Of a stretch of DNA of 64,000 nucleotides, positions 1 to 64,000 are shown one piece after another. Source of the stretch: Sphingobacteriia bacterium (GTDB lineage: Bacteria > Bacteroidota > Bacteroidia > Chitinophagales > Chitinophagaceae). The notes beneath the pieces are model-generated. The model was not told where the DNA came from. It did no database searches and worked only from the letters and a program-made list of their open reading frames with translations. The translations under genes and the position numbers were made by a program. Every line of letters begins with the position of its first letter. The first letter of the stretch is position 1. The stretch is from positions 1 to 64,000 of the forward strand of contig CANGCK010000014.1 in assembly GCA_947452295.1 (NCBI GenBank), written 5' to 3'.

Positions 1-328
1 GAACCTATATTCATTGGGGCAATTGAACCTATATTCATTGGGGCAATTGAACCTATATTCATTGGGGTGTTTGAACCTTTACCCATTGGGGCGATTGAAT
101 CATTACTCATTGGGGTGTTTGAACCAATACTCATTGGGGTGTTTGAACCAATATTCATTGGGGCGATTGAACCTATATTCATTGGGGGGTTTGAACCTAT
201 ATTCATTGGGGCGGTTGAACCTATATTCATTGGGGTGGTTGAACCTATATTCATTGGGGTGTTTGAACCTTTATTCAAATGGGCGATTGAACCTTTATTC
301 AAATGGGCAGGGGTGTCGCATGAATGAA
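1..328. repeat. 24-bp tandem repeat array inside the RAYT gene
   Basis: About 13.7 units of 24 bp run from the left edge. The GGGG/TGGG block recurs at 16, 40, 64, 88, 112, 136, 160, 184, 208, 232, 256, then 280 and 304. Most units read TTGAACCTATATTCATTGGG plus four or five variable bases. The last units drift (ATTCAAATGGGC; then GGGCAGGGGTGTCGCATGAA) but keep the 24-bp phase. Because 24 is a multiple of three, one minus-strand frame stays open and encodes an eight-residue repeat. Two plus-strand frames also stay open for the same trivial reason. Units abut with no spacers. Confidence 0.95.
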
Positions 329-644
329 GGGCAGGGGTAAACCCTGCCCCTACGGTGAAAAAATCATCCAACAAAATAATACCATGAACATGATTGGGCA
401 TAATCTGAAATACATTTAATTGAAAATTTAAAAATCGTTCCGTTAATTTTATCCATTCATTAAATGCCACTTCACCACATTCATTCAATATCATTTTGCC
501 ATTTTCAATATTCCCAAACCTACAAATCCTATCATGACAGCATATTGTAATAAAATATAAACCTGCTTGTGAATAATCGAAACCTTTCAAACGAATGGAT
601 TGTCTATGGTGTAAGTGGGGTCTGTATGGATATTTACCTTTCAT
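1..644 (-). CDS. REP-associated tyrosine transposase (RAYT, Y1/HUH family), 3' end off the window
   Basis: An open frame on the minus strand starts at ATG 644 and reaches base 1 without a stop, giving at least 214 residues. The first 95 residues match the Y1 transposase fold of RAYTs: a GFDYSQAGLYFIT segment at about 21-33, CRFGNIENGKMILNECGEVA at 41-60, and the HUH motif MPNHVHGII at about 82-90 with metal-binding His85 and His87. The catalytic tyrosine should lie beyond the edge. After residue 97 the protein leaves the family: VGAGFTPAL is encoded by a GTAG-headed palindrome, and about 13 copies of an octapeptide like APMNIGSN follow. RAYTs are single-copy relatives of IS200/IS605 transposases thought to handle REP palindromes. 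The repeats are in frame, so the protein may still be made. Whether the missing 3' part is intact cannot be seen. Confidence 0.85.
   Translation of the reverse strand, partial: MKGKYPYRPHLHHRQSIRLKGFDYSQAGLYFITICCHDRICRFGNIENGKMILNECGEVAFNEWIKLTERFLNFQLNVFQIMPNHVHGIILLDDFFTVGAGFTPALHSCDTPAHLNKGSIAHLNKGSNTPMNIGSTTPMNIGSTAPMNIGSNPPMNIGSIAPMNIGSNTPMSIGSNTPMSNDSIAPMGKGSNTPMNIGSIAPMNIGSIAPMNIG
329..353 (-). repeat. REP-like palindrome with GTAG head, inside the RAYT gene
   Basis: On the minus strand GTAG (353-350) is followed at once by GGGCAGGG (349-342), loop TTTAC, and CCCTGCCC (336-329), a perfect 8-bp stem. A GTAG/GGAG tetranucleotide 5' of an imperfect palindrome is the known layout of REP sequences recognised by RAYTs. 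It is translated in frame as VGAGFTPAL. A half copy, GGGCAGGGGT, recurs exactly 24 bp to the left at 305-314. Confidence 0.65.
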
Positions 645-702
645 TTCGATTGTACATTTATGAGTATTATTATTTTTATTTTTCTTACTTGTTCCAAATA
701 AA

Positions 703-722
703 AAATCCACTTACGTGGATTT
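703..722. repeat. Short inverted repeat upstream of RAYT gene
   Basis: AAATCCAC (703-710), loop TTAC, GTGGATTT (715-722) form a perfect 8-bp stem. On the minus strand it is followed by a T-rich run, so it could stop transcription entering the transposase gene from the right. It could also be an end structure of the element. Role unknown. Confidence 0.45.
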
Positions 723-939
723 CATTTTATTGGACAAATTTTAGCCGCTTACAATACTAGCACAACGGTTTTATTACATTAAATTAAACACATTTAATAT
801 AATGCAAAAAATAATTTTATGTATATTATTTCGTCCCCCCCATTCCTCATCCTCCAATAATTGCATCTATAGTGCAAAGATATTTCCGCAATTGTCTTTA
901 TTAATCCAATATCGAAAACCTTTGGCGCAATACCTTTTG

Positions 940-947
940 TATTTTTG
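940..947 (+). promoter_or_regulatory. Candidate -7 box for the copper ATPase gene
   Basis: TATTTTTG fits the Bacteroidota -7 consensus TAnnTTTG and ends 30 bp before the ATG at 978. A TTTG at 921-924 could serve as the -33 element, but its 15-bp spacer is shorter than the usual 17-23. Confidence 0.4.
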
Positions 948-977
948 TACCGGGTTCTTTTACTTAAAACGTAACTT

Positions 978-3104
978 ATGGAAAAAGTAAACTGGAATGT
1001 GTCGGGAATGAGTTGTACCAATTGTGCCCTCACCATCAACAAATATTTAGAAAGCAAAGGTTTAGAAGAAGTAAAAGTAAATTTTATAGGGGGTGATGTA
1101 AGTTTTAACCTACCCGATGAAATGAGTAAAATTGATATTCAGAAAGGAATCGACGGTTTAGGCTATCAGGTTACCAATGGAGTGGTATCTTCTACACAAA
1201 AAAGGAAACTATTTAAATCGCATTTGCAACGCTTTGTATTTTCTGCCATTTTCACTTTTCCGCTAATGCTGCACATGATACCCGGCTTTCACTTTCATTG
1301 GCTCATGAATCCTTATCTGCAAATTGGGTTAACACTTCCTGTTTTTATAGTGGGCATGGATTATTTTGGTAGAAGTGCATTTCACAGTATTGCAAAAGGA
1401 ATTCCTAATATGAACGTGCTCATTACCATTGGCGCTATAGCTTCCTTTGTGTATAGTCTTTATGGTACATTTACCAATCAAGCTGCCGAATACATGTTCT
1501 ACGAAACCACGGCTTCTATTCTTACTTTGGTTTTTTTAGGCAATTGGCTAGAAGATAAATCAGTTGAAACTACACAAAGTGCACTTCAAAAATTAGCCCA
1601 TTCGCAAAAAACAATGGCCAACATGATTGCCTACGACGATCAACACCAGGAACATATTTTTCCGGTTGAGAGCACCTCCTTAAAAATGGGCGATTTGATT
1701 TTAATGAATTCGGGTGACGCTGTCCCCATGGATTGTAAAATATTATCGGGCAATGTTGCTGTAGATGAATCGATTATTACCGGTGAATTTATTCCGGTTG
1801 ATAAAAAAATAAAAGACCAATTAATTGGTGGGAGTATACTTGTTAGCGGCTCCGCAAAAGCCTATGTAACCGCTGTTGGTGATGATTCGATATTGGGTAA
1901 TATTTTACAATTAGTAAAAAATGCTCAAACCGAAAAGCCACCCGTGCAACAATTGGCCGACAAAATAAGTGCTGTTTTCGTGCCGGTTGTAGTAGGACTT
2001 TCGGCCCTTACTTTTATCCTTAACTACACTTTAGCAGATCAAACATTTACCCATAGCTTAATGCGGTCTATTGCCGTATTAGTTATTTCTTGCCCCTGTG
2101 CAATGGGCTTGGCTACACCTGCAGCAATTGCTGTTGGACTGGGAAGAGCCGCCAGAAATGGAATATTATTTAAAAATACTAAAAGCCTTGAACTTTTTAA
2201 AAGTATCGAACAAGTAGTGTTCGACAAAACAGGTACGCTCACCACCGGTCAATTTATTATTGAACGTTTTGCTTTAACCCAAGAGGGAGAATTACTTGGG
2301 GTTGATGCGTTTAAGCGCATCGCATATTCTTTAGAAAAATATTCTAACCATCCATTGGCTAAAACAATAGCAAAAGAATGGAAAGTAAAAGATGAAATGC
2401 GTTTTTCACAAGTAGAAGAAACAAAAGGCTTTGGCATGAAGGGTACCGACAAAGAAGGCAATGCCTTTATTGCAGGATCTTATAAAACTGTTGATTCACT
2501 CACCCAAGATACTACCCATAATATTTACATCGTTAAAAACAATACACTGTTAGGTTGGGTCGACTTAACCGATCAAGTTCGTCCAGAAGCAGTTGCAGTA
2601 ATTCAATATTTAAAAAACAGAAATATTCGAACCATTTTATTAAGTGGTGATAAAAAAGAACGTTGCCTACTTGTTGCCAACCAATTAGGAATTGACGATG
2701 TTTTTGCAGAAGAACTTCCAGCACAAAAACTAGAACGCATTGAAGCGCTCAATAATATTTGTCCCACAGCAATGATTGGTGATGGCATTAATGACGCTCC
2801 TGCACTTGCAAAAGCTACTGTTGGTATTTCATTAAGTGAGGCTTCTCAAATTGCCGTACAAAGTGCCGAAGTAGTTTTAATGAACCACGGACTAAAAAAT
2901 TTACCTACCGCATTGGGCTTAGGCAAACATACCTATTTAACCATTCAACAAAATTTATTTTGGGCATTAATTTACAATGTAATTGCCATACCATTTGCAG
3001 CAATGGGCTTTTTAAGTCCTGCTTTTAGCGCATTGGCTATGGGATTAAGTGATGTGGTTTTAGCCATTAATTCCGTTAGATTGAACTTTAAAAAAGTAGT
3101 ATAA
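978..3104 (+). CDS. copA: Heavy-metal (Cu+-type) translocating P1B-type ATPase
   Basis: Inner-membrane ATPase of 708 residues expected to export monovalent copper. It has one N-terminal HMA domain with GMSCTNC (residues 10-16), an actuator TGE at 268-270, the membrane CPC motif at 372-374, the phosphorylation motif DKTGT with Asp416, the nucleotide-domain HP dipeptide at 458-459, and GDGINDAP at 601-608. CPC plus the YN near the penultimate membrane helix indicate Cu/Ag specificity. In the last helix the usual M-x-x-S-S is M-G-L-S-D, so the second serine is replaced. That makes the exact metal slightly less certain. The ATG at 978 directly precedes the HMA domain. The recQ gene begins six bases after its stop. 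Confidence 0.9.
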   Translation: MEKVNWNVSGMSCTNCALTINKYLESKGLEEVKVNFIGGDVSFNLPDEMSKIDIQKGIDGLGYQVTNGVVSSTQKRKLFKSHLQRFVFSAIFTFPLMLHMIPGFHFHWLMNPYLQIGLTLPVFIVGMDYFGRSAFHSIAKGIPNMNVLITIGAIASFVYSLYGTFTNQAAEYMFYETTASILTLVFLGNWLEDKSVETTQSALQKLAHSQKTMANMIAYDDQHQEHIFPVESTSLKMGDLILMNSGDAVPMDCKILSGNVAVDESIITGEFIPVDKKIKDQLIGGSILVSGSAKAYVTAVGDDSILGNILQLVKNAQTEKPPVQQLADKISAVFVPVVVGLSALTFILNYTLADQTFTHSLMRSIAVLVISCPCAMGLATPAAIAVGLGRAARNGILFKNTKSLELFKSIEQVVFDKTGTLTTGQFIIERFALTQEGELLGVDAFKRIAYSLEKYSNHPLAKTIAKEWKVKDEMRFSQVEETKGFGMKGTDKEGNAFIAGSYKTVDSLTQDTTHNIYIVKNNTLLGWVDLTDQVRPEAVAVIQYLKNRNIRTILLSGDKKERCLLVANQLGIDDVFAEELPAQKLERIEALNNICPTAMIGDGINDAPALAKATVGISLSEASQIAVQSAEVVLMNHGLKNLPTALGLGKHTYLTIQQNLFWALIYNVIAIPFAAMGFLSPAFSALAMGLSDVVLAINSVRLNFKKVV

Positions 3105-3110
3105 TATCCA

Positions 3111-5018
3111 TTGAGCACACCTAAAGAAATACTGAAGCAATATTGGGGATTCGAACAATTTCGTCCTTTACAAGAAGAAATCATCCAGTCGGTTTTAACT
3201 GGTAACGACACATTGGCCTTATTGCCCACTGGTGGCGGAAAGTCTATTTGCTTTCAAGTGCCGGGCATGTTATTAGACGGTTTATGTTTAGTAATTAGTC
3301 CATTAATTGCACTTATGCGCGATCAGGTCGACAACCTTAACAACAAGGGAATACCTGCTGCTGCATTACATAGTGGGCTTACTTTTTATGAAGTGAAAAA
3401 AGTATTGATGGATGCTGCAGATGGCGCATACAAATTTCTTTACTGCTCTCCAGAGCGATTAGAAAGTCATTTATTCGTCGATTACATTCCTTTGCTACCC
3501 ATCAATCTATTGGTTGTAGATGAAGCGCATTGTATCTCTCAATGGGGATATGATTTTAGGCCGCCTTATTTACGCATTGCTGCTACTAGAAAATTATTTC
3601 CAAAAGTAAATATCATTGCTGTTACCGCATCGGCTACCCCATTGGTGCAAAAAGACCTCATCAATAAATTGGCGCTAAAAAATCCTCAACTATTTCGCCA
3701 ATCATTCGAGCGTCCCAATTTATCGTACAGCAATTTTTTAGTAGACAGCAAAATCAATAAAATACTGAATATACTCAACAATGTTCCTGGCAGCAGCATT
3801 ATTTATTGCAATAATCGAAAGCAAACCAAAAAAATTGCGGAAGCATTAACCCTTCAGGGAATTGCAGCCGATTTTTACCATGCAGGATTAGCTCAGCCTG
3901 TTAGAGAAATGAAACAGCAAGCATGGATTGAAAATAAAATAAGAACCATGGTTTGCACCAACGCCTTTGGAATGGGTATTGATAAACCCGACGTAAGGGT
4001 GGTTATTCATCACGATATTACAGAATGTTTAGAAAACTATTACCAGGAAGCAGGAAGAGCAGGAAGAGATGGAAAAAAAGCTTATGCCGTATTACTTTAT
4101 CAAAAGAAAGATTTGATTGAATTATCGGTAAATGTAGCCAATAAGTTTCCGCCTATCGGCGTGATTAAACAAGTGTACCAATCAATTGCCGACTATTTAC
4201 AACTTCCAGTAGGCAATGGAGAAGGGATTTATTATGATTTTGATTTCAGCATATTTACACAAAATTTTAAGCTAGAGCCTCTATTGGTAATGAATGTACT
4301 AAAGGTGCTTGAGCAAGAAAACCATATTAATTTTACAGAGAATATTTTTTTACCGACACAAATTTCCTTCATCATCAATAAAGAAGCACTTAACCTTTTT
4401 CAAGAAACTTTCCCTCTTTTAGAGCCGATTATAAAAGCATTACTTCGTACCTATGAAGGCATCATCGACAATAGAGTGTCGGTACATGAACATAAAATCG
4501 CCAAAATATGCAGGCTACCTATAGAACAAGTTATAGATGCTTTTACTCAATTGAAAGCACATGGCATTATTGAGTACTTACCTAAAAAAGAAACTCCGCA
4601 AATTCAATTTTTAATGAATCGTGCACCTGCACAATATTTAGTAATCAACGAAAAAGCCTACTCACAAAGAAAAACATTGTACGAAGAACGTTTAGAAACC
4701 ATCGTCAACTTCACTGCTTCATTAACAGCATGTAGAAGCGCATTTATTGCAAAATATTTTGGAGATGAATCAGCTAAAAATTGTGGCATCTGCGACAATT
4801 GTCTGTCCCTTAAAAGAAAAAAACTTTCACCAGAAGAGCTTGTTGCAATTGAGCAACAACTTAAAATCGCATCGGATAATAAGGTATTACTGACTCAATT
4901 TATGTCATCCATAAAAAATTTTAGTAAAGAAAAAATATGGGCAGCAATTGAATTTCTGCAATCAGAAGAAAAAATTAAAATCACCGTTAATAACGAAATT
5001 AATTGGATGGGACGATAA
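3111..5018 (+). CDS. recQ: ATP-dependent DNA helicase RecQ
   Basis: A 3'-5' superfamily 2 helicase of 635 residues acting in recombination and repair. Visible motifs are Walker A LLPTGGGKS (37-45), the DEAH box (137-140) in VVDEAHCISQWGYDFRP, and motif VI QEAGRAGRDG. A RecQ zinc-binding segment has four cysteines (CRSAF...NCGICDNC, about residues 540-565). A winged-helix-like tail follows. No clear HRDC domain is seen at the C-terminus, although length is close to E. coli RecQ. The start is TTG at 3111. The first downstream ATG would delete the Walker A region, so the TTG is preferred. Six bases separate it from the ATPase stop, suggesting co-transcription. Confidence 0.92.
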   Translation: MSTPKEILKQYWGFEQFRPLQEEIIQSVLTGNDTLALLPTGGGKSICFQVPGMLLDGLCLVISPLIALMRDQVDNLNNKGIPAAALHSGLTFYEVKKVLMDAADGAYKFLYCSPERLESHLFVDYIPLLPINLLVVDEAHCISQWGYDFRPPYLRIAATRKLFPKVNIIAVTASATPLVQKDLINKLALKNPQLFRQSFERPNLSYSNFLVDSKINKILNILNNVPGSSIIYCNNRKQTKKIAEALTLQGIAADFYHAGLAQPVREMKQQAWIENKIRTMVCTNAFGMGIDKPDVRVVIHHDITECLENYYQEAGRAGRDGKKAYAVLLYQKKDLIELSVNVANKFPPIGVIKQVYQSIADYLQLPVGNGEGIYYDFDFSIFTQNFKLEPLLVMNVLKVLEQENHINFTENIFLPTQISFIINKEALNLFQETFPLLEPIIKALLRTYEGIIDNRVSVHEHKIAKICRLPIEQVIDAFTQLKAHGIIEYLPKKETPQIQFLMNRAPAQYLVINEKAYSQRKTLYEERLETIVNFTASLTACRSAFIAKYFGDESAKNCGICDNCLSLKRKKLSPEELVAIEQQLKIASDNKVLLTQFMSSIKNFSKEKIWAAIEFLQSEEKIKITVNNEINWMGR

Positions 5019-5176
5019 TATATAATGGCTTTTATAGGCTCTATAGAACGGACTCCCGCTTTCAATGTTTTGTATTTATTTACATTTGGCACCTTCTATA
5101 AGCGGCTTTTATCAACTCGTCTGAAAAGGTAAAAAACCAATTCGAATTTATCTAATAACACAATTTGACATCTGAT

Positions 5177-6406
5177 TTAAAATCCTTGTATTAATAAATA
5201 CCAGGTTATATGATCACATTTAAACCCTTTCTTTCTTCCTTTACAAAGTGAACAAGTTGTAATTCCAGATCTTTTACAAGTTAAACAAACCCTACCCTCT
5301 CTATCATAACCAGTTCCTCTACAATTTTTACAATGTTGAAATCCTTTTCCTTGACATATACAATATTTGACAATGCCTGTACCTAAACATACGAGACAAT
5401 TCTTTTTTAATTCTTCCATGTCAAATTTATCTGAAGTATTAGCTTCTTTTTTTGAACGTTGACTTGCTATTGACAAGTTTTCAGATTCGCTTTTGGAATC
5501 CAAGGTAAGTTCTCCATTATCGGGTTTCAGTTTTTGTTCAACTGAAATTTTCCCATCAACAAAGAAGCCCCTCACTTCTTTAATTTGCTTTCCATGCTGA
5601 AGGGTATACTTAACCCCCTCTCCATTTGGAACATCATTAAGAGCTTGTCCCTCATATACCCATATATTATTGGGGAAAGAATTATTAAAATAGTAATAAC
5701 TTGATTTATTTCTATCATTCGTTAAAATCAAGTCTCCATTGCTTAGCAAATTTATAGACCTACCTACTTTAATCCCTTCTAAATAATAAGCAATTTCTTT
5801 GTTTTCTTTAATTTGACCTTTAGATTTACTGAATACGCAACCTTCCCCGTTCATTTTGTCTTTTACCCAATATCCTTCGTACCTATCTCCATTTTTATAA
5901 AAAAAAGCCCCATAACCATTTTTAATAGTCTTCCCGTTTTCCAATAATACCTCGCCTATATAATATTCTGAATTATCGTATTTTATTAACGTCTTACTTA
6001 TTAATTTAACTTTAGTAGTAAAAATAGAATTCTTGATGTAGTCTGGATTATTTTTGAACTTATTTGGATTTAATAAATCCAAACTATTCCATAAAATATT
6101 TTTAAAAATATCAGCGGTAATTTCTACCTTATCATTACTACCTATATAATAATAATCAATTAATGCTTTTTTAAGTGGGTAATTAAATACCAAACTAGGC
6201 GCAATGCCTAATTTAGAATCAATTATTACATTATATACACTTTTCTTTCCTTCTGCTATGGGGAAATCATTATTGAAAGAATAGAATTGAAAACTCTTTA
6301 GTAAACTATCATTATCTGATAAATTAATTTTCAGTTGATCATAGGATTTCCCTACTGATTTAATGCTCATTAGAATCAGAATAGAAAAATATACGTATTT
6401 CATCAT
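5177..6406 (-). CDS. Secreted MORN-repeat protein with C-terminal DnaJ-type zinc finger
   Basis: This 409-residue protein begins with a signal peptide (MMKYVYFSILILMS...). Its middle carries MORN-like motifs (YEGYWVKDKMNGEG and YEGQALNDVPNGEG) with further weak copies. The last about 75 residues hold a cysteine cluster resembling the DnaJ central domain: CLVCLGTG, CICQGKG, CKNCRGTG, CLTCKRSG and CSLCKG. MORN motifs often bind lipid or form extended sheets; the zinc finger is a protein-binding fold. No J domain is present, so this is not a DnaJ. The function is unknown. It sits 12 bp downstream of the cytochrome/LRR gene on the same strand and may be co-transcribed with it. Confidence 0.75.
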   Translation of the reverse strand: MMKYVYFSILILMSIKSVGKSYDQLKINLSDNDSLLKSFQFYSFNNDFPIAEGKKSVYNVIIDSKLGIAPSLVFNYPLKKALIDYYYIGSNDKVEITADIFKNILWNSLDLLNPNKFKNNPDYIKNSIFTTKVKLISKTLIKYDNSEYYIGEVLLENGKTIKNGYGAFFYKNGDRYEGYWVKDKMNGEGCVFSKSKGQIKENKEIAYYLEGIKVGRSINLLSNGDLILTNDRNKSSYYYFNNSFPNNIWVYEGQALNDVPNGEGVKYTLQHGKQIKEVRGFFVDGKISVEQKLKPDNGELTLDSKSESENLSIASQRSKKEANTSDKFDMEELKKNCLVCLGTGIVKYCICQGKGFQHCKNCRGTGYDREGRVCLTCKRSGITTCSLCKGRKKGFKCDHITWYLLIQGF

Positions 6407-6418
6407 TTAATTTATGTG

Positions 6419-7828
6419 TTAAAGTTTTTGGGGAGCCATTTTTACTTCAGTAGTATCAGACTCCATTAATGGCATTTGATAGTTCCCCGTATCGATTTTT
6501 ATAGAAGTGAAATTATTTATCAAGCTTCTTTTTTCTACAGGTATTAAAGGCGTATTGTAAATAAATAATTTCTTTATTTTTAATCCACTTAAGGTTTTAT
6601 TCAATATAGTAAACACAACGTTTACCCCTACTAAATTTAAACTTTGCAAGTGTTGCAACTTTAGTAAAAAATCAAGATTTGTTTCTTGTAGAGTACAATT
6701 GGGTAAATCCAACTTATATAAATTTTGCAATGCAGATAAATTTTTTAATGCCGAAGTATTTAAAGTATTATGACTGATTTTTAATGAAACAATTTGATCC
6801 TTTAATGCTGCCATCAATGAATAGCTTTTATCAGAAAGTTGATTATTGCCTAAAAAATCTACTGCGAGATAGTTGGAATTATTAGCAATAGGCACTATTG
6901 CAGCACCTAATTGAATGAGTTGATTTACTGTTGACGGATTGGCTTCATTTACCGGAGTTGAAGGAAAGAGCGCTATTTTATTGGTGAGTTGACTTGCATT
7001 GTTGATGTCCTTTAGTAATTTTAATTCTTTAGCACTAGGATGCAGTGCATTCACTTTTGCATTAAAGTTACAACCCGATGCTATCCACCAACGAATCAAC
7101 TCAATTTGCTGTTGCGTTAATTGTGGCTCAGAACTAGGTGGCATATGTTTTTTATCGGCATGATCAATTACGAGCCGCTGAAACAATATGCTTTTGTCTA
7201 CATCATTCGGAACGATCGACAAGCCTGCTTTCCCTCCTTTCATTAACCCTTCATTATTATCGAGTCGCAAATTGCCCTTTTGCTTTGATGCACTATGACA
7301 ATTATAACAGTTTTCTTGAAATATTGGCTGTATGATATCTGCAAATAAAACAGCATCTTCTACGTTTTGGATATTTTTTTTATTGGTAGCAATTGCGCCT
7401 TGCTCTTTTTTACTTTTTTCACCATTTAAACTAAATGTACCATGTGTAAGTGTAGCCCCATAATGACCAGTCACAATCAACAATAGGCATACAATAACAG
7501 ATAATATACAATTGTATTTAGCTATAATTTGATTGAAAACAAAGTACATAACAACCGATAAACATGCCAATGTAATACCCATCCATTGATGATACTGCAA
7601 TACATCTTCTTCATAAAAAGTGGTACTAGATAAACACCAACCTGTAATACAAGAAAATATTGCAGCAATACTTCCAAGTAAATAGATTAATCGAACACTA
7701 TTAATTAAGTAGGAAAATTTTTCAAAAAAACTCAACCAATAAAACAATATACCCAACAATAAAAACCCAATTGGCAAATGCACCAACATTGGATGAAAGA
7801 TACCTACAATATGATTAAACTGATTCAA
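6419..7828 (-). CDS. DUF2231 membrane protein with planctomycete-type cytochrome c and leucine-rich region
   Basis: A 469-residue protein. Residues 1 to about 140 contain four or five membrane helices starting with FHPMLVHLPIGFLLLG, typical of DUF2231. A PSCyt1-like domain follows (about 165-255) with heme motif CYNCH and the conserved tail MPPSSEPQLTQQQIELIRWW. The C-terminal 180 residues show leucine-rich repeat spacing (LQNLYKLDLPNCTL, LQHLQSLNLVGVNV). It is probably an inner-membrane protein with a periplasmic heme domain. It is 26 bp downstream of the DUF1501 gene and is likely part of the same operon. Role and redox partner are unknown. Confidence 0.82.
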   Translation of the reverse strand: MNQFNHIVGIFHPMLVHLPIGFLLLGILFYWLSFFEKFSYLINSVRLIYLLGSIAAIFSCITGWCLSSTTFYEEDVLQYHQWMGITLACLSVVMYFVFNQIIAKYNCILSVIVCLLLIVTGHYGATLTHGTFSLNGEKSKKEQGAIATNKKNIQNVEDAVLFADIIQPIFQENCYNCHSASKQKGNLRLDNNEGLMKGGKAGLSIVPNDVDKSILFQRLVIDHADKKHMPPSSEPQLTQQQIELIRWWIASGCNFNAKVNALHPSAKELKLLKDINNASQLTNKIALFPSTPVNEANPSTVNQLIQLGAAIVPIANNSNYLAVDFLGNNQLSDKSYSLMAALKDQIVSLKISHNTLNTSALKNLSALQNLYKLDLPNCTLQETNLDFLLKLQHLQSLNLVGVNVVFTILNKTLSGLKIKKLFIYNTPLIPVEKRSLINNFTSIKIDTGNYQMPLMESDTTEVKMAPQKL

Positions 7829-7854
7829 AATTACCTGTTTTAAACTTCCATAAA

Positions 7855-9348
7855 TTAAGCAACAATTTCATTAATTACTTTGCCCGATACATCGGTTAAC
7901 CTGAAATTTCTTCCCTGAAAATTATACGTAAACTTTTCATGGTTAAAACCCAGCTGATTTAATATGGTTGCTTGAATATCAAAAGTAGAAACTTTCCCAT
8001 CAATAGCATTGTAACCTATTTCATCTGTTTCGCCATGCGTGTAGCCCTGCTTAACGCCTCCACCTGCCATCCACATTGTAAATGCATCGGAATGATGATC
8101 TCGTCCTTTGAAAGCATTTTGATTGCCGTCTCTATTTTCTTGCATTGGTGTTCTGCCAAACTCGCCACCCCATACAACCAATGTTTCATCTAATAAGCCC
8201 CGTTGTTTTAAATCTAATAATAGCGCTGCTATTGGCTTATCAGTACTACGGCATTTGTTGATAAAACCATATTCAAGTGAACCATCTTCACCTGTGCCAT
8301 GCGTATCCCATCCCCAATCATACAATTGCACAAAGCGTACTCCTTTTTCAACTAGCTTTCTGGCTAATAGCACATTATTGGCAAAACATTCTTTGCCTGG
8401 CTGTGTCCCATAAAGTTGATGAATGTATGCTGGTTCATCATTAATATTCATTACTTCTGGAACCGTAATTTGCATTTTATACGCCATTTCATATTGTGCA
8501 ATTCGTGCCAATATTTCAGGGTCTTTGTACTCCTCAAACGAAACTTTATTTACTTCATTGATAGCCTCTATTGCTGCCTTTCGCATATCCCTATTCATTC
8601 CCTGTGGATCCTTTAAAAACAAAATAGGATCCCCCTCAGACCTGCATTGTACACCTTGATAAACCGATGGCAAGAATCCACTTCCCCAAACACTTTTACC
8701 GGCATCTGGCGACCTGCCACCCGAAGTTAATACCACAAATCCGGGCAAATTGCTATTCACTGTTCCTAAACCATAGGTAACCCACGAGCCCATACTTGGC
8801 CTACCTAATCGGGCAGAACCTGTATGCATTAAGAGTTGTGCAGGGCCATGGTTGAATTGATCTGTTTGAACTGCTTTTAAAAAACTTATTTCGTCGGCAA
8901 CTGAAGATAGATGCGGTAAATGATCAGATATCCAAGCACCACTTTGTCCACGCTGTTTAAAATTTGCCAAAGGACCTAACATCTTAGGGACACCCCTTAT
9001 AAATGCAAACTTCTTTCCAGCTAATAATGAAGGTGGGCAATCTTGCCCATTGAGCTTCGATAATTCAGGTTTATAATCAAACAACTCCAATTGCGATGGT
9101 GCACCTGCCATATGCAAATAAATTACCGATTTTGCCTTGCCAAAAAAATGAGGGGCATGGGGTGCCAATGGATTGGTAAGCATTTGGGTTGATTCATTGT
9201 TGCTCAAAAAGTTACAACTGTTTAATAATGACCCCAATGCTAGCCCCCCCAGTCCATATATACTTTCATTTAAAAAATGCCTTCTGGTTACCTGCTGCAA
9301 TTTAGCGGATTGGGCTTCCCGAATAATTTTATCGTTGTTTGAACTCAT
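7855..9348 (-). CDS. DUF1501 domain protein, predicted Tat-exported lipoprotein
   Basis: A 497-residue DUF1501 family member (alkaline phosphatase/sulfatase-like fold, activity not established). The N-terminus has a twin-arginine motif, RRHFLNES, then a hydrophobic segment ending in LLNSC, which could be a lipobox. Conserved family segments include SVIYLHMAGAPSQLELFDYK near residue 75, FNHGPAQLLMHTGS, LYDWGWDTHGTGEDG and LVVWGGEFGRTPMQE. These proteins are almost always next to PSCyt/DUF1549/DUF1553 genes, as here: only 4 bp separate it from the large upstream gene. It is therefore probably one subunit of a periplasmic system. Confidence 0.9.
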   Translation of the reverse strand: MSSNNDKIIREAQSAKLQQVTRRHFLNESIYGLGGLALGSLLNSCNFLSNNESTQMLTNPLAPHAPHFFGKAKSVIYLHMAGAPSQLELFDYKPELSKLNGQDCPPSLLAGKKFAFIRGVPKMLGPLANFKQRGQSGAWISDHLPHLSSVADEISFLKAVQTDQFNHGPAQLLMHTGSARLGRPSMGSWVTYGLGTVNSNLPGFVVLTSGGRSPDAGKSVWGSGFLPSVYQGVQCRSEGDPILFLKDPQGMNRDMRKAAIEAINEVNKVSFEEYKDPEILARIAQYEMAYKMQITVPEVMNINDEPAYIHQLYGTQPGKECFANNVLLARKLVEKGVRFVQLYDWGWDTHGTGEDGSLEYGFINKCRSTDKPIAALLLDLKQRGLLDETLVVWGGEFGRTPMQENRDGNQNAFKGRDHHSDAFTMWMAGGGVKQGYTHGETDEIGYNAIDGKVSTFDIQATILNQLGFNHEKFTYNFQGRNFRLTDVSGKVINEIVA

Positions 9349-9352
9349 TTAA

Positions 9353-12109
9353 TTAATTTTTAGTGATGTACTCATCTAAATTTAGCATTGCATTGGCTAC
9401 CACAACTAGTGCCGCCATTTCGGGCTTATGCCATTTGCTATTAGGGCCCACTAATTCTTTTACTGCAATAGGTGCTTTTTGATAATAATTTAATGCCTTC
9501 TGAAATAGTTTTACAAGTGCCGCAGATTTGTCAATGCTAATGGGCAAATAAAACATGTTGCTATACCCTTCTGCGATTTTTCCTGAAAAAGTGGTTGGCT
9601 TTGATGAATACATTTTATATGCAAAATGTTGTGCCATTTCAATATATGCCGAGTCATTTAAAACAGTTAATGCTTGTAATGGCGTATTGGTTTTTATTCG
9701 TCGCGCTACACAAACTTCTTTCGATGTTTCATCAAACAAAACCATCGAGGGATAAGGTGCAGAACGCTTCCAAAATGTATACAATGCCCTTCTATATTGA
9801 TTTCCATCTTTATTCACTACCCATGAATTGCCATTGTATGGCGACATCCATATTTTTTCGGGCTGATAAGGAAATACACTAGGCCCATACATGGAAGTAT
9901 TCAACAATCCCGATACAGCTAATGCCTGGTCTCTTATTTGTTCTGCCGATAATCGCACCCTTGCTCCTCTTGCATAGTATTTATTATAAGGGTCTTTTTC
10001 AGCAGCCTTTTTGCTAATAGTAGCGTCTTGACAATAGGTTGCAGACAATACAATTTCTTTCATCAACTTTTTAAGATCCCATTGAAAATCATTCATTAAT
10101 TGATATGATAAATAATCGAGTAATGATTGATGCGTGGGTGGTATACCCTGCGTACCCAAATCTTCTAATGTTTCGGCAATACCTTGTCCAAAAAACTGTT
10201 CCCATACTCTATTAACAATTGTTCGTGCTGTAAGTGGATTCTTTTTATCTGTCATCCATAAAGCCAACCCCAGCCTGTTATTGGGCGCATTTACAGGAAA
10301 CGGATTTAATGAAGCGGGCACGCCGGCCTGCACCTGTTTACCTAAACTCAATCGATTCCCTCTATTAAAAACGGCTGTTGATCTAAATAATGCAGCATTG
10401 TTTTCAAACATAATTGGTGTATAGGTTGCCTCCTGAGGTTGAATGAGGTCATTAAAGTATTGATAAGCAATGGCATAATTGTCTGCCGACTTTGAAGGGA
10501 AGGGTTGCGTAAAGTAAAACCAATCAAACCTTAACCCTGTTTCTTGCGGACTTCCTAATGTATTGTTTGTATAAGTAAAATATAGATGTTGTTTATTATT
10601 GAGCGGTTGAATAGGTATCGTCACTACTTTCCATTGACCATTGGTATTAGGTACCGAAAAAGAAGAGATAATTGGCCCCTTGGGACTGTTTGCGTGAATG
10701 ATCCATTTGCCACCGGCTTTCCAACTTACTAACCTAGCCAATAGCTGAGTTTGGCCATTGAGTAATACATTTTTAATTCTTGCAACAGCATTATTTCTGA
10801 GAGCAAGCCATTTTGTATCGGCTAAGGCGCTATTGGTTAATGAATCGGCAACAAGAGAATGTATTGCAGGCTCGCCTGTTTTAATAAATGTAGTAATTGC
10901 TTTTACCTGAGCAGGTGCGTTTTTTTGTAGCCAATTATTCAGGAACTCATACTTTACACTATCGGTGTTGTGAAATTCTCTCAGCAATGGATAATCATCA
11001 AAAGTATCTTCGTCTCTGGTATTATTAAAAAATGCAAGAAACTTATAATATTCTTCTTGTTTAAAAGGATCATAAGGATGACTGTGACATTGAACGCAAG
11101 CAAACGTTGTACCCATTAAAGTTTCCCATGTAGTATTCACCCGATCTATTACTGCAGCTGTTCTAAACTCTTCATTATCTGTACCTCCCTCGTCGTTGGT
11201 TACCGTATTTCTATGGAATGCAGTTGCAATCAATTGATTGTTAGTAGGATCGGGTAATAAATCGCCGGCTAACTGTTCAATTAAGAATTGATTGTAAGGT
11301 TTATTCTGATTAAATGCATTAATCAACCAATCACGATAACGCCAAATACTTCTGTTGTCATCTCTTTCATATCCTTTTGTATCGGCATAACGAGCTAAAT
11401 CCATCCAAACAGCCGTCCATCTTTCTCCAAAATGCTTTGATACCAATAATGAATCAACTAAAATTTCATACGCATTAGCTTTTGTACTTTGTAAATAAGT
11501 ATTTGCAATGGAGGAAGGTGCCGGCATACCAATTAAATCTAAACTAACTCTTCTTAATAATACTTCTTTAGAAGCAGCTTCAACAGGCGTTAAACCGTGC
11601 TCTTTAGCAGCAGAATAAATAAAATGATCGATATTATTTTTAACCCATGAATTGGTTAAAAATAAGGTATTGGTATTGGGAACACGCACTGCATTAACTG
11701 GTAGATATGCCCAATGTGTACCCCATTTGGCACCTTGCTTAATCCATTTTTTTAACAATGCAATTTCATCATGAGTTAGCGGCGGATGTTTATATGGCAT
11801 TCTTTCCTGCAAATCGGTAGTAACCAGCCTTTTTATCATTTCACTTTCTGCCGGATTACCGGGTATGATGGCTTTTTTGCCTGATTCGTTTTTTGCAAAT
11901 GCATCTTGTTCAAATAATAAACTAAACCCACCTTCTTTTTTTACACCACCATGACAACTGATGCATTTTTTATTCAACAGTGGTTTGATAGACGTGTTAA
12001 AATCTACTTCTTCATTACTCGAAATAAATGTATAGCCAACTACTAATAAAAGTAGTGAAGCAGTAACAATCGTGGTTTTCTTTCTCCAAATATTGGATAC
12101 CCGCATCAT
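9353..12109 (-). CDS. PSCyt1-DUF1549-DUF1553 protein with CBM6-like insert
   Basis: A 918-residue protein with an N-terminal membrane anchor (residues 12-31). A planctomycete cytochrome c domain follows, with heme motif CISCH near residue 50 and the MPYKHPPLTHDEIALLKKWI tail. Next comes DUF1549 (PSCyt2), with a second heme-type motif CVQCH, and finally DUF1553 (PSD1; NPLTARTIVNRVWEQFFGQG). Between them, at about residues 455-545, lies a stretch resembling a CBM6 carbohydrate-binding module: WKVVTIPI, a LYFTYTN strand and FDWFYF. This insert hints at a glycan substrate. First gene of a leftward operon with DUF1501 and DUF2231-cytochrome genes. Confidence 0.88.
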   Translation of the reverse strand: MMRVSNIWRKKTTIVTASLLLLVVGYTFISSNEEVDFNTSIKPLLNKKCISCHGGVKKEGGFSLLFEQDAFAKNESGKKAIIPGNPAESEMIKRLVTTDLQERMPYKHPPLTHDEIALLKKWIKQGAKWGTHWAYLPVNAVRVPNTNTLFLTNSWVKNNIDHFIYSAAKEHGLTPVEAASKEVLLRRVSLDLIGMPAPSSIANTYLQSTKANAYEILVDSLLVSKHFGERWTAVWMDLARYADTKGYERDDNRSIWRYRDWLINAFNQNKPYNQFLIEQLAGDLLPDPTNNQLIATAFHRNTVTNDEGGTDNEEFRTAAVIDRVNTTWETLMGTTFACVQCHSHPYDPFKQEEYYKFLAFFNNTRDEDTFDDYPLLREFHNTDSVKYEFLNNWLQKNAPAQVKAITTFIKTGEPAIHSLVADSLTNSALADTKWLALRNNAVARIKNVLLNGQTQLLARLVSWKAGGKWIIHANSPKGPIISSFSVPNTNGQWKVVTIPIQPLNNKQHLYFTYTNNTLGSPQETGLRFDWFYFTQPFPSKSADNYAIAYQYFNDLIQPQEATYTPIMFENNAALFRSTAVFNRGNRLSLGKQVQAGVPASLNPFPVNAPNNRLGLALWMTDKKNPLTARTIVNRVWEQFFGQGIAETLEDLGTQGIPPTHQSLLDYLSYQLMNDFQWDLKKLMKEIVLSATYCQDATISKKAAEKDPYNKYYARGARVRLSAEQIRDQALAVSGLLNTSMYGPSVFPYQPEKIWMSPYNGNSWVVNKDGNQYRRALYTFWKRSAPYPSMVLFDETSKEVCVARRIKTNTPLQALTVLNDSAYIEMAQHFAYKMYSSKPTTFSGKIAEGYSNMFYLPISIDKSAALVKLFQKALNYYQKAPIAVKELVGPNSKWHKPEMAALVVVANAMLNLDEYITKN

Positions 12110-12220
12110 TTAATTGTACAGATTAGTCTTTAAATCTATGCAAGTTTCTGTTAAAAATCAAAATTCAAAAGGCAAAATTCAAAAAGAGATAAATACTTGA
12201 AAGAGTTAAGCTGACTAATT

Positions 12221-12622
12221 TTATTTGTTTGCTACTGTAAATGATTTGCTAGCAGCATTTGTAGTTGTTTTTACAGAACTCACCTTAATGGTTGCAGTAC
12301 ACCAATGGCCTTTGGGTAAATTTATTAAGGTGAAAGTATTTACAGCCGAAGTAGAAGTTGCTGCTGCATTTTGTGTTACTGTTTGAGTATTTGTTTGATC
12401 AACCACCGTAGCTTCTATTTTAATACCACTAGAAGATGGCATTGCTGAAGTAAGCGTAACTGTAATAGGAAAAGATGTGCCTACAGCAATGCTGTTATCG
12501 GTTGCATTAATTGAAAATGCAATATTGGGCTCGGCAACAGGTGTTGTAGTGCCGGTTCCACTAGATTTACCACAAGCATTTAAAAAAATAATAATAGCAA
12601 CAATAATTAAGGTCTTTTTCAT
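12221..12622 (-). CDS. Small Ser/Thr/Ala-rich lipoprotein, unknown function
   Basis: A 133-residue protein with a lipoprotein signal, MKKTLIIVAIIIFLNAC, cysteine at residue 17. The mature part is rich in Thr, Ser, Ala and Val, with alternating hydrophobics suggesting a single Ig-like beta sandwich. No enzyme motif is visible. It is 111 bp upstream of the PSCyt gene on the same strand, so it may or may not share its transcript. Confidence 0.7.
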   Translation of the reverse strand: MKKTLIIVAIIIFLNACGKSSGTGTTTPVAEPNIAFSINATDNSIAVGTSFPITVTLTSAMPSSSGIKIEATVVDQTNTQTVTQNAAATSTSAVNTFTLINLPKGHWCTATIKVSSVKTTTNAASKSFTVANK

Positions 12623-12955
12623 TTTCCTCGAATTAAATAAGGTTTATATGCGTATTGGTAAAATTACGGAATTACTACTTGTAATTTGTAATATAACTAA
12701 TTACTTATGCAACTAAATGTATGATATATTTGATTATATCCTATTATAAATTTGGAGGAAATTGTGAAGAAAGTTTTTTAGAAAAGCAAAAGGAAGGAAA
12801 AGAAGGCTTTTATGTAAACAAATCATTTTTTGAATTTTCAGTCGGAAATGAATTGAACTTCATTGTACCATTACTCTTTTGAATTAAAAAAACTATCCAA
12901 ATAGTTTATTTCTTTTAATTATTTTCTAAAAGCATTGTTAGATTTCAATTATTTG
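12623..12955. other. Intergenic region before tRNA-Ser
   Basis: AT-rich stretch of 333 bp. The only possible gene is a weak 53-codon frame at 12721-12882 on the plus strand. Nothing else is recognised. Confidence 0.5.
12721..12882 (+). CDS. Possible small ORF or gene remnant, 53 codons
   Basis: ATG at 12721 to TGA at 12882 gives a 53-residue product with a hydrophobic start (MIYLIISYYKFGG), a charged middle (EKQKEGKEGFYVN) and an aromatic end (FVGN-like, ending VPLLF). No homologue is recognised and no ribosome-binding signal is clear. It could be chance, a remnant or a small protein. Confidence 0.2.
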   Translation: MIYLIISYYKFGGNCEESFLEKQKEGKEGFYVNKSFFEFSVGNELNFIVPLLF

Positions 12956-13042
12956 CAGAGAGGAAGGGATTCGAACCCTCGATACAGTTTCCCGTATACA
13001 CACTTTCCAGGCGTGCTCCTTCAACCACTCGGACACCTCTCT
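12956..13042 (-). tRNA. tRNA-Ser (anticodon GGA)
   Basis: An 87-nt class II tRNA on the minus strand. The acceptor stem AGAGAGG pairs with CCTCTCT, followed by discriminator G. The D-arm starts TCCGAGTGG. The anticodon stem CACGC/GTGTG encloses loop CTGGAAA, with anticodon GGA at 13008-13006. A long variable arm follows (TATACGGGAAACTGTAT), then the T-arm GGTTCGAATCC. The 3' CCA is not encoded (GCAA follows). It reads UCC/UCU serine codons. Confidence 0.95.
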
Positions 13043-13146
13043 GTTTAAAATTATTTTCAAGAACTTTTGTGCTTACACTAAATCATACCGTATCATCCCC
13101 AATATTAATCAGTAAGCACTTTTTATTGGGCTGCAAAAATAGTGGT

Positions 13147-13920
13147 TCATATTGAGTGAACGAACAATTTTTCTGCATTTGCAGAAGTTATTATGGCAAT
13201 TTCCTTTTCTGGCACCTGTTTGATGTCAGCAATTTTCGACAATACATATTGTAAATAGGCGCTTTCATTCCTTTTACCTCTGAATGGTACAGGCGTTAAA
13301 TAGGGCGCATCTGTTTCTAAAACCAAGTGTTCGAGTCCTATTTTAGCAATAACTTCACCCAAACCAGCATTTTTATAAGTTATCACGCCGCCAATACCCA
13401 ATAAAAAGCCCATTTGAATAATTTGTTGCGCCGATTCGTAACTCCCGCTAAAACAATGAAAAATACCTTTTAGCCCCTTGTTTGCATAAGGTTTTACCAT
13501 ATCTATGGTTTCCTGCATCGCATTTCGGGTATGTATTACAATGGGCAGTTTCTTTGCTAGTGCCCAATCCATCTGTAACTTAAACGCTTCTTGCTGTTGT
13601 TCTTTATATGTGCTATCCCAATAATAGTCCAGCCCTATCTCACCAACCGCAATAAAATTGCGTTTTTCCAGCCAATCTTGTACAATTTGCAATTCTTCCT
13701 TATAATTTTCTTTTACATAACAAGGATGTAAGCCCATCATTGCAAAACATTGTGCAGGAAATTTGTCTTCAAGCGCCAACATCCCCTCAATTGCACTACT
13801 ATCAATGCCCGGCAAGTAAAATTTCTCAACACCCTGCTCTTTTGCACGCTCAATTACCGCATCAATATCTGCTGCAAATTCATCTCCATATAAATGACAA
13901 TGTGTATCTATTAGCATCAT
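13147..13920 (-). CDS. tatD: TatD family metal-dependent hydrolase (DNase)
   Basis: A 257-residue TIM-barrel hydrolase of the TatD family, usual length. Signature elements are the N-terminal metal motif IDTHCHLY, GEIGLDYYWD near residue 96, VIHTRNA, GIFHCFSGS, and LVLETDAPYLTPVPFRGKRN near residue 200. Family members are magnesium-dependent 3'-5' exonucleases in the cytoplasm involved in DNA repair or turnover. The start could be either of two adjacent ATGs. It is a single leftward gene flanked by the tRNA and by a hairpin. Confidence 0.93.
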   Translation of the reverse strand: MMLIDTHCHLYGDEFAADIDAVIERAKEQGVEKFYLPGIDSSAIEGMLALEDKFPAQCFAMMGLHPCYVKENYKEELQIVQDWLEKRNFIAVGEIGLDYYWDSTYKEQQQEAFKLQMDWALAKKLPIVIHTRNAMQETIDMVKPYANKGLKGIFHCFSGSYESAQQIIQMGFLLGIGGVITYKNAGLGEVIAKIGLEHLVLETDAPYLTPVPFRGKRNESAYLQYVLSKIADIKQVPEKEIAIITSANAEKLFVHSI

Positions 13921-14125
13921 AATTTACAAAACTGAATTATTTTTTTGAATGAAAGAAAATAAATTATACAATGTTGGCGTTTAATAGATGTACGCCTTAA
14001 ATAAATGAAATGCAGTTCTGTAAACAGCTTTCAGTAATATTATTTTAGAGAAAACTTGATCTGTACACCTAAAGTTATTGTGGTTTTCGACTAAAATTTT
14101 TGTTTTATAGGGTACGGAATAACAG

Positions 14126-14147
14126 AGCCGGAGTTTCTACTCCGGCT
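14126..14147. terminator. Hairpin terminator, possibly a dispersed repeat
   Basis: AGCCGGAGT (14126-14134), loop TTCT, ACTCCGGCT (14139-14147), a 9-bp stem. The plus strand continues AATTTTTT. It lies 12 bp after the stop of the leftward deacetylase gene, so it probably ends that transcript. The core GCCGGA-N6-ACTCCGGC is repeated at 28228-28247. Confidence 0.65.
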
Positions 14148-14159
14148 AATTTTTTGCCA

Positions 14160-14834
14160 TTACTTAAACTGTATCGCTTCAAATCGATATCCTTTTTTTG
14201 TAAAATACTCCATCACCAATGGTAGCGCATAACTTAATCGATCCCATGCTTTGGCACTGTCATGAAAAACAATTATAGCGCCTGGCACTGTATTTGAAAC
14301 TACATTTTTATAACAAACTTCTTTGCCCAGCGTTACATCAAAATCGCCACTCAATATATCCCACATAATTATTTTAAAAGGCAGTTTAGTGCTTTGCAAT
14401 GTTGAATTATTATTTGCACGTTTTTGTAGCTGTTTTATTTGCGATCGCTTAATTCTGCCATACGGAGGCCTGAATAAATTACTGTGAATACATTCAGCAG
14501 CCTCTGTAATTTCTTGCATGTATTTTTCATCGTCCACTTTCCATCCATTGGCATGATGTGCTGTATGATTTCCAACTGCATGCCCTTCAGCAATAACCTG
14601 TGCATATATTTCAGCATGTTGCAACACATTTTTACCAATACAAAAAAAAGTAGCTTTGGCATTGTATTGCTTCAACACATCTAATACAAATGGAGTGGCG
14701 ATTTCATGAGGACCATCATCAAAAGTTAAGTAAATAACTTTTTCGGCAGCAGGCAATCGCCATATTAATGAAGGATACAATGCCCTCAACCACCATGGAG
14801 TTTTTACAATATACATTGTGTAAAGGTATTTCAT
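14160..14834 (-). CDS. Polysaccharide deacetylase family protein (NodB domain)
   Basis: A 224-residue carbohydrate esterase family 4 enzyme. Visible motifs are TFDDGPH (motif 1; catalytic and metal Asp), GNHTAHH (motif 2; metal His), LFRPPYGRIK (motif 3), WDILSGDFD (motif 4) and IIVFHDS (motif 5). Short forms of this family remove N-acetyl groups from peptidoglycan or other amino-sugar polymers. The N-terminus (WWLRALYPSLIWRLP) is a conserved lead-in and not an obvious cleavable signal. An alternative start is Met7. Alone on its strand, upstream of the hairpin at 14126. Confidence 0.9.
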   Translation of the reverse strand: MKYLYTMYIVKTPWWLRALYPSLIWRLPAAEKVIYLTFDDGPHEIATPFVLDVLKQYNAKATFFCIGKNVLQHAEIYAQVIAEGHAVGNHTAHHANGWKVDDEKYMQEITEAAECIHSNLFRPPYGRIKRSQIKQLQKRANNNSTLQSTKLPFKIIMWDILSGDFDVTLGKEVCYKNVVSNTVPGAIIVFHDSAKAWDRLSYALPLVMEYFTKKGYRFEAIQFK

Positions 14835-14945
14835 CCAACAACAAAATGCAGTAATTTACAGCACAAATCAATCAGTATTGTTTTTGCACAACAAGCTTTA
14901 AGGAAGTTTTTCTTGTTTTGTACTCATAATCCTTTTTTCAAAGTT

Positions 14946-14953
14946 TATATTTG
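14946..14953 (+). promoter_or_regulatory. Candidate -7 box for gltX
   Basis: TATATTTG is an exact match to TAnnTTTG, about 90 bp before the gltX ATG. A TTTG at 14917-14920 could be the -33 element, with a long 25-bp spacer. Confidence 0.4.
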
Positions 14954-15040
14954 CCAAATAAATTGAACCTATTACCAGTTTAAGTTGGAAAATTATTTTA
15001 CCTGGGTTCATCATCAAAGTAATTGTATAAAAATAAATAC

Positions 15041-16567
15041 ATGAACAAGAAAGTAAGGGTACGCTTTGCACCATCTCCTACAGGTGGCTTGCATTTAGGA
15101 GGGGTTAGAACCGTTTTATTTAACTATCTTTTTGCCAAACAACACCAGGGCGATTTTATAGTAAGAATTGAAGATACCGATCAAACCCGCTTTGTAGAAG
15201 GTGCTGAAGATTATATTTTTAATACCCTAGAATGGTGCGGTTTAGTGCCCGATGAGAGCCCAAAACATGGCGGTCCATTTGCACCATACCGTCAAAGTGA
15301 ACGCAAAGCCATATACAGACAGTATGCAGAAGAACTTGTTAATGCAGGTTACGCTTATTATGCATTTGATACTACGGAGGAATTAGAACAAATGCGCAAC
15401 AATTACAAAACTTCCGAAAATCCATCCCCACAATACAACCATACATTACGTGCAAAAATGCGGAATTCTACCTGCTTATCGGCCAATGACGTAAGTAAAT
15501 TACTTGCAGATCAAACGCCTTATGTGATCAGGATAAAAATGCCAGAAGATCAAACGGTAAGTTTTACAGATATGATTAGGGGAGAAGTGTCTTTTAATAC
15601 AGCTCAAGTTGACGACAAAGTTTTGCTTAAAGCAGATGGTATGCCCACCTATCATTTGGCAGTGGTAGTAGATGATTACCTCATGAAAATTACCCATGCT
15701 TTTAGGGGAGAAGAATGGCTACCCTCTGCACCTGTTCATCTTCTTCTTTGGAAGTATTTAGGCTGGGAAGCTGAAATGCCACTTTGGGCTCATCTCCCAC
15801 TCATTTTAAAACCCGATGGTCATGGAAAATTAAGCAAAAGAGATGGCGATAGATTAGGATTTCCTGTTTTTGCAATGGATTGGAAAGATCCTAAATCGGA
15901 GGAACTCACTGTGGGCTTCAAAGAAAGAGGTTTTTTACCGGAAGCTTTTGTAAACCTATTGGCTGTTTTGGGCTGGAACGACGGTACAGACAACGAACTT
16001 TTTACAATTGAAGAATTAATTGAGAAATTTTCGATGGAGCGAGTACACAAAGGTGGTGCCAAATTTGACTATGAAAAAGCTAAGTGGTTTAACCATGAAT
16101 GGATCAAAAAAAGTTCGGCAAGCCAACTAAACAATAAAGTAGCAAAAATACTAGCGCAAAATAATATTGAAGTGAAGGATAACGAACTACTCAATACAGT
16201 TATTGATTTAGTAAAAGAAAGGTGCACTTTATTATCGGACTTTTTAATGCAAAGCAGTTTCTTTTTCAAAAACCCAGAACAGTTCGACACTGCATCTATT
16301 CAACCCAAATGGGATGCTACTAAAAACCAGTTTTTTATTGAATTGGCCAATGCTTTTGAATTGAGTATACTATGGAATAGTGCCGATTTAGAAAAAGAGT
16401 TTAAAGAACTGGCTGCTGCACATCAACTAAAACCCGGAGAACTAATGCTGCCTTTACGTATTATGCTGGTGGGCGGAAAATTTGGGCCAGGTGTGTTTGA
16501 TATTGCCAATCTTATTGGAAAAGAAGCAACGGTAGCCAGAATTCGAACAGTGGTAGGTTTGCTTTAA
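15041..16567 (+). CDS. gltX: Glutamate--tRNA ligase
   Basis: Class I aminoacyl-tRNA synthetase charging tRNA-Glu, 508 residues. The HIGH-type motif is in PSPTGGLHLGG near the start, followed by VRTVLFNYLFA. The KMSKS-type motif is KLSKRDG near residue 263. Glu/Gln discrimination and anticodon-binding domains follow at normal length. A TTG at 15023 would add six residues (MYKNKY), but the ATG at 15041 places the conserved KVRVRFAPSPTG at the usual distance. Single transcription unit on the plus strand. Confidence 0.95.
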   Translation: MNKKVRVRFAPSPTGGLHLGGVRTVLFNYLFAKQHQGDFIVRIEDTDQTRFVEGAEDYIFNTLEWCGLVPDESPKHGGPFAPYRQSERKAIYRQYAEELVNAGYAYYAFDTTEELEQMRNNYKTSENPSPQYNHTLRAKMRNSTCLSANDVSKLLADQTPYVIRIKMPEDQTVSFTDMIRGEVSFNTAQVDDKVLLKADGMPTYHLAVVVDDYLMKITHAFRGEEWLPSAPVHLLLWKYLGWEAEMPLWAHLPLILKPDGHGKLSKRDGDRLGFPVFAMDWKDPKSEELTVGFKERGFLPEAFVNLLAVLGWNDGTDNELFTIEELIEKFSMERVHKGGAKFDYEKAKWFNHEWIKKSSASQLNNKVAKILAQNNIEVKDNELLNTVIDLVKERCTLLSDFLMQSSFFFKNPEQFDTASIQPKWDATKNQFFIELANAFELSILWNSADLEKEFKELAAAHQLKPGELMLPLRIMLVGGKFGPGVFDIANLIGKEATVARIRTVVGLL

Positions 16568-16642
16568 TTATTGACCCATTTTCTGTAGTATTTGCGTTGT
16601 CGCATCATTTGTATAGATTAATAAACCTAAGCACATTTGAGT

Positions 16643-16650
16643 TAATTTTG
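16643..16650 (+). promoter_or_regulatory. Candidate -7 box for the B12-binding gene
   Basis: TAATTTTG matches TAnnTTTG and ends 28 bp before the ATG at 16679. No well-spaced -33 element is seen. Confidence 0.4.
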
Positions 16651-16678
16651 TACAACGATTACTTTAAAAATTAAACAC

Positions 16679-17086
16679 ATGCAAAGACCATTACGTGTAT
16701 TGGTAGCTAAAGTAGGATTAGATGGTCATGACAGAGGCGCTAAAATCATTGCTACTGCATTGCGTGATAATGGCATGGAAGTAATTTATACCGGTTTACG
16801 CCAAACACCCGATATGGTTGTAAATGCAGCCTTACAGGAAGATGTAGACGCAATTGGAGTAAGTATTTTAAGCGGTGCGCATATGACAGTTTTCCCAAAA
16901 ATTATTCAATTAATGAAAGAAAAAGGCATGAACGATGTGTTGTTAACCGGCGGTGGAATTATTCCGGATGATGATATGCAAACGCTACAGGCCATGGGTG
17001 TAGGTAAACTTTTTGCACCTGGCACAACTACAACAGATATTGTTGCATATATAAAAGAATGGGTAAGCATTCACAGAGATTTTTAA
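16679..17086 (+). CDS. Stand-alone cobalamin (B12)-binding protein, methylmalonyl-CoA mutase C-terminal type
   Basis: A 135-residue Rossmann-like B12-binding domain. The motif DxHxxG is present as D15-G-H17-D-R-G20 in [12 protein letters not shown]. The segments [10 protein letters not shown] and [12 protein letters not shown] are also conserved. It resembles the small, separate C-terminal domain of methylmalonyl-CoA mutase-type enzymes, which holds adenosylcobalamin and pairs with a catalytic subunit encoded elsewhere. No catalytic subunit is in this window. It is 15 bp upstream of an enoyl-CoA hydratase gene on the same strand, so acyl-CoA metabolism is likely. Confidence 0.9.
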
Positions 17087-17101
17087 TACAAAAAATACAG
17101 C

Positions 17102-17878
17102 ATGAATTACGATACAATTCTCACCTCCATCAACAACGGAATTTTTACAGTAACTATTAACAGGCCCGACAAATTAAACGCATTGAATAAGCAAGTTATG
17201 GCCGATTTAAATAGCGTTTTAGATGATGTATATAGTAATACTTCCATACAATCGGTTATTATTACCGGTGCAGGACCAAAGGCTTTTGTTGCAGGTGCCG
17301 ACATTAGTGAGTTTAGCGGCACAGCCGAAGAAGGCAAAATTTTAGCCAAAAAAGGGCAAGACCTTTTCTTTAAAATAGAAAATTGCCCAAAACCAATAGT
17401 AGCTTGTGTAAATGGATTTGCCTTGGGTGGAGGATGCGAATTAGCCATGAGCTGTCATTTTAGAATAGCCAGCGAAAATGCCAAATTTGGACAGCCTGAA
17501 GTTAACCTAGGTATACTACCCGGCTATGGAGGAACGCAACGCCTTGTTCAACTGATAGGAAAAGGTAAGGCCCTTGAGTTGATGATGAGTGCAACTATGA
17601 TTGATGCCAACAATGCACTGCAATATGGCTTAGTAAATTATGTAGTATCGGCAGATGATTTACTCAATAAAGCAATTGAAATATTAACCCTAATTAACAG
17701 CAAAGCACCATTAGCAGTAGCTGGTTGCATAAAAGCAGCCAACGCAGTTTTTAATGAATCTCTGAATGGATATGATGTAGAAATAGATGCGTTTGGAAAT
17801 TGTTTTGCTACAACCGATATGAAAGAAGGTACTAGCGCTTTTCTTGAAAAAAGAAAAGCCGTTTTTTCAGGAAAATAA
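17102..17878 (+). CDS. Enoyl-CoA hydratase/isomerase (crotonase family)
   Basis: A 258-residue crotonase fold protein, standard length. The oxyanion-hole segments are [11 protein letters not shown] and [14 protein letters not shown]. Both catalytic glutamates of true hydratases are present (Glu113 and Glu133 in [20 protein letters not shown]). It should hydrate short-chain trans-2-enoyl-CoA in the cytoplasm, as in beta-oxidation or butyrate/branched-chain routes. It follows the B12-binding gene by 15 bp and precedes fumC by 13 bp, so all three are probably one operon. Confidence 0.93.
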
Positions 17879-17891
17879 ACCAACCAACTAT

Positions 17892-19292
17892 ATGGAATAC
17901 AGAATAGAAAAAGACACAATGGGAGAAGTGAAGGTTCCGGCAAATGTTTACTGGGGCGCTCAAACACAAAGAAGTATTGAAAATTTTAAGATTGCACAAG
18001 ACATCAACAGAATGCCGAAAGAAATTATTGAAGCATTTGCATTTTTAAAAAAGGCAGCAGCTCTTACCAATTTAGATGCGGGTGTTTTACCGGCCGATAA
18101 AGCAGCATTAATTGGTACTGTTTGTGATGAAATTTTAGCAGGCAAACTAAACGATCAATTTCCATTGGTAGTATGGCAAACAGGTAGCGGCACACAAAGC
18201 AACATGAATGTAAATGAAGTTGTTGCATACAGAGGTCATGTAATTAAAGGTGGCAGCTTAACCGATAAAGATAAATTTTTACACCCCAATGATGATGTGA
18301 ATAAATCACAATCGTCTAACGATACATTTCCTACTGCAATGCATATTGCAGCCTATAAAATTTTAGTTGAAACTACTATTCCCGGTATTGAAAAATTAAG
18401 AGACACCCTTGCAGCAAAAAGTAAGGCATTTATGCATGTGGTGAAAATTGGTCGTACCCATTTTATGGATGCAACTCCTTTAACTGTTGGCCAAGAAATA
18501 AGCGGGTATGTATCTCAGTTAAATCACGGATTAAAAGCTATTAAAAATACCCTCAGTCACTTAACAGAATTAGCTTTAGGTGGAACTGCTGTTGGTACTG
18601 GTATTAATACCCCTAAAGGATATGATGTAAACGTTGCCAAACACATAGCCAACTTAACTGGCTTGCCATTTGTTACTGCCGAAAATAAGTTTGAAGCCCT
18701 AGCAGCTCACGATGCAATTGTAGAAGCACATGGCGCTTTGAAAACAGTTGCTGTTAGCTTAATGAAAATAGCCAATGACATTCGTATGCTTTCATCGGGA
18801 CCAAGAAGTGGAATTGGCGAACTGTTCATTCCCGACAATGAACCAGGCTCTTCTATTATGCCGGGTAAAGTAAACCCTACGCAATGTGAAGCTTTAACTA
18901 TGATTGCTGCACAGGTAATGGGAAATGATGTTGCCATTAATATAGGAGGCGCAAATGGTCACTTTGAATTGAATGTTTTTAAACCAGTTATGATTTACAA
19001 TTTCTTGCATAGCGCAAGGTTAATTGGTGATGGCTGCGTAAGCTTTAATGACAAGTGTGCAATTGGTATTGAACCAATTGAAGCAAATATTAAAAAGCAT
19101 GTAGACAATAGCCTGATGTTGGTAACTGCATTAAACACAAAAATTGGTTACTACAAAGCAGCTGAAATTGCTCAAACTGCACACAAAGAAGGAACAACCT
19201 TAAAAGAAATGGCCATCAAATTAGGGTATTTAACTGCAGAAGAATTCGACGCTTGGGTTGTGCCTGCGCAAATGGTTGGAGAAATAAAATAA
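17892..19292 (+). CDS. fumC: Class II fumarate hydratase
   Basis: A 466-residue iron-independent fumarase converting fumarate to malate in the TCA cycle. The superfamily signature [11 protein letters not shown] is present, along with [25 protein letters not shown] and [16 protein letters not shown]. The frame is open further upstream, but the ATG at 17892 lies 13 bp after the hydratase stop and starts at the conserved [16 protein letters not shown], so it is chosen. Last gene of the B12-binding/hydratase/fumarase operon. Its stop lies just before a strong hairpin. Confidence 0.95.
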
Positions 19293-19293
19293 T

Positions 19294-19327
19294 AAAAGAT
19301 GTAACTGTTTACACAGTTACATCTTTT
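19294..19327. terminator. Bidirectional terminator between fumC and amidohydrolase
   Basis: AAAAGATGTAACTGT (19294-19308), loop TTAC, ACAGTTACATCTTTT (19313-19327), a perfect 15-bp stem with A/T flanks suiting both directions. It starts one base after the fumC stop and includes the final codons and stop of the convergent amidohydrolase gene. Confidence 0.9.
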
Positions 19328-20945
19328 TACCACCTATATAAGTAGCAGAAACCTTGGTATTCAAAATATCGGTTTCTGCTATTTTCATTAAGTCTTTATC
19401 TACAATTATAAAATCAGCTTTCTTACCCTTTTCCAAGCTACCTATTTCTTTTTCTAAAAAACCTGCTTTAGCTGCCCAAATGGTCATTCCTTTTAATGTT
19501 TCTTCTCTAGTTAAGGCATTTTCTACCTGAAAGCCCTTTTCCGGAAAGCCTTTGGCATCTTTGCGTACTACAGCAGCCAAAAATGTTTTAAATGGAGAAA
19601 TGTCTTCTACTGGAAAATCCGTACCCAATGGCAGCCAGCCATTTTGTTGTAATAATTGCTTGTAAGCATAAGCGCCTTTCATTCGCTCTTTGCCCAACCT
19701 TTCTTCTGCCCAATACATATCACTGGTGCCATGAGTTGGCTGCACAGAAGGAATGATTGCTACTTTTCCAAATAAATCAAAATCATTGATGTTCACAATT
19801 TGCGCATGCTCTATTCTCCACCTTTTATCATTTTTAGCTTTTAGGTACTTATTGTAAATAGTAAGAATTTCTCTATTTGCACTATCACCAATAGCATGGG
19901 TACACATTTGAAAACTTGTAGTACTTAATACTTTGGCCAATGAATCGTAATGTGATTTGTTTCTTAATAAAAAGCCTGACCATTCGGGTTGATCGGAATA
20001 GTGTTCTAATAAGCAAGCACCCCTGCTACCTAGTGCTCCATCGGCATACACTTTAAATCCATTTACAAATAATTTATCGGTTTTGTAGGGTCCTTTTTTT
20101 AAATACTGCTCAAGATTTTTATTGTTGTCGCTTAACATAACATATAAGCGCATTTGTAACTGATTGTTCTTTTGCAATCCATCTAATAAATCAACATCTT
20201 CTACATCTAATCCGCAATCTGTAACGGTTGTAAGCCCTTGTTGAAAACAGTTTTGCTGTGCTTTATTTAACCAGTTAATATAATCATCCTTTGTAGGTGG
20301 CGGTATTTTTGCATACACTGCATTGTCGGCATTGTCTATCAATATACCGGTTAATTCCCCATTTTTTGTTTGTATATCACCGCCTGTAATGGCTTGTCCG
20401 GCTTTAATACCCGCCAATGCTAAAGCAACTGAATTGGCAATAGAAGCATGCCCATCTATTCGTGTAATTACAACAGGTGTATTCGGAAAAGCTTTGTTCA
20501 GCAATTCATTGGTAGGAAATGTTTTTCCTGGCCAACGGTTTTGATCCCATCCACGACCTTGAATCCATTTCATTTCGGGATGTTGCTTGGCAAAAAGCAC
20601 TATGCGGTTAACCGTTTCTTCCCAAGTATTGGTGCCAAACAAATCTACCTGAAAAAGACCACGCGCATATCCCATAAAATGTGCATGCGCATCAATAAAT
20701 CCAGGATAAACAGCATTGCCTTTTGCATCAATTAACTCTTTGGCATTATATGCATTAGTAATCTCCTCATTTTTACCCACTGCAACAATTTTTCCATCTT
20801 TTATAGCCATTGCTTCAGCGGTTGAAAAAGAAGAATCAACCGTATAAATCACCGCATGGTGTACAATGGTATCTACTTTATTATTTGTACAAGCAGTAAA
20901 AAGCAAAACACTCAGCAAGAAGCATATTTGAATATTTTTATACAT
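19317..20945 (-). CDS. Amidohydrolase family lipoprotein (YtcJ-like)
   Basis: A 542-residue protein with a lipoprotein signal ending in LLFTAC, cysteine near residue 19. It belongs to the amidohydrolase-3 (YtcJ-like) group: AVYPGFIDAHAHFMGYARG carries the first metal-binding His-x-His, and later motifs are KVYADGALGSRGA, HAIGDSANR, RIEHAQIV and PLGTDFPVEDISPF. These are metal-dependent hydrolases of C-N bonds, but the substrate is unknown. The lipid anchor indicates an envelope location. Single leftward gene that ends inside the fumC terminator. Confidence 0.9.
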   Translation of the reverse strand: MYKNIQICFLLSVLLFTACTNNKVDTIVHHAVIYTVDSSFSTAEAMAIKDGKIVAVGKNEEITNAYNAKELIDAKGNAVYPGFIDAHAHFMGYARGLFQVDLFGTNTWEETVNRIVLFAKQHPEMKWIQGRGWDQNRWPGKTFPTNELLNKAFPNTPVVITRIDGHASIANSVALALAGIKAGQAITGGDIQTKNGELTGILIDNADNAVYAKIPPPTKDDYINWLNKAQQNCFQQGLTTVTDCGLDVEDVDLLDGLQKNNQLQMRLYVMLSDNNKNLEQYLKKGPYKTDKLFVNGFKVYADGALGSRGACLLEHYSDQPEWSGFLLRNKSHYDSLAKVLSTTSFQMCTHAIGDSANREILTIYNKYLKAKNDKRWRIEHAQIVNINDFDLFGKVAIIPSVQPTHGTSDMYWAEERLGKERMKGAYAYKQLLQQNGWLPLGTDFPVEDISPFKTFLAAVVRKDAKGFPEKGFQVENALTREETLKGMTIWAAKAGFLEKEIGSLEKGKKADFIIVDKDLMKIAETDILNTKVSATYIGGKKM

Positions 20946-21066
20946 ATTAGTTTATTTAAATTTGATCGATTTAATTCCAGGGAAGCGCATATTGCCGTTC
21001 TCTCTTTTAGTGAGATTTAGTGCCCCTGTAAATTAGTATATTATTGCTATTTGGTTGATTTTTTTA

Positions 21067-21243
21067 TCAATATTTTAATCCCTGCAACATAGATGTATCA
21101 ATTTTTTTAGCCGCTTTTATCTCTACCCCAAACTGTTCCATATTTTTATACAGTACCAGGTCTATGTCATTGCCCGCAACAGTAATACATGTACAAAGTA
21201 CGAAATTGCGTAAACCTAAATTCGAATTATTTAAAATATTAGC
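21067..21243 (-). pseudogene. C-terminal remnant of a DUF4143/AAA ATPase-type protein
   Basis: On the minus strand a 58-codon open stretch without a start ends at TGA 21067. It reads ...LGLRNFVLCTC then AGNDIDLVLYKN, FGVEIKAAKKID and TSMLQGLKY. The D-x-x-x...E-I-K pattern and closing GLKY match the PD-(D/E)XK-like C-terminus of DUF4143 ATPases. The upstream part with the ATPase is absent and a TAG blocks the frame. It is a dead end piece, probably left after deletion of an accessory gene. Confidence 0.55.
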
Positions 21244-21282
21244 CTATTGATGTTATCAAGCATACATACAATATTTTACAAA

Positions 21283-21309
21283 AAAAGCACTTGAAAATCA
21301 AGTGCTTTT
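21283..21309 (-). terminator. Terminator after lspA
   Basis: AAAAGCACTTGA (21283-21294), loop AAA, TCAAGTGCTTTT (21298-21309), a 12-bp stem. On the minus strand it continues into a run of T, so it ends the gldF-to-lspA transcript. Confidence 0.85.
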
Positions 21310-21330
21310 GCTATTATAATTATTCGGAAA

Positions 21331-22008
21331 TTAAAGTATCTGTGTATTATCGTCTACCAATGTATTTGTCTCAACAGTATGATGTGTTGACTCTTCTGGT
21401 ATTGTAAAATATTTTCCTTGAAATACAAGTATGGTTAGAACTCCAGTTGAGATAGACATATCTGCAATATTAAATACTGGTCTAAAGAACTCGAACTCAT
21501 CTCCACCTACAAAAGGTACCCAAGTTGGGAAATGTGCATTGGTGATGATTGGAAAATAAAGCATGTCTACCACTTTGCCATGAAACAAACCAGCATACCC
21601 ACCAGCAGCAGGTAATATTTGGGCAACATTCTGGGAAAATGGATTACTTGATTCAAATATCAACCCATAAAATAAACTGTCGATTAGGTTACCCAGCGCA
21701 CCTGCATAAATAAGTGCAGCACAAATAATAAAACCCCGATGCATTTTTTTTCTGATAAAATCGCGTAGTAAAAAACTACCCCAAATAACAGCAATTAATC
21801 TAAATAAGGTTAATGCAATTTTACCGAAATTTCCACCAAACTTCCAACCCCAAGCCATTCCTTCATTTTCTACAAAATGAAGCTTAAACCAATTACCTAA
21901 TACATTATGTTCTTCTCCAGCAAAAAAATTTAACTTGATGTAGAACTTTGCTGCCTGATCTACAAAAATAATTGCTAAAATGATCAATAATACTTGTCGT
22001 GCTTTCAC
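21331..22008 (-). CDS. lspA: Signal peptidase II (lipoprotein signal peptidase)
   Basis: A 225-residue inner-membrane aspartyl protease that removes signal peptides from prolipoproteins. Four membrane helices are visible. The catalytic aspartates are Asp110 in GNLIDSLFYG and Asp183 in VFNIADMSISTG. The segment FVENEGMAWGW is also typical. It is longer than the E. coli enzyme (164 residues) because of an insertion between the two aspartates and an extended tail, common in Bacteroidota. It is 58 bp downstream of murF/alr, the last gene of the leftward operon. It would serve the many lipoproteins predicted here. Confidence 0.93.
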   Translation of the reverse strand: MKARQVLLIILAIIFVDQAAKFYIKLNFFAGEEHNVLGNWFKLHFVENEGMAWGWKFGGNFGKIALTLFRLIAVIWGSFLLRDFIRKKMHRGFIICAALIYAGALGNLIDSLFYGLIFESSNPFSQNVAQILPAAGGYAGLFHGKVVDMLYFPIITNAHFPTWVPFVGGDEFEFFRPVFNIADMSISTGVLTILVFQGKYFTIPEESTHHTVETNTLVDDNTQIL

Positions 22009-22066
22009 AAATTTAAAATTTTCTTATAACCAAAGATAGTGCTTGATTGTTATACAATTATATACT

Positions 22067-24541
22067 TTACTCTTCAAAATACAACCGTTTTACACGTTGG
22101 CTTATGCCAGTCATAATTTCATAGGGAATAGAACCAGATGCTTTTGCTATAGCTTGTACAGTTACATGAGTGCCAAACACTTCTACGGTATCCCCCGCTT
22201 TTACATCTGGAATATCTGTAATGTCTAACATGGTCATATCCATACAAACATTGCCAATTACTGGTGCATAATATCCATTAACATACATTTTCCCAACTCC
22301 ATTTCCCATTCGTCTATTATACCCATCTGCATAACCAATACGAACAGTTGCAATAATACTATTTCTATTTAAAATTCCTTTTCTGCCATATCCTACTGAA
22401 TTTCCAGCTGCAACTGTTCTAATCTGTGCAATAGTAGTTTTTAACACTGCCACTGTATGTAAAGTAACATTTTCGTCAATTCCACTATCAATTCCATACA
22501 TTCCAATCCCTAATCGAACCATATCTAATTGATAAGTAGGTTTTTTTGAAATAGCCGCTGTATTAGCAATATGTTTAATAAAATTATATCCCAACTGCTG
22601 CGATAACTGTTGACATGTAGTAGTAAATAAATTTACTTGGTATTGTGTAAACTCATCGAACGCAGGATCTTCACTAGCTACTAAGTGACTAAATACAGAC
22701 TTTATAATCACTTCTTGTTGAGTAGTTATATAATTGGCATGGCGCAGAATTTCATCACACTCAAAACCCAATCTATTCATCCCTGTATTTAGTTTCAGAT
22801 GGATAGGGTATTGTTGTATCCCCTCCTTCTGTAGAAATTGCTGAAACAATTCAAAGATATTCAATGAAAATATTTCTGGCTCTAAATTATAATTTACTAA
22901 AACATCAAAACAATACTCATCAGGACTCATTACCATTATAGGCAAGCTAATTCCTGCCTTTCTTAATGCAACGCCTTCATCGGCATATGCTACTGCTAAA
23001 TAATCTACTTGCTGCTGTTGTAATTTTCGGGCTACTTCGCCAGCTCCACTTCCATAACTAAATGCTTTTACCATTGCCATTAATTTCGTAGATGGCTTCA
23101 ACATCGACTGATATAATGTAAGGTTTTTTACTAAGGAAGAAAGATTGATTTCTAATACGGTTTGATGTACTTGATCTTCCAACCAATGGGCAATTCTTTC
23201 AAACTCAAATTTTCGAGCTCCTTTTAATAAAATATATTCGTGCTGGAAGTGATTGTGATTTAATTGATTTAAAAAATCATCCGTACTATTAAACAAAGTT
23301 ATTTCAAACGTATTGTCGTCTGTTTTCTTTGGATTGAACGATTGACTAAAATATTTCGTAATCGATTCACCTACTGCATAGAGTTGTTGAATTCCAGCTT
23401 GCTGCAACAACAACACTACTTCGCGGTATAAATCGGTTTCATTTTGCCCAGACTCAACAATATCGGACAATACAACTGTTGTAAGTTGTTTCCCTGCCTG
23501 TTCTTTTAAAAAATTTAATGCCAAAGAAAGTGATACTTTATCATTACTATAACTGTCATTTAATACAAAACAGTTATTGATTCCTTTTCTAAGCTGCATC
23601 CGCATTTCTACAGGTGTTAACTGTAATACCCTCGATTGAATAATTGTTAAATCGATTCCCAAAAAAAGTAAAACAGTAATACAAGTAATTGCATTTTGAA
23701 TAGATATGTCATCTACAAAAGGAATAACAAAACACACTTCTTTATGTAAATAAATTGCTTTTACTTCTGTTATATTTACTTTTTTTATTTGTTCATATAC
23801 ATAAAGGGTATCTGATTTATCCCCTCCCCAAGTAATAATATTCCCGGAAACAGGTATAGGATAGGGCACAAAGTTATTGGCAACTATAACATTGGGAGTA
23901 TGCTTAAATAACAAACATTTTTCATTTGTTTTTGCCAAATTGGATGTAAAGCCTTCACTATGTACATCTGTAATATTGGTAAAAACACCTATAGTAGGTT
24001 GAATGATTTTTTCGAGCGATTGCATTTCACTTGTTGTAGAAATACCTGCTTCAAATATTCCCAATGAATGATGTACATTCATTTGAAGTACACTTAACGG
24101 TACACCAATTTGTGAATTGTAACTACGTGGACTTCTCACAATAGAATAATCGGGCTGCAATAATTGAAACAGCCATTCTTTTACAATGGTTTTTCCATTG
24201 CTCCCAGTAATGCCTATTACAGGTAAAGTAAACTGGTTTCTATGAAATATAGCGATTTGTTGTAAAGCCTGAACAGTATTGGGTACTTTAAAAAATACAG
24301 CTTCAGGGTATGATGACTCATCAATTTTTTCATCAATCATAAATGCGCGTACACCAAGTTGATACAGTTCCGGTATAAATACCAGTCCAGTTCTGCGATG
24401 TCCTTTAATTGCAAAGAATAATGTATGTTCAGGAAAATTAACTTTCCTGCTATCAGTTACAAAATGCTTTATAATACTTTCTGCATTACCAGTAATAGTA
24501 AGTGAAAGGATTTGTGCAATTTGTTGTAACGTATAGTTCAT
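22067..24541 (-). CDS. Bifunctional MurF ligase / alanine racemase
   Basis: An 824-residue fusion. Residues 1 to about 450 are UDP-N-acetylmuramoyl-tripeptide--D-alanyl-D-alanine ligase, with ATP-binding GITGSNGKT near residue 110. Residues about 455-824 are PLP-dependent alanine racemase, with the PLP lysine near residue 490 in MAMVKAFSYGSG and catalytic-region segments VGYGRKG and RIGYADGYNRRMGNG. One protein thus makes D-alanine and adds the D-Ala-D-Ala dipeptide to the peptidoglycan precursor, leaving only Ddl as the missing step. This fusion is known in Bacteroidota. The terC gene ends 5 bp upstream. Confidence 0.93.
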   Translation of the reverse strand: MNYTLQQIAQILSLTITGNAESIIKHFVTDSRKVNFPEHTLFFAIKGHRRTGLVFIPELYQLGVRAFMIDEKIDESSYPEAVFFKVPNTVQALQQIAIFHRNQFTLPVIGITGSNGKTIVKEWLFQLLQPDYSIVRSPRSYNSQIGVPLSVLQMNVHHSLGIFEAGISTTSEMQSLEKIIQPTIGVFTNITDVHSEGFTSNLAKTNEKCLLFKHTPNVIVANNFVPYPIPVSGNIITWGGDKSDTLYVYEQIKKVNITEVKAIYLHKEVCFVIPFVDDISIQNAITCITVLLFLGIDLTIIQSRVLQLTPVEMRMQLRKGINNCFVLNDSYSNDKVSLSLALNFLKEQAGKQLTTVVLSDIVESGQNETDLYREVVLLLQQAGIQQLYAVGESITKYFSQSFNPKKTDDNTFEITLFNSTDDFLNQLNHNHFQHEYILLKGARKFEFERIAHWLEDQVHQTVLEINLSSLVKNLTLYQSMLKPSTKLMAMVKAFSYGSGAGEVARKLQQQQVDYLAVAYADEGVALRKAGISLPIMVMSPDEYCFDVLVNYNLEPEIFSLNIFELFQQFLQKEGIQQYPIHLKLNTGMNRLGFECDEILRHANYITTQQEVIIKSVFSHLVASEDPAFDEFTQYQVNLFTTTCQQLSQQLGYNFIKHIANTAAISKKPTYQLDMVRLGIGMYGIDSGIDENVTLHTVAVLKTTIAQIRTVAAGNSVGYGRKGILNRNSIIATVRIGYADGYNRRMGNGVGKMYVNGYYAPVIGNVCMDMTMLDITDIPDVKAGDTVEVFGTHVTVQAIAKASGSIPYEIMTGISQRVKRLYFEE

Positions 24542-24546
24542 TTCAA

Positions 24547-25554
24547 TTAATTTACTGAATCATCTTGCACATCAGCAGGTGTTCCTTTTTTATTCATGAT
24601 GATTGAATAAAATATTGATCCGGCAATACACACCACAATAATGCCCAACGAAAGAAACACTTGAGTCGATTTATCAAACCATTCGTTTATAAAATGTTCA
24701 CCCAGCATTTTAACACCTATGAATACCAATACGATGGCAATACCCTGCTGTAAATAATCGAATTTGGTTACAGCTCCACGTAATAAGAAAAATAATGAAC
24801 GCAATCCCAATACTGCAAATATGTTTGAAGTATAAATTATCATTGGGTCTTTAGAAATGCCCATGACTGCGGGGATGGAATCTAATGCAAAAACCAAATC
24901 AATTGCGGCTAATAATACAACAACTACAAATAATATGGTATAAATAGGTTTGCCGTTTTCCCGAACAATATACTTCCCATTTCCATCATGATTAGCAAGC
25001 GGTAAATATTTTTTTAGAAATTTATATACTTTCGATTCGTGCGGATCAAATTGTTCTTCTCCATCTGCGGTAAACATTGTATAGCCGGTATATACCAGAA
25101 ATAATCCGAAAATATATAATACCCAGGCAAACTTTGCCACCAATGCAACACCAAGTGTGATAAAGATTATCCTGAATATAATTGCCATCAAAATGCCTAT
25201 TAATAACACCCGTGAGTAATGTTGTTCTTTGACTTTAAATGAATTAAAAATTAAAATAAAAACAAAAATATTGTCGATGCTCAAACTCCATTCCATCAAA
25301 TAAGCACTTAAAAATTCAAGCGGTAATTGTGAACTATTAGAAACGTTTCCATTGCTTTCTTCAGCAAGCAAACTACCTTCTACCCATAAAAAAACAAAGA
25401 AAGCCAATGCCAGTCCAACCCAAAAAAAAGTTTGCGTTAACGCTTGCTTTATGGTAATTGTTTTATTTTTTTTGCTCAACAATCCTAAGTCAAAGCTAAG
25501 AGCAATGGTTAAGACAATTCCAAATACAAGATAAACTATAGCATGTGTGCTCAT
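24547..25554 (-). CDS. TerC family integral membrane protein
   Basis: A 335-residue protein with about nine membrane helices. TerC hallmarks are SLSIDNIFVFILIF and AAIDLVFALDSIPAVMGIS with acidic residues in membrane segments, then LRSLFFLLRGAVTKFDYLQQG. TerC/Alx proteins are linked to manganese export and tellurite resistance, and can act with the secretion machinery to metallate exported enzymes. Metal specificity here is inferred. It sits 14 bp after gldG and 5 bp before murF/alr in the operon. Confidence 0.92.
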   Translation of the reverse strand: MSTHAIVYLVFGIVLTIALSFDLGLLSKKNKTITIKQALTQTFFWVGLALAFFVFLWVEGSLLAEESNGNVSNSSQLPLEFLSAYLMEWSLSIDNIFVFILIFNSFKVKEQHYSRVLLIGILMAIIFRIIFITLGVALVAKFAWVLYIFGLFLVYTGYTMFTADGEEQFDPHESKVYKFLKKYLPLANHDGNGKYIVRENGKPIYTILFVVVVLLAAIDLVFALDSIPAVMGISKDPMIIYTSNIFAVLGLRSLFFLLRGAVTKFDYLQQGIAIVLVFIGVKMLGEHFINEWFDKSTQVFLSLGIIVVCIAGSIFYSIIMNKKGTPADVQDDSVN

Positions 25555-25568
25555 AAAATAAGTTCAGA

Positions 25569-27317
25569 TTAAACAGAATATTTTTCTTTTCGTTGCCATT
25601 GAAACAATCCGCCAATTAATAGTATTAACAATACTGGAGCTAGTACATTAATTAGTTGCCAAACTGTTTTTTGTTCTTTTACTTTTTGCTTGTCTAATAA
25701 TCGAAGCACAACTGTTTTATTTCTGCTTTCGAATAGTTGTTTGTCGGACGATAAATAATCAATACTATTTAACACAAATTCTCTATTGGCAAACCGGTAG
25801 TTTTCGAGTGGTATCATACCCATTGGCATTGGTCCATTGGTATTGCTAATAGAATTGGTAACAATATCGGCATCACTAACTACAATTTGTTTGCCCGCTT
25901 TTGTAGCTTTCGACAAAAATGGTTTGCCCGTATGTCGCTGAATTGAATCTACTACAGAAGCCGCAATTCTATTGGCGAACAATGAATTAAACTTCCCTTC
26001 CAACAATACAGCTACTGGTATAAAACTTTTATTGAAACTTAATAAATCTTCTTCTTTTTCTACACTACTCAAGGATACAATTGCTGGTGAAGCAATTCTC
26101 CTGCTATTGGTATCTGTAGCCAATAGGATTGTTTTTTTAATCCCCCTAGCCATAACAGTATCTATACTAGATGGAAAAATAGGTAATACACGATCTATGT
26201 TTTGTGAAATAGGATTGGGTGTTCGAGATGTTAAAAATGGATAATAGGGCCAAGGCATTCTTTGCATACGAATACTTCCATCCGGATTTTTTCCTACTAC
26301 CAAGGGTATTTTTGAACAGTTTAAATCTTGTAATAAATCAGGATTAATTCTTACACCATATTTAAACAACAACTCATCTAAACCAAGTCCTCTATCGAAT
26401 GCGGTATATTGACCAGAGGTTCTTTTTAAACTATCTAGTTCTGCATACAATTTATCTACAAACCAAATGATGTTCCCGCCATTCATAACATATTGATCAA
26501 TCTTTAATTGATCTTCTTCGGTAAATAACTGAGTTGGTTTTACAATTATTAATGTTTGTATTAAAGCGGCATCGGGATAAGATTTTTTAAGATCTATTAC
26601 TGCAAGTTTATAATCGTTTCTTAAACTCTCCCCGAGGTCATTTACACTAAGATCAACCGGTTCTCCATTACCAACAGCGTAAGCAATGATGGGCATTTTT
26701 TTTCTGGTTAATTTATCGATGGCAACAATAAATTTATTTTCTAATAAGGCTTCTGCAGCATTGCGTGTTGCTTCTATATCTTCTTGAGGTTCGTCATTAA
26801 TTACGTTGTATTGTTTAAATATTTTTTTACTGCTTCGCAAATCAATAGCAATTGGGGTTTGATTATTACGATAACTTATAAGTGCCGATGGGATAATTAA
26901 TTGATTGGTAGTTTTATCTGCATTGTCTGATTCAATGGCTGTTTTTTCAAAAGCCACACCCATTGCAGCTAAACTATCATATAATTTTGTTTTAGCACTT
27001 TCATCGGTAATATCTGATCCAGGTTTTACGAATTCTATTTTTAGATGATTAGATGCATGCACATTCATTTCATCTAAAACATCTTTAACTGCCATACTCA
27101 GTTTTTTGTAATCGGCGGGTAAGTCGCCCGTTAAAAAAACCTGAATTGAAATAGTAGAGTCTACTTCCTTCAATAAATGAATAGTAGAAGTGCTCAACGT
27201 AAATCGTTTGTCTGCTGTTAAATCAAACCGAAATGAAAAAAATAAACTACCTAATACTACTATAGAAAATAATGCAATAGCAGTAATTAATTGATATTTT
27301 TTGAGAAACTGCTTCAT
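25569..27317 (-). CDS. gldG: Gliding-motility-type ABC transporter component GldG
   Basis: A 582-residue protein with an N-terminal membrane helix (about 11-30) and a C-terminal helix (about 557-575) flanking a large periplasmic part. The segment FFSFRFDLTADKRFTLS and the later LIIVKPTQLFTEEDQLKIDQYVMNGG are typical of GldG/DUF4350-type auxiliary ABC proteins. With GldA and GldF it forms an ABC transporter needed for gliding in Flavobacterium. In non-gliders the function is unclear. Its ATG overlaps the gldF stop by one base (TAATG), implying translational coupling. Confidence 0.88.
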   Translation of the reverse strand: MKQFLKKYQLITAIALFSIVVLGSLFFSFRFDLTADKRFTLSTSTIHLLKEVDSTISIQVFLTGDLPADYKKLSMAVKDVLDEMNVHASNHLKIEFVKPGSDITDESAKTKLYDSLAAMGVAFEKTAIESDNADKTTNQLIIPSALISYRNNQTPIAIDLRSSKKIFKQYNVINDEPQEDIEATRNAAEALLENKFIVAIDKLTRKKMPIIAYAVGNGEPVDLSVNDLGESLRNDYKLAVIDLKKSYPDAALIQTLIIVKPTQLFTEEDQLKIDQYVMNGGNIIWFVDKLYAELDSLKRTSGQYTAFDRGLGLDELLFKYGVRINPDLLQDLNCSKIPLVVGKNPDGSIRMQRMPWPYYPFLTSRTPNPISQNIDRVLPIFPSSIDTVMARGIKKTILLATDTNSRRIASPAIVSLSSVEKEEDLLSFNKSFIPVAVLLEGKFNSLFANRIAASVVDSIQRHTGKPFLSKATKAGKQIVVSDADIVTNSISNTNGPMPMGMIPLENYRFANREFVLNSIDYLSSDKQLFESRNKTVVLRLLDKQKVKEQKTVWQLINVLAPVLLILLIGGLFQWQRKEKYSV

Positions 27318-28051
27318 TATAATTGCGGTTGTGGTTGTTTAATCTGAATATGTGTGAGATAAAGAAAAAAAGCAATTAGCGAAACAAAATAAATTAAGTC
27401 TTTGGTATCAATCATCCCTCTTGCCATATTTGTTGTATGAGATTTAATTCCAAAAAGACTAATATAATAATCAACACCACCAACAAATATGGGCAACTGA
27501 CTCATTGCATCAAACCCAATAAATAAAATAAAACATAAAAATGCACCTGTAGCAAATGCAGTTATGGTATTTTTAGTGATACTGCTAGCAAAAATACCTA
27601 TAGCAGCATATACACTGGCCAGCATAAATAAACTAAAATAACTTCCGATTGTAGAACCTGTATCAATTCCGCCTGTAATACTAAGGGCCTGCATAGAAAC
27701 AGCATAAATAATTGTAGGAAAAATAGAAATAAATACAATGAACAATACACCCATATATTTTCCAATAATTATTTGCAAAGAAGATAAGGGAAGACACTTT
27801 AATACTTCAAATGTACCTGAACGAGTTTCTTCTGCAATAGTTTTCATAGTTATTGCGGGTACTAAAAATAACAATATCCAGGGCATTGTATTAAAAAAGC
27901 CATTTAAATTGGCATAGCCAAAATTCAACAAACTAGTATCCGGGAATACAAATAATAATAGACCGGTAATTAGCAGAAAAATACACAAAATTATATAACT
28001 CGTTGCAGAGCTAAAAAATTGGTGCCATTCTTTTTTACATAACATCCACAT
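27317..28051 (-). CDS. gldF: Gliding-motility-type ABC transporter permease GldF
   Basis: A 244-residue ABC-2 type permease with six hydrophobic segments. The N-terminal CKKEWHQFFSSATSYI and the loop TMKTIAEETRSGTFEVLKCL, an ABC-2 coupling segment, identify it. It should pair with an ATPase (GldA) that is not in this window. First gene of the leftward operon gldF-gldG-terC-murF/alr-lspA. A TAGTTTTG box lies on the minus strand at 28063-28056, very close to the ATG; translation may start at Met3. Confidence 0.88.
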   Translation of the reverse strand: MWMLCKKEWHQFFSSATSYIILCIFLLITGLLLFVFPDTSLLNFGYANLNGFFNTMPWILLFLVPAITMKTIAEETRSGTFEVLKCLPLSSLQIIIGKYMGVLFIVFISIFPTIIYAVSMQALSITGGIDTGSTIGSYFSLFMLASVYAAIGIFASSITKNTITAFATGAFLCFILFIGFDAMSQLPIFVGGVDYYISLFGIKSHTTNMARGMIDTKDLIYFVSLIAFFLYLTHIQIKQPQPQL

Positions 28052-28152
28052 ATCCCAAAACTAAAGTTTTATTGAACAATTATAGATTTTTAGCGACTGA
28101 TTTCAATTGTTTTATGGAAATTTTAGGTTTCAGCATCTAGTAGAAAAAGGAA

Positions 28153-28224
28153 ATGATTAAAAAAATATACCTTTTAATACTATTCCTCTTGGGGATGGGC
28201 TTTTTATCGATTATTTCAAAATAA
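28153..28224 (+). CDS. Possible 23-residue single-helix membrane peptide
   Basis: ATG at 28153 to TAA at 28224 encodes 23 residues: two lysines after MI, then an 18-residue hydrophobic run (IYLLILFLLGMGFLSII) and SK. AAAAAGGA just upstream could serve as a ribosome-binding site, and a hairpin terminator begins at the stop codon. Both features are unusual for chance. No homologue is recognised. It could be a small membrane peptide or the leader of something lost. Confidence 0.3.
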   Translation: MIKKIYLLILFLLGMGFLSIISK

Positions 28225-28252
28225 AATGCCGGAATATATACTCCGGCATTTT
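28223..28252. terminator. Hairpin terminator upstream of gldF and downstream of iscA
   Basis: AAAATGCCGGA (28223-28233), loop ATATATAC, TCCGGCATTTT (28242-28252), an 11-bp stem with A and T tails, usable in both directions. It is 28 bp after the stop of leftward iscA. Its core is shared with the hairpin at 14127-14146. Confidence 0.75.
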
Positions 28253-28280
28253 TATCAATAGGCTCTTTCTATAATAGTTC

Positions 28281-28631
28281 TTAAACTGCAAAACTTTCTC
28301 CGCAACCGCAGCTTCTACTGGCATTGGGATTATTAAAATAAAAGCCTTTGCCATTTAATCCATCTGAAAAATCTAATTCTGTATTTACAAGGTATAAGAA
28401 ACTTTTAAGATCTGTAACCACTTTCACCCCATTATCTTCAAACACTTGATCCATCGGTTTTACTTCATTATCAAAATCAAGTTTATAGCTTAGTCCCGAA
28501 CAGCCTCCGCCAACTACTCCTACTCTTAAGAAATAGGTACTATCATCTGTAACGCCAGCTTCCTCCATCAACTGAAGTACTTTCTTTTTTGCTTTATCGC
28601 TTACGTAAATACTATTTTCTGCTGCTACCAT
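28281..28631 (-). CDS. iscA: Iron-sulfur cluster assembly A-type carrier (IscA/ErpA-like)
   Basis: A 116-residue A-type Fe-S carrier. Three conserved cysteines are present: Cys44 in GGGCSGLSY, and Cys108 and Cys110 in SRSCGCGESF. It accepts clusters from IscU and passes them to client enzymes in the cytoplasm. It lies 70 bp downstream of iscU on the same strand, last of the iscS-iscU-iscA set. The family is well defined, but IscA, SufA and ErpA cannot be separated by sequence alone here. Confidence 0.92.
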   Translation of the reverse strand: MVAAENSIYVSDKAKKKVLQLMEEAGVTDDSTYFLRVGVVGGGCSGLSYKLDFDNEVKPMDQVFEDNGVKVVTDLKSFLYLVNTELDFSDGLNGKGFYFNNPNASRSCGCGESFAV

Positions 28632-28701
28632 AATACATTACATAGTTTTAATGGTTCAAAACAATTGGATTTGAAGTATTTTCAAATATTGTAATCTATT
28701 A

Positions 28702-29118
28702 CTAGTGAATTCTTTCTTCAAAAACCAATTCTTCTAATCCGTTTTTCTTACGATAATCGTTAATTGCAGATTTAATAGCATCTTCTGCTAATACAGAACA
28801 GTGAATTTTTACCGGAGGCAGGTTCAATTCTTCCACCAATGCCATATTATCGATGGCTACAGCTTGGTCAACTGTTTTCCCTTTTAACCATTCTGTTGCC
28901 AATGACGAAGATGCGATAGCAGAACCGCAGCCAAATGTTTTAAACTTAGCATCGGTAATAACACCAGTTGCGTCATCCACTTCAATTTGCAAACGCATTA
29001 CATCTCCACACTCTGGAGCACCAACTAATCCTGTACCTACATTTTTTTTAGACTTATCTAAAGTTCCCACATTTTTGGGATTACTGTAGTGGTCGATTAC
29101 TTTATCTGAATATGCCAT
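28702..29118 (-). CDS. iscU: Fe-S cluster scaffold protein IscU
   Basis: A 138-residue scaffold on which [2Fe-2S] clusters are built. The three ligand cysteines are Cys37 (GAPECGDVM), Cys64 (TFGCGSAIASSS) and Cys107 (VKIHCSVLAE). The chaperone-binding LPPVK motif (100-104) is intact, implying use of HscA/HscB encoded elsewhere. It is 95 bp downstream of iscS. Confidence 0.95.
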   Translation of the reverse strand: MAYSDKVIDHYSNPKNVGTLDKSKKNVGTGLVGAPECGDVMRLQIEVDDATGVITDAKFKTFGCGSAIASSSLATEWLKGKTVDQAVAIDNMALVEELNLPPVKIHCSVLAEDAIKSAINDYRKKNGLEELVFEERIH

Positions 29119-29213
29119 AATGATTCAAAATTTAAAATTCAAAATATGTTTTATATTAAAAAGTTAAAATGAATGGATAACAGTTTTAAAATCTATTATA
29201 TACTTTTTACTTT

Positions 29214-30431
29214 TTAATGGTGTGCCCATTCAATCTTGTCCATATCAACCCCTTCTTTGAACATTTCCCATAGTGGGCTCATGTCGCGCAATTTCAATAC
29301 GGTTTTACTAACGGCATCAATAGTATAATCAATTTGCTCTTCGGTAGTAAAACGACCTAATCCAAAACGCAAAGAGCTATGTGCTAAGTCGTCGCCCAAT
29401 CCCAAGGCTTTTAACACATAACTTGGTTCTAATGAGGCAGAAGTACAAGCAGAACCTGAAGAAAGAGCAATGTCTTTATTAAAGCCCATTAATAACCCTT
29501 CGCCTTCTACGTATTTGAAAGAGATATTGGCTACATGAGGCAAACGGTGTTCTTTGTTTCCGTTAACATAAGCTTCTTCAAGCTTAACTAGTGCGTCTTC
29601 TAATTTATCGCGTAATTTGCTCAATCTAGCTGCGTCTTCAGCCATTTCTAAACGTGCTAATTCACAAGCTTTACCAAATCCTACAATACCTGGTACATTT
29701 AATGTACCGCTTCTCATACCTCTTTCGTGGCCACCGCCATCCATTTGCGCAGTAACTTTTACACGTGGATTTTTGCGACGAACATACAATGCACCAATCC
29801 CTTTAGGGCCATACATTTTATGCGCTGTAAATGCCATAATATCTATGCCATCTTTATTTACATCAACTGGAATTTTACCCACAGCTTGTACTGCATCAGA
29901 AAAAAACAAAATACCATTATTCTTGGCAATAGCAGCAATTTCACTCACAGGTTGTATTACACCAATTTCATTATTGGCGTACATGATGGCTATTAAAATA
30001 GTGGTTGGCTTTATGGCAGCTTCTAATTCTTTTAAATCGATTAGTCCATCTGGTTTTACCTCTAAATAGGTCACTTCACCACCTGAACGTTCTATATGTT
30101 TACAGGTATCTAATACAGCTTTGTGTTCAGTAGTGCAAGTAATAATGTGGTTACCCTTACTAGCATACATTTCAAATACACCTTTTATAGCTAAGTTATC
30201 TCCCTCAGTTGCACCAGATGTAAAAATAATTTCTTTGGGATCTGCGCCAATTAACTTTGCTACTTGCTCGCGAGCATAATCTACGGCTTCCTCTGCTTGC
30301 CATCCAAAGGGATGGTTACGACTAGCAGCATTACCAAAATTTTCAGTAAAATAAGGTAGCATCGCCTCTAAAACCCTCGGATCCATTGGGGTAGTTGCAT
30401 TATTATCTAAGTAAATGGGTAACTTCAACAT
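29214..30431 (-). CDS. iscS: Cysteine desulfurase IscS
   Basis: A 405-residue PLP enzyme that takes sulfur from cysteine for Fe-S cluster and tRNA thiolation pathways. Landmarks: [14 protein letters not shown] at the N-terminus, TEHKAVLD, the PLP lysine Lys205 in [14 protein letters not shown], and the active-site Cys329 in [17 protein letters not shown]. Length and C-terminal tail match the IscS rather than SufS type. First gene of the leftward isc group. No iscR, hscA, hscB or fdx is adjacent. Confidence 0.95.
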
Positions 30432-30460
30432 ATAATTCGCACTTGTTTTTTGTATTAACG

Positions 30461-30468
30461 CAAAAGTA
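30461..30468 (-). promoter_or_regulatory. Candidate -7 box for iscS
   Basis: The minus strand reads TACTTTTG, matching TAnnTTTG, 29 bp before the iscS ATG. No TTG is seen at the expected -33 distance, so support is partial. Confidence 0.4.
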
Positions 30469-30553
30469 GTGGATAAGGTTCTATAAATTTGATGGGTTTA
30501 CCCTTGTAGACTTGTTTTTCCCTAAATCGAAATTAAATATATAATTATTTGTT

Positions 30554-30970
30554 ATGTTAAAAGTTGAGCATATCGGTATTGCGGTTAAAAATCTGTCTTC
30601 TTCAATAAATTTGTTCGAAAAATTACTCAATACAACTTGTTATAAAACAGAAGAAGTGATTTCGGAGCAGGTTGAAACTGCATTTTTTAAACAGGGAGAA
30701 ACCAAAATAGAATTATTAGCAAGTACTGTTGAAAATGGAGTAATTGCCAAATTTATTGAGAAAAAAGGGGAAGGCATTCATCACATTGCTTTCGAGGTGG
30801 CTAACATACAGCTAGAGATAGATAGACTGGTAAAGGAAGGCTTTACAGTATTAAATACGGTGCCCAAAAAAGGAGCAGATAATAAATTAGTCGCTTTTTT
30901 GCATCCAAAAGGAACCAATGGTGTATTAATTGAGTTGTGTGAGGAAATTTCAACAGAAAATATGCTATAA
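30554..30970 (+). CDS. mce: Methylmalonyl-CoA epimerase
   Basis: A 138-residue vicinal-oxygen-chelate fold enzyme interconverting (R)- and (S)-methylmalonyl-CoA. It begins VEHIGIAVKNL with a metal His, has GEGIHHIAFEVAN in the second half and ends with GVLIELCEE, supplying the other metal ligands. It should work with methylmalonyl-CoA mutase and propionyl-CoA carboxylase, which are encoded elsewhere; a B12-binding domain protein is 13 kb away. Its 3' end overlaps the convergent rnc gene by 6 bp. Confidence 0.92.
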   Translation: MLKVEHIGIAVKNLSSSINLFEKLLNTTCYKTEEVISEQVETAFFKQGETKIELLASTVENGVIAKFIEKKGEGIHHIAFEVANIQLEIDRLVKEGFTVLNTVPKKGADNKLVAFLHPKGTNGVLIELCEEISTENML

Positions 30971-31672
30971 ACCTAATTTTTCAACAGCCACTTGAGCAGC
31001 TACCTGGCTAGCATCTTTTTTATTATTGCCTTTGCCTTGTGCAAATACTTCGCCATCAAGCACTGCATTCATGGTAAAAATCCTTCTTTTACCTTCCAGT
31101 TTTTCTTCTGCCAATTCGAAAGTGATCGTTTTGCCATTTTTATTTGCCCAGCCAATCAACTTATTTTTTAAGTTAATGTCTATAATTTCCAGGTCTTCAA
31201 CAATTAAATAGGGAATCACAATTTGTTTCAGAATCCAGCTTTGGGTTTTAATATATCCTTTATCTAAATATACTGCTCCAATTAAAGCTTCAAGTGTATT
31301 GCCGAAAATTTGGCTTGCTTTTAAAGCATTGTCGAAACGATTGTAAAAAGTAAGTTTACGAAGCCCCATTTTCAGGGCAATGTCGTTCATTTTTTGTCGG
31401 TTAACCATTTTGCTTCTCATCTCTGTTAAAAAGCCTTCTCCTTTATAGGGATATCTTTTAAACAAATAGTCGGCAATTACTGCACTCAGCACTGCATCAC
31501 CTAAATACTCTAATCGCTCATTGTTTTCATCGGGTGTTTCTTTAACTGAACGATGACTCAATGCACTTCTATACAGTTGAATATTGCCTGGATTAATACC
31601 CAGCATATCATTCAATTGCTTTTCGAATGCAGATGTTGATTTAGATTGAAATAGCTTTTTAAAAAATTGCAC
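30965..31672 (-). CDS. rnc: Ribonuclease III
   Basis: A 235-residue double-strand RNA endonuclease for rRNA and mRNA processing. The catalytic signature ERLEYLGDAVLSAV is present near residue 53, with IFGNTLEALIGAVYLDKGY carrying the second acidic pair. The C-terminal double-strand RNA-binding domain ends GKGNNKKDASQVAAQVAVEK. It is 9 bp downstream of fabF, completing the acpP-fabF-rnc operon, an order conserved in Bacteroidota. It shares 6 bp with the convergent mce gene. Confidence 0.94.
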   Translation of the reverse strand: MQFFKKLFQSKSTSAFEKQLNDMLGINPGNIQLYRSALSHRSVKETPDENNERLEYLGDAVLSAVIADYLFKRYPYKGEGFLTEMRSKMVNRQKMNDIALKMGLRKLTFYNRFDNALKASQIFGNTLEALIGAVYLDKGYIKTQSWILKQIVIPYLIVEDLEIIDINLKNKLIGWANKNGKTITFELAEEKLEGKRRIFTMNAVLDGEVFAQGKGNNKKDASQVAAQVAVEKLGL

Positions 31673-31681
31673 TATATTATA

Positions 31682-32935
31682 TTACGCTTCGTATTTTTTT
31701 ACGATGATACATGCATTATGGCCCCCAAAACCAAAAGTATTGCTCAATGCAGCTCTTACCAATCGTTTTTGAGGTTTGTTGAATGTAAAATTTAACCTTG
31801 GATCTAAATTTGGATCATCGGTAAAATGATTGATTGTTGGAGGTACAATATCGTGAATAACACTTTGAATACAAGCAATGGCTTCTATAACTCCGGCAGC
31901 GCCTAAGCAGTGACCAGTCATAGATTTTGTTGCACTTATGTTTAATTGATACGCATGTTCACCAAATACTTCGGTAAGGGCTTTGGCTTCTGCGCCATCC
32001 CCTATAGGAGTAGAGGTTCCATGGGTATTTACATAATCAATTTCATCTGGACGCATACCCGCATCTTTTAATGCAGCTATCATTACATTACGAGCGCCTA
32101 GACCTTCAGGATGAGGAGCTGTTAAATGATATGCATCTGCAGATGCACCACCTCCGGCTAATTCGCAATAAATTTTAGCCCCACGCTTTATAGCATGTTC
32201 ATATTCTTCTAACACAACTACACCGGCAGCTTCACCCATTACAAAACCATCACGATCTTTATCGTAAGGGCGGCTTGCTGTAGCTGGATCGTCATTTCTT
32301 TCACTCATTGCTTTCATAGCATTAAAACCACCAACACCCGACTCGCCAATTACTGCTTCCGAACCACCACTTATGATAATATCGGCTTTGCCTAAACGAA
32401 TCGTGTCAAATGCAGTAATCATACCATTTGTACTTGATGCACAAGCACTCACTACTGCAAAGTTAGGGCCTCTAAATCCATGACGCATTGAAATCTGACC
32501 AGCAGCTATATCCAATATCATTTTAGGAATAAAGAAAGGATTGAAACGTGGTGTACCATCTCCCTTGGCAAAATTCAGCACTTCTTCCTGAAAGGTGTTC
32601 AACCCTCCAATACCACTAGCAAAAATTACACCGATGCGATCCGCGTCCATCGTTTCTTTATCGATTTTTGCATCTGCAACTGCCATATCACTTGCCACTA
32701 AAGCAAGTTGAGCAAAACGGTCTAATTTACGTGCTTCTTTACGATCCATGAAATTGGTCGGATCAAACCCTTTTACTTCACAAGCAAATCTGGTTTTAAA
32801 TTTACTAGCATCAAATAAAGTAATAGGCGCAGCGCCTGATACACCATTTAACAATCCATTCCAATAATCGTCGAGATTATTACCTATGGGCGTTAGGGTA
32901 CCAATACCGGTAACAACTACTCTTTTCAATTGCAT
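31682..32935 (-). CDS. fabF: 3-oxoacyl-[acyl-carrier-protein] synthase II
   Basis: A 417-residue condensing enzyme elongating acyl-ACP with malonyl-ACP. The Cys-His-His triad is visible: Cys165 in VVSACASSTNGM, His in VNTHGTSTPIGD and His in SMTGHCLGAAGVIEA. The glycine-rich end NTFGFGGHNACII is typical. It follows acpP by 91 bp and precedes rnc by 9 bp on the same strand. A hairpin between acpP and fabF may reduce read-through relative to acpP. Confidence 0.95.
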   Translation of the reverse strand: MQLKRVVVTGIGTLTPIGNNLDDYWNGLLNGVSGAAPITLFDASKFKTRFACEVKGFDPTNFMDRKEARKLDRFAQLALVASDMAVADAKIDKETMDADRIGVIFASGIGGLNTFQEEVLNFAKGDGTPRFNPFFIPKMILDIAAGQISMRHGFRGPNFAVVSACASSTNGMITAFDTIRLGKADIIISGGSEAVIGESGVGGFNAMKAMSERNDDPATASRPYDKDRDGFVMGEAAGVVVLEEYEHAIKRGAKIYCELAGGGASADAYHLTAPHPEGLGARNVMIAALKDAGMRPDEIDYVNTHGTSTPIGDGAEAKALTEVFGEHAYQLNISATKSMTGHCLGAAGVIEAIACIQSVIHDIVPPTINHFTDDPNLDPRLNFTFNKPQKRLVRAALSNTFGFGGHNACIIVKKYEA

Positions 32936-32957
32936 AAACTGACCAGTTTAAAAGTGA

Positions 32958-32999
32958 TAATCCGCCCTATCGAGGCTAAGGCCGCAAAAAGGCGGATTA
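32958..32999 (-). promoter_or_regulatory. Inverted repeat between acpP and fabF
   Basis: TAATCCGCC (32958-32966) and GGCGGATTA (32991-32999) form a perfect 9-bp stem around a 24-nt loop. There is no strong T-run on the minus strand, so it may be an attenuator, a processing site or an mRNA 3'-end stabiliser giving more acpP than fabF mRNA. Confidence 0.4.
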
Positions 33000-33026
33000 A
33001 AATTATTCCTTACTAAATGAAATTGC

Positions 33027-33263
33027 TTACTTAGCGTGCTCTTCCAAATAAGCTACCGCTTGACCAACAGTAGTGATGGTTTCAGCTTGCTCATCAGGAA
33101 TAGAAATGTTAAATTCTTTTTCAAATTCCATGATTAACTCAACGGTATCTAAAGAATCTGCACCTAGATCGTTAGTGAAAGAAGCCTCATTGGTAACTTC
33201 TGCTTCATCTACACCTAACTTGTCAACGATGATTTTTTTAACTCTTGTAGCGATGTCTGACAT
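33027..33263 (-). CDS. acpP: Acyl carrier protein
   Basis: A 78-residue acidic carrier protein for fatty acid synthesis. Ser37 in [16 protein letters not shown] is the 4'-phosphopantetheine attachment site. Length and helix pattern are standard. First gene of the acpP-fabF-rnc operon, with a well-formed promoter just upstream at 33288-33316. Confidence 0.97.
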
Positions 33264-33287
33264 TGTAAAAGTTTTTGATTACTGCCG

Positions 33288-33316
33288 CAAAAATATACAT
33301 TTTGACATATAAGCAA
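33288..33316 (-). promoter_or_regulatory. Promoter of acpP-fabF-rnc
   Basis: On the minus strand TTG (33316-33314), an 18-bp spacer, then TATTTTTG (33295-33288). This fits the Bacteroidota -33/-7 pattern well and gives a short leader before the ATG at 33263. Confidence 0.6.
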
Positions 33317-33446
33317 TGTTTTAAATGATTTTTGTTTCCACAGTTTTTACTTTTTTTATTGTAAAGACGGAAAAATGGGCAAATTCTGCTTATTAGTTTA
33401 TAGTTTTTGACTATTTTAGACAATCTAACGATTTAAAAAAGCATCC

Positions 33447-33875
33447 ATGGCGCTAAAAATGATTGATTATGGGTCTAAAGAGTATGATCAAATGGTTGCA
33501 TTAAGGCATCAAATGCTTCGCAAACCTTTGGGTTTAAGTTTTACAAACGAAGAACTTGCCAATGAAAAATCAAATATTTTATTAGGCTGTTTTGATGATG
33601 ATGTTTTGGAAGGATGCTGCATGCTAGTAGAAGCTAATCTAACCACCATTCGATTACGTCAAATGGCTGTTTTGTCGGGCCTTCAGGGAAAAGGAATTGG
33701 TAGGGTTTTAATGATTTTTGCTGAAAATGTTGCACGTGATAGAAGGTACCAAAAAATTATTATGAACGCACGTGTAACGTCTATCCCCTTTTTTGAAAAA
33801 CTAGGCTATCATGTAAATGGAAGTGAATTTATAGACTTAACTATACCACATGTGGTAATGGAAAAAGAATTATAA
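33447..33875 (+). CDS. GNAT family N-acetyltransferase
   Basis: A 142-residue acetyl-CoA-dependent acetyltransferase. The acetyl-CoA-binding motif A is LSGLQGKGIGRVLMIFAE (about residues 74-91, Q-x-x-G-x-G type), followed by the C-terminal motif IPFFEKLGYHVNGSEF. The substrate cannot be inferred. It is divergent from acpP. Confidence 0.85.
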   Translation: MALKMIDYGSKEYDQMVALRHQMLRKPLGLSFTNEELANEKSNILLGCFDDDVLEGCCMLVEANLTTIRLRQMAVLSGLQGKGIGRVLMIFAENVARDRRYQKIIMNARVTSIPFFEKLGYHVNGSEFIDLTIPHVVMEKEL

Positions 33876-33884
33876 CTAAGCAGA

Positions 33885-34367
33885 TTATTTGTTTGTTTTA
33901 CTTATTTGCTTGTTCAATAAAGCCCTTAGTTCATGCCTGAAGGCGTCGGCCATTCCATCTTTAGGAATAAGAAAAAAAGATTTTTCATCGAAGTATAAAT
34001 GAAAAAAATGAGGGCTTTCAAAAAAATGACTAAACTGATTCCATTCCCAATTAGTTTCACCTCTTAGGTTTTCTAATTTTATTGCAGATTCATTAAAATA
34101 TATGGTAAAACTGTCATGAAATGTAGCTGCTTTTTTATACACGCTATTGGGTAAAAAGTACCAAAAGGAGGCCATTAATACCAACCAAATGCATGAACCT
34201 AGCAAAAAGGGTTCGGGTCGTATTTTTTTAGTATAAAAAAGTATGGCAGATGCTATTGCAAATACATTAACCAATATAATCAGTAACCGTATTTCTTTAC
34301 GTTGTACAAAATGATAACGTAGTGCTTGAATGACTTTGTTTTTTGAATAGGAGAACTGATGTTGCAT
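33885..34367 (-). CDS. YcxB-like membrane protein
   Basis: A 160-residue protein with two membrane helices (about residues 28-45 and 53-70) and a cytosolic C-terminal domain of the YcxB type, marked by FYLNE-like FTIYFNESAIKLE, TNWEWNQFSHFFES and HLYFDEKSFFLIPKDGM. The family has no known function. It converges on the acetyltransferase gene (9-bp gap). A 56-bp palindrome lies 35 bp upstream of its start. Confidence 0.65.
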   Translation of the reverse strand: MQHQFSYSKNKVIQALRYHFVQRKEIRLLIILVNVFAIASAILFYTKKIRPEPFLLGSCIWLVLMASFWYFLPNSVYKKAATFHDSFTIYFNESAIKLENLRGETNWEWNQFSHFFESPHFFHLYFDEKSFFLIPKDGMADAFRHELRALLNKQISKTNK

Positions 34368-34401
34368 GGTTCAAAATTAACAGAAATAGTGTAAACTTTC
34401 A

Positions 34402-34457
34402 CCTCTATGGTCAGACCACCGTCAGACCATGGTCTGACGGTGGTCTGACCATAGAGG
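34402..34457. repeat. 56-bp perfect palindrome between divergent genes
   Basis: Both 28-nt arms pair without mismatch and without spacer, centred between 34429 and 34430 (CCATGG). Each arm has two TCAGACC cores 11 bp apart (34411-34417 and 34422-34428), mirrored as GGTCTGA at 34431 and 34442. It is GC-richer than its surroundings. It could extrude as a cruciform, be a dispersed mobile palindrome, or bind a dimeric protein. There is no T-run, so it is not a simple terminator. Confidence 0.95.
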
Positions 34458-34571
34458 GTTCTAAAATCTAAAAATTCATTTCCACCGCAAACGATTGCTA
34501 ATAAAAACACCCCATTCTTTATAGTATTTTAAAAAATGATTTGAGTATTTTTAGAGACCAACAATTGCCAT

Positions 34572-35906
34572 ATGCTAATTTCTAAACCTCGTTTAAGTTT
34601 CCTGCAGATCATCAATATGAATGTAGGCTTCTTTGGAATCCAATACAGCTTTGGGCTACAACAAAGTGCTGTTAACCCAATTTATGATTTTTTAGGCGCT
34701 TCGCCCGACCAAATACCACTGTTAAATTTAGCCGGTCCAATGACTGGATTACTCATTCAACCAATCATTGGGATTCTAAGTGATCGTACTTGGCATCATC
34801 GCTGGGGTAGACGAAAACCCTATTTCTTTTTTGGCGCCTTGTTTTGCAGCCTTTGTTTGTTTATTTACCCCTTCAGCAGTACACTTTGGATGGCAGGTGG
34901 TCTATTGTGGATTTTAGACGCAGCAAATAACACTGCAATGGAACCTTATCGCGCTTTTATAGCCGATAAACTCCCGCCAGATCAACATGCAAGTGGATTT
35001 TTAACGCAAAGTTTTTTTACCGGTCTAGGTATTACCCTTGCAAATATTTCATTGTTTATTTTTCAGAAATTTATTCCTGGAAAGCATGGCGCAATTCCTT
35101 ATTGGGTTTTTGGCTCATTCTTTTTAGGATCTATTTGCTCTATCACGTCTGTTTTATGGAGCATCTCTAAAACACCAGAAATCCCCCCTACCCAAGAAGA
35201 ATTAACTGTTTTAAAAGCCAATAAAAAAGGACTACTAGCTCCATTTATTGAAATTGGAATTGCCATCATTGAAATGCCCAAAGTAATGTGGCAATTAGCT
35301 CTAGTCTATTTATTTCAGTGGTATGCTTTGTTTTGTTATTGGCAAAATGCTTCCAAAAGCATCGCGCAATCTGTTTGGAAAACCTCGCCAGCTGCTAACA
35401 AAACATTGTATGAAGAAGCAGTAGGATGGGCTGGCTTGGTTAATGGCTGGTATAATGTGGTTACTTTTCTTTCTGCTTTTGCATTGGTATACATGACCAA
35501 AAAATTTAGCCCTAAAAAAGTTCACATAACCTGTTTATTAATGGCAGGTATCGCTCTATTGGTTTTCCCTCAAATAGAAAATAAATACCTACTATTCGCT
35601 CCTATGACTGGCTTTGGCATTGCCTGGGCAAGCATGATGGGTGTACCCTATTTGATGGTTGTAAATGATATTCCTAAAGAACGATATGGGGTTTATATGG
35701 GTATCATTAACATGATGATTGTTATTCCAATGATTTTACAAACTACTACTTTCGGATTTATATTGAATCATTTCTTAGACAATAACTCAGGTAAAGCCGT
35801 CGAATTTGGTGGTATCCTTTTATTACTAGCCTGTGGTGCAACTTTTTTAATCAAAGAAAAGAAACCTGTAGAAGAAGAAATTATATTAACAAGTAGTGGA
35901 CATTAA
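34572..35906 (+). CDS. MFS sugar transporter (SLC45/sucrose-proton symporter type)
   Basis: A 444-residue permease with about 12 membrane helices. The loop after the second helix has IIGILSDRTWHHRWGRRKPY, the RWGRR motif typical of SLC45 and plant-type sucrose/maltose proton symporters, and NPIYDFLGA and GVPYLMVVNDIP are shared in bacterial members. It is followed by fructokinase and amylosucrase genes on the same strand, so intact sucrose is the likely cargo across the inner membrane. That assignment rests on context. Confidence 0.82.
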   Translation: MLISKPRLSFLQIINMNVGFFGIQYSFGLQQSAVNPIYDFLGASPDQIPLLNLAGPMTGLLIQPIIGILSDRTWHHRWGRRKPYFFFGALFCSLCLFIYPFSSTLWMAGGLLWILDAANNTAMEPYRAFIADKLPPDQHASGFLTQSFFTGLGITLANISLFIFQKFIPGKHGAIPYWVFGSFFLGSICSITSVLWSISKTPEIPPTQEELTVLKANKKGLLAPFIEIGIAIIEMPKVMWQLALVYLFQWYALFCYWQNASKSIAQSVWKTSPAANKTLYEEAVGWAGLVNGWYNVVTFLSAFALVYMTKKFSPKKVHITCLLMAGIALLVFPQIENKYLLFAPMTGFGIAWASMMGVPYLMVVNDIPKERYGVYMGIINMMIVIPMILQTTTFGFILNHFLDNNSGKAVEFGGILLLLACGATFLIKEKKPVEEEIILTSSGH

Positions 35907-36043
35907 GGGTAAAAAAGTAAAAAAGCAAAAGTGAAAAGCAAAAAGTAAACACGTGAAATAGCCATCAGCAAGTATTGCATACCAACCAAAATGTTTATCA
36001 GGCTAATTACAGGTGACAAATAGAATCAATAAAAAACAAACAC

Positions 36044-36994
36044 ATGAAAATATTATGTATTGGTGAAGCTTTGATTGATATGATATGTACCGATAAAGGT
36101 AAATCATTATCAGCTGGCAATCATTTTCTAAAAAAACCTGGAGGTGCACCTACAAATGTTGCCGCAGCAATAGCAGCTTTGGGTGGCACTGTTGATTTGG
36201 CTGCTAAAGTTGGCAACGACCCCTTTGGCAAACAATTAATAGACGTTATGAATGGTTTTGGTGTTGGCACCGATTTTATGCTTACCGACAAACAATATTT
36301 TACCACATTTGCATTTGTGTCTTTGATGGAAAATGGCGAACGCGATTTTGTATTTAACCGCGGAGCCGATGGTTATCTTACCAAAGAAGAAGTTGATGCG
36401 ATTGATTTAAACGAGGTGACCATCATTCACTTTGGTTCTGCAACAGGTTTTCTACCAGGACCTTTACAAGAAGCTTATTTGCATTTGTTACATAAAGCGA
36501 TTCGCCTCAATATATCTGTAAGCTTCGATCCAAACTATCGTCATTTATTATTTCCCAATAATACCCAAACTTTTATAGACCAATCGTGGAACTTTTTACA
36601 ACATTGCAACTTTTTTAAAGTGAGTGACGAAGAAGCAATGCTCATCACCCAAACCAACCATTTAGAGAAAGCTACTGAAATACTTCTTCAAAAAACAACT
36701 GCTGTTTTTGCGATTACCCTCGGAAAAGAAGGTACATTATTGGGTATTAATGGAGAGCAGCATATTATTGAAAGTATACCCATCACGCCTATCGATACAA
36801 CAGGTGCCGGAGATGCTTTCGTGGGCGCAATGCTTTATCAATTAAGCCATAGAAGTAAAGCACAGATTAATGAATTAAATCCAAGCGATTGGAGAAGATT
36901 TATTGCCAATGCCAATAAAGCAGGTGCACGTACATGCGAATACCTTGGCGCAATGGAGGCCTTTGCCCACTTAAACAATCAAATATTTAATTAA
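36044..36994 (+). CDS. Fructokinase (PfkB family carbohydrate kinase)
   Basis: A 316-residue ribokinase-fold kinase. The N-terminal GEALIDMI and GGAPTNVAAAIAALGG are substrate-binding signatures. DTTGAGDAFVGAMLY is the second PfkB signature with the catalytic aspartate (GAGD) near residue 257. It should phosphorylate fructose released by the neighbouring amylosucrase. The gene lies 137 bp after the permease gene and 21 bp before the amylosucrase gene. Confidence 0.88.
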   Translation: MKILCIGEALIDMICTDKGKSLSAGNHFLKKPGGAPTNVAAAIAALGGTVDLAAKVGNDPFGKQLIDVMNGFGVGTDFMLTDKQYFTTFAFVSLMENGERDFVFNRGADGYLTKEEVDAIDLNEVTIIHFGSATGFLPGPLQEAYLHLLHKAIRLNISVSFDPNYRHLLFPNNTQTFIDQSWNFLQHCNFFKVSDEEAMLITQTNHLEKATEILLQKTTAVFAITLGKEGTLLGINGEQHIIESIPITPIDTTGAGDAFVGAMLYQLSHRSKAQINELNPSDWRRFIANANKAGARTCEYLGAMEAFAHLNNQIFN

Positions 36995-37015
36995 CGTTTT
37001 CAATTTTCGAACAAA

Positions 37016-38965
37016 GTGTACTCAATCAATCTGCAAGAACAAATAGATATTACTTGCAACAAGTATCAATTAAACACCAAAGGAACTGATCAAGCATTTT
37101 ACAATCGACTCATTGCGAACATCTCTACCCTAGGCCATTTATTCGCCGAAATTTATGAACACCATCCGGCATGCATACCTAAATTTATTGCATTAATAGA
37201 CATGCTTGTTCGTGTACACAAAGAAAGACCTGGAACATTAAAGGAGAAAGATACATACAAACTTTCACAGGGAAATTGGGTATTGAGCAATCAAATTACT
37301 GGAATGAGTTTGTATGTAGACCGCTTTTGTGGAACTTTGAATAATTTGCCAACTAAACTTGATTACCTTAAAAACTTAGGTATAAATTTTTTACACCTAA
37401 TGCCAGTATTCGAAAGCCCACTTGGCGAAAGCGATGGTGGTTACGCTGTTGCTGATTTCAGAAAAGTAGATGAACGCTTTGGCACCATCGATGACCTAAG
37501 ATCTGTTCAACAACAAATGCAATCAGAAGATATGTATTTGATGATTGACATCGTTTTAAATCATACATCTCATCACCACGAATGGGCGAAAAAAGCAAAA
37601 GCAGGCGAAGCTGTTTATCAAGATTATTTTTATATGTTTGATGATCGTTACTTACCCGATCAGTTTGAACATTCCATGCCCGAAATTTTTCCTGAAAGTG
37701 CACCAGGAAGTTTTTCATATGTACCTGAATGTAATAAGTGGGTTATGAGTGTATTTCATCATTACCAGTGGGATTTAAATTATACCAATCCGGCTGTATT
37801 TAATGAGATGCTCGAAAACATTTTCTTTTATGCCAATTTAGGAGTAGATATTTTACGAATAGATGCACCTGCTTTTATTTGGAAACAGTTGGGTACTACA
37901 TGTCAAAATTTACCACAAGCGCATAGGCTCCTTCGTTTAATTAAACAGTGTGTAATGATTGCTGCTCCTGGAATGGCATTATTGGGTGAAGCAATTGTAG
38001 CCCCCAAAGAAATTATGAAATACTTTGGCACTAACGAGTTCACTGCCAAAGAATGTGATGTTGCATACAATGCTACCCAAATGGCTTTGCAATGGGACGC
38101 GCTGGCAACCGCCGATACAAGGGTAATGCTCGCAGCGCAACATGAACTTCTTCAAAAACCATTTGGCACTACCTGGATTACTTATACTCGATGTCACGAT
38201 GATATTGGTTTAGGATATGATGATAGCATGATTGCAGCTGCTGGATTTGACCCCTATCATCATAGAAAATTTTTGAAAGAGTACTATGCCGGCTCGCATG
38301 AAATGTCTGTTGCAAATGGCGCTTTGTTTTCTGTAAATCCAAAAACACAAGATGCTCGCATCAGCGGCACCCTTGCCTCCCTGTGCGGTTTAGAAAGAGC
38401 AATACAACACAATGACGAGAATGCAATACAACAATCTATTGCAAAAATTATTTTAATGCAGGCGCAAAGCATGTTTTTAGGTGGGATTCCAATGATTTTT
38501 TATGGAGATGAAGTTGGCTATACCAACGATTATTCTTTTCAACAAGACCCAGGCAAAAGTTATGATAACCGATGGATGAATCGCCCCATTATTGATTGGG
38601 ATAAAAACAATAAAATCTATTTAGACAATACAGTTGAACAACAAATTTTTACTGCTACTCTACAACTCATTCAACTCAGAAAAAAAATATTTCTTTTTGG
38701 CGATTATAAAAACATCACTTGGCTTACCCCACACAATATTCATGTTGCCGGTTTTGTAAGAGCATACGAAAACAAAAAAGTTTATTGTCTATTTAATTTT
38801 AATAAACAAGCTTCCTATCTAACCTGGTATATTTTTAAAGAACATGGTCATCATCCTGCAGAACTTTTTGACCACTGGTTAGGTTCAAAACATACGGTAG
38901 GGCCCGATAACGAATATTTCATCATGGAGCCCTACCAGTTTTGTATTTTAGAAGCAGTTGTTTAG
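37016..38965 (+). CDS. Amylosucrase (GH13 family)
   Basis: A 649-residue enzyme moving glucose from sucrose onto an alpha-1,4-glucan and releasing fructose. It aligns by eye along its length with Neisseria amylosucrase: LGVDILRIDAPAFIWKQLGT holds nucleophile Asp283, LLGEAIV acid/base Glu325, and CHDDIGLGYDD Asp395. The specific N-terminal helical domain (residues 1 to about 90) precedes the barrel, and the DLNYTNPAVF segment is family-typical. The start is GTG at 37016, since no ATG fits. There is no signal peptide, so it is cytosolic. Third gene of the sucrose cluster. Confidence 0.92.
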   Translation: MYSINLQEQIDITCNKYQLNTKGTDQAFYNRLIANISTLGHLFAEIYEHHPACIPKFIALIDMLVRVHKERPGTLKEKDTYKLSQGNWVLSNQITGMSLYVDRFCGTLNNLPTKLDYLKNLGINFLHLMPVFESPLGESDGGYAVADFRKVDERFGTIDDLRSVQQQMQSEDMYLMIDIVLNHTSHHHEWAKKAKAGEAVYQDYFYMFDDRYLPDQFEHSMPEIFPESAPGSFSYVPECNKWVMSVFHHYQWDLNYTNPAVFNEMLENIFFYANLGVDILRIDAPAFIWKQLGTTCQNLPQAHRLLRLIKQCVMIAAPGMALLGEAIVAPKEIMKYFGTNEFTAKECDVAYNATQMALQWDALATADTRVMLAAQHELLQKPFGTTWITYTRCHDDIGLGYDDSMIAAAGFDPYHHRKFLKEYYAGSHEMSVANGALFSVNPKTQDARISGTLASLCGLERAIQHNDENAIQQSIAKIILMQAQSMFLGGIPMIFYGDEVGYTNDYSFQQDPGKSYDNRWMNRPIIDWDKNNKIYLDNTVEQQIFTATLQLIQLRKKIFLFGDYKNITWLTPHNIHVAGFVRAYENKKVYCLFNFNKQASYLTWYIFKEHGHHPAELFDHWLGSKHTVGPDNEYFIMEPYQFCILEAVV

Positions 38966-38993
38966 TAGTATAGAATTTATAATTTTATACTAC
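38965..38993. terminator. Bidirectional terminator between amylosucrase and OMP gene
   Basis: GTAGTATA (38965-38972) pairs with TATACTAC (38986-38993). Pairing continues inward through a G-T wobble and AATT/AATT to a three-base loop (13 pairs in all). It covers the last base of the amylosucrase stop and the last codons of the convergent gene. Confidence 0.65.
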
Positions 38994-40059
38994 AACCTAT
39001 ATTGATTAAATAGTCGGCAAATGCTGCATCACCCTGTGCATAAACTCCGGTAAGATTGGTTCTGATTTTATCGGGTACACTCTGTGTTCTATTACGTGTG
39101 ATCGCTATAGGTAAATAGGCATAAATATTCATTTTTTTAAACATGTAGTTTACCCCAGGCTCTGCAGTTAATATTTTACCTGGTCGTCTAAATCCTTCAC
39201 TACCACCAATTAAATCATTAACCGGTATACACTCATAACGAAGTCCGCCAGATAATGTCCAATTATTTACTTTATAATTTACTCCTCCTCTTAATAAATA
39301 TTGATCCGGAACACTCATCAAATCAGAAGTATAAGAAATAGCTGCAGCTGTTGGAGTAACTCCTCTTGCAGTAGACACCCCATTTTGTTCTCTTGGATTA
39401 ATTAAATAGTAGGCATTGCCATATAAATTTAATTTATGTGACATTTCATAGTACAAATTCATTTCTGCAGTAATGCCTGTGCCACCATCACCTAATTGTA
39501 TAGATTGGTCTACAGGCCCTGAAATAGTTGTACCAGTTGAAGTATAAAATCGATCGGTATATTTATAATCTCCAGTAGCCAACTTTATGCCCATTCCTGC
39601 CTGAACAGTAAATTTCTTAAACTTAGCTGGATCTGTTAACCAAACATAACCAGCCACTCTGATATCGCCCAAACCGAAAGACTTTGTAGTATGTCTGGCA
39701 GTTCCGCCATGTTCATACAATGATGACCGTGTATTGGCAATAATAGGTACATATACAGACATACTCCATCTTTTATTCAATACCTTGGTTAATCCCAAGT
39801 CTGTACTAAAAGAATGATTAATTACTTGAGTGCCTAATTCAACCCTTTGTTTCTGTTCTACAGTTCCAACAAAATGTCTGAATGAATTAAAATATCTTGT
39901 ATTAATGCTCAATGTAAATCCAGTAGTATCATATTGATTCCCATGATGCATCATTCCACAAGAAGGTCCACCTGCACCTCTTACAGCCACACAGCCTTGT
40001 GCATTTATATTAGTGTTTAGGCAAAAAACTGTTAATAGAAGTATTGAAAAATATTTCAT
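38977..40059 (-). CDS. Outer-membrane-type beta-barrel protein, unknown cargo
   Basis: A 360-residue exported protein with signal peptide MKYFSILLLTVFCLNTNINAQ. The mature N-terminus is odd: CVAVRGAGGPSCGMMHHG, rich in Cys, Met and His, which could bind metal. The remainder shows alternating strands with amphipathic pattern and the C-terminal ending IGCSIKL, consistent with a beta barrel of the transporter/meta-pathway type. The frame is open ten codons further upstream, but the ATG at 40059 directly precedes the signal peptide. It is 152 bp downstream of the haloperoxidase-like gene on the same strand, a likely functional pair. Confidence 0.65.
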   Translation of the reverse strand: MKYFSILLLTVFCLNTNINAQGCVAVRGAGGPSCGMMHHGNQYDTTGFTLSINTRYFNSFRHFVGTVEQKQRVELGTQVINHSFSTDLGLTKVLNKRWSMSVYVPIIANTRSSLYEHGGTARHTTKSFGLGDIRVAGYVWLTDPAKFKKFTVQAGMGIKLATGDYKYTDRFYTSTGTTISGPVDQSIQLGDGGTGITAEMNLYYEMSHKLNLYGNAYYLINPREQNGVSTARGVTPTAAAISYTSDLMSVPDQYLLRGGVNYKVNNWTLSGGLRYECIPVNDLIGGSEGFRRPGKILTAEPGVNYMFKKMNIYAYLPIAITRNRTQSVPDKIRTNLTGVYAQGDAAFADYLINIGCSIKL

Positions 40060-40211
40060 GTGTTTATTTTTATTGATTTTATTTGTCACAAGGAATAAGC
40101 CTGATAAACATTTCGCGTGGTATACAAACCTTGCTTATGGCTATTTCATGTTTATAATTATTTTGATAACTTGAATAAAAAGATGTTACTTATTAATTTT
40201 TTGATAAATAA

Positions 40212-41546
40212 CTAGTTTTCCTGTTTTTTCATCTTTAATCGTGTTGCAATCATTCCACCAACTTTTCGTCCAATATCGGTACTGATAATACAAGAGTTAT
40301 GGAAATGCAAACCACCATAAAAACGAGCCCAGTTGTTTTCTTCTGCAGCGTGCCTAAATGATTTGAATGAGCGGCTTTTGATACCAAATTCAATCTCGGT
40401 AGAGTCGGTATATTGAAAGTTATCGCCAAATACACTTGTAAGGGCTTCAGCAGCTGATGAAGAAATAGTTGAATGTCCGCATGTGTATTCAGGAAAAGCC
40501 GGTGTTTGTAAGTATGGTCTCCAATTAGCATCGATGTATTTATTGATTACTGACTCAGGACGAATGGTGTTGTACTTATATTTTACATACCAACATTCAA
40601 TAAATGCATCAAAAAGTGCGATGGCCGTTTTAGCGGTAGCATATACAGTAGTGGCATAATCGGCTTTTGCTTTTTGTGCAGCAATTCCTACCACACTCAT
40701 CCAATGACCGGGAGGGGAAAATTTTTTACTCCCAAACATAACATGCCCAGTTACATTCATTTTAAACGGATTATCGTCCCAAAATTCAGCCATATGTTTT
40801 TGCGCTGGTGTAAGACTATCAATAGCATTTTTAATAGCCAACACTTCATGGTAATATTTGCTGGTTTTGTCGGTAATATTAAATGCTGGAGGCGGAGCGG
40901 GTTGAAAAATACCAGCACTATCTATTACCATTGGCCTTATTTCCATCCAATGTGGTTCGGCAGCAGAGGCATACATAGGTGGTGTAGGAACCCATCTTCC
41001 CGGAATATCTTTTACAGTATATTTTTCGGCGCCCCTGGTTTGCAAATAATTATCTTTCTTGCTCCAGCGAATAATTTCTCTCCCAACACTGTCTGCAAAA
41101 AAACGAGAAGCTGCTTCTACTTTACTACTCAAACCTTGGTGTTTGGCCAATTGTATGATGCTATCGCGATAAATATTCATACTGCCCTCCGGAAAGGTAA
41201 CTGCCTCCCCTACTTTTATATACGCCAAAAGAGCAGCCAATTCAACATCGACCTCATTGGTAATTGCAGGTGCATGAACAGTACTTAACCCATTTAATTG
41301 CCCACCCAATGACTGATATTGTTGAGGATAGGCCGCTGCAATAACTTCATAGGCTGCAATTGCTGCATAAACATAATTTCGAGATGCAACCATCGGAGGA
41401 AAATTATTCCCCATCACAACCGTGTTTAGTTCATGCACAGTATTACTAAACAAAGCTGGACTATGTAAAAATGTTTTGTATTCGTTATTTGGCTTACAAG
41501 CAAATAAAATTAATGCCATTGATAGGCCAAGAATATATTTTTTCAT
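40212..41546 (-). CDS. Vanadium-dependent haloperoxidase / PAP2-like lipoprotein
   Basis: A 444-residue protein with lipoprotein signal MKKYILGLSMALILFAC. The C-terminal third carries the vanadate/phosphate-binding pattern: PEYTCGHSTISSSAAEAL (motif P-x-x-x-x-G-H-S) and RFYGGLHFHNSCIISTDIGR (motif with Arg-x-x-x-x-x-His and Asp). These match bacterial vanadium-chloroperoxidase-related proteins, although many act as acid phosphatases. Upstream of the signal, 20 more codons are open; the ATG at 41546 is chosen because it starts the signal peptide. Activity cannot be decided from sequence. Confidence 0.85.
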   Translation of the reverse strand: MKKYILGLSMALILFACKPNNEYKTFLHSPALFSNTVHELNTVVMGNNFPPMVASRNYVYAAIAAYEVIAAAYPQQYQSLGGQLNGLSTVHAPAITNEVDVELAALLAYIKVGEAVTFPEGSMNIYRDSIIQLAKHQGLSSKVEAASRFFADSVGREIIRWSKKDNYLQTRGAEKYTVKDIPGRWVPTPPMYASAAEPHWMEIRPMVIDSAGIFQPAPPPAFNITDKTSKYYHEVLAIKNAIDSLTPAQKHMAEFWDDNPFKMNVTGHVMFGSKKFSPPGHWMSVVGIAAQKAKADYATTVYATAKTAIALFDAFIECWYVKYKYNTIRPESVINKYIDANWRPYLQTPAFPEYTCGHSTISSSAAEALTSVFGDNFQYTDSTEIEFGIKSRSFKSFRHAAEENNWARFYGGLHFHNSCIISTDIGRKVGGMIATRLKMKKQEN

Positions 41547-41720
41547 TTGAGTATCTTTTATGTGTCTGCTAAGTGGCATTATTTTAGTTACATGTAATAA
41601 AAACAATAATAAACTTAGTTGATATTCAACACTAGAAAATGCGCTTTGAATACACTAAATAAATATTACAGCACTAAAAAACCAGTACCAGCTATTAGAA
41701 AAATGATCAATAGTATTAGG

Positions 41721-42278
41721 CTAGGCCTGAGGAGGGAACTCTACTAACCGAGAATAGTCTGCACCCAATAAGTTACGCACCAAAGGCCGTTTTAAGCTTA
41801 CAGTAAATACACCACTAAACTGCCAGGAAAAGAAATGATCTTCTGTAAAATCCTGAACGGAAAACTTTGTGGCATGAGGGTGAGTGTTATTGTTCTTTTT
41901 GGTAGTTGTATTGGAAACAAAATCATTGGCTAAACGAAAGAAATCATCACGAGCACTTCGTATACCGGCTTTTTCAGCGTTTGGCATACACAATAACTCT
42001 AAAGAATCCTTGAAAAAACGACGTTTTACATAAGAATAAGCAACTCCGTTTATTTCAATATTGCCGTTGACTCTCTCATATTTTTCCGAGTTAGTTCCGT
42101 AGGGTAATACCGCTGGTACTTTAATATGCAAAAGTGTAGATTCGTCATAAAGATCCTGATCTAATTCTGCAATAAGATTTTCCTCTGCTTTTGTCTCTAA
42201 ATAATCAGACAGCATTCTGTATCCGCCGAAGTTAAAAAGCAGAATAGCAAGCATCAGTATGGACAAAGCATTTTTCAC
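41721..42278 (-). CDS. Membrane-anchored protein of unknown function
   Basis: A 185-residue protein beginning with one hydrophobic helix (KNALSILMLAILLFNFGGYRML). The remainder looks soluble and periplasmic, with a strand-rich middle (VNGNIEINGVAYSYVKRRFFKDSLELLCMP) and an Asn/Lys/Thr linker. No family recognised. It stands alone on the minus strand between longer intergenic gaps. Confidence 0.6.
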   Translation of the reverse strand: MKNALSILMLAILLFNFGGYRMLSDYLETKAEENLIAELDQDLYDESTLLHIKVPAVLPYGTNSEKYERVNGNIEINGVAYSYVKRRFFKDSLELLCMPNAEKAGIRSARDDFFRLANDFVSNTTTKKNNNTHPHATKFSVQDFTEDHFFSWQFSGVFTVSLKRPLVRNLLGADYSRLVEFPPQA

Positions 42279-42546
42279 CTAAATCGAAAATAATAAATAT
42301 TTTTAGACTAGAAAAGTTTTCATGTGGGTTCTCCTGCATAAAATAGCAAGTTTATGCAACAAAACCCGAATTATTGCAATTGAACACTCTTTTCCATCTA
42401 TTGAAGCAGCTTTAGATGAAGTTGGATTAAGTAGGCTTTCTGGTGGAATATAATTTACGGAGGCATTAAAAAAGTAAAGGTCAAGGAAAAAAATCGGAAC
42501 TTTGTATAATACTTTTATTAAATAATTTAAATTACAATTAGTCATA
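42279..42546. other. Intergenic region with a weak 43-codon frame
   Basis: 268 bp. A plus-strand frame 42322-42453 (ATG to TAA) reads MWVLLHKIASLCNKTRIIAI then EHSFPSIEAALDEVG, with protein-like composition. It may be a remnant or a small protein. The minus-strand frame over the same region has no protein-like features. Confidence 0.3.
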
Positions 42547-43467
42547 ATGAAAAAAATATATTTAGCATCCGCACTACTTATTGTGATTTTAGGTGTTTAC
42601 TTGTTACCCAATGAAAAGAAAGTTACACAATACGCAGTAGCAAATTGTGCTATGGATGCAGTGCTTAGAAATATTGGTACACCAACTAATTGGACAAAAT
42701 GGTGGCCTGGAAAACAAGTAAATGATAGCACGTACACTTTATTAGCTAAGCATATTATTGTTAGAGATATTTTAGTTAACGGATTCAATGCTACAGTTGA
42801 AAACAGTAAAACCAATACTACTTTAAACTTTCAATATATTCCCATAACCACCATAAAATCAAAATTCGAATTGACCAGTATTTATCATTTTTCGTCAAAT
42901 CCATTCAGAAAAATGTATGAATATATTGTCTATCTAAATGAAAAAAATGAGCAAAAATACTTATTGGCAGCAATAGAAAACCATTTTAATTCTATAGAAA
43001 AGGTATACGGATTTAATATTAAAGAAGATAGAGTAAAGCATGCATTTCTAATGACAGCAAAAAAAGTAAATGCGACCTATCCTACAATGGAAGAAGTATA
43101 TGCCTTAATTAGTGAGCTTAAGCAATACATTAAAAGTAAGAATGGTATTGAAAAAGATTTTCCATTATTTAATGTTGTGCCCTTAAACGCTAATCAATTT
43201 GAATATATGGTTGCCATTCCAATAAATGGAGAAATTGCTGCAACTAATAAATTCATTATGAAAAGAATGATACTTGGCAATATACTTGTAGCAGATGTAA
43301 AAGGAGGCAATGCTAATATTGAATTGTGCAAAATCGAATTAGAAAACTATTTACGAGACCATAGGAAAATATCACCGGCGATGCCTTTTCAACAACTTAT
43401 TACAAATAGATTAACAATAAAAGACAGTTCTAAATGGGTAACAACATGGAATTATCCCATATTTTAG
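42547..43467 (+). CDS. Unknown protein, single membrane helix plus SRPBCC/effector-binding-like domains
   Basis: A 306-residue protein with an N-terminal helix (MKKIYLASALLIVILGVYLL). Residues about 30-150 resemble a polyketide-cyclase/START-like fold: VANCAMDAVLRNIGTPTNWTKWWPG, then strand segments. Residues about 155-300 resemble a GyrI-like effector-binding domain (FPLFNVVPLNANQFEYMVAIP). The domain calls are by pattern only. It may sense or bind a small hydrophobic ligand. Its stop is 6 bp from the convergent VCBS gene. Confidence 0.6.
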   Translation: MKKIYLASALLIVILGVYLLPNEKKVTQYAVANCAMDAVLRNIGTPTNWTKWWPGKQVNDSTYTLLAKHIIVRDILVNGFNATVENSKTNTTLNFQYIPITTIKSKFELTSIYHFSSNPFRKMYEYIVYLNEKNEQKYLLAAIENHFNSIEKVYGFNIKEDRVKHAFLMTAKKVNATYPTMEEVYALISELKQYIKSKNGIEKDFPLFNVVPLNANQFEYMVAIPINGEIAATNKFIMKRMILGNILVADVKGGNANIELCKIELENYLRDHRKISPAMPFQQLITNRLTIKDSSKWVTTWNYPIF

Positions 43468-43473
43468 TTGCTG

Positions 43474-46400
43474 TTAAAACTTTACCAACATTGCTTTAGC
43501 ATTATTGCGTATGATGAGATATGCTTTAGTTTGATTTAAATGTATTGGCATTAATTGATTAACCTGACCTTGAACATGCATTCCACTAAATGATTGAATC
43601 GTTTTACTATGCTGGTTTTCCAACTGAATAAAAGTTCCAAAATCAGCATCTTGTCTCCCTAATTCAACATTATAGTTGTAATAATTACCCATTAAGAGTA
43701 CTAAAGGTAAGTCACTATGAGATTGCGTTACCTGCAGGGCTTTTTTATAGGTAGTAAACTGTGCTTCGTACGGAAGCGGTATTTGTGAAAAATTCATTTT
43801 CCCATCATTGATTAAAACTACATTTTCAAAACAATCTGCCGTTAATTTTAATGCTTTATTGAGTTTGCTTTTACCAAACAAATCCTGCAAAGATGCTTTT
43901 GCAAAATTTTCTGCATACAAATATTTTTTCTTCAATAATGGCATTTGTTTTTCTAACTGTATTTTGCTAGAAAAAGGCGTTTCAATTCCTCCTACATAAT
44001 AAGTCATAATCTGTTCAATTCTACCATTGTCATCAAAGTCGTTGATGTACATAGTAACTGGTTTGTTGGGACTTGCCTTTAAACGACTATTTAATCCTAA
44101 ATTACCGGCAATAATATCTAAATCGCCATCATTATCAATATCTAAAGGATAAGCAAACTGCCACCATCCATGTTGTTTGGTTATATTATTGGGAATAAAT
44201 TTATTGCCATCTTTAACAAACAATTCAATACCACCCCAATCAAATGTTAGTAACAAATCATTTTGATGGTCATTATTTAAATCAATCCATTTTGCAGATG
44301 TAATCATCCCTGGTGTAACGAGCGCAGGTGCATATTCTTTTGTAACATCTTTAAAATGACCAGTTCCATCGTTTTGTAAAAGGTATGATCTTGGCGAAAT
44401 TCCATACTGCCAAGGAACAGCTCTGCCGGCTATAAATAAATCCGGAAATCCATCTCCATTAAAATCGTTAACTGCAACCTGACTTTGTGTTACATAAATA
44501 TCTGCAAATGCATCTTTAAGTCTTGTTAAATTCCCTTTCCCATCATTTAAATACAACAGTGGCAGCAAATGCTCATCCGCTCCATAATATTCATTGCCGC
44601 CAGTAGCAATCACCAAATCTACATTAGAATCATTGTTAACATCTACCCATTGAGCATCTACATGTTCCCACATCGAGTCGGTTTTTAATGCAGGTTGACT
44701 GAGCGCTACAAAACGATTGTTTTTTTGTTGAATATATACAACAGGGTGATTACCCTTTGAAGCGCCAATAAAAATATCTTCTAATCCATCGTGATTAATA
44801 TCTGCAACTGCTGTGGCTGGCCCTTCACTAGCATTCATGTGCGGAATTAATGGTTCTCTATCAAACTCATTAAACGGATTTTCTTTGTGCTCATAATCAA
44901 TACCCGAAGCAATTGTAATGTCTTCCCAACTAGCTATTTTGTTTTTAGTATCAGTAATTTTACTAGTAAATATTTTATAATCTAATTGTGGAAGCGTTGC
45001 ATCATACTTTATCGTTTGTGTTGTGTTAGTAATTAACTCGATTTTTTGAAAACGATTGTTGGGCCAAATTAAATAAGTGGAATCTACTATAATATTATTC
45101 AACCCAACTAATAAGGGCTCATCCATACTAGATAAAAAACCATGCACAGGATTCTTTTCATATAAATACCTTTTTTCTTTCGAAAATACAACCAGCTTGG
45201 TACCGATAGCATTTGTGTTATTTGGAAATCCCTTGGGATTAATTTTTACAAAACTTGATTGTTGATTGGTATTGTTTCGGTAAATCATTACCGGGTCATT
45301 GATATTATTCACCACAATGTCTAAATCACCATCATTGTCTAAATCCGCATAAGCAGCACCATTTGAAAACGTTAATGAATTGTTTGAAATACTATCGGTA
45401 TAATTAGAAAATTTTGCATTTCCTTCATTGATAAAAAATTGATTGGGTATTTTAATCTCCGGAAATTTATTAATTAGTGTTAAGTCTTTATTTTGTAATG
45501 TATTACTGGCTAATTTTTGTTGAATTTCTCCACCAGAAACAAAATTAATATAATCGATGTCGTTCATTCTTTTGGGGATTCCATTGGAAATAAACAAGTC
45601 TTTTTTTCCATCATTGTTAAAATCCATCCATAAAGCTGCCCAACTCCAATCGGTAGAATAAATGCCTGCATACTGACCAATTTCACTAAACAATCCATTG
45701 CGTCTGTTAAGCTGTAAATTGTTTCGAGCATACTGGTATGAATAGCCGTATGCTAATTTATGTTGAAAGATATTATAATCATCTTCAGAAATAGAGCGCT
45801 TTAACATATAAGACTCATAAGGAAGCATATCCATAGAAATGATATCCGGAAATGCATCATTGTTAATATCAGCAGCATCTACGCCCATACTAAATTGACT
45901 AGTATGCATTAACTGATGCTCACTCTCATCTTTAAAACTGCCATTTTTTTGATTGATGTATAAATAATCATTTTCATGAAAATCATTTCCCACATATATA
46001 TCAGGCCATCCGTCCATATTTATATCCGAAACAACCACACCTAATCCATAGCCAATTTTACTAGAATGAATACCTGAAGACTTTGTAACATCAATAAATT
46101 GATTGTTGTCGTTTCTATACAACCGATGTCCGGCTAATGAATCGAACGTGTTCAAGAATAAAGTTCGTGGGGCATAATTTCCATCATGGTTTACAGAATG
46201 GTTCAATAAAAACATGTCTAAGTCGCCATCCATATCATAATCTGTAAATACAGCTTGGGTACTAAATCCTGAGAAATCTAATCCAAACTTATGAGCCTCT
46301 TCTTTAAATTGAGGAGTCCCTTTTTCATTTATTCCTTGATTTATGAATAGTTGATTTTTCCCTTTTAAAATTTTATAGTTACCTACTCTACAAATATAGA

Positions 46401-46791
46401 TATCCAATTTTCCATCATTGTTTATATCTACCACAGATACCCCAGTACTCCAGGCACTGTCATTAGTAATATGCGCTAATTGGGTAATATCTTCAAAATG
46501 CATTTTACCTTTATTAAGGTATAACGCGTTGCCTCCCTGATTGGCTGCAAAAAACAAATCAGTTAGACCATCATTGTTAAAATCACCTGCACCAACACCT
46601 GCACCATTATAATAATACATATATGAAAACAAGTTAAAGGCAGCAGTAGGCTTTAATTGGTTACTAAAATGTATACCGGTTGAGTCATGATTTAATACCT
46701 GGAATAAAGAATACTGCTCATCCTTACTCTTACAGGCCACAATCTGAATAAGAATAATAATTATCAATAAATAATAACGAAAATAATTCAT
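43474..46791 (-). CDS. VCBS/FG-GAP repeat lipoprotein with ASPIC/UnbV domain (1)
   Basis: A 1105-residue surface lipoprotein, signal ending in QIVAC (cysteine near residue 20). It has many FG-GAP/VCBS blades with calcium-binding D-x-[ND]-x-D-G-x-x-D loops, e.g. DFNNDGLTDLFFA, DINNDGKLDIYI and DIDNDGDLDII, predicting beta propellers. Near residue 530 lies an ASPIC/UnbV-type segment (GTKLVVFSKEKRYL ... GFLSSMDEPLLVGL). The family is often encoded beside SusC/SusD, as here, but has no defined enzymatic role. It is a paralogue of the next gene and 97 bp downstream of it. Confidence 0.87.
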   Translation of the reverse strand: MNYFRYYLLIIIILIQIVACKSKDEQYSLFQVLNHDSTGIHFSNQLKPTAAFNLFSYMYYYNGAGVGAGDFNNDGLTDLFFAANQGGNALYLNKGKMHFEDITQLAHITNDSAWSTGVSVVDINNDGKLDIYICRVGNYKILKGKNQLFINQGINEKGTPQFKEEAHKFGLDFSGFSTQAVFTDYDMDGDLDMFLLNHSVNHDGNYAPRTLFLNTFDSLAGHRLYRNDNNQFIDVTKSSGIHSSKIGYGLGVVVSDINMDGWPDIYVGNDFHENDYLYINQKNGSFKDESEHQLMHTSQFSMGVDAADINNDAFPDIISMDMLPYESYMLKRSISEDDYNIFQHKLAYGYSYQYARNNLQLNRRNGLFSEIGQYAGIYSTDWSWAALWMDFNNDGKKDLFISNGIPKRMNDIDYINFVSGGEIQQKLASNTLQNKDLTLINKFPEIKIPNQFFINEGNAKFSNYTDSISNNSLTFSNGAAYADLDNDGDLDIVVNNINDPVMIYRNNTNQQSSFVKINPKGFPNNTNAIGTKLVVFSKEKRYLYEKNPVHGFLSSMDEPLLVGLNNIIVDSTYLIWPNNRFQKIELITNTTQTIKYDATLPQLDYKIFTSKITDTKNKIASWEDITIASGIDYEHKENPFNEFDREPLIPHMNASEGPATAVADINHDGLEDIFIGASKGNHPVVYIQQKNNRFVALSQPALKTDSMWEHVDAQWVDVNNDSNVDLVIATGGNEYYGADEHLLPLLYLNDGKGNLTRLKDAFADIYVTQSQVAVNDFNGDGFPDLFIAGRAVPWQYGISPRSYLLQNDGTGHFKDVTKEYAPALVTPGMITSAKWIDLNNDHQNDLLLTFDWGGIELFVKDGNKFIPNNITKQHGWWQFAYPLDIDNDGDLDIIAGNLGLNSRLKASPNKPVTMYINDFDDNGRIEQIMTYYVGGIETPFSSKIQLEKQMPLLKKKYLYAENFAKASLQDLFGKSKLNKALKLTADCFENVVLINDGKMNFSQIPLPYEAQFTTYKKALQVTQSHSDLPLVLLMGNYYNYNVELGRQDADFGTFIQLENQHSKTIQSFSGMHVQGQVNQLMPIHLNQTKAYLIIRNNAKAMLVKF

Positions 46792-46888
46792 GCGTTTATG
46801 TTTTTCTCTAATCTTACCATTACGTCGAGATTGATAAAATTTATACAGCGCTTATCAATTTTAGCTTTTAAATTCAACTTTTGAATTT

Positions 46889-49800
46889 TTATTTTTTACT
46901 TTTTAATTTTGACTTTTGACTAGTTAATTGGTTGATACTGTATAATATTGGGACGTCGTTATTTTGCAAAAACAAAATATTGTTTGATTGATTGATTTTA
47001 ATGCTTACAATGTCTCTTATTTGTTTTTGTAAACTCAATCCAGATTCGGCAGATGTTAACAATGTATATTTATTGTTGCCCCTATTGATTAAAACATTAC
47101 CCCAAGATGCGTCTACACTACAAAACTGCGGCAATAAATCCGTAAAATTCCCCCCTGCAATGACATCCAATAATCCATCATTGTTTAAATCTACAATGCT
47201 ACTCGCATTGATGGAAGATAGCTGCATTCCAATAGGAAGAAGTTGTACATCAAATTTACCTTTGCCATTATTCAATGCAATGATAGAAGAACTAAAATTT
47301 ATAGCTAATTGTGTAGCCTGTTTAATTTGATCTTTAAATAATTCCTGAATGCTTTTTTGTGCAAATTCTGTATGTTTTAAATTGCCTTTTTTTAATGACG
47401 GAATCTGTTCTGTAATTTCTTTTTTCAGAAAAACAGATACGTCTCGATTGTTTAATGTTTTACTAAATATTTTATCGATTGCTCCATTTTGATCAAAGTC
47501 GCCGATCCATAGTTTTATAGGTTCTTGCTGTGTAGGTTTTAGATAAAAATTCTCACCCATATTGCCTATTAATAAGTCCAGGTCACCATCATTGTCTAAA
47601 TCTGCTACATTTAAATGCTGCCACCATCCGTTGTAATTTTCAAGACCATTTTGCTGAAGCGTCATTTTGTTACCGCTATATGCAAATAATTGAGGGCTCA
47701 TCCAATCTCCCACAACCATCAATTCTTTATGTCCATCTCCATTAAAATCGCTCCAATTAGCTGATGTTATCATTCCTAATTTTTTAAACTCAGGTGCAAC
47801 AGTTTGAGTAACATCAGTAAAAATACCATTTCCCTCATTGTGGTATAAAAAGCTTTCAGGAATTGCGCCATAATTTTGTGGTACACTTCTACTGCCTATA
47901 AATACATCGAGCTTTCCATCATTGTCATAATCTATAGGAATTGCTGTACCACAATTTGTATTGCTTAGTGGAAAAGTACCCGCTTTTAGTGAAAAGTTAC
48001 CTTTCCCATCATTTACATATAAATGGTTTTGATAAACGCCTGAAGCAACTTGTGCAAAATTTCCACCACCACCAATAAATAAATCTAAATCGTTGTCCTG
48101 ATCTGCATCAAAGAAAAATGTTGCAGTAGCTTCAATAAAAGAAAACTGCTCGAAATCTTTATTCGTTTTTTTCAAAAATTTTCCGGCATTTTGTAGATAC
48201 AATTGTCCGGGTTGTTTAACGGCACCACCAATAAATACATCATCTAATCCATCGCCATTCACATCTCCCACAGCTGCTTTTGGTCCTTGTTTCGACAGCA
48301 TAAATGGAATATTTCTTTCTGTATAGAAATCAACATAATCATCCTCCTGGTGCTTGTCGAATACACTAGGCACTTTTTGTAATACAGTTGCTATTGATAG
48401 GTCAGCAGCATAATTGTATGGCTTAGCGATTTCATTTGAATAATTTATTTTGAGCAGTTGATTGATTGCAGGCTTAAAAATAGTTGTATACTTTTTATTG
48501 GGCCATAATATTTGAATAGAATCGGGGATAGTGCCTTTACCTATTCCGATTGTTTGTTTATATTCGATAGAAGATTGGAACCCTTTACTGGGTATTAACT
48601 CACGTGAAATGATTTGATTATTTTGAAACAATTTAATTACAGCGCCAATAGCAAAATTATTAGGTGCTTCGAATTGTAATTGTATTGCAACATAATTACC
48701 TGCATTGGTTTCTCTTGTATTATTGCGATATACAGCTGCTGGTTGATTTACATTATTAATAACTATATCATAGTCTCCATCATTATCTAAATCAGTGTAA
48801 ACAGCCCCATTTGAAAAAGAAGGCTTGTTGAGTCCCCAATGAACGCTTTCATCTGAAAAATGAAGATTGCCCTGGTTCCGGAACATTTTATTAGATACAG
48901 GCACGGAAGGCATTTTATCTATTACTGTTTGTATTTCTTCTTTTTTTCCTGAAATGGTCATTTGGTTAACTACGTCATTGGCAAAGAAATCAATAAAGTC
49001 CTGATCGGTAACGTCTCTGTAAATTCCATTGCAAACAAAAATATCAGACCATCCATCATTATCAGCATCAAACATCAATGCGCCCCAACTCCAATCACTG
49101 GCTGCAACACCACTAAAATAAGCGGTTTCTAAAAACTTCCCTTGGCCATTATTTACTTGTAAAGAATTTTGGGTGAATTGGTTATAAAATCCCTTTTGTT
49201 GTTTAATATTAAATATTTCATACCCTTCAAAAGAGGTATTGGTTTTAAGCCGATAGTCGTCATCAGGAAGCATATCGGTTGTGAAAATATCGGGCTTTCC
49301 ATCATTGTTTATGTCTTGTAAATCGGCCCCCATGGAAGAGAAACTAATGTGCTGTGTTCTGGCTTCAATTTCATCTTTGAAAGTTCCATTTTTTTGATTG
49401 ATGTATAGATAATCTTTTTCAAAAAAATCGTTTGACACATAAACATCTGGCCAGCCGTCTTGGTTTACATCACCTACTGTAACGCCAAGACCAAAACTAA
49501 TGATGCTGCCGTAAATACCAGCTTGTTTGGTTACATCCACAAATTTTCCATGGTCATTTCTGTATAAATGGTCTCCTCCACCTTTTAGAAATTCTGCGAA
49601 AGGGGCATTTTCTTGCGGTACATTTCGCATATTTTCATAATTCAGGGTGTTTACAGGAATTGGACTATTATTCACTAAAAAACAATCTAAATCACCATCT
49701 AAATCGTAATCGAAAAAAGACGCCTGGGTAGAATATCCATCATTATCCAAACCATATTCAGCTGCTTGCTCTGTAAAAGTGAGGTTGTGGTTATTGATAA

Positions 49801-50239
49801 ACAATTGATTTTTGCGCAACGACTTATTTAACATTTGTCCTGCATTACAAACATAAATATCGAGCCACCCATCCGCATTTATATCCACAAACACTACTCC
49901 TGTGCTCCATTGATCTTTATTGGCAAATCCTGCTTTAATTGAAATATCTTCAAATTGTAAATTGCCTTTATTTAAAAAAAGTTTGTTTGCACCTTGATTG
50001 GCAGTGAAAAAAAGTTCAGGCAATCCGTCGTTATTTAAGTCGCCAGCTGCAACTCCACCGCCATTATAAAAATTACGGTATTTAAACACATTGAATTCTT
50101 TTGTTTCTACCAATGTATTTTCAAATTGAATATTACTATTTGTTACAACAGTAAAAAGGGTAGGTTTTTCTTCATTATTACACGAACAAAAGAAAGATAA
50201 AACACCCATTAAACCTACGATAATACAACGCTTATTCAT
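46889..50239 (-). CDS. VCBS/FG-GAP repeat lipoprotein with ASPIC/UnbV domain (2)
   Basis: A 1116-residue lipoprotein, signal peptide ending LSFFCSC. Architecture matches the downstream paralogue: repeated DxNxDGxxD loops (DLNNDGLPELFFTA, DVNQDGWPDVYVSN, DLDNDGDYDIVINN) and an ASPIC/UnbV segment (NFAIGAVIKLFQNNQIISRE ... GFQSSIEYKQTIGIG). Predicted calcium-dependent beta-propeller protein on the cell surface. It lies downstream of susD but a terminator separates them, so it may have its own promoter. Confidence 0.87.
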   Translation of the reverse strand: MNKRCIIVGLMGVLSFFCSCNNEEKPTLFTVVTNSNIQFENTLVETKEFNVFKYRNFYNGGGVAAGDLNNDGLPELFFTANQGANKLFLNKGNLQFEDISIKAGFANKDQWSTGVVFVDINADGWLDIYVCNAGQMLNKSLRKNQLFINNHNLTFTEQAAEYGLDNDGYSTQASFFDYDLDGDLDCFLVNNSPIPVNTLNYENMRNVPQENAPFAEFLKGGGDHLYRNDHGKFVDVTKQAGIYGSIISFGLGVTVGDVNQDGWPDVYVSNDFFEKDYLYINQKNGTFKDEIEARTQHISFSSMGADLQDINNDGKPDIFTTDMLPDDDYRLKTNTSFEGYEIFNIKQQKGFYNQFTQNSLQVNNGQGKFLETAYFSGVAASDWSWGALMFDADNDGWSDIFVCNGIYRDVTDQDFIDFFANDVVNQMTISGKKEEIQTVIDKMPSVPVSNKMFRNQGNLHFSDESVHWGLNKPSFSNGAVYTDLDNDGDYDIVINNVNQPAAVYRNNTRETNAGNYVAIQLQFEAPNNFAIGAVIKLFQNNQIISRELIPSKGFQSSIEYKQTIGIGKGTIPDSIQILWPNKKYTTIFKPAINQLLKINYSNEIAKPYNYAADLSIATVLQKVPSVFDKHQEDDYVDFYTERNIPFMLSKQGPKAAVGDVNGDGLDDVFIGGAVKQPGQLYLQNAGKFLKKTNKDFEQFSFIEATATFFFDADQDNDLDLFIGGGGNFAQVASGVYQNHLYVNDGKGNFSLKAGTFPLSNTNCGTAIPIDYDNDGKLDVFIGSRSVPQNYGAIPESFLYHNEGNGIFTDVTQTVAPEFKKLGMITSANWSDFNGDGHKELMVVGDWMSPQLFAYSGNKMTLQQNGLENYNGWWQHLNVADLDNDGDLDLLIGNMGENFYLKPTQQEPIKLWIGDFDQNGAIDKIFSKTLNNRDVSVFLKKEITEQIPSLKKGNLKHTEFAQKSIQELFKDQIKQATQLAINFSSSIIALNNGKGKFDVQLLPIGMQLSSINASSIVDLNNDGLLDVIAGGNFTDLLPQFCSVDASWGNVLINRGNNKYTLLTSAESGLSLQKQIRDIVSIKINQSNNILFLQNNDVPILYSINQLTSQKSKLKSKK

Positions 50240-50274
50240 ATGCTAAAAGTAAGTAAATACAACAGTATAACACA

Positions 50275-50304
50275 AAAAAGGCTGCCTTGTTGGGCAGCCT
50301 TTTT
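50275..50304 (-). terminator. Terminator after susD
   Basis: AAAAAGGCTGCC (50275-50286), a 6-nt loop, GGCAGCCTTTTT (50293-50304), a 12-bp GC-rich stem ending in a T-run on the minus strand. It separates the susC-susD transcript from the two VCBS genes. Confidence 0.9.
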
Positions 50305-50324
50305 AACAATTCAACTATATTGAA

Positions 50325-51935
50325 TTAATAGCCAAAGTTTTGTTTCAAATTAGGATTTGAAGACAATGAAACTGTTGGTATTGGATATACAACTTTATGA
50401 GCTGCAGAAGCAGATGCTCTTTCCTCAACTGGATCATTGAACACACCAAAACGAATCATATCTGTTCTTCTGTGGCCTTCCATATACAATTCTCTACCCC
50501 TTTCGGCCAATAAATTTGTGAAATTCACTTCAGTTAAAGCAGTTGCTCTTCTCTTAGAACGAATATCATTTACAATTGCCAAAGGAGTTTCAGCATCTGT
50601 ACCACCTCTCATAATTGCTTCAGCTTTCATTAAACGCACATCTGAAATACGTAAGAAAGGAAATTCGTTTGCACTACCCCAAGCACCATCTTTAACAGTA
50701 GATGGGTCTAACAAGAATTTGTTGAAACGAATACCGGTAGCTTCATTGTTAAAAGTTAAAGAAGCACGTTTAGTAAATACTAATGGGTTACCACTTCTGT
50801 CTTTTAATGCACCAATTGGGTCGCCTATTGCAGCTCCTCTTTTTGGATCTGGACTAACCGGACCATAAGCTTGGCCTACCAATAAACCAGCTGTTGCACC
50901 CATTAATGAAGTGTATCCAGCAACAGTATCTTTTTTACGTACATCAGCATCTTCAAAGCTATCATAGAATTGAGATAGGGCAACAAAACCATTCCATCCA
51001 TCAGGAAGTTGGTTATAATGCCAGCTTTGAGATGTTTGCCATCTTAAAGCTGCTCCATTACCTGAATGATCATTAGGATCACTTCCATTGTGTCTAACAA
51101 AGATGTTTTCAGAAGAAGCAGTTCCATTATCCCATTTAAAGTTATCCCAATAATAAGAATCAACTTGTAATAATGTATTTGCAGAAACTTTATTGCAATA
51201 CTCAATTACTTTAGCCATATCAGCTGGAGCAAATGTGTAAGGACCAGCTGGCTTTGTAGGATCTTGCTTGTAAACAGCTTTGTTTAAATAACACTTGGCT
51301 AATAAAGTCCATGCTGCTTCTTTAGTAGCTTGATTTTTATTTGTTCCGGTATAAGCAGGCAAATTAGTAACAGCTTGTTCTAATTCTGCAATGATAGAAT
51401 CAATTGCTTCTGCCCTTGTTAATACTTTAGGAATTGTTTTAGCAGCTGCAGTTGCTGGTCTTGACTGAACCTGACCAAATAAATCACAAGTGATGTATCT
51501 GAAGAAAGCTCTTAAAAACTGACCTTCTGCTTTTGTTTGGCCGGTAGCAGTTTCAGCAACCAATGTTGTTTGAAACAATGCGCCATTCAATCCATTCCAG
51601 GTATCTCTAACTTGATTATGGTCACCATCCCAAGTATGTAAATGTAACCGACGCCATGTACCTAAGTCATCCCAGTCTGTGCCGCGGGTTGGCCCCATTA
51701 CAATATCAGTTGAATGTTCTTCTAATGCAAACCAGTTGCTCTGTCCACCAGTTAATGTATTTAACTGCTCATAAACAGCAGATAATGATGGAGGTGTTGG
51801 TGCACCGCCTTCTTCTATTGTAGCAATTTCATTCACCCCGCCTAAAGAAGGTTCTAATTTGGTACAAGAAGATACCGTAAGTATGCCAACAGCGGCAACT
51901 ACAGGTATTATATATTTTTTCATATTCTTTTTCAT
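50325..51935 (-). CDS. SusD/RagB family glycan-binding lipoprotein
   Basis: A 536-residue SusD-like protein with lipoprotein signal ending TVSSC (cysteine near residue 24). Family features: an N-terminal TPR-rich helical part (GQFLRAFFRYITCDLFGQV, ATKEAAWTLLAKCYLNKAVYK) and the conserved C-terminal NDIRSKRRATALTEVNFTNL ... LLAERGRELYMEGHRRTDMIR and YPIPTVSLSSNPNLKQN. It sits on the cell surface as a lid over its SusC partner, encoded 121 bp upstream. The substrate is unknown. Start could be the first ATG or Met5. Confidence 0.95.
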   Translation of the reverse strand: MKKNMKKYIIPVVAAVGILTVSSCTKLEPSLGGVNEIATIEEGGAPTPPSLSAVYEQLNTLTGGQSNWFALEEHSTDIVMGPTRGTDWDDLGTWRRLHLHTWDGDHNQVRDTWNGLNGALFQTTLVAETATGQTKAEGQFLRAFFRYITCDLFGQVQSRPATAAAKTIPKVLTRAEAIDSIIAELEQAVTNLPAYTGTNKNQATKEAAWTLLAKCYLNKAVYKQDPTKPAGPYTFAPADMAKVIEYCNKVSANTLLQVDSYYWDNFKWDNGTASSENIFVRHNGSDPNDHSGNGAALRWQTSQSWHYNQLPDGWNGFVALSQFYDSFEDADVRKKDTVAGYTSLMGATAGLLVGQAYGPVSPDPKRGAAIGDPIGALKDRSGNPLVFTKRASLTFNNEATGIRFNKFLLDPSTVKDGAWGSANEFPFLRISDVRLMKAEAIMRGGTDAETPLAIVNDIRSKRRATALTEVNFTNLLAERGRELYMEGHRRTDMIRFGVFNDPVEERASASAAHKVVYPIPTVSLSSNPNLKQNFGY

Positions 51936-52056
51936 GTGTATTTCTTTTTATTAATTTCAATTGCCACATGGAATTTGCCTTATATTATTTTGCACTAGAT
52001 TAAGCAAACTTTATATGAGGCTCATTTCATATTAGTATATGTTATAAATTCTAAAA

Positions 52057-55000
52057 TTAAAACCCAACATTAACACCTAATGTTATTACTCTTGGTTTAG
52101 GATACTGCGTATAATCAAATCCACGAGATGGGATTCCATTAATGCTCTTATCTACATTCACCTCAGGATCGATTCCAGAATATTTAGAGAATAAAGCTAA
52201 GTTTTGACCAGAAGCAAATACTGATAAACTTCTGATTGCTTTGCTTTTCACATTAAATGCATAACTCAAATTCATATTTGCCAAACGAATGAAATCGCCT
52301 TTCTCTAAGAAACGAGAAGAAGGACCATTACCATTGAATGGATTTTCATTGCTGTTGAATACATCATAAGTTACGTTACGAGCATTTTTCAAGCTTCCCT
52401 TCAAGAATAAGGCATTTGCAGTGTTGTTGTAAATATAATGACCTGAAATTGCATTTAAGAAGACACTCAAATTCCATCTTCCATAAGAGAAGTTATTGGT
52501 TAAACCTGCAAACATTTTAGGCAATGCACCACCAACAATTTTACTTTCAGAATTTGAAGAATAACGGGCAATACCATTACCATCATATCCTAAGAATTCT
52601 GGTAGGTACCAAGAGAATATTGGAGATCCGCTTTTTAATACTTGAGCAAATGAGCCTGTTAAACCTTGACCACTTACTTCACCGGTATTGATTTTAATAG
52701 GTAAGCCTTCGATGTTATTTTCAACTGTTGTTAAGTTAAAGCTGAAATCCCATTTGAACTTATTGCCTTGAATAGCTTTGTAGTTTATACCTAGCTCTAA
52801 ACCTTTGTTGGTTACTTCACCATCTAGGTTAATCCACCAATAACTGGTTGGAGCAAAACCACCCGGAGTTGGAGCGAAGTACAACATGTTTGTACGCTTG
52901 TTATTGTAGTAGTCTAAAGTAACAGATAAACGTCTGTTTTTTGAGGTGAAATCAACACCTACGCCTGTAGTTGCCACTTCTTCCCACTTCAAATCAGGGT
53001 TACCTTGTTGTACAAATCTTGTAACACCTTTATAAGTTTGTTGCAAGTTTAATGCAGAGTAAGAACCTAAGTTATCTTGGCTACCCAATTTACCATAGTT
53101 TGCTCTGATATTGAAGTCGCTAAATAATTTACCCAATGTATTTTGAGCCCAAGCTTCTTCCATTACGCGCCATTTGAAAGCAAAGGCAGGGAATGTAGCA
53201 TATTTATTGTTGGTACCAAATTTAGAAGAACCATCAGATCTAACTGTAGCAGTTAAGAAATATTTGTCTTTGTAAGTATAGTTTACACGACCAAATACTG
53301 ATTGTAATTCGTTTTTATCATAACCAGGTACATAATTTACATAGTTATTAAAGTTTGCATAATCTTTTACAAAAACATCAGAAGGAGTAGCTACGGCAGT
53401 TTTAGTTCCCCAGCCAGCACTTCCTGCATAGTTGCTTTCAAAACTTTGGTGAGAATAACCTGCTACCGCATTGATGGTATGGTTGTTATTGAAAGTTTTG
53501 TCGAAAGTTAAATACTGCTCAAATAAAGAAGATTTGTTTTCTAAATTTTGTCTGGTAACACGTCCTTTACCAGCATTTGCAGAACCTTGTTCTTCTTTAC
53601 CAAATACGCTTATATTACCAATACCGTATACGCCGTCTGGTAAGCGTGGGTCAGCAAATGATGTTCTTTCTGTTTTTGTATTATCCATACCTAAAACTGC
53701 TTTATAAGACAAGTTTTTAGTGATTTGATAAGTTGCAGAAAGATTGGTTAACGTACGATTTACATAATCTCTATCGTCAAAATAAGCCAACATTTGCGCA
53801 GCATTACGTTGATTGTCATTTGTAAAGAATGAACCATCTGAGTTGTAAACAGGGTTAGTAGGGTTGGCTTTTAAAGCAACGCCTAACAAGCTTCCCTGAA
53901 AACCAGCGTTATTAGACAATGGTGCGTATTGATTTTTAGCATTAGAAGCGGTAATATTTGCTTCTAACTTTAATTTATCATTGAACATTTTTTGAGAAAT
54001 GTTTGCACGGCCTGTTAATCTTTTTAATCCACTATTATGAATAACACCTTGCTGATCGTCATAAGAACCGCTTAAACGCATTGTAGTTCCTTTGGTGTTA
54101 TATCCCCAACTTAAGTTATAGTTTTGAGAGATAGCCTGACGGAAGATTTGATCTTGCCAATCAGTATTTGTACCATTATCAATTGCTTTAACAGCTTCTT
54201 GAGCAAGTATTGGATCAGCACCTCCATCGATATTCGCTTTTTTAGCGCCTACAAGGAAATCTTCTGAACTCAATAAATTATAACGCTTAGCTGTATTTGC
54301 AATGCTGGTATTTGCACTGAAATTTAATTGACCTTTTCTACCACCTTTACCTTGTTTGGTAGTAATTAAGATAACACCATTTGCACCTCTTGAACCATAG
54401 ATAGCGGCTGCAGAAGCGTCTTTTAATACAGTAATACTCTCAATATCATTAGGATTCAAGAAAATCAATGGATTTTTAGGAGTTGTACCACCTTCTACAC
54501 CACTGTTAGAAGACAAAGTACCTCCTTGTTGCAATGGAACTCCATCAACAACATATAAAGGCTCCTGTGAACCACTAATAGATCCTGTACCACGAATGTT
54601 GATGGTAGCAGCAGCACCAGGCTCACCTGTTGCAGGAGTTACCAATACACCTGGGGTACGACCTTGTAACAATTGGTCAGGTGAAGCAATTTGACCTTTG
54701 TTAAAGTCTTTCTCTGTTACTTGAGCAACAGAACCGGTTACGTCTTTTACCTTTCTGGCACCATAACCAATTACCACTACATCGCCTAAGGCTTCAGCAG
54801 CAGCAGATAATTTAACACTAACTTCAGTAGCAGACTTTACATCTACTTCTACTGAACCAAATCCAACTGATGATACCACCAGCTTGGAAGTTCCCGCAGG
54901 AACAGTAAGTTTAAATGAACCATCAGCACCCGTTTGAGTAGCTGTTTTGGTTCCTTTAGCAACTACAGATGCACCAACCATTGGTGATCCGTCCTTAGCA

Positions 55001-55107
55001 TCTGTCACTTTTCCTGTGACAGTTTTAGTTTGCGCATACGAAGCAATCGCAAACAAGCAAGCTAGAGCGCCCAATAATATGGGCTTGGCAAGCAATTTTA
55101 GATTCAT
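52057..55107 (-). CDS. SusC/RagA family TonB-dependent outer-membrane receptor
   Basis: A 1016-residue TonB-linked importer. After the signal peptide (ending ASYAQ) comes a carboxypeptidase-regulatory-like domain (VTGKVTDAKDGSPMVGASVV, residues about 27-105), then a TonB-box-like region and plug domain (VTEKDFNKGQIASPDQLLQG, TINIRGTGSISGSQEPLYVV). The rest is a 22-strand barrel, ending RVITLGVNVGF. With SusD it takes up oligosaccharides or other large nutrients. First gene of the leftward susCD pair and divergent from a LacI-type regulator, suggesting substrate-controlled expression. Confidence 0.96.
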   Translation of the reverse strand: MNLKLLAKPILLGALACLFAIASYAQTKTVTGKVTDAKDGSPMVGASVVAKGTKTATQTGADGSFKLTVPAGTSKLVVSSVGFGSVEVDVKSATEVSVKLSAAAEALGDVVVIGYGARKVKDVTGSVAQVTEKDFNKGQIASPDQLLQGRTPGVLVTPATGEPGAAATINIRGTGSISGSQEPLYVVDGVPLQQGGTLSSNSGVEGGTTPKNPLIFLNPNDIESITVLKDASAAAIYGSRGANGVILITTKQGKGGRKGQLNFSANTSIANTAKRYNLLSSEDFLVGAKKANIDGGADPILAQEAVKAIDNGTNTDWQDQIFRQAISQNYNLSWGYNTKGTTMRLSGSYDDQQGVIHNSGLKRLTGRANISQKMFNDKLKLEANITASNAKNQYAPLSNNAGFQGSLLGVALKANPTNPVYNSDGSFFTNDNQRNAAQMLAYFDDRDYVNRTLTNLSATYQITKNLSYKAVLGMDNTKTERTSFADPRLPDGVYGIGNISVFGKEEQGSANAGKGRVTRQNLENKSSLFEQYLTFDKTFNNNHTINAVAGYSHQSFESNYAGSAGWGTKTAVATPSDVFVKDYANFNNYVNYVPGYDKNELQSVFGRVNYTYKDKYFLTATVRSDGSSKFGTNNKYATFPAFAFKWRVMEEAWAQNTLGKLFSDFNIRANYGKLGSQDNLGSYSALNLQQTYKGVTRFVQQGNPDLKWEEVATTGVGVDFTSKNRRLSVTLDYYNNKRTNMLYFAPTPGGFAPTSYWWINLDGEVTNKGLELGINYKAIQGNKFKWDFSFNLTTVENNIEGLPIKINTGEVSGQGLTGSFAQVLKSGSPIFSWYLPEFLGYDGNGIARYSSNSESKIVGGALPKMFAGLTNNFSYGRWNLSVFLNAISGHYIYNNTANALFLKGSLKNARNVTYDVFNSNENPFNGNGPSSRFLEKGDFIRLANMNLSYAFNVKSKAIRSLSVFASGQNLALFSKYSGIDPEVNVDKSINGIPSRGFDYTQYPKPRVITLGVNVGF

Positions 55108-55439
55108 AATTGGCAGTTTACTGGTTATTAAGCGTGTACAAAGTACACATTTTTACAACTAAAACAAATTTTTGTTAATTTTTATACAATTTTTTTTATT
55201 CTACATTAAATTTAAAATCAAATACTTTATAATTAAATACTATATCATTGATACAAAAGAAATTCATATGTATCATCATTTGGAAATACAATGAACAATT
55301 ACAATCGGGGATTTAAATTAGTTGAATATTTCACAATTTTTAACTTCTAAAGGCAAGTTTAAGCATATTTTATCCCCGCAAAGGTTTGCGGAAACATTTG
55401 TTGTTGAAATGTTTTTACTTTGTACTAAACTGAATTTGC
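55108..55439. promoter_or_regulatory. Divergent control region between susC and lacI-type gene
   Basis: A 332-bp AT-rich region with no coding frame. Two identical 10-mers TACTTTGTAC flank it in opposite orientation: 55146-55137 on the minus strand, about 30 bp before the susC ATG, and 55416-55425 on the plus strand, 14 bp before the GTG. The first lies inside palindrome GTGTACAAAGTACAC (55134-55148). They may be variant -7 boxes or operator sites. Confidence 0.45.
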
Positions 55440-56432
55440 GTGAATAATACCACTTTGAAGAAAATTGCCACCACTTTAGGATGCAGCATTTCAACCGTTT
55501 CCAGGGCTTTAAAACACCATCCAGATATATCAGTAAAAACGAGAGAACGTATTCTTGAACTTGCCAATACACTTGATTATGAACCTAATGCATTTGCTGT
55601 TCACCTCAGAACGCAAAATAGTAAGGTGATGGGTCTGTTGGTGCCTGCTATTTCTAACTATTTTTATGAAAGCTTTATTGCCTCAGTTGAAGAAGAATGC
55701 CGAAAAAATGGGTATGCCCTAATGATTCTTCAAACAGCAAATAACCCTATTACAGAAACCGATAATTTAAAAATATTCCGACAAAATCGTGTAACCGGCT
55801 TATTTGCCTGTATTTCTGCCAATACCAACACATTAGCCGATTATTATAAATTAACCGACCAAAACATTCCCATCATATTTTTTGATAATGTTCCCGAAGA
55901 AAAATCACTGAACAAAGTTTGCATGGCCGATGAAAGAGCCGCTATTTTAGCTGCAGAAGCCCTACTAGCCGCTAACAAAAAAAATATTATTGGAGTTTTT
56001 GGAGATCCTCGTATGTCGATCACTCAAAAAAGATTAACTGCATTTGAAAATTACTTTTCAAACAATAATGATCAAACTACAATTACGATTATTCATGCAA
56101 CCAATTCTGAAGATGCCGAAACACTAATCAGTAATCAATTAAATGATAAGAAAAAAGCAGATGCCATTTTTTGTATGAGTGATGAATTATTAATTGGGGC
56201 CATGAAAGCTGTTCAAATTAAAAAACTAAGCCTTCCCACTGATATTGGATTGATTGCTATTAGCAATGGGTTTGTACCTAAATTATATTACCCTACTATT
56301 ACTTACGTTGAAACCAGTGGCCATAAATTAGGCAAACTGGCTTTTACGCATTTAATGGCTTGCATATCGGGCTCTACCGCTGTGAATGAATTAACCGTTG
56401 ATTCGGTTTTAATTAAGGGCGGCTCTTTGTAA
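55440..56432 (+). CDS. LacI family transcriptional regulator
   Basis: A 330-residue regulator with an N-terminal helix-turn-helix (LKKIATTLGCSISTVSRALK, residues about 6-25), hinge, and periplasmic-binding-like sensor domain (MGLLVPAISNYFYESFIASV onward; late segment IGLIAISNGFVPKLYYPTIT). It should respond to a sugar and control neighbouring genes, most likely the divergent susC-susD pair. The start is GTG at 55440, placing the HTH at the usual N-terminal position. It is followed by a strong terminator. Confidence 0.94.
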   Translation: MNNTTLKKIATTLGCSISTVSRALKHHPDISVKTRERILELANTLDYEPNAFAVHLRTQNSKVMGLLVPAISNYFYESFIASVEEECRKNGYALMILQTANNPITETDNLKIFRQNRVTGLFACISANTNTLADYYKLTDQNIPIIFFDNVPEEKSLNKVCMADERAAILAAEALLAANKKNIIGVFGDPRMSITQKRLTAFENYFSNNNDQTTITIIHATNSEDAETLISNQLNDKKKADAIFCMSDELLIGAMKAVQIKKLSLPTDIGLIAISNGFVPKLYYPTITYVETSGHKLGKLAFTHLMACISGSTAVNELTVDSVLIKGGSL

Positions 56433-56439
56433 TCATACT

Positions 56440-56479
56440 AATAAAAGGGGCGTATGATTTTTCATACGCCCCTTTTATT
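56440..56479. terminator. Terminator after the LacI-type gene
   Basis: A perfect 18-bp stem (AATAAAAGGGGCGTATGA at 56440-56457; TCATACGCCCCTTTTATT at 56462-56479) with loop TTTT. It starts 8 bp after the LacI stop. The A/T-rich ends suit both directions, so it may also stop the convergent BNR gene. Confidence 0.92.
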
Positions 56480-56542
56480 GAATCAGCGATAGAATAAATA
56501 AATACTCCATTCTTAATCTATCTTTATACCATGCTTGTTGGG

Positions 56543-59500
56543 CTATGGTATTAATGAATAGAATTGTTTTTTTAAAGCCACTAATTCATCTTCCAATAAT
56601 ACAATTCCTTTTTCTTGTTTCTCCGACAATGGCTCTATTGACATTGAAACTGCTAAATACATATCACTCAAGCGTCGTCTGTATTTAAATTCATCAAAGA
56701 ATATTGTTTTCCGGTTGAGTTCAATTACCTCTCGCTTAAATGTATCTAATTTCTTTAATTTTTCTTTTACTGTTGTTTCAGTAGTATCTGTTTTACTCAA
56801 TGATGTAATTGTCTTATTCAATGAATCTACCAAAACATACAATTGTTCCTCTAAACTGTGAAGGCGCATTGCTTGTTTATACAATAATGCGATGGATGCG
56901 ACTGTTAATCCCTTTTGCGGATTAGCCTCAATTTGAATAAACTGTTCTTCTGTTTTCCCATCAGCTTTTACCACTATTTTATATTTTCCAATGGGTACCC
57001 TTGGCGCAATTAATCCTGCATATTGCACGCTAGATCCTGCAATAAATCCGCCTAATGCTACTTTGGGAGGGTTAATGGTTAAGTCCCAACTCACTTTATT
57101 TAAGCCTTTTAATCCTGTACCATTGAAATCTTTTATTTTACGATTTGTGGCATCATATACTTCAATTTTAACCGCATCATTGCTTCTTTGTTTCAAATAA
57201 TAATAAATCGTTGGTGCTACTGATTTATTTTCACCTACCCATCCTACAATATTTTCTGCAGGTTGAGGGTATTGCGCACTGTAATTGTATTTGAAAGACT
57301 GGATAGGATACACTATAAAATCTTTACTCAAGTCTGATTGTACCATTTCACGAAGTGGCTGTAAATTGTCCATTATATAGATACCTCTTCCATGTGAAGC
57401 AATGATTAAATCATGTGTTTGCGGATGTATTTTTAGGTCTCTCACTAAATTATACCAAGGCATATTTTGGTATTTACTTCTCATCCAAGTATTGCCTCCA
57501 TCTAAGGAAATAAATAAACCCATTTCTGTTCCTAGAAATAATAATTTAGGATTTACTATATCTTCCCGAATTACATGCGCAAAACCTGTAAATTCAGGAG
57601 AATTTAGTTTTGTCCATGTACTACCGCCATCATTACTTACAACTACATACGTTTTATTATCACCATACATATGGTTATCTAAAGTAACATATATCCTTTT
57701 ATTATTGATACCCGATAATTCTATACAACTGATCCATGAATATTCAGGTATACCCGCTTTCCAAATACCGGCCGCTAAATTATTCCATGTTTTACCACCA
57801 TCTTTGGTTAATTGCAAATTGCCATCATCGGTACCCACCCAAATAGTTTGCTCATTGGTTGGATCTTGTGTAATAGTGAAAATAGTACAATGGTTTTCTG
57901 CACTGGTATTATCGCCCGTAATGCCTCCACTACTTTCAGTTTGCTTTTGCAGCAATTGATTATTTGTAGTCAGGTCGGGAGATATTCTTTCCCAATTTCT
58001 TCCATCATCGGTTGATTTAAACAAATATTGGGCAGCGGTATATAAATTGTATTGCTGTTGACCGGATGAGTTTTTCTTTACAGATTTACCCATAACAATG
58101 GGTGTATTCCAATTCCAACGATGTTCGTCATCGCCAGCAATTTTTTTAGGTTTCACACCGTAAGACAAACCTGTTGTTAAATCTGCTCGTGTAATTTCAC
58201 CCCCTTGTGATTCTGAAAATACAATTTTAGGATTGATTAAACTTGGCTGAACCCAAAATCCATCGCCACCACCAATTGCTCTCCAATCTGTTGCTGTAAC
58301 GCCGCCAGGAGAACTATTAGGCGCCATCCAACTATTGTTGTCTTGTAAACCTCCGTATACATTATAGGGCACCTGATTGTCTACACTTACATGGTAGAAT
58401 TGCCCCACTGGCAAGTTATTTAAAAATTGCCAGCTTGTACCTTTGTTCATGCTTAGGTAAACACCACCATCTGTCCCCAAATACATAATATCTGTATTTG
58501 TTGGGTTAATCCATAATGCATGATGATCTGCATGTGGATTTACCCCACCAATAATTGTGTTATTCCAAGAATATCCGCCATCATTTGAATATGCAAAATC
58601 AAAAGCTGGCCGATACACTTTTTTAGGGTCTTTGGGGTCATAAACCAGTGTACTAAAATAAAATGGCCGGGCGGTAATATTTTCAGTAGCTGCAAGTTTT
58701 TTCCATGTTTCCCCTTCGTCATCTGAAATATATAGTCCTGGATCTTTGGCTTCTACGATGGCCAATATTTCACTAGGCTTTGAAGGATTAATGGTGATCA
58801 CTATTCTACCCAAATCCCCCTCGGGCAATCCTTTTGTAATTTTATTCCATGTTTTACCACCATCGGTAGTTTTAAATAATCCACTACCCTTACCACCGGA
58901 GTTAAAAGCATAAGGCTTTCTTCTAAACTGCCACATTGCAGCAAATAAGGTTCCCGTTTTTTGAGGATGCATCGCAATATCGGCACAACCTGTTTCATCA
59001 TTTACATACAATATTTTATCCCATGTTTTACCACCATCGGTAGTTTTATACAAACCTCTATTTACAGATGATTTCCATAATGCACCAGGCGCTGCAACAT
59101 ATAATGTTTTCTTTTCGTTAGGATCTATGATGATTTTACTGATGCGTTCTGTACTATCTAACCCGATTTTTTGCCAATTATTGCCACCATCTGTTGTTTT
59201 GTAAAGTCCTTCACCAATAGAAACAGAGTTTCTGGTATTACTTTCACCTGTACCTGCATATACAATTTTGGCATTCCCTGGCTCTATTGCTAAAGCACCA
59301 ATCGATTGGCAATATTTGTCGAAAATAGGATTGAAGGAAACGCCTCCATTTTGACTTTTCCAAATACCACCACCTGCTGTGCCCACATATAAATTTACTT
59401 GGCCATCGGCAGTAATTCCTTGGATTGCTGTGATTCTTCCACTCATTGTAGAAGGTCCCAATGCCCTGGCTCCCATTACCTGAAAATAGGAGGAGTTGAT

Positions 59501-59569
59501 GGTGGTTTGCGCTGATAATATTGTTATTGACAAACACAACAATATTACCCATTTAAATTTTATGATCAT
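56543..59569 (-). CDS. Secreted BNR/sortilin-type beta-propeller protein
   Basis: A 1008-residue exported protein with signal peptide (MIIKFKWVILLCLSITILSA). The first about 740 residues hold ten-bladed VPS10/BNR propeller repeats with Asp-box-like motifs: GGGIWKSQNGGVSF, LYKTTDGGNNWQKI, GLFKTTDGGKTWNKI, LYISDDEGETWKKL, VVSNDGGSTWTKL and ISLDGGNTWM. A C-terminal strand-rich region follows. Homologues are annotated as glycosyl hydrolase or sortilin-like, but no catalytic residues can be assigned. The ATG at 59569 is preferred over one 12 codons upstream because it starts the signal peptide. Confidence 0.85.
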   Translation of the reverse strand: MIIKFKWVILLCLSITILSAQTTINSSYFQVMGARALGPSTMSGRITAIQGITADGQVNLYVGTAGGGIWKSQNGGVSFNPIFDKYCQSIGALAIEPGNAKIVYAGTGESNTRNSVSIGEGLYKTTDGGNNWQKIGLDSTERISKIIIDPNEKKTLYVAAPGALWKSSVNRGLYKTTDGGKTWDKILYVNDETGCADIAMHPQKTGTLFAAMWQFRRKPYAFNSGGKGSGLFKTTDGGKTWNKITKGLPEGDLGRIVITINPSKPSEILAIVEAKDPGLYISDDEGETWKKLAATENITARPFYFSTLVYDPKDPKKVYRPAFDFAYSNDGGYSWNNTIIGGVNPHADHHALWINPTNTDIMYLGTDGGVYLSMNKGTSWQFLNNLPVGQFYHVSVDNQVPYNVYGGLQDNNSWMAPNSSPGGVTATDWRAIGGGDGFWVQPSLINPKIVFSESQGGEITRADLTTGLSYGVKPKKIAGDDEHRWNWNTPIVMGKSVKKNSSGQQQYNLYTAAQYLFKSTDDGRNWERISPDLTTNNQLLQKQTESSGGITGDNTSAENHCTIFTITQDPTNEQTIWVGTDDGNLQLTKDGGKTWNNLAAGIWKAGIPEYSWISCIELSGINNKRIYVTLDNHMYGDNKTYVVVSNDGGSTWTKLNSPEFTGFAHVIREDIVNPKLLFLGTEMGLFISLDGGNTWMRSKYQNMPWYNLVRDLKIHPQTHDLIIASHGRGIYIMDNLQPLREMVQSDLSKDFIVYPIQSFKYNYSAQYPQPAENIVGWVGENKSVAPTIYYYLKQRSNDAVKIEVYDATNRKIKDFNGTGLKGLNKVSWDLTINPPKVALGGFIAGSSVQYAGLIAPRVPIGKYKIVVKADGKTEEQFIQIEANPQKGLTVASIALLYKQAMRLHSLEEQLYVLVDSLNKTITSLSKTDTTETTVKEKLKKLDTFKREVIELNRKTIFFDEFKYRRRLSDMYLAVSMSIEPLSEKQEKGIVLLEDELVALKKQFYSLIP

Positions 59570-59582
59570 AATACATGTATTT

Positions 59583-59638
59583 ATTAAAAAAAACTGCTCT
59601 TTCACTGCTTCGAGTTTTCGAAAGTAGTAAAAGAGCAG
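59583..59638 (-). terminator. Terminator after the LolA-like gene
   Basis: CTGCTCTTT (59594-59602) pairs with AAAGAGCAG (59630-59638), with inner pairing of TTCGA and TCGAA. On the minus strand it runs into an eight-T tract. Confidence 0.75.
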
Positions 59639-59661
59639 AATAGAATTATTTTATTCAATAA

Positions 59662-60363
59662 CTATTTTCCAGAAAAAATAGTTTCGTCAATTACCGGATT
59701 AATGGTGATTTTTTTATTTACCATCATCATCATTCCCATATCTTGCTTAAAAGGTATTTTAACACCATAATCTACTGTTTGATAATCTAACAGTTTCATT
59801 GCTACTTTCATTTCTTGACCTTGTTGTGTGGTGGTAGACTCTACTTTATACACTAGATAGCTTTTGGTATCGAAGAAATAAGTTTTTTCGTTTTTATTTT
59901 TAGTTGTGATTTTAACTTTAAAATATTCATTCCCATCTTCCTCATCCTTTCCTAAAAATTCTACAGAAGAACCTTTTTCTTTATAATTCACAAAAGGATC
60001 CTGAATATCTAAATCATCTTTTTTAGTTTTTAACTCTTCATCAGATAATGGTGATAGAGTAGCTTTACCAGCTAATGGATTTTGAGACCAACCTTGAGTG
60101 GGTGTTACAATATCAATTATTTTGTTTCCTTGAAATTCTGCATCTACACGCATCCCTTTGAAATGAACACCTTGCATTGTGTAAGGAATAGCCAAGCCTT
60201 GTACCTCAATCTGACCCTCCATTTTAATTGATTGAACTTTTGCCCATTTTTCAGCACCACCTATAGCAGTTACATATTTGGCAATGATTTCATCTGCTGT
60301 TTGTGCTTTTGCAGAAAATACAGCAGCTGTAAGAATTGATAAAGTAAATAGAATTTTTTTCAT
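59662..60363 (-). CDS. Exported LolA-like (outer-membrane lipoprotein-sorting-like) protein
   Basis: A 233-residue secreted protein with signal MKKILFTLSILTAAVFSAKAQ. The mature part starts TADEIIAKYVTAIGGAEKWAKV and continues with long beta strands (YFKVKITTKNKNEKTYFFDT, KSYLVYKVESTTTQQGQEM, VDYGVKIPFKQDM), matching the LolA/LppX half-barrel group common in Bacteroidota. It may carry or bind a lipid in the periplasm; specific cargo unknown. Its terminator separates it from the BNR gene. Confidence 0.8.
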   Translation of the reverse strand: MKKILFTLSILTAAVFSAKAQTADEIIAKYVTAIGGAEKWAKVQSIKMEGQIEVQGLAIPYTMQGVHFKGMRVDAEFQGNKIIDIVTPTQGWSQNPLAGKATLSPLSDEELKTKKDDLDIQDPFVNYKEKGSSVEFLGKDEEDGNEYFKVKITTKNKNEKTYFFDTKSYLVYKVESTTTQQGQEMKVAMKLLDYQTVDYGVKIPFKQDMGMMMMVNKKITINPVIDETIFSGK

Positions 60364-60496
60364 TTTTAAAATTTTGTAGATTTATTGATTTATTTGTTGA
60401 TTTCCTTATGCAATATATTCCTTTATAGTTGAAATACTTGTCTAAATCTTGTATAAATAACCCAAAAAGGCAACATTTAACAGAAGTTTAAAAGCT

Positions 60497-61045
60497 TTAC
60501 CAATGACGGTGACCACCCTCCATATTTCTACCTCTACCTCTTTCAAACCTTCTTTCTTCTCCTCTCTCCTCATTTCTTTCTTGCTTTCCGTAATTATACC
60601 CATATACATCATCTCTTCGATTATAATTTCCTCTTTCCATTCTTTCCTCATTTCTATACCTATTATCATACCCAAATTGGTTGCGACCACCCCATCTACC
60701 AGGACGATTATACCTTGCCATAATTTGGTTGTGAAATAAATAAGGACGTGGCTCATTGATTATTACTTTATAAGCATTGAACAAATTAATTCTACCAAAT
60801 TGATAAGGCAAACTAGATGCAAAAATCCAATCTCGTCCACCCCAAAATATAAATCTAGCAGAAGGAACATGATAATACACTTCATATTCGGGCATATAAT
60901 AGTATTCTGCATATACACCTTGTGGTCCCCAATTTGGATGTAGCCCAATGTTTACATTTAATCTTACCTGCGCCTTAGGTTGCTCAATAATAAAATTACT
61001 CAACAGCAAAAAACTTAACATCATTAGCTTGTTCATAACGATCAT
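60497..61045 (-). CDS. Exported Arg/Gly/Asn-rich protein, unknown function
   Basis: A 182-residue protein with an N-terminal signal (Met4 may be the true start, 61036). The mature N-terminal half is aromatic and strand-like (NIGLHPNWGPQGVYAEYYYM, PEYEVYYHVPSARFIFWGG). The C-terminal half is highly charged and repetitive, rich in Arg, Glu, Asn and Gly (YRNEERMERGNYNRR, EERGEERRFERGRGRN), ending in GGHRHW. Such basic low-complexity tails often bind nucleic acid or polyanions; here this is speculation. Similar proteins occur in related genomes. Confidence 0.65.
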   Translation of the reverse strand: MIVMNKLMMLSFLLLSNFIIEQPKAQVRLNVNIGLHPNWGPQGVYAEYYYMPEYEVYYHVPSARFIFWGGRDWIFASSLPYQFGRINLFNAYKVIINEPRPYLFHNQIMARYNRPGRWGGRNQFGYDNRYRNEERMERGNYNRRDDVYGYNYGKQERNEERGEERRFERGRGRNMEGGHRHW

Positions 61046-61095
61046 TTTTGGTTCATTTAATTAAAACCAAATATGATGCCAATTTTTTAACCCGA

Positions 61096-61103
61096 TATAT
61101 TTG
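61096..61103 (+). promoter_or_regulatory. Candidate -7 box for the serine hydrolase gene
   Basis: TATATTTG matches TAnnTTTG and ends 12 bp before ATG 61116, giving a very short leader. A TTG frame start at 61101 would lie inside it, which favours the ATG. Confidence 0.45.
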
Positions 61104-61115
61104 TACATTGCAACT

Positions 61116-62414
61116 ATGCGAAAATTATACCTCATTTTAACATTTGCAGCCTGCAATATTTCAAGTGAAAATTTTGGGCAGAATGATACAGACACTTTAT
61201 TGTATAACCTACTTCAATCTAGCGTTAATACAATAACCAAAGGAGTTATAGCCGATCCACAGAAATACCGCTGCCAAATAGTTTACACCCAAATCAATCG
61301 AAATAGCAAAGGAATTCCTTCCTTTAAAAATTATTATTTTAACAATAATCCAGCCTTGTATTTTAATCCGGCTTCGATGGTTAAAATGCCTTTGGCCTTC
61401 CTTTCTTTGGAGAAACTCCATGAAATGAATAGTACAGGTGTCAATAAATATACTGCCATGCAATTCGATAGCAGTTACGACAAACAAGTAGCCCTAAAAA
61501 AAGATACTACTTCAGAAAATCAACTTCCTTCAATTGCCCATTTTATAAAGCGTGCTTTTTTAATCAGCGAAAACGACCCCTATAATAGAATGTACCAATT
61601 TGTTGGGCAAGAAGCGATTAACAATAAACTCCACCAAAAAGGTTATTCAACAGCTAGAATTACGAGGCAATTTATGGGCTTTACAGAAGAACAAAATAGG
61701 CATACGAATGGTATTCAATTTAAAGATGAAAAGGGAAGATTCATTTACCAACAACTTCCTGCATATAACAAGGAGACTTTCGATTTTTCTCAAACCATTA
61801 AAATTGGCAAAGCTCATTGGGACAGAAATGATAGCCTCATCAATGAGCCATTTGATTTTACTAAACACAACAATATTACGCTTAAAGATTTTCAGCAAAT
61901 ATTGCAATCGGTACTTTTTCCTAATTCTGTACCTCCTAATCAAAGATTTAATATAAGCAATGATGATCGATTATTTTTATTGCAATATTTGTCACAGTAT
62001 CCATCAGAAACGACTTATCCTAAATACGATAGTTCGGTGTTTTACAACAGTTATGTAAAATTTTTCTTTAGAGACAGCACGCATAAAATACCCCCACATA
62101 TACGCATATTTAATAAAGTGGGTTGGGCATATGGCTTTTCTACGGATGTTTCTTATATCGTAGACACCAAAAACAATATCGATTATATGCTTGCAGCAAC
62201 CATTTATGTAAATAGCGATGAAGTGGTAAACGACTCTAAATACGACTATGAAACCATTGGGCAACCATTTATGTATGATATTGGTCAAATAATTTATCAG
62301 TATGAACTAAATCGTAAGCACATCTATCAACCTAAATTAAATACGTTTAATATCCATTATGACCGCAGAGATTTAAATGATAAAAGTCCGGTTATTAAAG
62401 AAGTAGACAATTAA
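61116..62414 (+). CDS. Secreted serine hydrolase of the beta-lactamase/PBP fold
   Basis: A 432-residue exported protein with signal MRKLYLILTFAACNISS and likely cleavage near residue 20. The active-site serine motif S-x-x-K is PASMVKMPLAFLSLEKL (Ser near residue 92), the S-x-N-type motif is SENDPYNRMYQF, and the K-x-G-type motif is KVGWAYGFSTDVSYIVD. This is the class A beta-lactamase/transpeptidase-like arrangement. Resistance activity is not implied; many Bacteroidota members are peptidases or have unknown substrates. It is convergent with the fucosidase gene. Confidence 0.8.
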   Translation: MRKLYLILTFAACNISSENFGQNDTDTLLYNLLQSSVNTITKGVIADPQKYRCQIVYTQINRNSKGIPSFKNYYFNNNPALYFNPASMVKMPLAFLSLEKLHEMNSTGVNKYTAMQFDSSYDKQVALKKDTTSENQLPSIAHFIKRAFLISENDPYNRMYQFVGQEAINNKLHQKGYSTARITRQFMGFTEEQNRHTNGIQFKDEKGRFIYQQLPAYNKETFDFSQTIKIGKAHWDRNDSLINEPFDFTKHNNITLKDFQQILQSVLFPNSVPPNQRFNISNDDRLFLLQYLSQYPSETTYPKYDSSVFYNSYVKFFFRDSTHKIPPHIRIFNKVGWAYGFSTDVSYIVDTKNNIDYMLAATIYVNSDEVVNDSKYDYETIGQPFMYDIGQIIYQYELNRKHIYQPKLNTFNIHYDRRDLNDKSPVIKEVDN

Positions 62415-62433
62415 AAAGTAGAAAGTAAAAAGT

Positions 62434-62465
62434 AAAAAGCGCCGTATTGTAAACCGGCGCTTTTT
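62434..62465. terminator. Bidirectional terminator between serine hydrolase and fucosidase
   Basis: AAAAAGCGCCG (62434-62444), a 10-nt loop, CGGCGCTTTTT (62455-62465), an 11-bp stem. It suits both convergent genes; the fucosidase stop is 3 bp beyond. Confidence 0.88.
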
Positions 62466-62467
62466 AT

Positions 62468-63793
62468 TTAGAAGTTCAATTGAAATATTGTATCGATATC
62501 ATCCGTTGTAATACCTGCCAAAGAAACCATTACACCATTATCGTCTTGATTGAAATTAATTTTTTGTTTGGTACTGTATAATGTAATCGATTGAATTTTT
62601 TGTTTAATACCGGGTATTAAAATTATTTTTCTATTATCTGATTTTAATAAATGTACAAATAAAGCATTTCCCTTGGAGGTTACTGTTCCCCAATCTTGTG
62701 GAGGAATTACTCCACCTCGTGTACCATAAATTGTTTCGCCATATTTTTTAGTCCATTTACCAATTGCCTTTAATGTATCAATAAATTCAGGTTGTATTTT
62801 ACCGTTGGGCATTGGTCCAATATTTAATAAAAAATTGGTATTTAATCCTGCAGCATTTACTAAATAATGAACTAAATCTTTTACCGACTTATACGACTCA
62901 TCGGTAATATTAAATCCCCAGGAATTGTTCATCGTTTCACAAGTTTCTAATGGCAATGCCTCCGATGCTTTTTGAAAACTTAATCCCGACTTGTTTTGTC
63001 CAGGCAAGTCTCTTTCAAACATCTGGAAATCTTCTCCGGGAATTGGACTTAAATGATGGTTATTTCCAATCATACATTTGGGTTGTAATTGATGAATTAG
63101 CGAATAAATTTCATCATACTTCCAATCTATTCTAGAAGACCTATCGGCACTACCTTCTACATTGGTTTGATCCCAATGACCATCAAACCAAATGGACATT
63201 ACATCACCATACTTGGTAAGTAATTCTGTTAACTGGCTTTTCATGAATTTTAAGTACGCAGCATAATTACTTTTTCCAGTTCTACCCGTTCCTTGTCCGG
63301 TTCTACCCGTTTCACGTGGGTAATCGTTTCTATACCAATCTAATGTAGAATAATATAAGCCCAATTTCATCTTTTGTTTTTTACATTCTGCAGCTAATTG
63401 CTTAAGTACATCTTTTTTATAAGGTGTATTAGTAATCTTCCAGTCAGATTGTTTGGTATCCCAATTTGAAAAGCCATCATGGTGGCGGGTAATAAATACC
63501 ATGTATTTCATTCCAGCATTTTTTGCAGCAGCAACCCATTCGGCAGCGTTAAATTGTTGTGGATTAAATATTTGTTTTAATCGAGTATAATTCTTCACTT
63601 TAATATTCCTGTTATTCATTACCCACTCTCCATCACCCAATACACTTGAGGCTCCCCAATGAATAAACATGCCAAACTTATTGTCCTGAAACAATTGTCG
63701 GGCAGCAATGTTTTCTTTGGTAGGCTCATAGGTTTGTGCTTGAATACCTACACAATTCAAAGCAATTAAAAAGGTCCAATAAATTTTCATCAT
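62468..63793 (-). CDS. GH29 alpha-L-fucosidase
   Basis: A 441-residue exported glycosidase, signal peptide ending GIQAQ. It starts the mature part with the GH29 pattern FGMFIHWGASSVLGDGEWVM and continues AGMKYMVFITRHHDGFSNWD and LGLYYSTLDWYRNDYP. The predicted nucleophile is the Asp in SIWFDGHWDQT (near residue 205). It should remove terminal alpha-L-fucose from glycans in the periplasm or outside. It is near the susCD and LacI genes, fitting a fucosylated-glycan locus. There is no obvious C-terminal carbohydrate-binding module. Confidence 0.92.
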   Translation of the reverse strand: MMKIYWTFLIALNCVGIQAQTYEPTKENIAARQLFQDNKFGMFIHWGASSVLGDGEWVMNNRNIKVKNYTRLKQIFNPQQFNAAEWVAAAKNAGMKYMVFITRHHDGFSNWDTKQSDWKITNTPYKKDVLKQLAAECKKQKMKLGLYYSTLDWYRNDYPRETGRTGQGTGRTGKSNYAAYLKFMKSQLTELLTKYGDVMSIWFDGHWDQTNVEGSADRSSRIDWKYDEIYSLIHQLQPKCMIGNNHHLSPIPGEDFQMFERDLPGQNKSGLSFQKASEALPLETCETMNNSWGFNITDESYKSVKDLVHYLVNAAGLNTNFLLNIGPMPNGKIQPEFIDTLKAIGKWTKKYGETIYGTRGGVIPPQDWGTVTSKGNALFVHLLKSDNRKIILIPGIKQKIQSITLYSTKQKINFNQDDNGVMVSLAGITTDDIDTIFQLNF

Positions 63794-64000
63794 GATAATT
63801 ATATAATGTTAAAAATATTAATTACTCAATGGCATTATAAAAATATTGAAATTGAATAAGTTAATGAATTTTTCTGTGAATTTAGTTCATTTTCTTCACG
63901 AAAATTCTTAAGCAGATCAGAAATTTACACGGGGGATGAGATTGCTAACAGTGTATTTAATTCAATGCCCACTATTCATCAAATTTGATAAGCTCACAGG
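63794..64000. other. Right-edge region without recognised gene
   Basis: 207 bp of AT-rich sequence upstream of the fucosidase start. No coding frame, RNA gene or strong hairpin is seen. A gene may begin beyond the edge. Confidence 0.5.

Follow-up and report, generated by a model that had tools for sequence, protein, structure and literature searches.

A probably intact subclass 2.4 RAYT gene with in-frame REP hairpins and tandem arrays between its HUH and tyrosine halves in a Sphingobacteriia bacterium

Introduction

REP sequences lying in frame within a transposase gene have been described for one group of RAYT (TnpA_REP) proteins. According to the parts of Quentin et al. (2018, PMC6006769) drawn on here, subclass 2.4, within which RAYT group 4 of Bertels et al. 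falls, is the only one with REPs in frame inside tnpA_REP, generally between the HuH motif and the Y, and its insertion is highly variable, with short repeats detected by MEME. The same parts restrict insertions between β3 and αC to subclasses 2.3 and 2.4, present the inserted region as a peripheral extension in the authors' model, and report canonical and double-foot REPs for subclass 2.4, with Bacteroidetes among its phyla. The E. coli TnpA_REP (PDB 4ER8), with the GTAG-recognition residues W94, Q95, E100, H101 and R104, is assigned there to subclass 2.2, outside the subclasses with β3–αC insertions.

Palindromes in frame within coding genes also appear in the consulted part of Di Nocera et al. 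(2013, PMC3733652), as REPs inside other genes and Rickettsia palindromic elements; those lie in host genes, many of them of replication and repair, whereas here the transposase gene itself is concerned. The titles and abstract openings of the literature retrieved held nothing on private internal REPs or on interspecies exchange of such genes.

The locus described here lies at the left end of a stretch of 64,000 nucleotides (the window) of contig CANGCK010000014.1 (C14), from assembly GCA_947452295.1 of a Sphingobacteriia bacterium (G000; 3.23 Mb in 109 contigs); C14 has its left end at window base 1. An earlier note, made from the window alone, had read a RAYT gene here, with an HUH half (MPNHVHGII) followed by at least 13 octapeptide units in the same minus-strand frame, and had held an insert at this position to be unusual. 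In-frame REPs and short repeats in this RAYT are the phenomenon published for subclass 2.4, as the consulted parts of PMC6006769 describe it. REPs not found elsewhere in the genome, a difference between arrays and a low divergence between species are new additions that deserve follow-up.

Results

The N-terminal half and its surroundings

A minus-strand open frame runs from 710 (GTG) or 644 (ATG) to the window edge. It holds the N-terminal half of the RAYT (402–644) and then the HUH motif MPNHVHG (minus strand, window 401–381), so the HUH half was correctly recognized by the earlier note. The motif's M, P and N and its two H residues are invariant columns in an alignment of 41 relatives. The N-half gave a weak partial match to NCBIfam NF047646 (E 1.5e-4; 21.7 bits, the cut-off being 80), and a Pfam search of the window RAYT fragment gave no match. 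In a congener (G428), the half is found with 97% identity over 95 amino acids. Beyond the motif, at 329–353 on the minus strand, a GTAG foot and a hairpin with an 8-bp stem (REP1) are read in frame as VGAGFTPA; the folding energy as DNA is −10.2 kcal/mol (z −4.35).

The upstream flank contains two hairpins, one of which was folded. The inverted repeat at 703–722 lies upstream of the ATG, and the A+T-rich hairpin at 776–804 (z −2.68) stands close to where a stretch of high similarity between two species begins. One place similar to the palindrome at 703–722 was seen elsewhere in G000, at C56:15037–15069. On the right flank of the insertion, a plus-strand gene (978–3104) encodes a putative heavy-metal (Cu-type) P-ATPase, so named from its motifs.

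Searches of Rfam with window 1–1100 gave no match at the gathering score, a scan of viral contigs gave one stretch only, which is not a relative, and a plasmid search gave three records, each below 60% identity. A multi-copy IS200/IS605 insertion sequence was rejected as an identity for the locus, since no second copy of window 1–1200 was found in G000. The single PF01797 match in this genome is a different gene, on contig C25.

The 24-bp array

At 1–308, on the minus strand and in the RAYT frame, a 24-bp tandem array encodes an octapeptide like APMNIGSI. TRF reported a period of 24 with 12.5 copies, 88% matches and a score of 392. The array ends because C14 ends at window base 1, and it does run off the edge as had been described. 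The earlier count of at least 13 units holds if the cut unit is included; strictly, 12 units are complete and 20 bases of a further one remain. When the whole assembly was searched with a 19-base core of the unit, at most two mismatches being allowed, all nine hits fell inside this array. Compared with their own consensus, the units carry 4 synonymous and 25 nonsynonymous codons, about 7 synonymous ones being expected without constraint, and no constraint on the peptide is apparent from the substitutions.

The idea that the array itself forms a hairpin structure was considered and dropped, since its folding was not clearly better than that of shuffles: two units folded as shuffled DNA does (z −0.15), a two-unit piece differing from the window by one base gave z −0.40, and six units gave z −1.19, with 25 of 200 shuffles equally good. 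Frame switching by copy number was also a poor fit, since 24 bp is a multiple of three.

The unit consensus agrees with the left arm of another REP of the gene (REP3, described below) at 13 of 16 bases, with 2 of 3000 single-base shuffles equally good; this is one short match, picked post hoc on inspection, and single units agree at 8 to 13 of 16 bases. The array peptide NIGSTA lines up in the common frame with NIGTTA, at the congener's array exit, and with DIGATA, in REP3.

The C-terminal half on a second contig

With the C-terminal piece of a relative (L045) as the query, one strong match was obtained in G000, on contig C71 (bases 46–279, E 2.8e-32); two other matches had E values above 0.07. 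The beginning of C71 contains, in order, an 18-bp array (PQNADV), REP3 (IGATARVAPT), GAYKS, LWQRNYYEHVIR, YIINNP, the stop codon and the tsaE gene (Pfam TsaE, E 6.5e-33). REP3 lies inside the open frame and folds with z −5.55. The C-half matches NF047646 below the 80-bit cut-off, and its W, Q, E, H and R are spaced as are the residues with which the E. coli protein recognizes GTAG. A profile match to the E. coli protein (E 3.2e-8) is confined to the C-terminal part, where it covers 42 profile positions.

In neither G000 nor G428 does one contig span the RAYT. In the congener, contig C121 starts inside the 24-bp array and continues in frame via REP2, the second array and REP3 to the stop, followed by tsaE. 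Its N-half is on contig C79 (record CANHJH010000079), which terminates in the array exit sequence also seen on C121. The last array units differ between these two contigs, which suggests more than one version of the array in the congener population, or an assembly effect. The second array encodes PQNADV in G000 and PQNGDL/V in the congener, and the degenerate REP2 was seen in the congener only, with none on C14 or C71.

The most likely gene order is the N-half with HUH, REP1, the 24-bp array, REP2 (congener only), the 18-bp array, REP3, the C-half, the stop and tsaE. A C-terminus with its Tyr motif, the absence of which would by the earlier note have meant a decayed gene, is present at the start of C71, and the two contigs place the array in frame between the HUH motif and the catalytic Tyr region, as proposed. 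Taken together, the locus is very probably an intact RAYT/TnpA_REP gene of subclass 2.4 (Bertels group 4), split over C14 and C71 by its repetitive middle. The unseen gap in G000 is probably open in frame, and the product would probably be active.

Compared with subclass 2.4, the gene has the NH[IFV]H motif (NHVH in MPNHVHG), the WQ motif (in LWQRNYYEHVIR) and the YIxNNP motif (YIINNP on C71), as well as in-frame REP1 and REP3, and its arrays and REPs stand after HUH and before GAYKS, the names β3 and αC for this region being taken from the consulted parts of PMC6006769. What distinguishes it is that one gene holds two arrays, apart from each other, along with REP-like cassettes that number two in G000 and three in the congener; that REP1 and REP3 were each found once in the genome; and that an array difference and a low interspecies divergence have been measured.

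The insertion site

The N-half was matched at E 1e-5 in 3 of 147 genomes of the genus (its own included; G294 and G428, equal in contig numbers and lengths, are presumably the same MAG), and the Cu-ATPase at E 1e-120 in 141 of 147. The site was compared at the best 30 Cu-ATPase loci, two of which are RAYT carriers and 28 without RAYT. Among these best 30, a divergently oriented tsaE match was present at 27 of the 28 RAYT-less congener loci, separated from the Cu-ATPase match by about 80 to 320 bp; locus L129 was the only one without a tsaE hit. Since tsaE adjoins the Cu-ATPase at these RAYT-less loci, C14 and C71 flank a former single neighbourhood.

Next to the Cu-ATPase, both RAYT-carrying species retain a remnant of the original promoter and start of tsaE. 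In the window it is found at 859–885 on the minus strand, where it aligns with the tsaE 5' region of the empty-site congener locus L106, over about 66 columns in G000. About 30 of the remnant bases are present a second time at the intact tsaE, with a score of 30 that none of 1000 shuffles reached; in G428 this applies to 24 bases. The two copies are located at window 859–885 and at about 333–362 of L094. We read this as an insertion that would predate the split of the two species and that came with a short duplication. A duplication of about 30 bp would be unexpected for an IS200-like insertion.

Selection and divergence between two species

Between the two species, dN and dS are 0.026 and 0.080 for the N-half (96 codons) and 0.018 and 0.174 for the C-half (68 codons). 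For both halves together pN/pS is 0.20 (Fisher p 6e-4), which shows that they are under purifying selection. It had been considered that the array might mark a decayed gene, a pseudogene free of selection with no RAYT C-terminus behind it. The contig does end inside the array, with the gap unseen, and the repeat peptide has no clear constraint, but the presence of the C-half with its motifs, the congener frame open from the array to the stop and the pN/pS of the halves make decay very improbable.

The gene also differs little between the species. The RAYT regions compared were window 1–810 and L094 1–288 against L135 and L136. When part of the array was aligned with the N-half frame, dS was 0.154, and ten neighbouring genes, some of them partial, gave dS values of 1.02 to 2.30, which are near saturation and rough. 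By rounded counts, both tsaE (p 7e-11) and the Cu-ATPase (p 1e-25) have more synonymous differences than RAYT. Identity per 60-column block was about 0.65–0.88 through the first part of the Cu-ATPase gene and 0.73 at window 958–839; it was 0.88 at 838–779 and 0.93–1.0 from 778 to 359; since it stays at 0.93–1.0 from 778, the upstream noncoding stretch is part of the similar block. The catalytic halves are about 96% identical between the two species, and the adjoining array units differ in sequence. The simplest reading would be that the RAYT unit was recently exchanged between species or converted; strong constraint on the DNA or RNA could also keep divergence this low.

Survey of related RAYT frames

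RAYT matches at E 1e-8 were present in 48 of 294 family genomes, its own included. The survey was assembled from the family genome matches, 8 loci from a scan of genome contigs and one congener locus (L100). The family search gave 72 matches besides the window gene, 7 of which were left out (G014:C2:2142426, G030:C459, G247:C74, G286:C34:385849, G269:C39, G051:C20 and G030:C89). An input of 77 loci yielded 62 distinct frames that contain HUH and WQ, and 17 loci gave none of their own: six were duplicates already counted (L057, L058, L059, L060, L069, L070), four had no WQ motif in frame (L027, L041, L048, L073) and seven had no frame fitting the HUH pattern (L053, L063, L064, L076, L078, L086, L087). 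The two genes under study, from G000 and the congener, were kept out. A Tyr-type motif was found in 59 of the 62 frames (absent in L017, L052 and L088). Not every frame is an intact gene: one at L026 has a stop before its beginning, and the frame of L052 continues into another gene. Since NH[IFV]H occurs in 46 and YIxNNP in 44 of the 62, the set is not pure subclass 2.4.

The counts that follow are descriptive, the 62 frames being related, found by similarity and not independent. Strong arrays (TRF at least 50) were found in the HUH–W segment of 22 frames, in two N-cores and in no C-core, with a mean of 0.35 and a maximum of 2 in codon-shuffled segments; 40 frames had no strong array. All 22 periods are multiples of three. 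At TRF of at least 30, the counts were 29, 6 and 2 (shuffled mean 3.6), and 28 of the 29 periods are multiples of three. Hairpins, defined by a loop of 3–7 and a stem of at least 7 perfect pairs that include 4 or more G-C pairs, were present in the HUH–W segment of 43 frames, in one N-core and in two C-cores (shuffled mean 1.2, maximum 3). The HUH–W segment is shown to be an insertion hot spot in the relatives. With these counts, and with such inserts described in 2018 in the parts of PMC6006769 consulted, the view that an insert at this position is unusual has to be given up.

The recurrence of strong arrays at the same place would suit a functional linker, in which array length tunes the HUH–Tyr distance or the dimer geometry, or the repeats bind a partner. 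Such a role is improbable: repeat peptides differ from gene to gene by eye, the HUH-to-W distance ranges from 41 to 173 residues (57 frames), the window array has the unconstrained look noted above, and the region is peripheral in the model of Quentin et al., as far as the consulted parts of that paper show.

Some loci had features of their own. L061 (G247:C165) carries a 15/30-bp array (GQPQI) N-terminal of HUH, a second place for arrays that is outside the HUH–W count, and its genome has many REP sites elsewhere too. In L038 (G097:C14), two hairpin-coding stretches lie between the YKS region and WQ, not beside HUH. Three consecutive RAYT matches stand at L070 (G014:C2:2299900–2302700), one with an internal stop and two at copies of one REP. 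The array of one relative gave weak hits, far below cut-off, to Pfam Decapeptide and NCBIfam DotG/IcmE; these identities were discarded as composition look-alikes.

REP copies elsewhere in the genomes

REP1 and REP3 occur in one copy each in G000 at up to three mismatches, so that a genomic population of many copies of either was not found at that level. A strict REP pattern (GTAGGGGC to GCCCC) was then applied to 50 RAYT-bearing genomes and gave 135 hits, against 36 hits in 21 of the 50 genomes for the reversed control; merging of overlaps left 115 sites. As a single strict pattern it misses diverged REPs elsewhere. Sites were taken as being at RAYT, inside or beside the gene, when no more than 700 bp from the RAYT match, centre to centre. 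With this pattern, 16 genomes had a site at RAYT, ten of them with none elsewhere and four with one elsewhere, single sites elsewhere being at the level of the reversed-pattern control. G177 (39 sites) and G247 (18 sites) have many REPs elsewhere in the genome, and in 13 further genomes the sites lie solely away from RAYT matches. The REP of G014 was also searched, more loosely at 3 mismatches, in three genomes from its genus. Of the five distinct sites found, four are at RAYT matches and the fifth, with 3 mismatches, lies away from them; G184 had none.

The ten genomes in which this pattern found REPs solely at RAYT, the kept GTAG-reading residues, the GTRG or CYAC foot on 51 of 64 linker hairpins and a RAYT with leader far more similar between two species than its neighbours would be consistent with internal REPs that serve as the protein's own substrate and are kept because it binds or cuts them, at the level of the gene or of its mRNA, in autoregulation or in gene movement. 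This remains doubtful, since the evidence comes from one strict pattern with hits in the reversed control, G177 and G247 hold REPs genome-wide, 13 genomes have sites only away from RAYT, and 19 of the 62 surveyed frames have no hairpin by the criterion used. A wider form of the idea, in which subclass 2.4 RAYTs often hold the sole REP copies in frame, the protein recognizes them for regulation or interspecies exchange and the arrays are by-products of hairpin processing, is unlikely.

Discussion

The findings are best explained by an intact subclass 2.4 gene whose linker is probably neutral or mildly tolerated. The loop between β3 and αC would tolerate insertions, and REP hairpins would have entered this permissive loop in frame. 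Pieces of REP and neighbouring sequence may then have been duplicated in tandem, most likely by hairpin-helped replication slippage, the 24-bp unit being probably derived from a REP arm. Selection would hold the frame and both catalytic halves and hardly constrain the repeat peptide. REP accumulation and a flexible linker, both offered by the earlier note as readings of the array, are reasonable.

Genes of this kind break in short-read assemblies and then resemble fragments, which calls for caution when such fragments are met. The locus is an example of a bacterial enzyme gene that has taken up hairpins and long repeats in its middle with the frame and the catalytic motifs kept, and a comparison of two species finds the linker altered and the enzyme nearly the same. 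Should the internal REPs indeed be the enzyme's own sole targets, such genes would offer a compact test of the RAYT–REP association.
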